41,461 bases of DNA from Trueperaceae bacterium (GTDB lineage Bacteria > Deinococcota > Deinococci > Deinococcales > Trueperaceae), in NCBI GenBank assembly GCA_007695125.1, contig REEJ01000176.1:1-41461 (forward strand). Direction: 5' to 3'. The translations under genes and the position numbers were made by a program. Below the pieces are notes generated by a model, which was given only the letters and a program-made list of their open reading frames with translations, was not told where the DNA came from and did not search any database. Of this stretch, positions 1-41,461 are shown one piece after another. Position 1 is the stretch's first letter; every line of letters starts with the position of its first letter.

Positions 1-1153
1 CGGCGGGCCTGCCCGCGACCACCTGGGCGACGCTGTCGTCGACCCGGCGCGCGATCGGGCGCTCGCCGATCAGGAAGGCGTCGGCGAGTCCGGCGAGCCG
101 CTCGAGCGCCTCGTCGTCGCGGTAGGCGATCGGCTCGGACGAGCGGTTGGCGCTGGTCATGACCAGCAGCGGTGGCGCGCCGTCGTCGAAGAGCAGGTGG
201 TGGACGGGTGTGTAGGGGAGCATCACACCGAGCGAGGCGTTGTCCGGTGCGAGGTCGACCGGCAGGGCGTCACCGCGCTTCGGGAGGAGCGCGATCGGGC
301 GCTCGGCGCCGGCCAGGAGCACTCGCGAGGCAGCGTCGAGCATCACGTGCGGCTCCAGCGTGGCGAGGTCGCTCCCCATGATGGCGAAGGGCTTCTCCTT
401 GCGGTACTTCCGCTCACGCAGGGCAGCCACGGCACGCTCGTCGGTCGCGTCGCAGGCGAGGTGGTAGCCACCGAGGCCCTTGATCGCGACGATGGCGCCG
501 TCGCGCAGCGCGGCCACGGTGGCCCGCACGGCGGCGTCGTCCCACACCTCATCCGTCCCGTCCGCGTCCACGACGAAGCGCAACCGCGGGCCACAGACGG
601 GGCAGGCGGTCGGTTGGGCGTGGAAGCGGCGATCGAGCGGGTCGTGATACTCGGCCTCGCACGGCCCGCACATGGGGAACGACCGCATGGTCGTGAGCGG
701 CCGGTCGTACGGCAGCGCCTCGATGATCGAGTAGCGCGGTCCGCAGTTGGTGCAGTTGATGAACGGGTACCGGTGGCGCCTGTCGCTCGGGTCGCGCATC
801 TCGCGCAGGCAGTCGTCGCAGACCGGTAGGTCGGGCGAGATCGCCGTCGTGACGCCTTCGGCGTCCTCGCTCTCGACGATCACGAAGCCCGTCGGCAGCT
901 CCCGACCGGGCTCGCCGCGCTCCAACTCGCGCACGCTCTCGACGCGCGCTGCCGGCGGCGCCTCGGCCGGGATCGAGACGGCGAAGGCGTCCAGCACGCC
1001 GCTCTCGGCGACCGCTTCGATGGTGACACCGTGCACGTCGTTGCGGACCCAGCCGGCTAGACCGTGCTGGCGGGCGAGCCGATAGATGAAGGGGCGAAAC
1101 CCGACGCCCTGCACGGTCCCGCTGACGCGCAGGCGGCGCCGCTCGAGCGGCAC
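1..1153 (-). CDS. hypF: Carbamoyltransferase HypF, partial (C-terminal part beyond window edge)
   Basis: Reverse-strand reading from GTG at 1153: acylphosphatase motif [15 protein letters not shown], zinc fingers CDDCLREM...CTNCGPRYS and [11 protein letters not shown]...CPVCGP, then YrdC-like [12 protein letters not shown]; open to the window edge. Confidence 0.92.
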
Positions 1154-1157
1154 CGCG

Positions 1158-1880
1158 TCAGCCTCGCTTGGCGGCCAGGCGCTCGCGCACGAACGCCAAC
1201 CAGGCGTCCATGCCTTCGCCGGTGCGGGCCGAGAGCTCGAACACCGGGGTGCCGGGCGACACCTTCGCGACGGCGTCGAGCGCGCGCTCGCGCTCGAAGC
1301 CGACCGCCTCGGCGATGTCGACCTTGTTGATCACCACGGCGTCGGCGTCCTTGAAGATGCGTGGGTACTTGAGCGGCTTGTCCTCGCCCTCGGTGGTCGA
1401 CAGCAGCGTGACCCGCAGGTCCTCACCGAGGTCCCAGGATGCTGGGCACACGAGGTTGCCGACGTTCTCGATCACGAGCACGTCGAGGCCAGCGAGGTCG
1501 AGCTGGTCGACGGCGCGCGCCACCATCTCGGCCTCGAGATGACACACGGTGCCGGTGACGATCTGCACCGACGGCGCTCCGGCGGCGTGGATCCGGACCG
1601 CATCGTTGTCGGTCTCGAGATCGCCGACGACGACGGCGACCCGAAGGTCACCCGCGAGCTCGCGCACGCTGCGCTCGAGCAGGGCGGTCTTCCCCGAACC
1701 GGGGGACGACACGATGTTCAGGACCAGGCACCCCTTGAACGCCGCTCGATTGGCGGCGGCGACGCCGTCGTTGTGCGTCATGAGCGACTTCTGGACCTGG
1801 ACGACGCGAGCGCCAGGCGTCACGGCGGTGCCGTGAGGGCTGACGCGCACGTCGCGCGTGGCGACGGGATCGGCCATCAC
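1158..1880 (-). CDS. hypB: Hydrogenase nickel incorporation GTPase HypB
   Basis: P-loop [39 protein letters not shown]. Confidence 0.95.
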
Positions 1881-2224
1881 GCGACCTCCAGGTGGCTCAC
1901 GTGCATCTCGCGCCCCTGACGCAGGTCGGCCGAGGGCGTATCACAGGTGGGACACATGGCGATCCCGAAGCGGTTGTCGAGTTCGAACTCGGACTGGCAT
2001 GTCGCACAGTACGCGATGGCGGGGAGGTACGTCACCTCCAATCGAGCGGTGGCCGCCATCGTGCCCGCGCGGGCGCCGCCGAAGGCGAACTCGAGCGCCT
2101 CCGGAACGACGCCCGACAGGGCCCCGATCTCGACGTGGATGGCCTCGATGACGTCCGCGCCTTCCTTGCGCGCGGCTTCCTCGGCCAGGTCGATCATGCT
2201 GATCACGAGCCCGAACTCATGCAT
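1877..2224 (-). CDS. hypA: Hydrogenase nickel metallochaperone HypA
   Basis: N-terminal MHEFGLVISMID (MHE), zinc motif CATC...CPTC; overlaps hypB. Confidence 0.95.
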   Translation of the reverse strand: MHEFGLVISMIDLAEEAARKEGADVIEAIHVEIGALSGVVPEALEFAFGGARAGTMAATARLEVTYLPAIAYCATCQSEFELDNRFGIAMCPTCDTPSADLRQGREMHVSHLEVA

Positions 2225-2774
2225 GCGTCAGGACGATCTCCTCGGCGCTGAAGCGCTCGTCGGCTGCGAGTTCGGGACGCAGGTCGCTCAGGGCGACGCC
2301 CAGGCGCTCGATCTCCTGGACGACCACCGTGGCGAGCGCGGGCATGCGCTCGCGCACGGTGTCCGTCAGGGCGACGCCGATCTCGCCGCTCTCGAACTCG
2401 AGCGGCCGGACACCGATGGCGACGCAGGTGACCTCGGGGAGGTCGCCGTAGAGGTCCATCGCCGACAGGAGGTCGGGGACCTCCCACTCGTGCGACGAGA
2501 GCTTGCCGTAGCCGATCTCGTCCGGGATGCTGTCGCGGTCGAAGCGGTAGACCTTGCCCGGTGGGGCGCAGACCGCGTCGACGAGGATCACGTGGTCGTA
2601 CTCCGCGATCAGGTTGAGCAACTGCCACCCCAGGGTGCCGCCATCGACGATCTCGACGCCCTCAGGGAAGGCGAACTTCTGGCGCAGGTAATGCACCAGG
2701 TGCACGCCCGCGCCTTCGTCGCCGTAGAAGACGTTGCCGACGCCGAGCACGAGGAGCGAGCGTGCGTCTTTCAT
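2217..2774 (-). CDS. [NiFe] hydrogenase maturation endopeptidase (HyaD/HupD family)
   Basis: LVLGVGNVFYGDEGAGVHLV and VDAVCAPPG motifs; directly downstream of structural genes. Confidence 0.92.
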   Translation of the reverse strand: MKDARSLLVLGVGNVFYGDEGAGVHLVHYLRQKFAFPEGVEIVDGGTLGWQLLNLIAEYDHVILVDAVCAPPGKVYRFDRDSIPDEIGYGKLSSHEWEVPDLLSAMDLYGDLPEVTCVAIGVRPLEFESGEIGVALTDTVRERMPALATVVVQEIERLGVALSDLRPELAADERFSAEEIVLTHA

Positions 2775-3631
2775 CAGTGCTTCCCTCCGGCCTTGGGTGG
2801 CTGCTTCTCGGACGTGGGTGACTTCTTCGCGGTCTTGGCCGCAGGCTCGAGTTCGTCGTCCGTCGCCGGGCGGGCGTGCACGTCGTCGTCCTTGGCGGCG
2901 AAGCCCGAGACGATGCCCTCGATCAGCAGGTTACCGGTTCGCATGCTGTTCCACACGGCCATGTAGATGTGGGCCACGGTGAACAGGATGAAGAACCACA
3001 TCACGAAGCGGTGCACCGCGCGCACGTTCGCGAGGCCACCCATCCAGACCTCGATGGGCCGCATGATGTCCGCGCTCCAGACGGCGATCCCGCTCGAGAG
3101 GTACGGGGCGGCGAGGATGATGCCGGTGACGCTGATCACCAGCAGCGAGGCGTAGAGCATGGTGTAGACGAGGTACTGCAGGGGTCCGTAGTTGCTGTAG
3201 GTGAAGTGCGGGTGGTCGCGCTTCATCAGCAGGTAGAACGCGAGCTGGTCGCGCCATGCCCGCCAGCTGAACATCACCGGCGCCATCCGGAGCTCGGCGC
3301 CGAGGCCGAGCTTGCCGTCTTGGCGGATGAACAGGAACTGGAAGATGCGCACGAGCGTCATGGCGAGCAGGATCCAGCCGGCGATGACGTGCCAGCCGCG
3401 CACCTGCGCCATGATGAAGATGTCGGAGGCCTCACTCGCGAGGTTGCGCGCGAGGAACGGGTTCCCGATGTAGATGCCGGACAGGACCAGCCAGATGAGC
3501 AGGCCGTTCCTCACCCAGTGGGCGATCCGGATATAGCGTCCGAAGACGTACACGACCATCCGCGGGCGCCCGGGCTTCTGGAGCACGACCGCCTTCGGCC
3601 GTGCTCGTACGGTGCTGGTCGCCACGGTCAC
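2774..3631 (-). CDS. Ni/Fe-hydrogenase b-type cytochrome subunit (HyaC family)
   Basis: Multi-TM protein with RIAHWVRNGLL, RGWHVIAGW, VHRFVMWFFILFTVAHIYMAVW His-containing helices; overlaps large-subunit gene. Confidence 0.92.
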   Translation of the reverse strand: MTVATSTVRARPKAVVLQKPGRPRMVVYVFGRYIRIAHWVRNGLLIWLVLSGIYIGNPFLARNLASEASDIFIMAQVRGWHVIAGWILLAMTLVRIFQFLFIRQDGKLGLGAELRMAPVMFSWRAWRDQLAFYLLMKRDHPHFTYSNYGPLQYLVYTMLYASLLVISVTGIILAAPYLSSGIAVWSADIMRPIEVWMGGLANVRAVHRFVMWFFILFTVAHIYMAVWNSMRTGNLLIEGIVSGFAAKDDDVHARPATDDELEPAAKTAKKSPTSEKQPPKAGGKH

Positions 3632-5316
3632 ACCCCCACTTCGTGATGGGCGATCTCCTCACCGTCGCGGTTCAAGATGTGCACCGCACAGGCGAGGCAT
3701 GGGTCGAACGAGTGGATGGTGCGGATGACCTCGAGCGGCTGGGTCGGATCGGCCATGGGCTGCCCGACGAGCGACGCCTCGTACGGCCCGCGCTGCTCGC
3801 GACCGTCCTTCGGGCTGGCGTTCCAGGTGGTGGGCACGACGGCCTGGTAGTTGTCGACCACGCCGTTGCGGACGACGACCCAGTGGCTCAGCGCGCCGCG
3901 GGGTGCCTCGGCCATGCCGTAGCCCTCACCGTCGCGGGCCGTGTAGCGGTTGAAGAAGCGCTCGTCGCCGCCCCCGACGCTGCTCGTGAGCTGGGCGATC
4001 ATCGTCGGGATGTAATCGCCGACGAGCTTCGTCTCGAGCCCCCGGACGACGGTGCGGCCGACGGTGGAGTACCAGAACTCGAAGGGGACGCCGAGCTTCG
4101 AGGTGTAGTCGTCCATGAGCTGTCGGACGCCCTCGTGACCGGCGGCGTAGGCGACGATGAAGCGCGCCAACGGACCGACCTCCATGGGAGCGCCGTCGTA
4201 GCGGGGAGCCTTCACCCAGCTGTAACCGCCTTCGGTGCGAAGCGTACCGTCGGCGTTGAGACCCTCGTAGGCGGGGTTGGTCTGGCCCCGCAGCGGGTGG
4301 AGCGAGGTCTCGCCGCCGCTGTAGGTGTACCAGGCGTGGGCGACTTCTTCGCCGATCTGCATCGGGTCGACAGGCTGAACCGTGGAGAGGTCCCGACCCA
4401 TCACGATCCCGGCCGGCAGGAAGTACGAGCGCTGGTCGAGCGGCAGCTCGTTCTGCGGGAGCGCGCCGAAACTCATGTAGTTGCGGACGCCGCCGCCCCA
4501 GCCGGCCAAGGCCTCGTCGCCGTAGCGGCGGCCGAGGAGCTCCATGTCGGGCAGGTACGCGCGCTCGACGAAGTCCATCGCCTGCTGCATCAGGAACTGA
4601 TACTGCGCGATGCGGTTCGGGTCGATGCCGTCACGGTTGGACGTGACGCCGCCGACGATCAGGCTCTGCGGGTGCGGGTTCTTGCCCCCGAAGACGGCCG
4701 TCGCCTGCGCGCTGAGCCGCTGGACGGCCAGGTTGTCGAGGTAGTGCGAGGCGAGGATGAGGTTCTCCTCCGGCGTGAGCTTGTAGCCGGGGTGCTCCCA
4801 GTATCCGCCCGTGAAGGGGCCGAGCTGACCGCTCTCTGCGAACGCTGTGAGGCGCTGCGCAACGCGGGTGTAGTGGCTCACGGAGGCGTTGTACGGGGTC
4901 GGGTGGTACTCGTGGGCGACCTCGGTGGCCAGCTCGGGATCGGCGCCGAGCGCGCTGATGACGTTCCACCAGTCCATCGAGTGGAGTTGGTAGAAGTGCA
5001 CCGCGTGATCGTTGACGAGCTGTGCGGCCCAGATGAGGTTGCGCAGTGAGCGCGCGTTCGGTGGGATCTGCACGCCGTAGGTGTGCTCGGTCGCTTCGAC
5101 GCCGCGCTCGTAGTGGTGGAAGGTGCAGACGCCGCAGATGCGCTGGGCGAACATGCCCACGTCGCGCGGGTCGCGGCCCTTCATGATCGTCTCCATGCCG
5201 CGGAACGCGGTGCTGCTGGAGAGCGCGTCTTCGATGGTCCCGTTGTCGTCGACTTCGATCTCGATTCGCAGGTGGCCTTCGATGCGCGTGATGGGGTCAA
5301 TGACGTGTCTCGCCAC
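3628..5316 (-). CDS. [NiFe] hydrogenase large subunit (group 1-like)
   Basis: ITRIEGHLRIE, L1 motif RICGVCTFHH, L2 motif DPCLACAVH followed by a 16-residue C-terminal extension. Confidence 0.97.
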   Translation of the reverse strand: MARHVIDPITRIEGHLRIEIEVDDNGTIEDALSSSTAFRGMETIMKGRDPRDVGMFAQRICGVCTFHHYERGVEATEHTYGVQIPPNARSLRNLIWAAQLVNDHAVHFYQLHSMDWWNVISALGADPELATEVAHEYHPTPYNASVSHYTRVAQRLTAFAESGQLGPFTGGYWEHPGYKLTPEENLILASHYLDNLAVQRLSAQATAVFGGKNPHPQSLIVGGVTSNRDGIDPNRIAQYQFLMQQAMDFVERAYLPDMELLGRRYGDEALAGWGGGVRNYMSFGALPQNELPLDQRSYFLPAGIVMGRDLSTVQPVDPMQIGEEVAHAWYTYSGGETSLHPLRGQTNPAYEGLNADGTLRTEGGYSWVKAPRYDGAPMEVGPLARFIVAYAAGHEGVRQLMDDYTSKLGVPFEFWYSTVGRTVVRGLETKLVGDYIPTMIAQLTSSVGGGDERFFNRYTARDGEGYGMAEAPRGALSHWVVVRNGVVDNYQAVVPTTWNASPKDGREQRGPYEASLVGQPMADPTQPLEVIRTIHSFDPCLACAVHILNRDGEEIAHHEVGV

Positions 5317-5319
5317 GGC

Positions 5320-6582
5320 TTATTGCTCCTTCTTAGGCGGCTCTTGCTTCGCCTGGCGCTGCTCGAGCGCGCTCTTGACGACGGTGGCGCCGGCGTGCGC
5401 GGCGATCCCGACTGCGGCGGCGCCCAGGGCGACCGCACCGATGGTGTCCGCATCGGCGTCGAGGCCGAAGGGCAAGGGATAGACGCGACCGGGGAGCGGC
5501 TCTTCGAACGGGGTCATGGTGTCCCAGAAACCCGGCTCGCTGCAACCGATGCAACCGTGACCGGCCATGATCGGCCAAGAGGTGCCTTCGTTGTACCGGA
5601 CGACACCGCAGTTGTTGTAGGCCATCGGGCCCTTGCAGCCGACCTTGAAGAGGCACAGACCGCGCTTGAGGCCCTCTTGGTCGTTCCAGCCCTCGACGAA
5701 CTGGCCGGCGTCGAAGTGGCTGCGGCGCTCGCACTTATCGTGGATGCGGTCGCGGTAGGCCCACAGCGGGCGACCGAAGGCGTCCAGTTGGGGCAGCCGG
5801 CCGAACATGGCGTACTCGAGGATCGTGCCGACGATGTTGGTGCTCGACACCGGGCAGGCCGGGAGGTTGACGACCGGCGTGTTGATCCGGCGCGTGTTCA
5901 GGAAGTCGGCGATTCCGAGGGCGGCGGTCGGGTTGGGCCGCGCGGCAGGGATACCACCGTAGGCGGCGCACGTGCCGGCGGCGACGATGGCTGCGGCGTG
6001 ACGTGAGATGTGCTCGACGATCTCGATGCCGGTGTGTCCGGCCGGTCCGATCGTCAGGTAGTTGCCGCCGTCGGCGACGGGAACGGAACCCTCGAACACG
6101 GCGATGTACTGGCCGTCGTAGCGCTCGATGGCGGCCTCGAGAACATCTTCGGCCGCTTGGCCGGATGGCGCCATCAGCACCTCGGAGTACTCGAGGCTGA
6201 TGAGGTCGAGCAGCAGCGCGTCGACGCCGGGGTTGGCGTTGCGCAGGAGCGCGATGCTGTTCCCCGTGCACGACTGCAGCTCTTGCCAGATCACCGGCAG
6301 GCGGGTGGCGAGCTCGGCGGCGCGGGCGACGCGCAGGTCGAAGATCGACGGCAGCGAGAGGGCGGCGGTGGTGACCGCGACCATCTTCAGGAACTCGCGG
6401 CGGGTCACACCGCGGCGCTTGAGCAGCGTCCCGAGCGTGAGCTCCTTCAGGGGCTCCTTGGCCTCGAGCCGGTCCATGTGGGCATCGGCCTCGGCCGCCA
6501 GGCGCTCGTAGTACTCGCGCGGCGAGTGCTCCTGTGTCGGCGCCTGGGCCGGGGGCTCGGTCTGCGTGTGCGGTCGATTCAT
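5320..6582 (-). CDS. [NiFe] hydrogenase small subunit, Tat-exported, C-terminal membrane anchor
   Basis: Tat-like motif TRREFLKM, SCTGNS, AGTCAAYGGI, NLPACPVSSTN, distal/medial cluster Cys/His (IHDKCERR, CLFKVGCKGP, NNCGVVRYN, GHGCIGCSEP), C-terminal hydrophobic helix. Confidence 0.96.
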   Translation of the reverse strand: MNRPHTQTEPPAQAPTQEHSPREYYERLAAEADAHMDRLEAKEPLKELTLGTLLKRRGVTRREFLKMVAVTTAALSLPSIFDLRVARAAELATRLPVIWQELQSCTGNSIALLRNANPGVDALLLDLISLEYSEVLMAPSGQAAEDVLEAAIERYDGQYIAVFEGSVPVADGGNYLTIGPAGHTGIEIVEHISRHAAAIVAAGTCAAYGGIPAARPNPTAALGIADFLNTRRINTPVVNLPACPVSSTNIVGTILEYAMFGRLPQLDAFGRPLWAYRDRIHDKCERRSHFDAGQFVEGWNDQEGLKRGLCLFKVGCKGPMAYNNCGVVRYNEGTSWPIMAGHGCIGCSEPGFWDTMTPFEEPLPGRVYPLPFGLDADADTIGAVALGAAAVGIAAHAGATVVKSALEQRQAKQEPPKKEQ

Positions 6583-6723
6583 GCGGTCCTCCTGGTGCGT
6601 TGCGGTTGGCGGGTGTCGAGGCGTGAGGGGGCGGGGGCGCTCATGGCGGGCCGCGTTCCCGACTTGCGGATGATCTTGTCGGCAATCGTGGTAGACCCAC
6701 CTCCCTCTTCGCCGCGACGCGGA

Positions 6724-7146
6724 TCACGCCGCGCCCTGTTCCCGTTGGCGCCGCTCGAAGGCGGCGACGTCGGCCAAGGTGCTCGTACGCAAGAAGTCGA
6801 TCTGGTCCTTCCGGTGTTGCGTCCAGAAGGCGTGTGCCGGACAGGCGCGTTCATCGCTGCACTCGGCGGTTCCGAGCATGCAGCGCTCCTCGAGCAGCGG
6901 GTCGTCGAGGGCGTAGGCGATGTCGTAGAGGGTGATGTCGCCCGGTTCACGGGCCAACGCCACCCCCCCACCAACGCCGCGCCGAGTGACGGCAAGACCG
7001 CGCCGAGCGAGCGTGTGGATGATCTTGGCGAGGTACGGGTGCGGGAGACCAGTCGCCTCCGCGATGTCCTTGATGAACCGTGCCTTCCCACCCGAAGACG
7101 CGACGTGGCCGAGCGCCGTGATCGCGTACCCCGTGGACTGCGTCAT
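6724..7146 (-). CDS. Rrf2-family transcriptional regulator, Fe-S cluster type
   Basis: HTH-like IKDIAEATGLPHPYLAKIIHTLARRGL, GGVGGGVALAREP, three Cys in CMLGTAECSDERAC. Confidence 0.9.
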   Translation of the reverse strand: MTQSTGYAITALGHVASSGGKARFIKDIAEATGLPHPYLAKIIHTLARRGLAVTRRGVGGGVALAREPGDITLYDIAYALDDPLLEERCMLGTAECSDERACPAHAFWTQHRKDQIDFLRTSTLADVAAFERRQREQGAA

Positions 7147-7364
7147 CCTCGTGACCTCCTCGTCGACCCGGCATCGCGGCCACCGCCAAAGCGGAGTTCT
7201 AGATGTCCTTGTCGTCTATGAGGAAGTCTATGAGCCTGGGTGATGGGTGTCAACCCCGAATGTCCCGGTCGACGGCACGGCGCGTATATCGACCAGGACA
7301 CGTATTCGTGCTCGCTTTCACAAGCGGTCTCGAGGCGGCGCTCGCCGCGCTGGCGCGCAGCGCC

Positions 7365-8477
7365 TCAGCCGGACGCAGAGAGCATCTCGACGCGCTGCGT
7401 CAACCGCTCGACCAGGTCCTGTTTGAGCGTCACGCCGATGCCGGGTCCCTCGGGCACCCGCTGGATGCCGTCGACCGCATCGAGCAGCGGCTCCACGATG
7501 TCTTCGTCCCAGTAGCGGCTCGCGCTGCTCGTATCGCCCGGCAGCACGAAGCCCTCGAGGGTGGAGACGTGCAGGTTGTGGGCTCGACCCACGCCCGACT
7601 CGAGCATGCCGCCGCACCACACGGGTGCGCCGAACGACACCGCGACGTCGTGCAGGCGCCTGGCGGCGACGTAGCCGCGCACGCGACCGACCTTCACGTT
7701 GATCACCCGCCCGGCCCCGATCTGGAGCCCCTTGCGGGCGTCCTCGGCGCTGTGGATCGACTCGTCGAGGCAGATCGACGTGCTGAGCTGCGCCTGTAGG
7801 GTGGCGTGGTCGACCAGGTCGTCGTGCGCGAGCGGCTGCTCGACGTACGCCAGGTCGAAGGCGTCGAGCTGGCGCAGGATCGGTGCGTCCGTCAGGCGAT
7901 AGGCGCTGTTGGCATCGACCGTGACGTCGGCATCAGGGAAGGCCTCGCGTACCGCACGCACCGGGACGACGTCCCAACCCGGCTTGATCTTGAGCTTCAC
8001 CCGCCGGTAGCCCTGCGCGAGGTGCGTGCGCGCCTCCTCCACCGTCGCCTCGGCGCTCGGCTGGATGCCGATCGAGACCCCGACCGGGACCGCCGTGCGA
8101 ACGCCGCCCAGCAGGTGCCAGAGCGGCACGCCAAGCGCCTTGGCGTGGAGGTCCCACAGCGCCATCTCGACCGCCGCGACCGCCATGTTGTGACCGCGCA
8201 CGAAGCGCAGGTCGTGGAGGAGTTGATGCGGGGTGGCGTAGTCACGCCCCATCACCACGGGCGCCACGAAGTCCTTGATGACACCCCAAGCCGTATCGCG
8301 TGTCTCGTAGGCGTACCCCGGGAACTCGCCCGCGACGCACTCGGCGACGCCCTCTGCCCCATCGCCACGGACGGTGACCAACAGGATCCGACGGTCCTGC
8401 TCGACGCCGAAGCTGGTCTCGAAGCGGAAACGCAGCCGCATGGCGACCTCGCGGAGCTCGATCTGTTCGATGCGCAT
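7365..8477 (-). CDS. Enolase-superfamily protein, o-succinylbenzoate synthase / N-acylamino acid racemase type
   Basis: RVKLKIKPGWD, VDANSAY, YVEQPL, CLDESI, INVKVGRVRG, CGGMLESGVGRAHN. Start at ATG 8477, since the longer listed ORF extends through pol IV in antisense. Confidence 0.85.
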   Translation of the reverse strand: MRIEQIELREVAMRLRFRFETSFGVEQDRRILLVTVRGDGAEGVAECVAGEFPGYAYETRDTAWGVIKDFVAPVVMGRDYATPHQLLHDLRFVRGHNMAVAAVEMALWDLHAKALGVPLWHLLGGVRTAVPVGVSIGIQPSAEATVEEARTHLAQGYRRVKLKIKPGWDVVPVRAVREAFPDADVTVDANSAYRLTDAPILRQLDAFDLAYVEQPLAHDDLVDHATLQAQLSTSICLDESIHSAEDARKGLQIGAGRVINVKVGRVRGYVAARRLHDVAVSFGAPVWCGGMLESGVGRAHNLHVSTLEGFVLPGDTSSASRYWDEDIVEPLLDAVDGIQRVPEGPGIGVTLKQDLVERLTQRVEMLSASG

Positions 8478-8567
8478 GGCCCCTACTATGGCGCGTCGCA
8501 CGGGTCCGCGGTCGTCGACCACCAGGGCGCAGCGACACCCGGCTCCCCGCCTGCTAGCGTGGCCTCG

Positions 8568-9638
8568 GTGCGCAAGGTTGTGCACGTCGACATGGACGCG
8601 TTCTACGCCGCCGTGGAGCAGCGCGACGAGCCGAGTCTGCGGGGACGCCCCGTGGCGGTCGGGGGTGGCAGCGAACGGGGCGTCGTCATGACGGCCTCGT
8701 ACGAGGCACGCCGCTTCGGCGTCCGCTCCGCGATGCCGACCGTCGTCGCACGACGCGCATGCCCCGATCTCATCGTGGTCCCACCGCGCTTCGCGGCGTA
8801 CCACGAGGCGTCCGCTGCGGTGCACGAGGTGTTCCGCTCCTTCACGGACCTGGTCGAGCCGCTCGCGCTCGACGAGGCCTTCCTCGACGTCACCGAGCCG
8901 AAACGCGGACCGCCATCCGGGACGCTCCTCGCCCGCGCGATCAAGGCCGAGATACGCGCATCGACCGGTCTCACGGCCTCCGCCGGCGTCGCGAACGGCA
9001 AGTTCGTGGCGAAGGTCGCCTCGGGCATGCACAAACCCGACGGCCTGACGGTGGTGACCCCTGAAGAGGTACCGGCGTTCGTCGCCGCGCTGCCCATCGA
9101 GGCGTTCTTCGGCGTCGGACCGCGGACCGCAGAGCGCCTCCACGCCCTCGGCGTGCACACGGGCGCCGACCTGCTGCGCGTCGACGAGGCGGCGCTGGCC
9201 GGCGCCGTCGGCAAGCTGGCGACGTTCCTGCGCCTGGTGGCGCGAGGCGTCGACGACCGCCCGGTCGTCCCGGACCGCCGCCGCAAGTCGATCGGCGCGG
9301 AGCGCACCTTCGACCGCGACCTCAGCGCCCGCGACGACCTGGAGAGCGAACTCGCGGCCGTCTGCGAGGCGGTCGGGCGACGCCTGGTTCGCGCGCGCCT
9401 GGCCGCGCGCACGGTGACGGTCAAGGTGAAGTATCGCGATTTCCGGGTGATCACCCGCTCCACCACCCCTGCGACGCCCGTGGCGTCGACCGCGGACCTG
9501 CGGCCGTGGGCCGATGCGCTGTTGTTCGCCACGCCGCGACCCGTCGGGGCCTTGCGGCTGGTCGGCGTGAGCCTGAGCGGGCTCTTCCCCGCCGACCGGC
9601 GCGTCGTCCAACCACCGCTCCCCTTCTCGATCGACTGA
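8568..9638 (+). CDS. dinB: DNA polymerase IV (Y-family)
   Basis: VHVDMDAFYAAVEQRDEPSLRGRPVAVGG, SYEARRFGVRSAMP, LALDEAFLDVT, TASAGVANGKFVAKVAS, FFGVGPRTAERL. GTG start. Confidence 0.95.
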   Translation: MRKVVHVDMDAFYAAVEQRDEPSLRGRPVAVGGGSERGVVMTASYEARRFGVRSAMPTVVARRACPDLIVVPPRFAAYHEASAAVHEVFRSFTDLVEPLALDEAFLDVTEPKRGPPSGTLLARAIKAEIRASTGLTASAGVANGKFVAKVASGMHKPDGLTVVTPEEVPAFVAALPIEAFFGVGPRTAERLHALGVHTGADLLRVDEAALAGAVGKLATFLRLVARGVDDRPVVPDRRRKSIGAERTFDRDLSARDDLESELAAVCEAVGRRLVRARLAARTVTVKVKYRDFRVITRSTTPATPVASTADLRPWADALLFATPRPVGALRLVGVSLSGLFPADRRVVQPPLPFSID

Positions 9639-9670
9639 CCGGCAACCGCCCTGTCCCGACCTTGCCTCAC

Positions 9671-9687
9671 ATACCCGCCCGGGGTAT
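9671..9687. promoter_or_regulatory. Palindromic operator ATACCC-GCCCG-GGGTAT upstream of carbonic anhydrase
   Basis: Perfect 6-5-6 inverted repeat; lies between TTGCCT (9662-9667) and TATCCT (9685-9690), 17-bp spacer. Confidence 0.8.
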
Positions 9688-9696
9688 CCTGTGGGC

Positions 9697-10323
9697 ATGT
9701 GCGCCCACCTCCCTCCCTCCGCCGCGTCGGTCCTCGCCACGCTCCTCGAGGGCAACGAACGCTACGCGACCGACGCGCCGCGCCACCCGCACCAGGGGCG
9801 CGAGACGCGCGCCAGTCTGGCCGAGGGCCAACACCCGATCGCCGCGATCCTCGCCTGCTCCGACGCGCGCGTGCCCCCGACGCTGGTGTTCGACCAGGGC
9901 CTCGGAGACCTCTTCATCGTGCGCAACGCCGGCCAGGTCCTCACGCCCGGGGCGCTCGCAAGCCTCGAGTTCGCCGTGCTCGAGCTCGGCGTGTCGCTGA
10001 TCGTCGTCATGGCCCACGAGGCGTGCGGCGCGGTGCGCGCCGCCGCTGCGACCTTCGGCGGCGACGACGTGCCCGAAGGCCACCTGGCCCAGGTGCTGGC
10101 ACCGCTGGCGCCCGCGGTGGCCGTCGCCGCCCGCCGCGGCGACGCCGATGAGGGTGTGGAGGCGCTCGCATGTCGCTCAGGCGAGGCGCACCTGCGCATG
10201 ACGGTCGCCGCCCTGCGCAACGCCGGGCCCGTCATCGCGACGCGGGTGGCCGACGGCCGCCTCGGCGTGGCCGGCCTCAGCTACGAGCTGGCAAGCGGGC
10301 GCACGCACCTCACGGCGCCCTGA
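9697..10323 (+). CDS. Beta-class carbonic anhydrase
   Basis: LEGNERY, ILACSDARVPPTLVFDQGLGDLFIVRNAGQ, MAHEACGAV: zinc ligands C, H and C typical of beta-CA. Confidence 0.93.
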   Translation: MCAHLPPSAASVLATLLEGNERYATDAPRHPHQGRETRASLAEGQHPIAAILACSDARVPPTLVFDQGLGDLFIVRNAGQVLTPGALASLEFAVLELGVSLIVVMAHEACGAVRAAAATFGGDDVPEGHLAQVLAPLAPAVAVAARRGDADEGVEALACRSGEAHLRMTVAALRNAGPVIATRVADGRLGVAGLSYELASGRTHLTAP

Positions 10324-10470
10324 AGCAGCGCTACCATGGAAGCGTACGGGTGCGAGTGCACCCATCAGGCCTCGTGGCCGAGACGAGTGGCGTCCCCCAC
10401 GTCGATCCTGCGGTTCTTCGCACCGCGCCCGAGTGGGTCGGGGGCGCCCCGGCCCGGCCTGGAGGCCGTC

Positions 10471-10689
10471 ATGTGTGTGTTCATGCTGGTTCTCGGAGCG
10501 CTCGTGCTCGTGTTCGGCACCGCCGCCGTCATCCGGTTCTTCGTCGGGCACGGCGCACAGCGCGCCGAAGTCGCCTCGGTGGCCCGCACCGAGACCATGC
10601 TGCTCGGCGTCGCGGCGATCGCGATCGGCTTCCTCCTGCTCGTCTTCGGCGTCACCGGTACCGTGTGTCAGGTGCTGGGCATCGGCTGA
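10471..10689 (+). CDS. Small membrane protein, two predicted TM helices (start uncertain; ORF opens at 10336)
   Basis: MCVFMLVLGALVLVFGTAAVIRFFVG...TMLLGVAAIAIGFLLLVFGVTGTVCQVLG. Confidence 0.5.
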   Translation: MCVFMLVLGALVLVFGTAAVIRFFVGHGAQRAEVASVARTETMLLGVAAIAIGFLLLVFGVTGTVCQVLGIG

Positions 10690-10702
10690 ACGGCAGGGCC
10701 GA

Positions 10703-11506
10703 TCAGCGAACGCGCGCGATCATCACCGCCAGGGCCGGCGCCGAGATCTCACCGACGTGGACGTCGACCAACGCGCCGGTCGCGTCGAACGCGAAGGTGG
10801 TCGGCAGCCCCACCACCCGCAGCGCCGCCCCGACAGCGCCGTCGGGGTCGAGGAGCACACCGGCGCTCGGGAACCCGGCGCCCTCCAGGTAGCCACGAAC
10901 CAGCGCCGCGCTCTCGCGCTGGTTCACGAGCAACACTGCGACGTCCGGATGCTGCGCCGCCGCCGCGAAGAAGACCGGCAGCTCGCGGCGACAGGGCGGG
11001 CACCACGTCGCCCAGACGTTGACGATGGCGCCGGTCGGGAGCCGGTCAAGCCGCGTCTCGGGTCCGTCGAGCGCCGCCAGCGTCACGGCCGGTAGCGCGT
11101 GGTCGCCGGCGCCAGCCGCCGGGGTCAGCAGGCCCGAGGGGAGCCACCAGGCGGCGATCGCGGCGAGGCCGAGACCGGCGATCGCGCGCCGAAGCGACGG
11201 GAACCGCAGCGCGAAGACGGCGCTGACGAGCGCGGCCGCCGCGACCCCCCACCAGGGGGCGAAGCCGCCTTGCCAGATCGCGAACACGGCGCCTGGCGTC
11301 GACCAGTAGAAGTCGACGTTGCCGAGCACGAAGCCGAGGCGAGCGCCGACGAAGGCCGCGAGTGCGGCGTACCAACCCCACGTCGCCAGTTCCGGTCGAC
11401 CACGGCGGGCGAGCAGTTCTGCGCCGGCCAGCAACACCAAGAAGCCGACACCCGCGTACGCGCGGTCGAGTGAGAGCACGAGCGGACCGATGCTCAGCGC
11501 CCCCAT
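10703..11506 (-). CDS. Membrane protein with N-terminal Lgt-like region and C-terminal TlpA/ResA-type thioredoxin domain
   Basis: N-terminal IGPLVLSLDRAYAG...GARLGFVLGN...GGFAPWWG multi-TM part; C-terminal NVWATWCPPCRRELPVF (WCPPC), VGLPTTFAFDATG. Confidence 0.85.
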   Translation of the reverse strand: MGALSIGPLVLSLDRAYAGVGFLVLLAGAELLARRGRPELATWGWYAALAAFVGARLGFVLGNVDFYWSTPGAVFAIWQGGFAPWWGVAAAALVSAVFALRFPSLRRAIAGLGLAAIAAWWLPSGLLTPAAGAGDHALPAVTLAALDGPETRLDRLPTGAIVNVWATWCPPCRRELPVFFAAAAQHPDVAVLLVNQRESAALVRGYLEGAGFPSAGVLLDPDGAVGAALRVVGLPTTFAFDATGALVDVHVGEISAPALAVMIARVR

Positions 11507-11556
11507 GCTCTGCCGCTCCTCTCATCCGCGGCCCCCGTCGTCGCCATGCGGCGATG

Positions 11557-11573
11557 ATACCCCAGCGGGGTAC
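11557..11573. promoter_or_regulatory. Palindromic operator ATACCC-CAGCG-GGGTAC upstream of the Lgt-like/TlpA gene
   Basis: 6-5-6 inverted repeat with one mismatch; on the minus strand its GGGTAT half overlaps -10 TATCAT. Confidence 0.75.
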
Positions 11574-11637
11574 CGCGATCGTCGAACGGAGGGAGCGGAC
11601 ACGGTCGGCAGGTCACGCCGCGGTATCCTCGCCCGAC

Positions 11638-12630
11638 ATGGCCGACGTCCTCGTCATCGGTGCCGGCGTAGCCGGTCTCGTCGCCGCGCGCAGTCTGCGC
11701 GCCAGCGGTGCCGACGTCGTCGTGCTCGAGAAGAGCCGTGGGTTCGGCGGTCGCGCGGCGAGCCGCACCGTGCACGGTCAGCGGATCGACCACGGGGCGC
11801 AGTTCATCACCGTCCGCGACGAGCGCTTCGCTGCTCAGGTGGAGGCATGGTCGGCCGCGGGGGTCGTCACGGAGTGGAGCCGCGGCGTCGCACGCTGGAC
11901 GGCGGTCGAAGGGTGGCGCATGGCGAGTGCCGAGTCGAACCCCCGCTACGCCTGCCCCGAGGGCATGAACGCCATCGGCAAGGCGCTCGCCGAGGGGCTG
12001 GACGTTCGCCTCCATACGACGGTCGCCGCGGTGCGGCCCGACGCGGACAGCTGGAGCGTCGCAACGCGGGACGGCCCCACCTTCCGAGCGACCTCCGTGA
12101 TCGTGACGGCGCCGGTCCCACAAGCCCTGGCCCTGCTTACCGACATCGACATCACGAACGACGTCCGCGGCAGGCTCGAGGCCGTCACCTACGCCCCGTG
12201 CCACACCGTGGCGCTCGGCTTCGGCGCCGTCGAGGCGCCACGATGGCCGGGTGTGCAACTGCCCGAGCATCCCGACCTCGCGTGGATCGCCCACGACTCC
12301 AGCCGTCGCGCACCAGGCACCGCCGACGGTGTCACGCTGCTCCTGCACGCCACGCCGAGCTACAGCCGCCTGCGCTTCGACGACCTACCCGAGGTGATCG
12401 TGGCGGACCTCCTCGCCGCCGCGCGTCCCCTGCTGCCGTGGGACACCGACCCGACGTGGAGCTTCCACCATCGCTGGCGGTACGCGCAACCCGAGTACAC
12501 GCTCGCAGAGCAAGCGTTCGAGGTCACCACCGGGCTGACGCTCGCGGGCGACGCGTTCGGTGAGGGGCGCGTCGAAGGCGCGTACTTGTCGGGGCTGGCC
12601 GCCGCAACCGCCCTCCGGGCGCCCGGTTGA
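11638..12630 (+). CDS. FAD/NAD(P)-dependent oxidoreductase, renalase/amine-oxidase-like
   Basis: VLVIGAGVAGLVAARSLRASGADVVVLEKSRGFGGRAASR dinucleotide-binding motif; C-terminal LTLAGDAFGEGRVEGAYLSGLAAA. Confidence 0.9.
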   Translation: MADVLVIGAGVAGLVAARSLRASGADVVVLEKSRGFGGRAASRTVHGQRIDHGAQFITVRDERFAAQVEAWSAAGVVTEWSRGVARWTAVEGWRMASAESNPRYACPEGMNAIGKALAEGLDVRLHTTVAAVRPDADSWSVATRDGPTFRATSVIVTAPVPQALALLTDIDITNDVRGRLEAVTYAPCHTVALGFGAVEAPRWPGVQLPEHPDLAWIAHDSSRRAPGTADGVTLLLHATPSYSRLRFDDLPEVIVADLLAAARPLLPWDTDPTWSFHHRWRYAQPEYTLAEQAFEVTTGLTLAGDAFGEGRVEGAYLSGLAAATALRAPG

Positions 12631-12683
12631 ACCGGCCGACGCGAGTGCGGTCCACGCCCGTTCGAAGGGGTTCGAGGCGCGCC

Positions 12684-13088
12684 TCAAGCCACGCTGACGT
12701 CGATCCCGGCGAGAGCCTCGGCCAGTTCGGCACGGACCTGTGCGGCCAGCGGCACCAGCTGCGCCCGCGTGTCGCTCGCGGCGAGCGTGAACACGTGCTG
12801 CGGATCGATCGCGATCACCTCGGTACCGCCCTCGACCTCGCGCAGCGTGACGGTGCACGGCAGGAGCAGCGCGACGTCGCGATCCAGGTCGAGCGCCTGT
12901 TTGGCGAGTTGCGGCTTGCACACGCCGAGGATTCGGTGGCCCTCGTGGTCGGCGCCAAGTTTGGCGCTGAACGTGGCCTGCAGGTCGATCTCCGTGAGGA
13001 TGCCGAAGCCCTTCGACTTCAGCGCGACCTCGAGCGCGCTGCGCGCCTGGTCGATCGACGATGGGACGGTGACGCGGAGCGGGTCCAT
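12684..13088 (-). CDS. DUF302 family protein
   Basis: SALEVALKSKGFGILTEIDLQATFSAKLG, ILGVCKPQLAKQALDLDRDVALLLPCTVTL pattern. Confidence 0.9.
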   Translation of the reverse strand: MDPLRVTVPSSIDQARSALEVALKSKGFGILTEIDLQATFSAKLGADHEGHRILGVCKPQLAKQALDLDRDVALLLPCTVTLREVEGGTEVIAIDPQHVFTLAASDTRAQLVPLAAQVRAELAEALAGIDVSVA

Positions 13089-13110
13089 GGCCGTGCCTCC
13101 TGTCGCAAGG

Positions 13111-13127
13111 ATACCCTATCCGGGTAT
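13111..13127. promoter_or_regulatory. Palindromic operator ATACCC-TATCC-GGGTAT upstream of the DUF302 gene
   Basis: Perfect 6-5-6 inverted repeat; minus-strand GGGTAT half overlaps -10 TATCCT; RBS AGGAGG follows before ATG 13088. Confidence 0.8.
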
Positions 13128-14386
13128 CAGGCTGCGGTTGGCAGCCCGAGCGCGGCGAGTGCGGAGGCGACGACGCGGCGCAGCGCTCCATAGCCGAAGT
13201 GTGTCCGGGCCAGGCGCAGGTTGTGTTCGGCCATCGCATCCCGCGCCGCGGGGTCGTCCAGCAAGGCGCCGAACGCACGCACGGCTGCGGGCGTCACCGC
13301 GCCGTCGATCTCGACGAAGCGGAACCCTTTCGGCGCGATGTCGGCCGCGTAGACGGCGTAGCGGTTGACGAGCGCCGCTTTTCGGAACCAGATCGTCTCC
13401 AGCAAGGCGTTGCCGAACCCCTCGTAGAGGCTCGGGTAGGTCACCAAGTCGGCATGGGGATAGGTGTCCCACAGCCCGAAGCGTGGCGTCCCGTCCGGGC
13501 CGGGCGCGCGCGTCGCGCCGACGACGTGGTCGACTAGGCGCAGGTCGACCGAGCGCTCGCGAGCGCGCTGCTCGAGGGCGCGCAGGTAGTCGAGCCCCTC
13601 GTCCCCGGCGGCATGTGTGATCACCAGGACGTTGCGGGCTTCCGCGAGCTCGGCCAGCAGATCTATGGCGAGCTCGATGCCCTTGCGCGGAACCACGCGC
13701 GTCGGTTGCAGGATCAGGCGCTGCTCGCCGGTCAGACCGATCGCGTCCCGGAAGGTCGCCGCGAAGGCATCGGGTTCAGGGGCCGGCGTATCGAAGTCGA
13801 GCACGTTCGGGAGCACCAGGGCCTCGACGCCGCGGCGTCGCCGTAGCGCGTCCGCGGCGAGGCTGTTGATCGCAAGGTGGCGGACCGAGGGGGCATCGAA
13901 CGGGAAGTAGGTGTCGAGGTAGGTCGGCAGACGCGCCTCGGCGAAACGTTCGCGTTCCCAGTGGTAGTCGTGCTCGTGCGAGAGGGTCGGGATGGCGCGC
14001 TCGGCAACCAACCCCGCCAGCGCCTCGGCGAGCGGCAGCTGCATCGGCACCGCCCACACGTTCTGCAACACCAGCAGATCGGGCCGTACCTCGTCGACGA
14101 CACGCTCCAGCGCGCCGCGCAACGTGTCGGCCCGTGACCGCAGGTCGTCACGCAGGCTGGGATCGGCGTCGCCCGGCCCGAAGAAGCGCTCGCCGAGCTC
14201 GACCGCCAGCGGGTCACGGAAGTGCAGCTCCGGTGCCAGGGTCCCGGGTGGCCCGTCCGCGTCGAGCTCACCCGCGCACATGTGGGGCGAGAAGCCGAAC
14301 TCCTCCAGCACGTGGAGGAGCTTGGCGTTCTCCAGGCTCACGCCGTCGGTGCCCGCGAGCCGCGTCGAGACGTAGAGGGCGCGCAC
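13127..14386 (-). CDS. Glycosyltransferase, GT4-like
   Basis: YVSTRLAGTDGVSLENAKLLHVLEEFG, PTRVVPRKGIELAIDLLAEL, YPSLYEGFGNALLETIWFRKAALVNR. GTG start directly after the upstream permease. Confidence 0.85.
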   Translation of the reverse strand: MRALYVSTRLAGTDGVSLENAKLLHVLEEFGFSPHMCAGELDADGPPGTLAPELHFRDPLAVELGERFFGPGDADPSLRDDLRSRADTLRGALERVVDEVRPDLLVLQNVWAVPMQLPLAEALAGLVAERAIPTLSHEHDYHWERERFAEARLPTYLDTYFPFDAPSVRHLAINSLAADALRRRRGVEALVLPNVLDFDTPAPEPDAFAATFRDAIGLTGEQRLILQPTRVVPRKGIELAIDLLAELAEARNVLVITHAAGDEGLDYLRALEQRARERSVDLRLVDHVVGATRAPGPDGTPRFGLWDTYPHADLVTYPSLYEGFGNALLETIWFRKAALVNRYAVYAADIAPKGFRFVEIDGAVTPAAVRAFGALLDDPAARDAMAEHNLRLARTHFGYGALRRVVASALAALGLPTAA

Positions 14387-14387
14387 G

Positions 14388-15650
14388 TCAGCCCTTGACG
14401 CCGCCGGCGGTCAGGCCGCCGACCAGGTACTTCTCGAACCAGAAGAACAGCAGCATGATCGGCAGCGTGATGATCATGGCGCCGGCCATCAGGTACTGTC
14501 GCGGCACCTCCTGGCTGTCGAGCATGACCATGCCGCGCGGGAGCGTGAAGATCGCGGGGTTGTCGAGGAACATGAACGCGAACAGGAACTCGTTCCACGC
14601 GATCATGAACACGTAGAGGCCGACCGACGCGATGGCAGGCATCGACAGCGGCAAGGTGATGCGCCAGATCACCTGGGCGCGCGTGCAACCGTCGATCAAC
14701 CCGGCCTCCTCGAGGTCCTTCGGCAACGTCTGGAAGTAGCTGCGGAGCATGTACAACGCCACCGGGATCGTGGTGGCCGGGTACACGATCAACAGCCCGG
14801 GCAGGGTGTTGCGCAGGCCGAGCTGCGTGAAGACCGCGTAGAGCGGGATCACCAGCACGATCGCCGGGAACATGTAGATGAGCAGGATCGACCGCGACAG
14901 GAAGGTGCGGCCGGGGAACGCCAGGCGCGTGACGGCGTAGGCACCGAGCACCGCCATCACGAGCGTCACGACCATGGTCACGAAGGCCACGAGCGCGCTG
15001 TTGCCGATGAAGTTCAAGAAGTCGAAGGTGAACAGCACCTCGCGGTACCCGACCAGCAACTGACGCACGCCCAGGTGGAACTCGATGGCGAGGTTCGCGG
15101 GATCGCGCAGCATCGCGGCGCGCCCCTTCAGTGACGCCGACAGCATGTACCAGAACGGGAAGAGGATGATCACGGCGAAGAACGAGAAACCGAAGCCGCG
15201 CAACAACCGCACGATCACCCGTTCGAGCACGTCGCGCCGTGGCCGCCTCAGGTCGAAGTCGCGCAGACCGTAGCGCACCAGCTGGCCCGCGACAGCCAGC
15301 GCGATGAAGGCATAGGCCACGCCCCACACGGGCTCGACGGCCTCGAGACCGAGCGGGCGGAAGCCGCTGACGAGCAACCACACGAGCGCCACGACGAGAC
15401 CGGCGCCGACCGCGATCGCCAGCGGCGTGTCGCGACGCTCGCGGAAGGCGCCGATCACGGCGCCGAGCGCCAGGCCGACGAGCAGCGCCTGACCGAGCGG
15501 GAGGACCGTGACCATGCCACCGACCACGGAGGCGACCAACGCCCACAGCGCCACGACCATGCCCACCGTGAGGCTGCCGACGCCCGCGGCGATCGCGATC
15601 GACGCCGGTGACAGGGTCGGCCGGGTGATGACGTTCGTCGCGGACATCAT
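14388..15650 (-). CDS. MalG-type sugar ABC transporter permease with extra N-terminal TM region
   Basis: FFAVIILFPFWYMLSASLK, permease EAA-type loop DLEEAGLIDGCTRAQVIWRITLPLSMPA; about 115 extra hydrophobic N-terminal residues. Start overlaps upstream stop. Confidence 0.9.
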   Translation of the reverse strand: MMSATNVITRPTLSPASIAIAAGVGSLTVGMVVALWALVASVVGGMVTVLPLGQALLVGLALGAVIGAFRERRDTPLAIAVGAGLVVALVWLLVSGFRPLGLEAVEPVWGVAYAFIALAVAGQLVRYGLRDFDLRRPRRDVLERVIVRLLRGFGFSFFAVIILFPFWYMLSASLKGRAAMLRDPANLAIEFHLGVRQLLVGYREVLFTFDFLNFIGNSALVAFVTMVVTLVMAVLGAYAVTRLAFPGRTFLSRSILLIYMFPAIVLVIPLYAVFTQLGLRNTLPGLLIVYPATTIPVALYMLRSYFQTLPKDLEEAGLIDGCTRAQVIWRITLPLSMPAIASVGLYVFMIAWNEFLFAFMFLDNPAIFTLPRGMVMLDSQEVPRQYLMAGAMIITLPIMLLFFWFEKYLVGGLTAGGVKG

Positions 15651-16912
15651 TCGTTCTCCGGGGCGAAGCGGTAGTAGAAGAACATGAAGATCAGCAAGAC
15701 CAGGAACAGGACCATCGCGACCGCCGATCCAGCGCCGATGTCGGAGCGAGCGAACGCCTCGTCGTAGATCAGGACGGGCAGGTTCTTCGTACCCGCGGCA
15801 CCGCCGGTGAGCAGGAAGATGTCCTCGAACTTGTTGATCAGGAACATGAAGCGAAGCAAGAAGAGGACCGCCAGGATGCCCGCGAGGTTCGGCAGCGTGA
15901 TGTACCAGAACTGGGCGAAGGGTCCTGCCCCATCGACGTCGGCCGCCTCGTACATGTCGATCGGTACGGCCTGCAGCCTCGCCAGGATGAACAGGAACGC
16001 GAACGGGAAGTAGTTCCAAGAGCTGAACGCGACCACCGACGCGAGCGCCAACGGGAAGGCGAAGGACAGCCCGAAGAGGCTCAACTCGATCGAACGCTGG
16101 CCCAGGAAGTTGACCGGGCCGGCCAGCAGGTCCCAGCGCTGGCCGAGGGCGTTCACGGTGCCGCTGAAGGGATCGAGGAAGAACGCCCACACGAACGCCA
16201 CCGCGATGACGGGAGCGACGTACGGGAACAGGAACAGGCCTCGCAAGAGCCCCTGGCCGCGGAAGCGCGAGTTGAGCAGTTGCGCGGCGAACAGCCCGAG
16301 CAGGATCGATCCGACCGAGCTGAAGAACGTATACACGAGCGTGATGCGCAGCGACGGCCAGAAATCCGTGCCGGTCAGGACGCGCCGATAGTTGTCGAGC
16401 GTGAACACGAGGTTCGTGATGATGTTCTCCGCCCGCGCGCGCATGTCGGTCGGAGCGTCGCGCACGTCGGGTGAGCCGGCCTGCAGATAGGCGGTGTCGG
16501 CCACGAACGTGAGTTCCAGCGTCTCCCGGTAGCCGCCCTCCCAGTCGCCGAACGCGCAGGCGACCGTGCGCCCGTCCTGCTCGCATCGCGGCTCGACCGT
16601 CGCCAGCGTGAGGCCAGCTGGGAGCGTCTTCTGCCAATCGACCCCGAACAGGGTGATGCGCTGGCTCCCGTTGCGCATCGTGAGGCGCAAGACGAGCTCG
16701 TCACCTGCGTCCTCCGGCTGCTGCATCACGCGCTCGTTTGCGACCGGCACGGGCGCACGCAGATCGGCGAGGGTGACGGGCTTGAAGCTGAGCCACACGT
16801 TGAGCAGGACCGGGAAGAGCACGATCAGGAGGATGACGGCGAACGTCGGCGCCAACATCCAGTACGCGAGGCGCGCTTCCCGGGCCTCGAGCGTCATGCG
16901 TCGCACCGCCAT
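15647..16912 (-). CDS. MalF-type sugar ABC transporter permease with large extracytoplasmic insert
   Basis: TM1 YWMLAPTFAVILLIVLFPVLLNVWLSFKPVTL, EAA-type loop MYEAADVDGAGPFAQFWYITLPNL; roughly 120-residue polar insert after TM1. Confidence 0.9.
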   Translation of the reverse strand: MAVRRMTLEAREARLAYWMLAPTFAVILLIVLFPVLLNVWLSFKPVTLADLRAPVPVANERVMQQPEDAGDELVLRLTMRNGSQRITLFGVDWQKTLPAGLTLATVEPRCEQDGRTVACAFGDWEGGYRETLELTFVADTAYLQAGSPDVRDAPTDMRARAENIITNLVFTLDNYRRVLTGTDFWPSLRITLVYTFFSSVGSILLGLFAAQLLNSRFRGQGLLRGLFLFPYVAPVIAVAFVWAFFLDPFSGTVNALGQRWDLLAGPVNFLGQRSIELSLFGLSFAFPLALASVVAFSSWNYFPFAFLFILARLQAVPIDMYEAADVDGAGPFAQFWYITLPNLAGILAVLFLLRFMFLINKFEDIFLLTGGAAGTKNLPVLIYDEAFARSDIGAGSAVAMVLFLVLLIFMFFYYRFAPENE

Positions 16913-16944
16913 GCGACCCCTCCTTACGTTCGATCAAATAGGAG

Positions 16945-16976
16945 CGGATGGCCGACCCCGCTGGGTCGGCCATCCG
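16945..16976 (-). terminator. Strong hairpin between the binding-protein gene and downstream malF-like gene
   Basis: 14-bp perfect stem CGGATGGCCGACCC / GGGTCGGCCATCCG with 4-nt loop, 10 nt after the stop of the upstream CDS. Confidence 0.7.
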
Positions 16977-16985
16977 GGAGCGAGC

Positions 16986-18311
16986 TCAGCGCAGCGCTTC
17001 GACGCGGCTCTGCATCTCGCGGGCAGTCTCCTCGGCGGTGCGGTCACCGTCGAGGAACTCGCGCACGAGTTCGGCCATGACGCGGGTGCCGTACAGCGTC
17101 CCGACGAGGGCGCCCTCATCCTGGGCGAAGCCCCACCGGCTGCCCGTCTCGAGGCCCTCGACGATCGCGTTGATCACGTCATCGTCGTAGAAGTCTGAGA
17201 GCGGCTGGAAGCGATCGACACCGATCTCGAGGCCTGCCCAGCCCTGGGCGTACAAGTCGGGCTCGTCGACGGTGCCGGAGCGGACCGGGAACTTGCCTTG
17301 CGGCGCCATCGACATCCAGTCGAGGTAACCGTCGCTCAGCAGGTAGCTGATGAACTCCTGCGAGGCGTCGATGTCGGCGTCGACGGTGATGGCCAGGTAC
17401 TGCAGCTGGGCCCAGCCGGCGCCCGTCGGGTTGCTCGGCCCGGCGATGCGGGTCGCGAACTCGGTGCGCTCGGCCAGCCAACCGGAGTAGTGGTCCTCGT
17501 CGGCCGTGACCGGCACTTCGTCGCGCAGGCCGACCAGCGAGGGGATGATGAAGGGCGACCAGACGATCATGGCCGCGCTTCCGTCTTGATACAGTTCGCG
17601 CGACTGCAGCCAGTACAGGTTGCCCGGCGGGCTCGCCTCGGCGAGCTCCTTGTAGAACTCGAGCGTCTCGACCATCTCCGGTACGTCGAGTGTGATGTTG
17701 CCCATGTCGTCCACCAGGTGCACGCCGTTGGCGAGCGCGAAGTGCTCGAACACCTGCATCATGTAGTCCTGGCTCGGGTCGGTGGCGGCGACGAAGCCGT
17801 ACATGTTCGGTGGATCGTGCAGCGCCTCGACTGCCGCGAGGATGGCCTCGAAGGTCGTGGGCGGCTCGAGGCCGGCCTCTTCGAACAGATCCGCGCGGTA
17901 CAGCAGCAGCTGCGTCCAGCCGTCGGCGGGAACCGATGTGAACTCACCACCGAACTCGACCAGATCGAGGGCCGCGGTACCGAAGGTCCCGCGTCCGAGC
18001 TGGTCGATGACCTCGGTCGCCGCGGCGGTGTCGATCAGACCGGCTTCGGCCCAGCCGAGGGCGTAGTTCACGGGGTGGAAGATGACATCGGGCAAGTCAC
18101 CTGCCGCGAAGGCGGCGGTGGCGCGCTCTGCGAGCTGGCTCTCCGTGACGGGCACGACGGTGACGCTGATGCCAGTGGCGGCCTCGAAGTCGGATGCGAT
18201 CTGGTTCTGGATCGCCATGCGCTCGGGCTGCTCTTCGGTCGTCCAGAAGGTCAACTGTGCGCTGGCCAGGCCGAGCGACAGGGCGAAGACGAGGGTGAGG
18301 GTCTTTCGCAT
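16986..18311 (-). CDS. Sugar ABC transporter substrate-binding protein (MalE-type)
   Basis: Signal peptide MRKTLTLVFALSLGLASAQ; LTFWTTEEQPERMAIQNQIASDFEAATGISVTVVPV; AAFAAGDLPDVIFHP. Confidence 0.92.
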   Translation of the reverse strand: MRKTLTLVFALSLGLASAQLTFWTTEEQPERMAIQNQIASDFEAATGISVTVVPVTESQLAERATAAFAAGDLPDVIFHPVNYALGWAEAGLIDTAAATEVIDQLGRGTFGTAALDLVEFGGEFTSVPADGWTQLLLYRADLFEEAGLEPPTTFEAILAAVEALHDPPNMYGFVAATDPSQDYMMQVFEHFALANGVHLVDDMGNITLDVPEMVETLEFYKELAEASPPGNLYWLQSRELYQDGSAAMIVWSPFIIPSLVGLRDEVPVTADEDHYSGWLAERTEFATRIAGPSNPTGAGWAQLQYLAITVDADIDASQEFISYLLSDGYLDWMSMAPQGKFPVRSGTVDEPDLYAQGWAGLEIGVDRFQPLSDFYDDDVINAIVEGLETGSRWGFAQDEGALVGTLYGTRVMAELVREFLDGDRTAEETAREMQSRVEALR

Positions 18312-18679
18312 GGGTACCTCCGTGATGATGAGGGGACGCGTGTCGACACGGTCCCTGGTGCAGAACGATGGGGAACCGTTCGCTGCTCCTTCGTGACCAC
18401 CTCCTCGAGACGGCGATGCTCGGCTGGCTGGCGGGCGCTTGCCGCGTGCGCCGAGCGTCACGATCGGACGATGTGTCTACAGAATGCGCTCGCCGGCGCC
18501 GGCGCACAGGCCGGCACGGGGTCGTCGCTGCTCCTGGCTTCGCGTCGACCGACGCCACACGGGGCGAGGCCTCGTGTGGCACTGCGCCCAAGAGCGCGGG
18601 TGCGCGCGAACGCATTCGACTCCACCAGTATCCGCCCGCGGCGAAGCGCGTGTCAACGCAGGGCACGACCATCTGTGGG

Positions 18680-19450
18680 TCAGAGCACGAGGGCGAGGAA
18701 CGCGACGAGCGCGATGCCGAAGCCGAGCTCGCGGAAACCGATGACCTTGGCCGGCACGCTGACACGCTGGCGCGACACGCCCAGCGCCGCGCGGCCAGCC
18801 AGCGCCACATACGGGACGAGGACGAGCCAGGCGAGATCGGTGAACGCCACGGCGACCGCCACGAGCGCCAACGCGAGCAGGTGCATGGCCCACACGCACC
18901 TGGGGTCGACGGCGTGGCCGCGCTCGAGGCGCAAGCGTGCCCGCACGTACGCGATGGTAGGGACGCTCCGGGCGGCGAGCAGCGCCCAGAGGCCCAGCGC
19001 GGCGACGATGCCCCACCCGGCGGCGACGGCGATGCAGGCGGCGAGCGACCCGATGGCGAGCGCACCGAGGACCTCGGGGGCGAACTCGCGCGCGCGGCCG
19101 TGCGCGTCGAACCAGAGCTGCCCGAGCGCGAGCGGCGCCGCGATGAGCGCGGGTACCAGGATCGTGGGTGTGCCCGCCAGCGCGATCGCCACCGCCACCG
19201 CGACGACGAGGATGATGCCGTACAGAGCCACGAAGCGCCAGGCGAGGCCGGTCCTCGGGTAGACGCGCCGACGCCGCACGTCGCTGAGCGCCTGGCTGAG
19301 GGGGGTCTGGAGCAAGATCGCGGCCAGCCCCGCGATCACGAGTGCCACGCCCGCGGAACTCCACGCGACCAGGAGCCCGAGGAGCGCGGGCTCGAGGAGG
19401 AAACCCCACGCGCCGTGCTCGACGGGGAGCGCGACCGTGCGAAGGCGCAC
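18680..19450 (-). CDS. YwiC-like integral membrane protein
   Basis: Characteristic LPVEHGAWGFLLEP motif, QALSDVRRRRVYPRTGLAWR, multiple TM helices; GTG start. Confidence 0.82.
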   Translation of the reverse strand: MRLRTVALPVEHGAWGFLLEPALLGLLVAWSSAGVALVIAGLAAILLQTPLSQALSDVRRRRVYPRTGLAWRFVALYGIILVVAVAVAIALAGTPTILVPALIAAPLALGQLWFDAHGRAREFAPEVLGALAIGSLAACIAVAAGWGIVAALGLWALLAARSVPTIAYVRARLRLERGHAVDPRCVWAMHLLALALVAVAVAFTDLAWLVLVPYVALAGRAALGVSRQRVSVPAKVIGFRELGFGIALVAFLALVL

Positions 19451-19464
19451 GCGGCGTGCCGTCG

Positions 19465-19716
19465 TCAGGCGAGCCGCTCCACCCGGACTCGCCAGGTCGT
19501 CGGTCCCGCTTCGAGGTACGTCCACTGTGAGGCGCCCGGACGCGTCGACGCGAAGCGCTGCCGCAGGGGTGCGGGGTCGTGGTCGACGACGATCTCGAGG
19601 GCGGCGCCAGGTGCGAGCGACTCGAAGGTGTTCTCGATGGTCTGGCGGCACGAGCCAGCTGGCAGGCTCGCAACGTCGATGGTGATCGGGTCCACGGCGG
19701 GGACGGTTGGATGCAT
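19465..19716 (-). CDS. DUF2249 (TusA-like fold) protein
   Basis: 83 aa; TIDVASLPAGSCRQTIENTFESLAPGAALEIVVDHDPAPLRQRFAS...YLEAGPTTWRVRVERL. Confidence 0.85.
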   Translation of the reverse strand: MHPTVPAVDPITIDVASLPAGSCRQTIENTFESLAPGAALEIVVDHDPAPLRQRFASTRPGASQWTYLEAGPTTWRVRVERLA

Positions 19717-19874
19717 GACGCTCCTCCTCGACCGGCCTTCATGGCCGGGGGTTCATGGACTCCATTGTCCACATTGGCGTCGCGGTCCGCAGGGACACTC
19801 GTCCATACGATCCGCTCGCCACCGTGTCGCGTGTACGTTGACCGGTCGTCCCACCAGGGCTACGCTCATGCCTG

Positions 19875-20357
19875 ATGGTCGCTTCCGAGCCTCCCCACGA
19901 GCCCGCGCCGGAGCGCTCGCCTCCGCCCGACCGGGTCGTCGCCGTGCCAACCGCAGCAACGGGACCGGCAGCGAACCCGCTCGTACGAGCGGCGTACTTC
20001 ACCTTCGGTTGCCTGACGTTCACACTCGCGATGATCGGGATCGTGGTGCGGGGCATCCCGACCACGCCGTTCCTGCTCCTCACCGCGTTCGCGTTCGCCC
20101 GGAGCAGCCCCCGCCTCCATCGCTGGCTCATGGAACACAAGCGCTTCGGTCCGCTGCTCCACGACCTGCAGAGCGGCCGTGGCCTGACGCTGCGGTTCAA
20201 GGCCGCCACCATCGCGTTCAGCTGGAGCCTCATGCTGGCGACGGCCATCTGGCTGGTCCCGTCGTGGCCGCTCCGCGCGTTCCTGGCCGGCGCGGCGCTG
20301 ATCCAGCTGTACGTGTTCGTCCGCGTGATCCCGACCCGTCCGCACCACGCAGCCTGA
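19875..20357 (+). CDS. DUF454 (YbaN-like) inner membrane protein
   Basis: IGIVVRGIPTTPFLLLTAFAFARSSPRLHRWLMEHKRFGPLLHDLQ. Confidence 0.9.
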   Translation: MVASEPPHEPAPERSPPPDRVVAVPTAATGPAANPLVRAAYFTFGCLTFTLAMIGIVVRGIPTTPFLLLTAFAFARSSPRLHRWLMEHKRFGPLLHDLQSGRGLTLRFKAATIAFSWSLMLATAIWLVPSWPLRAFLAGAALIQLYVFVRVIPTRPHHAA

Positions 20358-20366
20358 TCCACGCGT

Positions 20367-20400
20367 TCGCCCCCACGACCGTCGCAGATCGTGGGGGCGA
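20367..20400. terminator. Bidirectional terminator-like hairpin between convergent genes
   Basis: 12-bp perfect stem TCGCCCCCACGA / TCGTGGGGGCGA with 10-nt loop, between the DUF454 gene (+) and the DOMON gene (-). Confidence 0.7.
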
Positions 20401-20459
20401 TGTGGTGCGCCACTCCCGTACGGGTATGACGCGTCAGCGCGATGGTGCGCTGGTCAGCG

Positions 20460-21023
20460 TCAGAAGATGAAGTCCTCGATGTACCAGGCGCCGCCCTGCG
20501 TGCTGCGGCCGTGCGCACGGCCCGGATCCATGACGTTGGCGTAGGCGCCCATGAAGATCATCGGGGTGCCAGGCGTGATCGCCACGTCGGTGTCTTCACC
20601 GGTGTCGAGCGGGCGGGAGAACTCGACCGTCCAGAGGTCGCCGTCGCGGCTCGCCGCGAAGTCGACGACGGTGTTGCTGCCGCCCTCCTCACTATCGAGC
20701 ACCGGCTCGCCGCGGGCGCTCTCCTGGAACATGTCGAGCAAGACGTACTCGCCGTCCTCTTCGGTCACGATGATGACGTCGAAGCCGGCCTTGCGGTTGG
20801 TCATCTCGTCGGCCCAGCCGACACCGACCCAACCGCGCGCCTCGAGCGTGAAGCCCATGTAGATCATGTCGTCGTCGATGGTCCAGTACACGACCATGCC
20901 GGAGTCGTCGTGCGTGGCGGTGTTGGCGTACTCGCCGTCGGCGATGGCGCCGTCGATGGCGGGCTGCGCCGCGGCGAAGCTGACGAGGAGGGCGAAGGCG
21001 GTGGCGGTGATGAGCTTGATCAT
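20460..21023 (-). CDS. Secreted DOMON / ethylbenzene-dehydrogenase-gamma-like domain protein
   Basis: Signal peptide MIKLITATAFALLVSFAAAQ; IDGAIADGEYANTATHDDSGMVVYWTIDDDMIYMGFTLEARGWVGVGWAD...GFDVIIVTEEDGEYVLLDMF. Confidence 0.82.
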   Translation of the reverse strand: MIKLITATAFALLVSFAAAQPAIDGAIADGEYANTATHDDSGMVVYWTIDDDMIYMGFTLEARGWVGVGWADEMTNRKAGFDVIIVTEEDGEYVLLDMFQESARGEPVLDSEEGGSNTVVDFAASRDGDLWTVEFSRPLDTGEDTDVAITPGTPMIFMGAYANVMDPGRAHGRSTQGGAWYIEDFIF

Positions 21024-21547
21024 GGGACCTTCCTTTCGGTACGAGGTACCGCAGTGTCGCGTGGCGCCGTGTGTGAAGGCGCGGAGGACGATGAAGACTC
21101 CTTGACGACGGCGGTCAACCCGACGACCAAGCCGACGGCGCCGACGTGCGTGTGGGCGAGCCCGGCGAGGACCGGGCGGTACGGGACCTGGAACGACTCC
21201 AGGAGGCCGGAGATGGTGAAGAGGCTGACACCGAGGTCGCCAGCGTTCCAGATCAGGTGCAGCAACGCGCCAGCGAACCCTGTCAGGACCGACACCACCA
21301 TCCAGATGGTGAACGGTAGGCGCACCGCCTTGTGTGTGGTGAAGAACATGGCGATCGCGAGCGGGAACCCGATCATCGACACGTAGAAGGGCCAGCGCGC
21401 CCAGAAGCTCTCCATGTAGTGATCGATCACCCAGTGCTCGACACCATAGAAGAAGAAGCCGAAGGCGGCGATGAGCAAGAAGAAGTTCTGCAGGAAGCCG
21501 AGGACCTTGCCCTCCTCGGTCTTTGCGTTCATCCAACGTTCAAGCAT
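21020..21547 (-). CDS. Integral membrane protein, paralogue of the next CDS
   Basis: About 4 TM; VEHWVIDHYMESFW, TGFAGALLHLIWNAGD, YRPVLAGLAHTHVGAVGL; ATGA overlap with the DOMON gene. Confidence 0.8.
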   Translation of the reverse strand: MLERWMNAKTEEGKVLGFLQNFFLLIAAFGFFFYGVEHWVIDHYMESFWARWPFYVSMIGFPLAIAMFFTTHKAVRLPFTIWMVVSVLTGFAGALLHLIWNAGDLGVSLFTISGLLESFQVPYRPVLAGLAHTHVGAVGLVVGLTAVVKESSSSSAPSHTAPRDTAVPRTERKVP

Positions 21548-21556
21548 CGCGGTCTC

Positions 21557-22000
21557 CTATCGCGCCCGGAAGATGCAAGCGAGGCCGGTCACACCCATGT
21601 TGGTGTAGGCCATCGCTGCCAAGACGGGACGGAAGCCGTGGAATTGATCCATCGCGTACGACCAGTTCCACGCGATGCCCCGGGTGTCCTCCATGTTCCA
21701 GATCCAGTGCCAATAGGCACCGACCAGGCCGGTGACGATGGCCGCCCACATGGTGATGATGAACGCCCAGCGCACCCATGAGGTCTTGCGATCGAAGAAG
21801 ATCCAGACGGTGAAGATCACACCTGGGATGGTGATCCAGAACGGGATCAACGACTCCCACGTGTCGAGCCAGTGGCCGATGATGAAGAGCTCGACCGGGT
21901 ACATGACGAACGCTCCCAAGATCAACAGCAGGAGCACGACCCGGACGATCTCGAGCGTACGTGCAGTCGTGTTCGTTGCGCTTCGAAGCGCGGGTATCAC
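21557..22000 (-). CDS. Integral membrane protein, paralogue of the previous CDS
   Basis: About 4 TM; VELFIIGHWLDTWESLIPFW, TGLVGAYWHWIWNMED, FRPVLAAMAYTNMGVTGL. Confidence 0.8.
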   Translation of the reverse strand: MIPALRSATNTTARTLEIVRVVLLLLILGAFVMYPVELFIIGHWLDTWESLIPFWITIPGVIFTVWIFFDRKTSWVRWAFIITMWAAIVTGLVGAYWHWIWNMEDTRGIAWNWSYAMDQFHGFRPVLAAMAYTNMGVTGLACIFRAR

Positions 22001-22087
22001 GGAGCACCTCCTCGGGTGTAGGAACCATGCCCATCGCGGCAGCGCGTGGATGCACGGTCAGGACCGAAGCTCTGTAGCCTCACCTAC

Positions 22088-22117
22088 GATTCTTCCGACC
22101 CAAGAATCATTTGTCAA
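22088..22117 (-). promoter_or_regulatory. Promoter/operator of the DOMON-membrane protein operon
   Basis: Minus strand TTGACA (22117-22112), 17 bp, AAGAAT (22094-22089); perfect inverted repeat GATTCTT-N7-AAGAATC at 22088-22108. Confidence 0.7.
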
Positions 22118-22584
22118 CGTCGATGGGTGACAGCGGCATTCGTCCCGGACGCCCTCACGCACACTTCACATAGCCCCTCGAGCACCAGGTGGTCGCTGGT
22201 GACACGGAACCCGAAGCGCTCCTCGACGAGGCCATAGAACGCGTCTGTGACGTCGTGATCCACCTCCCGCTCGGCGCCGCAGACGCGGCACGCGAGATGA
22301 TGGTGCGCGGGGTTGGGCCCGGCCAGTTCGTAGTGCGTCTGCCCTTGCTGCTCGACCGGCCGGATCAGCCCACGCTCGCTCAGGAAGTGCAGGTTCCGGT
22401 ACACCGTCGCGTCGTTGACCGTCGCCTCGCGCCTCCGTACCGCCGTGCACACCTCGCGCGCGCTCAGCCGACCCCCACTCTCACAGATCACGTCCATGAC
22501 GAGTTCGCGCTGATGCGTGACCCGGTAGCCGGCAGCGCGCAGGGCGCGTTGGTAGTTCCACGTGTGGTGGGACATGCTCAGCAT
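22114..22584 (-). CDS. Fur-family transcriptional regulator
   Basis: GYRVTHQRELVMDVI, NDATVYRNLHFLSERGLI, AHHHLACRVCG...LCEVC metal motifs. Confidence 0.93.
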   Translation of the reverse strand: MLSMSHHTWNYQRALRAAGYRVTHQRELVMDVICESGGRLSAREVCTAVRRREATVNDATVYRNLHFLSERGLIRPVEQQGQTHYELAGPNPAHHHLACRVCGAEREVDHDVTDAFYGLVEERFGFRVTSDHLVLEGLCEVCVRASGTNAAVTHRR

Positions 22585-22635
22585 GGAGTGTACGCGCGTG
22601 CGGTCACCCAGCGCCGGTACAGGTGTCCGCCTGGA

Positions 22636-23751
22636 TCAGGCGTCGGGCGCACACGGCAGTTCGACGCGCAACCGGGCCCCACCCTCGGCGCGCTGCAAGA
22701 CGTCCACCGTACCCCCGTGCAGCGCGACGATCGCCGCCACGATCGACAGTCCGAGACCCGAGCCGCCAGTTCCAGGACGACGCGAGGCGTCGACTCGGTA
22801 GAAGCGTCGGAACACGTTCGGCACCTCCTGCGCGGCGATGCCTGGACCGTCATCGAGCACCTCGAGCACGGCTCGCTCACCGTCACGCCGCACCACGACG
22901 TCGACCGTGGTGCTCTGCGCTGCGTGGAGCAGCGCGTTGTCGACGAGCGCGTTGAGCACCTGCCGCAGCCGTTCCGCATCGGCGTCCACCAGCACACGCT
23001 CGGCGTCGATGCGCAGCACGACGCCGGCACTGGCGGCACGGGCCAGGAAGGCAGCGCCCGCCTCACGCGCGAGCGCACCGAGGTCGAGCCGCTGGCGATA
23101 CAGGGTCAGTTCACCGGCTTCGGCCAGGGTGACGAGGCGCAGATCGGCGACCAGGCGACCGAGGAGGTCGACCTGCTGCAGGAGCTGCTGCAGGGTCTCG
23201 TCGTCGGGCTGCATGAGCCCGTCCTGTAGAGCCTCGAGTTCGCTCTTGAGGACGGTGAGCGGGGTGCGCAGCTCGTGCGCCACGTCGGTCGTGAAGCGCT
23301 GCCGCTGGTCCTCTTCGGCCTGCAGGCGATCTGCGGTGTCGTTGAACACACGCGCCAGCGCCACGACTTCCGTCGGACCGCTCGGTTCCGCGCGCACCCA
23401 GCGTTCGCCGGCGCCGTAGCGCCGCGTGACCTCCGCCACACGTGAGATCGGACGGCTCGCTCGCAGCGCGATCCAGCCACCCACCGCCATGGCCACGACG
23501 AGAGCGATCACGGCGGCGCTGAACGTCGCCCCCTGCAGCTCGGCCAGCAGCGCCCGCGATGCGCCCATCGCACCACCGGGCTCTGCGAAAGGCCCGGCAC
23601 CCCCGGGCCCCCCGCCGCGGGGGGCCTGCGCCACGCCGAACGCCCGCGGCACGCGCTCCGACGCCGCGCGATAGCTCAGGTACCCCGTCAGGCTGGCCGA
23701 GAAGAGCGCCGTGAGCGCCACGGTGAGCAACACGCGGACGGCGAGGCTCAC
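22636..23751 (-). CDS. Sensor histidine kinase (HAMP, HisKA, HATPase)
   Basis: TTDVAHELRTPLTVLKSELEAL H-box, DNALLHAA, DDGPGI, GGSGLGLSIV; GTGA overlap with the response regulator. Confidence 0.95.
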   Translation of the reverse strand: MSLAVRVLLTVALTALFSASLTGYLSYRAASERVPRAFGVAQAPRGGGPGGAGPFAEPGGAMGASRALLAELQGATFSAAVIALVVAMAVGGWIALRASRPISRVAEVTRRYGAGERWVRAEPSGPTEVVALARVFNDTADRLQAEEDQRQRFTTDVAHELRTPLTVLKSELEALQDGLMQPDDETLQQLLQQVDLLGRLVADLRLVTLAEAGELTLYRQRLDLGALAREAGAAFLARAASAGVVLRIDAERVLVDADAERLRQVLNALVDNALLHAAQSTTVDVVVRRDGERAVLEVLDDGPGIAAQEVPNVFRRFYRVDASRRPGTGGSGLGLSIVAAIVALHGGTVDVLQRAEGGARLRVELPCAPDA

Positions 23752-24416
23752 GTTCGCAACCGGTAGCCGACGCCGCGGACCGTCTCGAGCTGCTCGGCAC
23801 ACGCACCCAGCCGACGGCGCAGGTTCTTCACGTGCGCGTCGACCGTGCGGACGTCGGTGAAGCCGTCGGTCCGACCCTCGAGCAGTTCCTGGCGCCGCAG
23901 GGCAACGCCGGCTCGGGCCGCGAGTGCGGCGAGCATGCGGAACTGCGTGGGGCTGATGTCCAAGCGCGTCTCGCCGCAGTACGCCGCGAAGGCGTCGAGG
24001 TCGATCCTCAACGCACCGACCGCATGCTGACGGGCGCTTCGAACCTGCCCGGACGCCCGCCGCAGGACCGCGTGGACGCGTGCAACCACCTCACGCGGGC
24101 TGAACGGCTTGGTCACGTAGTCGTCGGCACCGACGCCAAGGCCGGTCAGCCGGTCGTCCTCCTCCACCTTGGCCGTCAGCATGATGATCGGTACGTCCGA
24201 CGTCGCGCGGATGTGCGTCGCCACGGCGACGCCGTCGATCTCGGGCAGCATCAGGTCGAGCAGGATGAGGTCGGGCGACGCCGCCCGCCACAGCTCGAGC
24301 GCACGCTTGCCATCGCCGGCGCGCTCGACCTGGAACCCCTCGGCGCGCAGGTAGCGCTCGAGCACCGCAGCGATCCGAGCCTCGTCCTCGACGATCAGGA
24401 TGCGCTCACCGGGCAT
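23748..24416 (-). CDS. OmpR/PhoB-type response regulator
   Basis: ILIVEDEARIAAVLERYL, PDLILLDLMLPEIDG, TAKVEEDDRLTGLGVGADDYVTKPFSPREVVARV; C-terminal winged helix. Confidence 0.95.
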   Translation of the reverse strand: MPGERILIVEDEARIAAVLERYLRAEGFQVERAGDGKRALELWRAASPDLILLDLMLPEIDGVAVATHIRATSDVPIIMLTAKVEEDDRLTGLGVGADDYVTKPFSPREVVARVHAVLRRASGQVRSARQHAVGALRIDLDAFAAYCGETRLDISPTQFRMLAALAARAGVALRRQELLEGRTDGFTDVRTVDAHVKNLRRRLGACAEQLETVRGVGYRLRT

Positions 24417-24438
24417 GACACCTCAGTCTACGGCCGTT

Positions 24439-24470
24439 GGCAGCATGTCGACCGGGGTCGGCATGCTGCC
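24439..24470 (-). terminator. Terminator-like hairpin between the DUF2680-like gene and the two-component system
   Basis: GGCAGCATGTCGACC / GGTCGGCATGCTGCC near-perfect inverted repeat (one T-G) in the intergenic gap. Confidence 0.6.
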
Positions 24471-24503
24471 CGATGTGGCGACATGTGATCGCTTCAGACC
24501 TCG

Positions 24504-25067
24504 TCAGCGCTCTCGCTGGCCGTGCGGCCCCCGCACCATCGGCTCCATCCGGTGCTGGCGGTCCTCGCCGGCCGAACGTGGCCCACGCGGCGCATCGGTG
24601 CGCTGCGCCATCAGTGGCTCGCCCGTTGCGTGCTGGCCACCAGCGATCCCCTCGCGGTCGACGACGGTGTCGAACACCTCGCTACCACGCTCCACCATTC
24701 GCTCGGCTTGGGCCGTGGTGATCGTGCCTGCGTCGAGGAGGGCTGCGATGGCGTCGCCGCGCTGCCGCACGAACACGGCGCGCAGGGCCTCCCGGCCGAT
24801 GCCTTCCTCGGCGGCGATCATGGCGATCGATGCGCCCGCCTCCTTGCGGGCGTGCAGCTCGTCTTCGCTCAGGCCGATGGCGCCGTGCAGGGCGCCGCGC
24901 ATGCTCGCACCGAGCTGGCTAGGTCCGAACTGTCCCCCCTGGTGCAGCTGCAGCGACTGTTCGCGAGCGGCCACGCCGGCCCGGGGAGCGTCGGCGAAGC
25001 GTGGACCTTGCGCGAAGGCCACAGCGGCCAGTACGAGTGCGGCGATGGGAACCAGGATCCTGATCAT
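24504..25067 (-). CDS. Secreted DUF2680-like helical protein
   Basis: Signal peptide MIRILVPIAALVLAAVAFAQG; LSEDELHARKEAGASIAMIAAEEGIGREALRAVFVRQRGDAIAALLDAGTITTAQAERMVERG. Confidence 0.7.
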   Translation of the reverse strand: MIRILVPIAALVLAAVAFAQGPRFADAPRAGVAAREQSLQLHQGGQFGPSQLGASMRGALHGAIGLSEDELHARKEAGASIAMIAAEEGIGREALRAVFVRQRGDAIAALLDAGTITTAQAERMVERGSEVFDTVVDREGIAGGQHATGEPLMAQRTDAPRGPRSAGEDRQHRMEPMVRGPHGQRER

Positions 25068-25239
25068 GGTGGTGCTCCTTCCATCTCGGTGGCACCGAGC
25101 GTGATCGGAGCATAGGAGCGCGCACGTGAACGTTGTGCGAACGCCGGGACGCGCGTGCACGGACGCTTTCGTTGGGGCACCATCCACACGAGCCCACGCC
25201 GACGCCCCGGCCGTGGCCGAGCCGGTATCCTGGCGCATC

Positions 25240-26439
25240 GTGCCCAAGGTCCTCCACACGGCAGATTGGCACCTGGGAAAGCGCCTCAAGCGCTTCGACC
25301 TGGCGAACGAGCAGCGCGAGGCGCTCGAGCGGCTCCTCGACGTCATCGACGCGGAGAAGCCCGACGTGGTCGTGATCGCTGGCGACATCTTCGACGTCCC
25401 CGAACGTCAGCCGCTCTCGGCGATCCGCACGTGGACGTGGATCACGCAGGAGATCACGCGTCGCGCTCCTATCGTGGCGATCCCCGGCAACCACGACCAC
25501 GCCGAGCGCCTCGGCTACAACACCCACCTGACGCGCACCAGCGGCCTGTACATCCTCAACGACCTGGAGCGCGCCCACGAGGGCTTGGTCCTCGCGGGGC
25601 TCGAGCTGTTCGGCCTCCCCTTCCACAAACCGGCACGCGTGCGCGCCCTGCTCGAGCGCGACGCGGCCGAAGGCGCGTCACCGATCGAGCTCGACGACTT
25701 CGATTACGACACGGCGATGCGGCATCTCGTCGACCGCGCCCTCGGCGCCACCCACGGAGGGCACCCGCGCGTCGCGATCGCCCATGCCTTCGTGGCCGGC
25801 AGCGGCGAGGAGGACAGCAGCGAGGACCCCATCATGGTCGGGGGCGCCGGGGGCGTGCGAGCCAGCACGCTCGCGGCCTTCGACTACGTCGCCTTGGGGC
25901 ACCTGCACGCGCCCCACGCGGCGAGCCGACACCCGCACGTGCGCTACGCCGGCAGCCTCTACCCGTACGCGTTCGACGAGCATCCTTCGAAGAGCGTCAC
26001 GGTCGCCCGCTGGGACGACGGTGCCAGCGCTGGCACCCGGCCAGAGGTGTGGACCGTGCCCCTGGAGGTCCGGCGCCGCGTGCGCGTGGTCGCGGACCTG
26101 AGCTTCGCCGCGCTCCTCCGCGAAGGCGAAGCGCTGCGCTCCGCCGGCGACCCCCGGAGCGACGACTACCTGCTGGCCAGCGTCACCGACCGCGATCCGG
26201 TCCCACACGCCCAGGCGCGCCTGAACGAGGTCTACCCCAACGCGGTGTTCGAGCAGCGCTGGCTCGACGTCGCTCCCGACGAGGCCTTCGACGTTCCCGA
26301 CCCGAGCCGACACTCGGTCGAACAGGTGTTCGAGGCCTTCTACACGCACGTGTACGGAGCCGACGAGCGCCTCGGCGAACTCGAGCGAGCGGTGCTGCGC
26401 GAGGCGCTGCAACGCCTCGAAGGCGGCCGCGAGACGTGA
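25240..26439 (+). CDS. sbcD: Exonuclease SbcCD nuclease subunit
   Basis: VLHTADWHLGKRLKRFDLANEQREALE, VVVIAGDIFDVPERQP, AIPGNHDHAERLGY, LGHLHAPHA; GTG start. Confidence 0.95.
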   Translation: MPKVLHTADWHLGKRLKRFDLANEQREALERLLDVIDAEKPDVVVIAGDIFDVPERQPLSAIRTWTWITQEITRRAPIVAIPGNHDHAERLGYNTHLTRTSGLYILNDLERAHEGLVLAGLELFGLPFHKPARVRALLERDAAEGASPIELDDFDYDTAMRHLVDRALGATHGGHPRVAIAHAFVAGSGEEDSSEDPIMVGGAGGVRASTLAAFDYVALGHLHAPHAASRHPHVRYAGSLYPYAFDEHPSKSVTVARWDDGASAGTRPEVWTVPLEVRRRVRVVADLSFAALLREGEALRSAGDPRSDDYLLASVTDRDPVPHAQARLNEVYPNAVFEQRWLDVAPDEAFDVPDPSRHSVEQVFEAFYTHVYGADERLGELERAVLREALQRLEGGRET

Positions 26440-29400
26440 GGCCGATACGGCTCGTCTTGACGTCCTTCGGCCCCTTCCCGGGGAGCGTCACCGTCGACTT
26501 CGAGCGACTCGGTCGACACGGCATGTTCCTGATCCATGGCCCCACGGGCGCTGGCAAGAGCACGCTCCTCGACGCGATGACCTTCGCGCTCTTCGGCGAC
26601 ACCAAGGGTGGACCCGAGCGCGGCGGTTCGAGCTTCGTGAGCAGCCTCGCCCCCTTGGAGCGCACCAGCGTCGAGCTCGAGTTCGCCGTCGGCACCGCCC
26701 GCTACCGCGTCGTGCGCCATCCGACCCAACAGGTCGCCCGCACCCGCGGCGACGGCAGCGCGGGCGTCACGCGTCAGGCCGAGGCGCGGCTCGAGCGTCT
26801 CGACGCCACCGGTGGCGTCGCCGAGACCCTGGCCGAGAAGTCGACCGAGGCGAGCCATGCCGTCCAGGCGCTGCTCGGACTGGGCGTCGAGCAGTTCCGT
26901 CAGACCGTGGTGCTGCCGCAGGGCCAGTTCCGCGAGGTGGTGACCGACGAGAAGGCCCGCGAGGCGATCCTCAAGCGCCTGTTCGACACGCAGCGCTTCG
27001 CCGATCTCACGACCCACCTCAAGGGCATCGCCGGCGAACTCAACCAGGCGGGCGAGGCGCAACGCCGCGCGCGCGACCAGGTGCTCGAGCAGGCCGGCGT
27101 CGCGCACCGCGAGGCCCTCCAACGCGCCCTGCAGGAGGCCGAGGCCGCGCTTAGCGACGCGATCGCACTGCGCACGCGGCGTGAGGCCGAACGCGACGCC
27201 GCCCACGCGCGGCAACTCGAGGCGAAGGCCACCCTGGCGCGGTTCGAGCAACTCGACGAACACGTGGAACGCCTACGAAGGATCGAGGCCGACGAGGCCG
27301 CGATCCAGGCGGAGCGTGAGCGCCTCCGTGTGGCTCGGCGGGCTCTGCGGCTCGAGGTCGCCTTCGAGCGACGCACGCGAGCGCATGCCGAGCGGGACGC
27401 GGCGCTCGTCGCGAGGGACGCCACCAGCGAGGAGGAGGTGGCGGCTCGGGCGCGCCACGAGACGGCCGTCGCCGAGCTTGCCACCGAGCGCGGTCGAGAT
27501 CGGGAGCGCAGCGAGGCGCGCGACCTCGTGCAGCGGTTGACGGCCCTCGAGCCCGACGTTCGCGGCCTCGGCACGCAGCGCTCGGAGCACGCCGCCCTCC
27601 GAGAACGCATCGCCGCGGCACGCTCCGAGCTCGACCGAGCGCGCGAGCAGCGCCAGACGCTCGACGCCGAGCGAGCCGGCCTGCGGGGCGAGCGTGAGAC
27701 GTGCCGCGTGAACGCCGATGCCCTCGAGGCAGCGCGCGAGCGTCGTGAGGCGTGCCAGCGGCGCAGCGCTGCGCTGGCGGCGATCGTCTCGCTGGAGGCT
27801 AGGATCGCCGACGCCACCGTCCACCTCGAACGCCTCGAGGCCGGTGACGACCACGATGAGGGCGCAGGCACCCTGTTGCATCTGCTCCGCTCCAACGCCG
27901 CCGGCCTCGTCAGCGTCGGCTTGGTCGACGGCGAGCCCTGCCCGGTCTGCGGCAGCACGCATCACCCGGCACCGCACACCGGGACCGAGCCGGCAGCACT
28001 CGAAGCGGCCCTGCACCGGTTCCAGGCGCTCCAACAGGAGCGGGCCGGCCTCGAGGCGACGCTGGAGCTGCACCGCTCGCAACACGACGCGGCGCTCGCA
28101 GCACATGGGTGGTCCGAGGGGCGTCCCGACACCGCAGCACTGGAGCGCGACCTCGGCGACGCGACGGACGCGTTCACGAGCGCGCAGGCGGCGGCGAAGC
28201 GCATCGTGGAGATCGAGCGACGCCTCGAGGCGCTCGGCCAGGAGGCGGAGTCCGCTGATGAGCGCCTGAACGCCCTCACGCTCGCCATCGGCCGCGACGA
28301 GGCCGACACGGCCGCGCACCAGCGCGACATCGACCGAACGCTCGCGAAGCTCCCGGCCGACGCCGCCGACACCGAGCGGTTCCTCGAGCGTCTCGAAGCG
28401 GCCACGGCCCACGCCGAGGCGCTCGAGCACGCGCTGTCGCAGGCGAAGGAGCGTGAGGCGGACGCCCGACGGGACCTCGCCGCGATCGCCTCGCGGCTCG
28501 AGGAACGCGCGTCGCGGCACGCGGCGAGCGAACGCGACGCTCGGGAGGCCGAGGAGGCGTTCGTCCACGGCCTCGAGGCGGGCGGCTTCGCCGACGAGGC
28601 AGCGTTCATTGCCGCTCGCCTCGACGAGCCCACCATCTCCGACCTCGAGGGGCGCATCGACGCCCACGACGAGGCGCGGGCCCGCGCGACGGCCCAGCGC
28701 GACGAGCTCGGCGCCGCGCTGGCGGACGTCGAGCGACCCGACCTGGCGGTCGTCGCAGAGGCGCTCGCAGCAGCGCACACCGCCTGGCGCGAAGCCGACG
28801 AGGCCCTCGCGGCAGCGCAGCAGTCGCACGACAGGCTCGCCCGCCAGGCCGCAGCGTTCGACGAAGCCGACGCGGCGTATCGGGCGCTGGAGGCGAAGCT
28901 CTCGGCAGCGACGCGCCTCGCCCGGCTTGCCGGCGGGACCGTGCCGGGTCGTCCCAAGGTCGACCTCGAGACCTTCGTGCTCCAGCGCCAGTTCCACGAC
29001 GTGTTGCAGGTCGGCAACCAGCACCTGCGCGAGATGACGGCGGGGCGCTACACCCTGCACCTGGTCCGCGACACCACCTCGGCGAGCGCGAGCGGCCTCG
29101 GCCTGGAGGTCGCAGACCACTTCGTCGACAGCGTGCGCCGACCGGCGCGGACACTGAGCGGCGGCGAAGGGTTCCTGGCGGCGCTGGCGTTGGCACTCGG
29201 GCTCTCCGACATCGCGCAACGCTCGCGCCACCCGATCGAGGCGCTCTTCATCGACGAGGGGTTCGGCAGCTTGGACCGGGCCACCCTCGACCAGGTGACG
29301 CACACGTTGCGGACGCTGCCGCACACGGCGGGCCGGTTGATCGGCATCATCAGCCACGTCGAGGACCTCAAGCGTCTCATCCCGGTGCAGCTGGTCGTGA

Positions 29401-29447
29401 GCGCAGGAGAAGGCGGCAGCCGGCTGGAGGTTCGCGTCAACGAGTGA
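26436..29447 (+). CDS. sbcC: Exonuclease SbcCD ATPase subunit
   Basis: FGPFPGSVTVDF, HGPTGAGKSTLLDAMTFALFGDTKG, zinc hook GEPCPVCGSTHHP, signature LSGGEGFLAALALALGLSD, FIDEGFGSLD; GTGA overlap with sbcD. Confidence 0.96.
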   Translation: MRPIRLVLTSFGPFPGSVTVDFERLGRHGMFLIHGPTGAGKSTLLDAMTFALFGDTKGGPERGGSSFVSSLAPLERTSVELEFAVGTARYRVVRHPTQQVARTRGDGSAGVTRQAEARLERLDATGGVAETLAEKSTEASHAVQALLGLGVEQFRQTVVLPQGQFREVVTDEKAREAILKRLFDTQRFADLTTHLKGIAGELNQAGEAQRRARDQVLEQAGVAHREALQRALQEAEAALSDAIALRTRREAERDAAHARQLEAKATLARFEQLDEHVERLRRIEADEAAIQAERERLRVARRALRLEVAFERRTRAHAERDAALVARDATSEEEVAARARHETAVAELATERGRDRERSEARDLVQRLTALEPDVRGLGTQRSEHAALRERIAAARSELDRAREQRQTLDAERAGLRGERETCRVNADALEAARERREACQRRSAALAAIVSLEARIADATVHLERLEAGDDHDEGAGTLLHLLRSNAAGLVSVGLVDGEPCPVCGSTHHPAPHTGTEPAALEAALHRFQALQQERAGLEATLELHRSQHDAALAAHGWSEGRPDTAALERDLGDATDAFTSAQAAAKRIVEIERRLEALGQEAESADERLNALTLAIGRDEADTAAHQRDIDRTLAKLPADAADTERFLERLEAATAHAEALEHALSQAKEREADARRDLAAIASRLEERASRHAASERDAREAEEAFVHGLEAGGFADEAAFIAARLDEPTISDLEGRIDAHDEARARATAQRDELGAALADVERPDLAVVAEALAAAHTAWREADEALAAAQQSHDRLARQAAAFDEADAAYRALEAKLSAATRLARLAGGTVPGRPKVDLETFVLQRQFHDVLQVGNQHLREMTAGRYTLHLVRDTTSASASGLGLEVADHFVDSVRRPARTLSGGEGFLAALALALGLSDIAQRSRHPIEALFIDEGFGSLDRATLDQVTHTLRTLPHTAGRLIGIISHVEDLKRLIPVQLVVSAGEGGSRLEVRVNE

Positions 29448-29462
29448 CGAGCCCGGAGGCGA

Positions 29463-29942
29463 TCACCCGGTCGGCTCGTCGGACGGTGCGCCCCACGCCT
29501 CGAGCACGTACCCGAGGCGGGTCAGCGCGTTCTCCTGGGAACCGTACACGCTGCGCTCGACGGCGCCGTCGGCGCTCCACACGAACCAGTGCGGGGTGCC
29601 CTGGGCGCCCATCTCCTCGGCCCAATCGCCGGTGCGATCGAGCGCGACCGGGAACGGCAGGCGCGCGAAGTCGCGGGCGAAACGCTCGAGGTTCGGCACG
29701 ACCGCGTCGCGCCCGAGCACACGGTGCCCGTAGGCGGTATGCACGGCGAACACGATGGCGTGGTCGCGCAGGCCCAGCTCGGCGCGCTTGAGCCAGGGGA
29801 CCGCGCGTGAGACGCAACCCGCGCATTCGAGGTTGAACAGGAGGGCGATGCCGGGTCGGCCCCACGAACTCGGCGGCCCGAGCTGCGGGCCCTGGACCCA
29901 GTCGTCGAGCCACGGTTCGAGAACGCGCACCTGGTCGGGCAT
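29463..29942 (-). CDS. Thioredoxin-like/redoxin protein
   Basis: IALLFNLECAGCVSRAVPWLKRAELGLRDHAIVFAVHTAYG, GTPHWFVWSADGAVERSVYGSQENAL. Confidence 0.72.
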   Translation of the reverse strand: MPDQVRVLEPWLDDWVQGPQLGPPSSWGRPGIALLFNLECAGCVSRAVPWLKRAELGLRDHAIVFAVHTAYGHRVLGRDAVVPNLERFARDFARLPFPVALDRTGDWAEEMGAQGTPHWFVWSADGAVERSVYGSQENALTRLGYVLEAWGAPSDEPTG

Positions 29943-30012
29943 GGGTCCAATGTACGCCCGCGAGGCACGCTCCGCGTCTGACGGCGACCTCATACGCGCG
30001 CAGGCCGCTGCG

Positions 30013-31161
30013 TCAGCCGAGTCCGAGGGCGTCGCCCACCCAACCGCACGCCCGAGCGAGGTCGCGGACGTCGATCCACTCGTCGACCGAGTGGATGTCG
30101 TGCATGCCGATCCCGACGTTGACGGTGGGTATGCCGCGCTGGTTGAAGACGTTGGTGTCCGAACCCCCGATCGAGCGCACCTTCCTGAGCTCGATGCCGT
30201 GCGCGGGCGCAGCGGCGCGCAGCCATGCGAAAGGCGTCGCATCGTCACCGAGGTCGTAGCCGTCGTAGAGCCGCTCGCTCGCGAACTCGACCGACGCCCC
30301 GAGCGGCCTGACGGCCTCGTGGGCGACCCGCTCGATGCGCTCGAGGAGCGCCTCGAGGGCACGCTGGTCGAAGGCGCGGGCCTCGCCCGTGAGCATCACC
30401 TCGTCCGGCACGACGTTGCTCGCGCTGCCACCCTCGACGCGGCCGAGGTTGGCGACCACGTCGCCGTCGCGACCGAGCGGAAAGGCCTGGACCACGGCCG
30501 CGGCGGCGAGCAGGGCGTGGACGCCGCGCTCCGGCTCGAGCGCCGCGTGCGCGCGCCGACCGAGCACGCGCAGCGTGAGTGCCTGCTTGTACACGGCGGC
30601 ACCGATCACCTCGCCGACGCCGACCTCGCCATCGAAGACGAAGCCGAGGTCGGCACGCAGCGCCGCCACGTCGAGATGCTGCGCCCCCTGCAGGCCGCGT
30701 TCCTCTCCGACCGTGAAGACCGCGAGCAGGGTCGGCCGGTCGCCCACGGGGGTGGCCGCGGCGCGCCGCATGAGCTCGAGCACGATCGCGACGCCGGCCT
30801 TGTCATCGGAACCGAGCACCTGAGGGTCGCGGCAGCGCACGATCACGCCTTCGCCGGCGCTGTCGTCCGCGGCCTCTGCGACAGGCTCGAGCGGCACGCC
30901 GGGGACCAGCGGCACGGTGTCGACGTGGGCGTTCAGGAGCACGCGCTCGGGCCGGCCGCCCGGGAGCTCGGCGATCAGGTTGCCGGCGTCGCCGCCCACG
31001 CGCTGGCCCGCGTCGTCCTCGCGCACGCTGGCGCCGAGCGCACGACACGCCGCGGCCACGTGGTCGACCACGGACCGCTCGGCTCGGCTCGGGCTGGGGA
31101 TCGCGCACAGCGCAAGCAGGTGCTCACGCAGGCGCTCGGGCAGGGCGGCGGCCTCCGTCAC
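30013..31161 (-). CDS. M20-family metallopeptidase (PepT-like)
   Basis: VLLNAHVDTVPLVPGV, LGSDDKAGVAIVLELM, FTVGEERGLQGAQHLD, IGGSDTNVFNQRGIPTVNVGIGMHDIHSVDEWI. Confidence 0.92.
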   Translation of the reverse strand: MTEAAALPERLREHLLALCAIPSPSRAERSVVDHVAAACRALGASVREDDAGQRVGGDAGNLIAELPGGRPERVLLNAHVDTVPLVPGVPLEPVAEAADDSAGEGVIVRCRDPQVLGSDDKAGVAIVLELMRRAAATPVGDRPTLLAVFTVGEERGLQGAQHLDVAALRADLGFVFDGEVGVGEVIGAAVYKQALTLRVLGRRAHAALEPERGVHALLAAAAVVQAFPLGRDGDVVANLGRVEGGSASNVVPDEVMLTGEARAFDQRALEALLERIERVAHEAVRPLGASVEFASERLYDGYDLGDDATPFAWLRAAAPAHGIELRKVRSIGGSDTNVFNQRGIPTVNVGIGMHDIHSVDEWIDVRDLARACGWVGDALGLG

Positions 31162-32891
31162 GCGTCGATCAGCGTCGGCAGCACGCGTCTGCCGGCCACG
31201 TCGACCACGCCCTTGTCGCTGAGCTTCCAGTCCGGGCTGACGGTCAGCGGGAGCAGCGTCAGGAGGAGCACGGGGTGCTTGACGCCGACGCCGGCGTCGC
31301 GCAAGGCCTGCTCCAACGCGTCGAACAGCTCTGCAACGGCGTCGATCGGCTCGTCGCTGAGCAGCCCCGCGAGCGGCAACGGCAGCGTCACCGGTGTGGC
31401 TCCGTCGCCGGGCACGACGACCATGCCGCCACCCAGGGCGAGGAGCGCGTCGAGCGCCTCCTGCATCGCACGCGGCGTGCGGCCGAGCACGAACACGTTG
31501 TGGCTGTCGTGAGCGAAGGTCGCCGCCCAGGCGCCGCGTTCGAGCCCGAGCCCGGAGACCAGGCCGATCTCGAGCCGCTCGGGAGCGGCCTCGACGAGCG
31601 ACGCCCGTGGGATGACGGTCGCCAGGACCAGGTCGTCGTCGCGTGGCACACCGTCCGAGACGTGGACGAGGCGCTCGTCCAGGGTGGTGAAGCTGTTGAC
31701 CTGGTTCACGGCGATGACGCGCGCGCGGACCTCACGCGCGCCGGGGCCGGTCGGCAGCGCGAAGCGCTCCGCTGGGACGTGCTCGACGCGGTACGGGCTG
31801 GCGAGGAACGGCGCGTTGGGCGTCTCGACGGCCACTGGTCGCGCACGGCCGCCCTCGGCCACGCGCTCGCCGCCGCGGAAGACAAGTTGTGGAGGGAACG
31901 CGGTGACGTCGTCCATCACGAGGAAGTCGGCCTGCTTGCCCGGGGCGATGGCGCCCAGGTCGTCGAGACCGAGGTAGCTCGCGGGGCGCAGCGTCGCGGC
32001 CGCGAGGGCGTCGAGTGGATCCCATCCGAGCGACACCGCGGTCGTGATCAGCCGGCTCATGTGGCCGCCGACGAGGCGGTTGGGCATCACGTCGTCGGTG
32101 ATCAGCATGACGCGGCTCCGATCTGGCAGGGCCATGACGGCGTCCACCAGCTCGCTGCTGAGCGACTTCTCCTGCACCATCACCCACAACCCCTTGCGGA
32201 GCTGTTCGTGCAGCTTCGTCGGCGTCATGAGGGTGTGGTCGGAGCGGATGCCGTGCGCGACGTAACGCGACAGGTCGGGTCCGGTGAGCGTCGGGACGTG
32301 CCCCTCGAGGCTGAGTCCGGCCGCGGCGCCGGCGGCGAGCATCCCTTGTAGGTGCGTGTCGCCCGTGATCAGTCCCTGGAAGTCCATCATCTCGCCCAGC
32401 GCGACCACGCCGGGCTCCTCGGCCAGGCGCACGACGTCGTCGGGGGTGATGCTGGCGTTCGGTGTCTCGAGCTCGGCCGACGTCGCGGGGACGCAACTCG
32501 GGATCGCCGAGAGCACGCGCAACGGCAGACCGCGGGCGGCATGGATCATCCACAGGATGCCCTTGGGACCGAGCACGTTGCCGATCTCGTGCGGGTCTTG
32601 CAGCACCGTCGTCGTACCCCAGGGCAGCACGGCCTCGGCGAAGCGGCGCGGGGTGACCAGGCTGCTCTCGATGTGCATGTGGACGTCGAGCAGGCCCGGC
32701 ACCACGTAGGCGCCCGCGGCGTCGAGCACCTCGGTGGCGCTCACCACGCGCTCGTCGGGCGCGTCGCCCGCCTCGACCTCGACGAAGCGGCCGCGCTGGA
32801 TGGCGAACCAGCCGCGGTACGTGCTCTGCGTGATCACGTCGACGATGGTGGCGTCCGTGACCAGGGTATCGCGCCGAACGGCGGCGCTCAC
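31158..32891 (-). CDS. ade: Adenine deaminase
   Basis: VVPGLLDVHMHIESSLVTPRRFAEAVLPWGTTTVLQDPHEIGNVLG, LEGHVPTLTG, LITDDVMPNRLVGGHM, FAHDSHNVFVLG. Confidence 0.94.
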   Translation of the reverse strand: MSAAVRRDTLVTDATIVDVITQSTYRGWFAIQRGRFVEVEAGDAPDERVVSATEVLDAAGAYVVPGLLDVHMHIESSLVTPRRFAEAVLPWGTTTVLQDPHEIGNVLGPKGILWMIHAARGLPLRVLSAIPSCVPATSAELETPNASITPDDVVRLAEEPGVVALGEMMDFQGLITGDTHLQGMLAAGAAAGLSLEGHVPTLTGPDLSRYVAHGIRSDHTLMTPTKLHEQLRKGLWVMVQEKSLSSELVDAVMALPDRSRVMLITDDVMPNRLVGGHMSRLITTAVSLGWDPLDALAAATLRPASYLGLDDLGAIAPGKQADFLVMDDVTAFPPQLVFRGGERVAEGGRARPVAVETPNAPFLASPYRVEHVPAERFALPTGPGAREVRARVIAVNQVNSFTTLDERLVHVSDGVPRDDDLVLATVIPRASLVEAAPERLEIGLVSGLGLERGAWAATFAHDSHNVFVLGRTPRAMQEALDALLALGGGMVVVPGDGATPVTLPLPLAGLLSDEPIDAVAELFDALEQALRDAGVGVKHPVLLLTLLPLTVSPDWKLSDKGVVDVAGRRVLPTLIDA

Positions 32892-33636
32892 GTGCGCCGC
32901 GCCGCGTGGAGGTCGTCGACGGCGCGCATGGCGATCTGGATCGTGGTCGCCTCGGCGCGCTGGAAGATCGCCTCCTTCTCGGCCTGCGTCGGCTGTTCGC
33001 TCAGCAGGATGTTGCTGTCGGTGCCGAGGACGGCGCCGACCTTGACCCCGCGCACGGCGCCGACGACGAAGACGGTGGCGCACTCCTGCTCGGCGGCCAC
33101 CACGTTGCTGGCCGTCAGCAACGCGTTGAGACCATCGTCACGGCGGTAGAAGGCGTCGCGGGTGTAGACGATGCCCTCGAGCGCGCGCTCGCCGAGTTCC
33201 GCCTCGGCGGCGTGTCGGAGGGCGAGCGTGACGTCGAGGTCGGCGACGGCCGGGAACGGCAACGGCATGTAGTCGAGCGAGGTGCCGTCACCGCGGAAGG
33301 CGCCCGTGACCACGACGACGGAGCCGATCGGGAGTCCGGGGCGTCGGCCACCGGCGGAGCCGACGCGGATGAAGTGGGTCGCGCCCACCCGGATGAGCTC
33401 TTCGACGGCGATCGAGGCCGAGGGCCCACCGATGCCGGTCGAGCAGACGCTGATCGGCGTGCCCGCCGGCGTCGTACCGGTGTAGAGGACGTACTCCCTA
33501 TGGCGAGCGACGAGCGTGGCGCTGCCGAACGCCTCGGCGATGCGCTCGGCACGCCCCGGATCGCCGGGGATCAGGACGTACGGCGCGACGTCGCCGGGCG
33601 CGGCGCGGATGTGGCGTTGGACGGCTGGGGCATCGG

Positions 33637-33640
<4 letters not shown>
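32888..33640 (-). CDS. Nucleoside phosphorylase (uridine/purine, NP-I family)
   Basis: VLIPGDPGRAERIAEAF, CSTGIGGPSASIAVEELIRVGATHFIRVGSAGG, EQECATVFVVGAVRGVKVGAVLGTDSN. Confidence 0.9.
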
Positions 33641-35752
<2,112 letters not shown>

Positions 35753-35756
<4 letters not shown>

Positions 35757-36619
35757 GACCCGCTCCGAAGACGCGGGTCGGTCGCGTCGTTGAGGCCGTC
35801 GCCGAACAGGTTGAAGCCGAGCACCGCGAGCGAGATCGCGACCCCTGGGAAGACGCTCATCCACCAGGCGCGCTGCACGAAGCCTTGGGCGGTGTTCAGC
35901 ATGCCGCCCCAGCTGCGCAGGTTCGGATCGCCTAGGCCGAAGAAGCCGAGGCTCGCCTCGAGCAGGATCGCCTGGGCGATATCCAGGGACGCGACCACGA
36001 TCACCGGCGCCAACACGTTCGGCAGGATCTCGCGGAAGATGATCCTGACGGGCCTCATACCGAGGACGCGCGCGGCGTCGACGTAGGGCAGCGTGCGGTG
36101 GCGCAGGAACTGGCTGCGCACCAAGCGGGCGGTCTGCGGCCAACTGAGGATGCCGATCACGAGGATCAGGTTGAAGAGCCCAGAACCGAAGAAGGCCACG
36201 ACGATCAGCGCCAACACGAAGCGCGGGATGATCTGGAAGAGCTCGGTGATCCGCATGAGGATCTCGTCCACGAGACCGCCGAAGAAACCGCTGACGGCGC
36301 CGATGAGGATGCCGATCACGGTGGCCGTGAAGGCCGCCGCAAGACCGACGATCAGCGACACGCGCGAGCCGTAGATGACGCCCGAGAGCACGTCGCGACC
36401 GAGGTGGTCGGTGCCGAGCAGGTGGCCAGCGCTGCCAGGCGGGAGGAAGGCGTTGCGAGAGGTGCTGAACGGGTCGTGCGGCGCAAGCCAGGGCGCCAGG
36501 ATCGCGACGAGCGCCAGCACGACGATCATGCCCAGCCCGAGAAGGCCCCGGCGCTGGCGCATGAGCTGGCCCCAGACGGCGGCTGCGCCGACCGTGGCGG
36601 CGGGAGCACTCGCGGCCAT
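35753..36619 (-). CDS. Oligopeptide-type ABC transporter permease (OppC-like)
   Basis: LLGTDHLGRDVLSGVIYGSRVSLIVGLAAA, permease EAA-type loop YVDAARVLGMRPVRIIFREILPNVLAPVIV. Confidence 0.94.
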
Positions 36620-37608
36620 CAGTAACGCACCCGTGGGTCGGCCAGCGCGTACGCGATGTCGGTGACGAGGTTCACCAGGATGACGGTGATCGACACGAGC
36701 AGGAGGATACCGAGCAGGACCGGGTAGTCGCGCGTGAAGATCGAGTCGTACATCAGCCGCCCGACACCGGGCCAGCCGAACACGGTCTCGACCAGCGCGG
36801 AGCCGGCCACGATGAAGCTGAAGTTGTACCCGATCACGGTGATGATCGGCAGCGCAGCGGCGCGGAGCCCGTGCTCCCACAAGACCCGCCGCTCCGACAG
36901 GCCGCGGGCGCGCGCGGCGAGGATGTAGTCGGCGTTCATGACCTCGAGCAGGCTGGCGCGCGTCAAGCGGGTCGTGATCGCCATGTACCGGAACGACAGC
37001 GCCAGCACGGGCAGGATCATGTGGCGCGCCTGATCCCAGACGGCGTCCAGACCGACGTACTCGGCCCGGATGCTGCGAAAGCCGCCGGCGGGGAGCCAGC
37101 CGAGCCAGACGGCGAAGACCAGGATCAAGATCTGGCCGAGCCAGAACTCGGGGATCGAGTAGCCCGCGAGGGCGAAGCCCGTCGCGCCGCCGTCGACCGC
37201 GGAGTTCGGGCGACGGGCCGCCCACACGCCCAGCACGACGCCGACGAAGGTCGCGAGGACCACGGTGGTGAGCATGAGCAGCAGCGTCCGACCCAGACGT
37301 TGGGCGACGAGGTCGAGCACGGGCTGCCGGTTGGCGAAGCTGAAGCCGAGGTCACCGCGCACCACGCTGCCCAGGTACCTGGCCAGGCGCTCGGGGACGC
37401 TCTGGTCGAGACCGTACTGGGCGCGGACGCGTTCGACGTACTCCGGCGGTGCCGGGAACTCGCCGATGAGGGCCGTCACCGGATCGCCGGGCGCGAGCGA
37501 GATCAGCAGGAAGTTCACGACGATCACGCCGAGCACGAGCGGCACGGCGTTGACGAGGCGCTCGAGGGCATACGCCCCGAGCGCCTTCGTGCCTCGCCCC
37601 GCGCTCAC
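36619..37608 (-). CDS. Oligopeptide-type ABC transporter permease (OppB-like)
   Basis: LERLVNAVPLVLGVIVVNFLLISLAPGDPV, GLDQSVPERLARYLGSVVRGDLGFSFANRQPV, DYILAARARGLSERRVLWEHGLRAAALPIITVIG. Confidence 0.94.
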   Translation of the reverse strand: MSAGRGTKALGAYALERLVNAVPLVLGVIVVNFLLISLAPGDPVTALIGEFPAPPEYVERVRAQYGLDQSVPERLARYLGSVVRGDLGFSFANRQPVLDLVAQRLGRTLLLMLTTVVLATFVGVVLGVWAARRPNSAVDGGATGFALAGYSIPEFWLGQILILVFAVWLGWLPAGGFRSIRAEYVGLDAVWDQARHMILPVLALSFRYMAITTRLTRASLLEVMNADYILAARARGLSERRVLWEHGLRAAALPIITVIGYNFSFIVAGSALVETVFGWPGVGRLMYDSIFTRDYPVLLGILLLVSITVILVNLVTDIAYALADPRVRY

Positions 37609-37686
37609 GCGGGCCTACCGGGTGTGGTCTGCACCGACGTCAGCGCTGGTTGCGCGGTCGCCGGCGGTGCTGGGCCGTCGACACGC

Positions 37687-39237
37687 TCAGCGCGCCAACC
37701 ACGCGAACTCGAGACCGTCGCGTTGGTCGAAGCGCACGAGCAGGCCCCGCAGGTTGGCGGCCGCGGCCTGGGTGGAGAGTTCGTCGAAGATCGGCAGCGT
37801 GGGGACGTCCTGCGCCAAGATCGCCATCACCTCGGCGTACGCGTCGGCGCGGGCGTCACGGTCGGCGAGGCCGGCGGCGGCGTTGAGGAGCTCGTCGACC
37901 TCGGGGTTGGCGTACCCGGTCGCGTTGACGAAGTTGGCGCCGCGCTCGGCGCTGAGGTAGATGCGGTGGTACCCGATCGCGGGGTCCCCGCTGGAGGTGA
38001 ACGACTGCATCGAGAGGTCGTAGTCGCGACCGTAGACGCGCTCGACCATGACGGAGCGCTCGACCGGCTGCACGTTGAGCGTGATGCCGACCTGGCGCAA
38101 GTTGTCGCGCATGATCTCCGCCGCGGCCGCGAACGCTCCGCGGGCGCTGTCGTAGACGAAGGTGAGCGTCAGGTCGCCGACACCGGCCTCGGCCAACAGC
38201 TCGCGGGCGCGCTCGGGGTCGTACGGGTAGAGCGTGCGGTAGTCGGTCGCCTCGTCGTAGGCGTAGGCGAAGCCGGCACCGAAGGGCCCGCCGGCGACCT
38301 CACCGAGGCCTCCCTGGGCCTGCTCGACGATCTGCTCGCGGTCGATGGCGAACATGAGTGCTTGGCGCACGCGCGCGTCGGCCAGGGCGGGGTTGTCGGT
38401 GTTCACGAACACGAAGTAGAGCGACGGGATGGTCAGGCCCTTCCAGACCTCGATGTTGGGGTTGGCATCGAGCCGGTCGAGGTCGGCGGGGGGCATGTAG
38501 AAGCCCCACACGACGTCGGCCTCGCCCACCTCGAGCGCCACCGAGCGGGCGGCGTCTTGCGGCACGACGCGGTAGATCAGGCGATCGAGCAGGGCGTTGT
38601 CCAGGAAGTAGTCCTCGAAGCGCTCGAGCGTGACGCGCTCGCCTCGGACCCACTCGACGAAGCGGAACGGGCCGCTGCCGATGGGCGCCTCGTTGGCGGG
38701 GTTGGTGAGCGGATCGGTGCCCTCGAAGACGTGCTTGGGCAGGATCGGCGCCTCGAACACGGTCAGCAGGTTGATCAAGGGCGCGTAGGGCTGCGTGAGC
38801 TCGATCACCACGGTGGCGTCGTCGGGGGCGGTGATGCTCTCGATGTTGCGGTAGGCGTTGAGGAAGCGGCCGTGATTCGGTGCGAGCACCTCCTCCATCG
38901 TGAACACCACGTCGGCGCTCGTGACGGGCGTGCCGTCGTGGAAGGTGGCCGACCTCAGCGTGAAGGTGTAGACGAGGTCGTCGTCGGAGACGGTCCACGA
39001 CTCGGCGAGCTCACCGCGGGGCACGCCGTCGCGGTCGAGGTAGACGAGGGCGCTGTAGAGGCTGGCGCCGACCGCGCCGATCGGGTAGCCGGTGCTGATG
39101 GCGGCGTTCAGGTGCTCGGGGTCGCTACCCAGCACGACGATGGCCGTGCCGCCGGGGGTCGGCGTCTCCACCTGCGCGAGCGCATGGCCGAAGAGCCAGG
39201 CCAACGTGAGGGCGAGCAGGACGAGGGGCGTGCGCAT
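37687..39237 (-). CDS. Oligopeptide-type ABC transporter substrate-binding protein (family 5)
   Basis: Signal peptide MRTPLVLLALTLAWLFGHALAQ; GGTAIVVLGSDPEHLNAAISTGYP, LAESWTVSDDDLVYTFTLRSATFHDGTPVTSADVVFTME. Confidence 0.94.
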   Translation of the reverse strand: MRTPLVLLALTLAWLFGHALAQVETPTPGGTAIVVLGSDPEHLNAAISTGYPIGAVGASLYSALVYLDRDGVPRGELAESWTVSDDDLVYTFTLRSATFHDGTPVTSADVVFTMEEVLAPNHGRFLNAYRNIESITAPDDATVVIELTQPYAPLINLLTVFEAPILPKHVFEGTDPLTNPANEAPIGSGPFRFVEWVRGERVTLERFEDYFLDNALLDRLIYRVVPQDAARSVALEVGEADVVWGFYMPPADLDRLDANPNIEVWKGLTIPSLYFVFVNTDNPALADARVRQALMFAIDREQIVEQAQGGLGEVAGGPFGAGFAYAYDEATDYRTLYPYDPERARELLAEAGVGDLTLTFVYDSARGAFAAAAEIMRDNLRQVGITLNVQPVERSVMVERVYGRDYDLSMQSFTSSGDPAIGYHRIYLSAERGANFVNATGYANPEVDELLNAAAGLADRDARADAYAEVMAILAQDVPTLPIFDELSTQAAAANLRGLLVRFDQRDGLEFAWLAR

Positions 39238-39350
39238 GTGTGGACCTCCAAGGTCGAGTGGACGGTGACGAACGGATCGCATCGAGGGGACGGGGGTCGA
39301 GCGAACTGGGTCGCCCGTGCGAACGCCAGTCTATCGCGTCGGCGTGCGCG

Positions 39351-39794
39351 TCACTTGCGCTGCCAGGGCCAACGCCACGACCGGCGCTCGCTCGGCGAAT
39401 CGTCGTCACGGCGCTCGAAGTCACGCGCGACGACCTCGTCTTCGATGTTCAGGCTGTCGTCGCCGGCGAGGGACTCGACGTGGTGGCGCAGCTCGTGCGT
39501 CAGCGTCTCCCACATCTCCTCCTCCCAGTCGAACTCGGGGTCGTCGCCGGCCACGTGGACGAAGCTGCCGTAGTACAGCGCAACGTGGCGCCCGAGCCCC
39601 TCGCCGGCGCCGAGGAACTGCTCGCTGCCGGGGTCGAGGTACTCGCCCATGCGCCAGACGTCGACGAAGTCCTCTTCGGGCTTGGCCTCTTCGATGGCGT
39701 GGACGCCTTGCAGGCCGCGCATGAACTCGGGCGGCAGCTCGTCGACCATCTCCGCCAGGACGCGGCGGAAGCGTGCGTACGTCATCCTCGGCAT
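39351..39794 (-). CDS. Metallopeptidase family (minimal zincin, HExxH-type) protein
   Basis: ETLTHELRHHVESLAGDDSLNIED; 147 aa; resembles zincin_1 family proteins. Confidence 0.8.
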   Translation of the reverse strand: MPRMTYARFRRVLAEMVDELPPEFMRGLQGVHAIEEAKPEEDFVDVWRMGEYLDPGSEQFLGAGEGLGRHVALYYGSFVHVAGDDPEFDWEEEMWETLTHELRHHVESLAGDDSLNIEDEVVARDFERRDDDSPSERRSWRWPWQRK

Positions 39795-39811
39795 CCCTAC
39801 CCCCGCGCGGC

Positions 39812-40543
39812 TCAGCGGTCCTGGAGCGTGCGCAGGACGCGCTCGAGGCGTTGGTCGTCGGTGACGTCGAGACGCAGCGGCGTCATGGAGACGTATCCAT
39901 GCTCGATGGCCCAGCGATCGGTGCCGGTCTCGACCTGCTCGCGCGGCTCCTCACCGAACCAGTAGTGGGTGCGCCCCATCGGGTCCTCGCCCGGGATGAC
40001 GTAGCCGTCGTAGTGGCGCACGCTCTGCCGCGTCCAGCGCAGTCCTTTCGGCTGCAGCGGGAAGTTCACGTTGAGCAGCGGCAGGTCGTCGAGATCGAGG
40101 AAGAGCTCGATGACCTGACGGAGATATGGCTCGAACACGCCGTAATCTACGGGGTCGTCGCTCGAGGGGCCGCTGAAGGCGATCGCGGGGATGCTCAGGA
40201 AGGCAGCTTGCATGGCGGCGCTCACCGTCCCGGAGTGGCGGATGTTGTGGCCGATGTTGAGCCCCAGGTTGATGCCTGAGAGCACCAGGTCGACCTTGTC
40301 CCAGTGGTGCGCGCCGAGGGCGACCGCGTCTGCCGGCGTGCCGTCGACCCGGTACGCATCGAGACCGTCGATGCGGGTGCGGTGGTAGTGGAGCGGTCGC
40401 CTGACGGTGATCGCGTGGCCCATCGCCGATTGCTCGACGTCGGGAGCGACCACGCGAACGTCACCGTAGTCCTGAGCGACGCGGGCGAGCGCGAGGATAC
40501 CGGGGCTGTGGACCCCGTCGTCGTTGCTCACGAGGATGCGCAT
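39812..40543 (-). CDS. surE: 5'/3'-nucleotidase SurE
   Basis: MRILVSNDDGVHSPGILALA, VVAPDVEQSAMGHAIT, DGTPADAVALG, DLVLSGINLGLNIGHNIRHSGTVSAAM. Confidence 0.96.
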   Translation of the reverse strand: MRILVSNDDGVHSPGILALARVAQDYGDVRVVAPDVEQSAMGHAITVRRPLHYHRTRIDGLDAYRVDGTPADAVALGAHHWDKVDLVLSGINLGLNIGHNIRHSGTVSAAMQAAFLSIPAIAFSGPSSDDPVDYGVFEPYLRQVIELFLDLDDLPLLNVNFPLQPKGLRWTRQSVRHYDGYVIPGEDPMGRTHYWFGEEPREQVETGTDRWAIEHGYVSMTPLRLDVTDDQRLERVLRTLQDR

Positions 40544-40571
40544 AACTGCCGCGCAGTGTACCGCGCTCCCG

Positions 40572-41461
40572 TCAGCCCTTCCCCTCGAGCCAGTTCGGCC
40601 CGACCGAGGCATCCACCACGAGCGGCACGCGCAGCTCGAGCGCGTTGGCCATGGCGTCGACGGTGATCGAGGTGGCGCGCTCGGCCTCCGCCTTCGGGGT
40701 CTCGAGCACGAGTTCGTCGTGGACCTGGATGAGCATGCGCGTCGCCATACCGGCGGCGTCGAGGCGCTCGGCGAGGTGCACCATGGCGAGCTTGATCAGG
40801 TCTGCGGCGGAGCCCTGTATGACGGTGTTGATCGCGAGCCGCTCGCCCAACGCGCGCTCGTTCGGGTTGCGGCTGTGCACCTGCGGGATCGGTCGGCGCC
40901 TGCCGAGGATGGTCTCGACGACGCCGGTCTCCTTCGCCTCCTCGATGCAGCGCTGGAGGAAGCGATCGAGACCGGTGTAGCGCGCCTTGTAGGCCTCGAT
41001 GAACGCGCGCGCGTCCGACTGCGGGATGCGCAGCGTGCGCGCCAGGCCGAACGCACCCTGACCGTAGACGATGCCGAAGTTGACGGTCTTGGCCACGCGG
41101 CGTTGGTCGGCGCCGACCTCGCCCAACGGCAACTCGAAGATCTGCGAGGCGACGTAGGCATGGATGTCGATCCCCTCGCGGAAGGCCCGCAACAGTTCCT
41201 CGTCCTCCGAGAAGTGCGCCAAGAAGCGCAGCTCGACCTGCGAGTAGTCGGCGGCCAGCAGCAGGTGATCTTCGTCGCGCGCCACGAACGCCCGGCGGAT
41301 CTCACGGCCCGCGTCGCTGCGGATCGGGATGTTCTGGATGTTCGGGTCCGACGACGACAGCCGGCCGGTCGCGGCGCCGACCTGATGGAAGCTGGCGTGC
41401 AGCCGCCCGGTGCGCTTCGACACGAAGCTCGGCAGCGGGTCGACGTAGGTGCCGAGCAGCT
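40572..41461 (-). CDS. polA: DNA polymerase I, C-terminal part (5' end beyond window)
   Basis: GRLSSSDPNIQNIPIRSDAGREIRRAF, LLAADYSQVELRFLAHFS, RRVAKTVNFGIVYGQ, MLIQVHDELVLE. Confidence 0.96.
   Translation of the reverse strand, partial: LLGTYVDPLPSFVSKRTGRLHASFHQVGAATGRLSSSDPNIQNIPIRSDAGREIRRAFVARDEDHLLLAADYSQVELRFLAHFSEDEELLRAFREGIDIHAYVASQIFELPLGEVGADQRRVAKTVNFGIVYGQGAFGLARTLRIPQSDARAFIEAYKARYTGLDRFLQRCIEEAKETGVVETILGRRRPIPQVHSRNPNERALGERLAINTVIQGSAADLIKLAMVHLAERLDAAGMATRMLIQVHDELVLETPKAEAERATSITVDAMANALELRVPLVVDASVGPNWLEGKG

Follow-up and report, generated by a model that had tools for sequence, protein, structure and literature searches.

NrfD-like membrane subunits, such as TtrC and PsrC, consist of two four-helix repeats (PMC8076601). 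EbdC, which represents the haem-b gamma subunits in type II DMSO reductases, and NxrC are exported proteins of DOMON-like fold found beside a molybdoenzyme, and in ethylbenzene dehydrogenase gamma the haem ligands are Met and Lys (PMC8840923). CYBDOM, a fusion of DOMON and cytochrome b561, joins an outer DOMON domain to an inner-membrane partner in a single chain with a two-haem b561 core, and the canonical haem ligands of DOMON domains are Met and His (PMC10784544). These systems and the cytochrome domain of cellobiose dehydrogenase are the described systems closest to the locus analyzed here.

The window, a 41,461-nucleotide stretch of a Trueperaceae genome, encodes two adjacent membrane proteins (A and B) followed by an exported DOMON protein (D). 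The features of the locus are as follows:

22000-21557, minus strand: A, predicted four-helix membrane protein of 147 aa with a GTG start; E37, H43 and H98 on the predicted outer face
21547-21020, minus strand: B, paralogue of A, predicted four-helix membrane protein of 175 aa; E37, H38, H43, H97, H132 and H134 all on the predicted outer side
21023-20460, minus strand: D, exported DOMON protein of 187 aa; invariant H171 kept, Lys78 in place of the canonical haem-ligand Met
22584-22114, minus strand: Fur-family regulator of 156 aa (E=3.8e-21), upstream of A
22089-22117, minus strand: promoter-like site for A-B-D, TTGACA, 17 nt, AAGAAT (10/12 matches)
22088-22108, no strand assigned: 21-bp palindrome GATTCTT-N7-AAGAATC over the promoter, a candidate operator

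Comparison of the trio with the described systems revealed partial likeness to each of them. A and B together provide 4+4 helices, as do the two repeats of the NrfD-like subunits, and in Thermus, although not in the window's genome, they are encoded with TtrB and TtrA. However, A and B are two proteins instead of one, carry a conserved Glu/His/His set and are accompanied by an extra DOMON protein. The idea that A and B are the two halves of a divided NrfD was rejected, since hhalign gave 0.2% for A and for B, that is, no sequence similarity. D resembles EbdC and NxrC: a profile of D retrieved NxrC at E=1.5e-5, and its score against the type II DMSO reductase gamma family EB_dh (PF09459) was 23.7 bits, under the cut-off of 33.3. 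It differs from EbdC by the Lys at the Met position and the retained His, whereas the trio as a whole differs from both systems by the TtrA type of its enzyme and the addition of two membrane proteins. Unlike CYBDOM, the trio is made of separate proteins, and none of the A and B members matched cytochrome b561 in Pfam. The cytochrome domain of cellobiose dehydrogenase shares the fold of D, but has Met/His ligands where D has Lys and His, and D is without a flavin domain.

Products of the trio

The sequence-only reading had placed a secreted DOMON protein in one operon with two paralogous membrane proteins, and the present analysis agrees with it on all these points. The stop codon of B and the start codon of D overlap in ATGA; profile comparison of A with B gave 100% (E=3e-38, 30% identity across their length), and the motifs cited for the pair were found in both proteins; D matched Pfam DOMON (PF03351) with E=3.8e-18 and 66.3 bits against a cut-off of 32.7.

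D is predicted to fold into a beta sandwich (pLDDT 82.7). This model is structurally closest to the dopamine beta-hydroxylase DOMON domain, which is not known to carry haem. The next matches are haem DOMON domains from the cytochromes of pyranose and cellobiose dehydrogenase (E between about 6e-5 and 4e-4), and ethylbenzene dehydrogenase gamma, NxrC and CBM9 are also among the matches. In the D proteins of the trio, His171 is kept and an invariant Lys78 occupies the Met position; thus, the Met/His pair is incomplete. Because a Lys serves beside Met in ethylbenzene dehydrogenase gamma, this Lys is a possible haem ligand, and from the model a single b-type haem within the DOMON fold is probable for D. 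Both Met and His are retained in five D-like proteins from other Deinococcota. Met/His D-like genes in L059, L060, and L061 (near 5.0-5.9 kb) are located close to genes for copper-type P-type ATPases, and in L060 and L061 a multicopper oxidase is encoded nearby too.

Neither A nor B hit any Pfam or NCBIfam model above cut-off, and a scan of 55 A and B sequences taken singly against Pfam gave no convincing match. The pair, for which no family name had been recognized from the sequence, therefore stays without a confident match to a characterized family. Charge counts under the positive-inside rule, from which we infer the topology, predict that the N and C termini of both proteins are inside. 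The predicted structure of B has four transmembrane helices (pLDDT 86.7, pTM 0.76) and resembled none of the known membrane folds that hold quinone or haem; the possibility that B has an already solved fold was rejected, as the best E against the PDB was only 0.34. A DsbB-like match in one A/B relative (E=0.001) is far below the cut-off, and the conserved core contains no cysteine. The Glu and two His residues noticed earlier in both copies (E37, H43, and H97/98) proved invariant in every aligned A and B sequence, and homologs, distant relatives among them, retain all three.

Distribution in Deinococcota and the Thermus molybdoenzyme loci

B was matched in 31 of the 111 Deinococcota genomes. 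The co-occurrence expected for the trio was observed: A is adjacent to B in 31/31 genomes, and D was matched in 30 of them, the contig of the 31st (G078) stopping just past B. With this recurrence the trio is a real finding and not a product of chance. It is a conserved gene set in Deinococcota including Thermus, and literature searches found no description of it. A scan of the genome contigs with single sequences matched only Trueperaceae and was too insensitive. Searching plasmids for the three proteins gave no matches. Trees of the single proteins and of the three jointly group the same genomes and do not require horizontal transfer. Genus g30 was taken as Thermus, since its RuvC is nearly identical to the RuvC of PDB 4ep4, an entry from T. 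thermophilus.

Eleven Thermus genomes have the trio together with tetrathionate reductase-like TtrB and TtrA. The genes run TtrB-TtrA-A-B-D, often with YeeE next; A-B-D stands directly after TtrA in the 10 genomes that are contiguous here, whereas the sequence of G065 is too broken up to show the order. Genes for a separate periplasmic-binding protein, a histidine kinase, and a response regulator are divergent from this locus. The families nearest to the linked TtrA and TtrB are tetrathionate reductase subunits; TtrA scored 403 bits against the NCBIfam equivalog, under its cut-off of 1750, and this is still the nearest family. The TtrA clade also includes selenate and arsenate reductases (PMC10100899).

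All 12 genomes with the trio-type TtrA contain the trio. Thermus and other genera also carry another TtrA type, which is encoded as TtrB-TtrC-TtrA wherever its locus was read. TtrC was searched for in the 111 genomes; of the 27 that have TtrA, 16 also have TtrC. A TtrC homolog was found in none of the 10 genomes that have only the trio-type TtrA, all of which have the trio; the remaining TtrA genome lacking TtrC (G027) contains a TtrA fragment and no trio. The hypergeometric chance of this split is ~0.001 with kinship ignored, which makes the figure optimistic. One genome of genus g31 has the same TtrBA type on one contig and the trio on another; thus, linkage alone does not explain their association.

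Eleven Trueperaceae genomes with the trio, the window's genome among them, gave no match to TtrA, and in several Thermus trio genomes there was no match either. With so many trio genomes lacking a TtrA match, TtrBA is not a general partner of the trio. At other Thermus loci the trio is present but TtrBA is not, and several of these loci have a similar chromosomal place. One such locus looks as if it had been partly deleted: partial matches to a histidine kinase and a response regulator stand beside the trio (L076:9814-10346), and TtrBA is gone. SoxB and YeeE were rejected as general partners, both being absent from the window's genome.

The wider family and the proposed function of the trio

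When A, B, and one distant copy were combined into a profile, it retrieved relatives encoded by single genes, both within Deinococcota and in other phyla, and a reverse profile built on these relatives recovered A and B. Family profile comparisons gave 97-98%, against at most 6% for column-shuffled controls. These profiles place A and B as one branch within a larger four-helix family that has no name and extends across several phyla. E37, H43, P53, G94, H98, N102, P125, A128, and G136 do not vary among A, B, and the relatives encoded by single genes; a third branch of the family, in Thermus, retains the E, H, and H.

Gene neighborhoods outside Deinococcota were read from a mixed sample of relatives. 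Seven relatives (L133, L136, L138, L140, L141, L172, and L173) adjoin a gene for an exported ComEA-like helix-hairpin-helix protein, and such neighbors occur both in Deinococcota and in other phyla. Relatives of the Thermus branch mostly lie 3-14 bp after a pentahaem cytochrome gene or overlap it, with YceI and DUF5666 genes upstream of the cytochrome. The theme of the family is one exported partner per four-helix protein, and two of the partner kinds are haem-type. The redox context proposed from the sequence is matched by the TtrBA-like molybdoenzyme next to the Thermus trio and by these pentahaem cytochromes. Clusters of DUF5666, YceI, pentahaem C7-type cytochrome, and A/B-relative genes were observed at L179:6325-7573, L178:5384-6624, L183:6425-7665, and L061:9292-10547; this unnamed Thermus-type cluster may be a system of its own. 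In L061, a D-like DOMON gene is about 4 kb from the cytochrome and A/B-relative pair, within one cluster. In G034, an A/B relative is close to CopZ and a CueO-like oxidase.

We give a probability of about 0.5 to the reading that the trio is an envelope electron-transfer module, a DOMON carrier with A/B, able to replace TtrC. Its direct basis is gene linkage, the paralogy of A and B, the conserved residues, the predicted fold of D, and the absence of TtrC. The exported D would carry a b-type haem in its DOMON fold, and A and B would pair, presumably as a heterodimer, in the inner membrane and place their common Glu/His/His site at the outer face. Through a supposed quinone contact, and with a presumed direction of flow, this site would pass electrons between D and either the quinone pool or a bound haem. 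The A/B/D set of Thermus would stand in for the NrfD-type TtrC of the TtrBA-like molybdoenzyme; in lineages lacking TtrBA, including the window's genome, the module would have to serve another partner. Several observations count against this reading: D has the dopamine beta-hydroxylase DOMON as its best match and lacks the Met ligand, TtrBA is missing from many trio genomes, A/B are unlike NrfD, and the exported neighbor in other phyla is a helix-hairpin-helix protein and no cytochrome.

The same data were weighed for other functions. Handling of copper or iron, with A/B binding or moving an ion via Glu/His/His, D as an exported metal or haem chaperone or reductase, and control of the Fur type, is unlikely: the Fur-family gene and the promoter-overlapping palindrome in the window's genus speak for it, as do the P-type ATPase and oxidase genes near the D-like genes and the copper genes of G034, but the Fur gene is not adjacent outside one genus, no metal-transport gene was found beside the trio, and the neighbor of the Thermus trios is a molybdoenzyme. 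Slightly less probable is a role in cytochrome biogenesis or anchoring, where the A/B family would hold, load, or stabilize its exported partner (DOMON, pentahaem cytochrome, or helix-hairpin-helix) without carrying electrons itself. The constant presence of one exported protein gene, of whatever type, beside the four-helix gene fits this role; against it, the preservation of Glu/His/His across phyla suggests a site and not a mere anchor, and TtrC is missing in the genomes where the trio accompanies this TtrBA type alone.

The least probable explanation is that D is a haem-free DOMON protein binding a sugar or another ligand, that the trio is a sensor or transport accessory, and that its linkage to TtrBA reflects chance gene order on the Thermus chromosome. 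The dopamine beta-hydroxylase and CBM9 matches, the missing Met, and the Thermus loci with the trio at a similar place without TtrBA would be expected then, yet ten genomes have TtrBA with TtrC nowhere, g31 has TtrBA and the trio apart, and relatives of A/B have pentahaem neighbors.

The electron-transfer reading can be extended, tentatively and with more doubt than belief, to the whole family: A/B and their relatives could be widespread four-helix redox subunits whose outer Glu/His/His connects the quinone pool with exported carriers that are interchangeable (DOMON haem proteins, pentahaem cytochromes, and others), replacing the NrfD subunit in Thermus. If so, some molybdoenzymes would run without the NrfD subunit that is thought to join them to quinones, its place being taken by a DOMON carrier together with membrane proteins from an undescribed family. 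As the unnamed family occurs in several phyla, work in Thermus could assign a function to many hypothetical proteins.

Control region and flanking genes

The sequence-only reading had also pointed to the neighboring Fur-family gene; it does adjoin the trio in the window's genus, but a general link did not hold, the gene being a neighbor only there. The promoter hexamers are also present in G075 and G079, and the diverged G078 retains TTGACA. The palindrome occurs in a single copy in each of G000, G075, and G079, and its arms GATTC/GAATC are retained in G078. The Fur-family protein is possibly the regulator of the trio, and our guess is that it binds the palindrome. Directly upstream of its gene, a two-component pair is encoded (22636-24416) that is BaeSR-like by NCBIfam, below cut-off. 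On the other side, genes for DUF2249, YwiC-like, and DUF454 proteins adjoin the trio (18680-20357) and are kept within the genus; DUF2249 and YwiC are often close to genes of nitrogen-oxide respiration.
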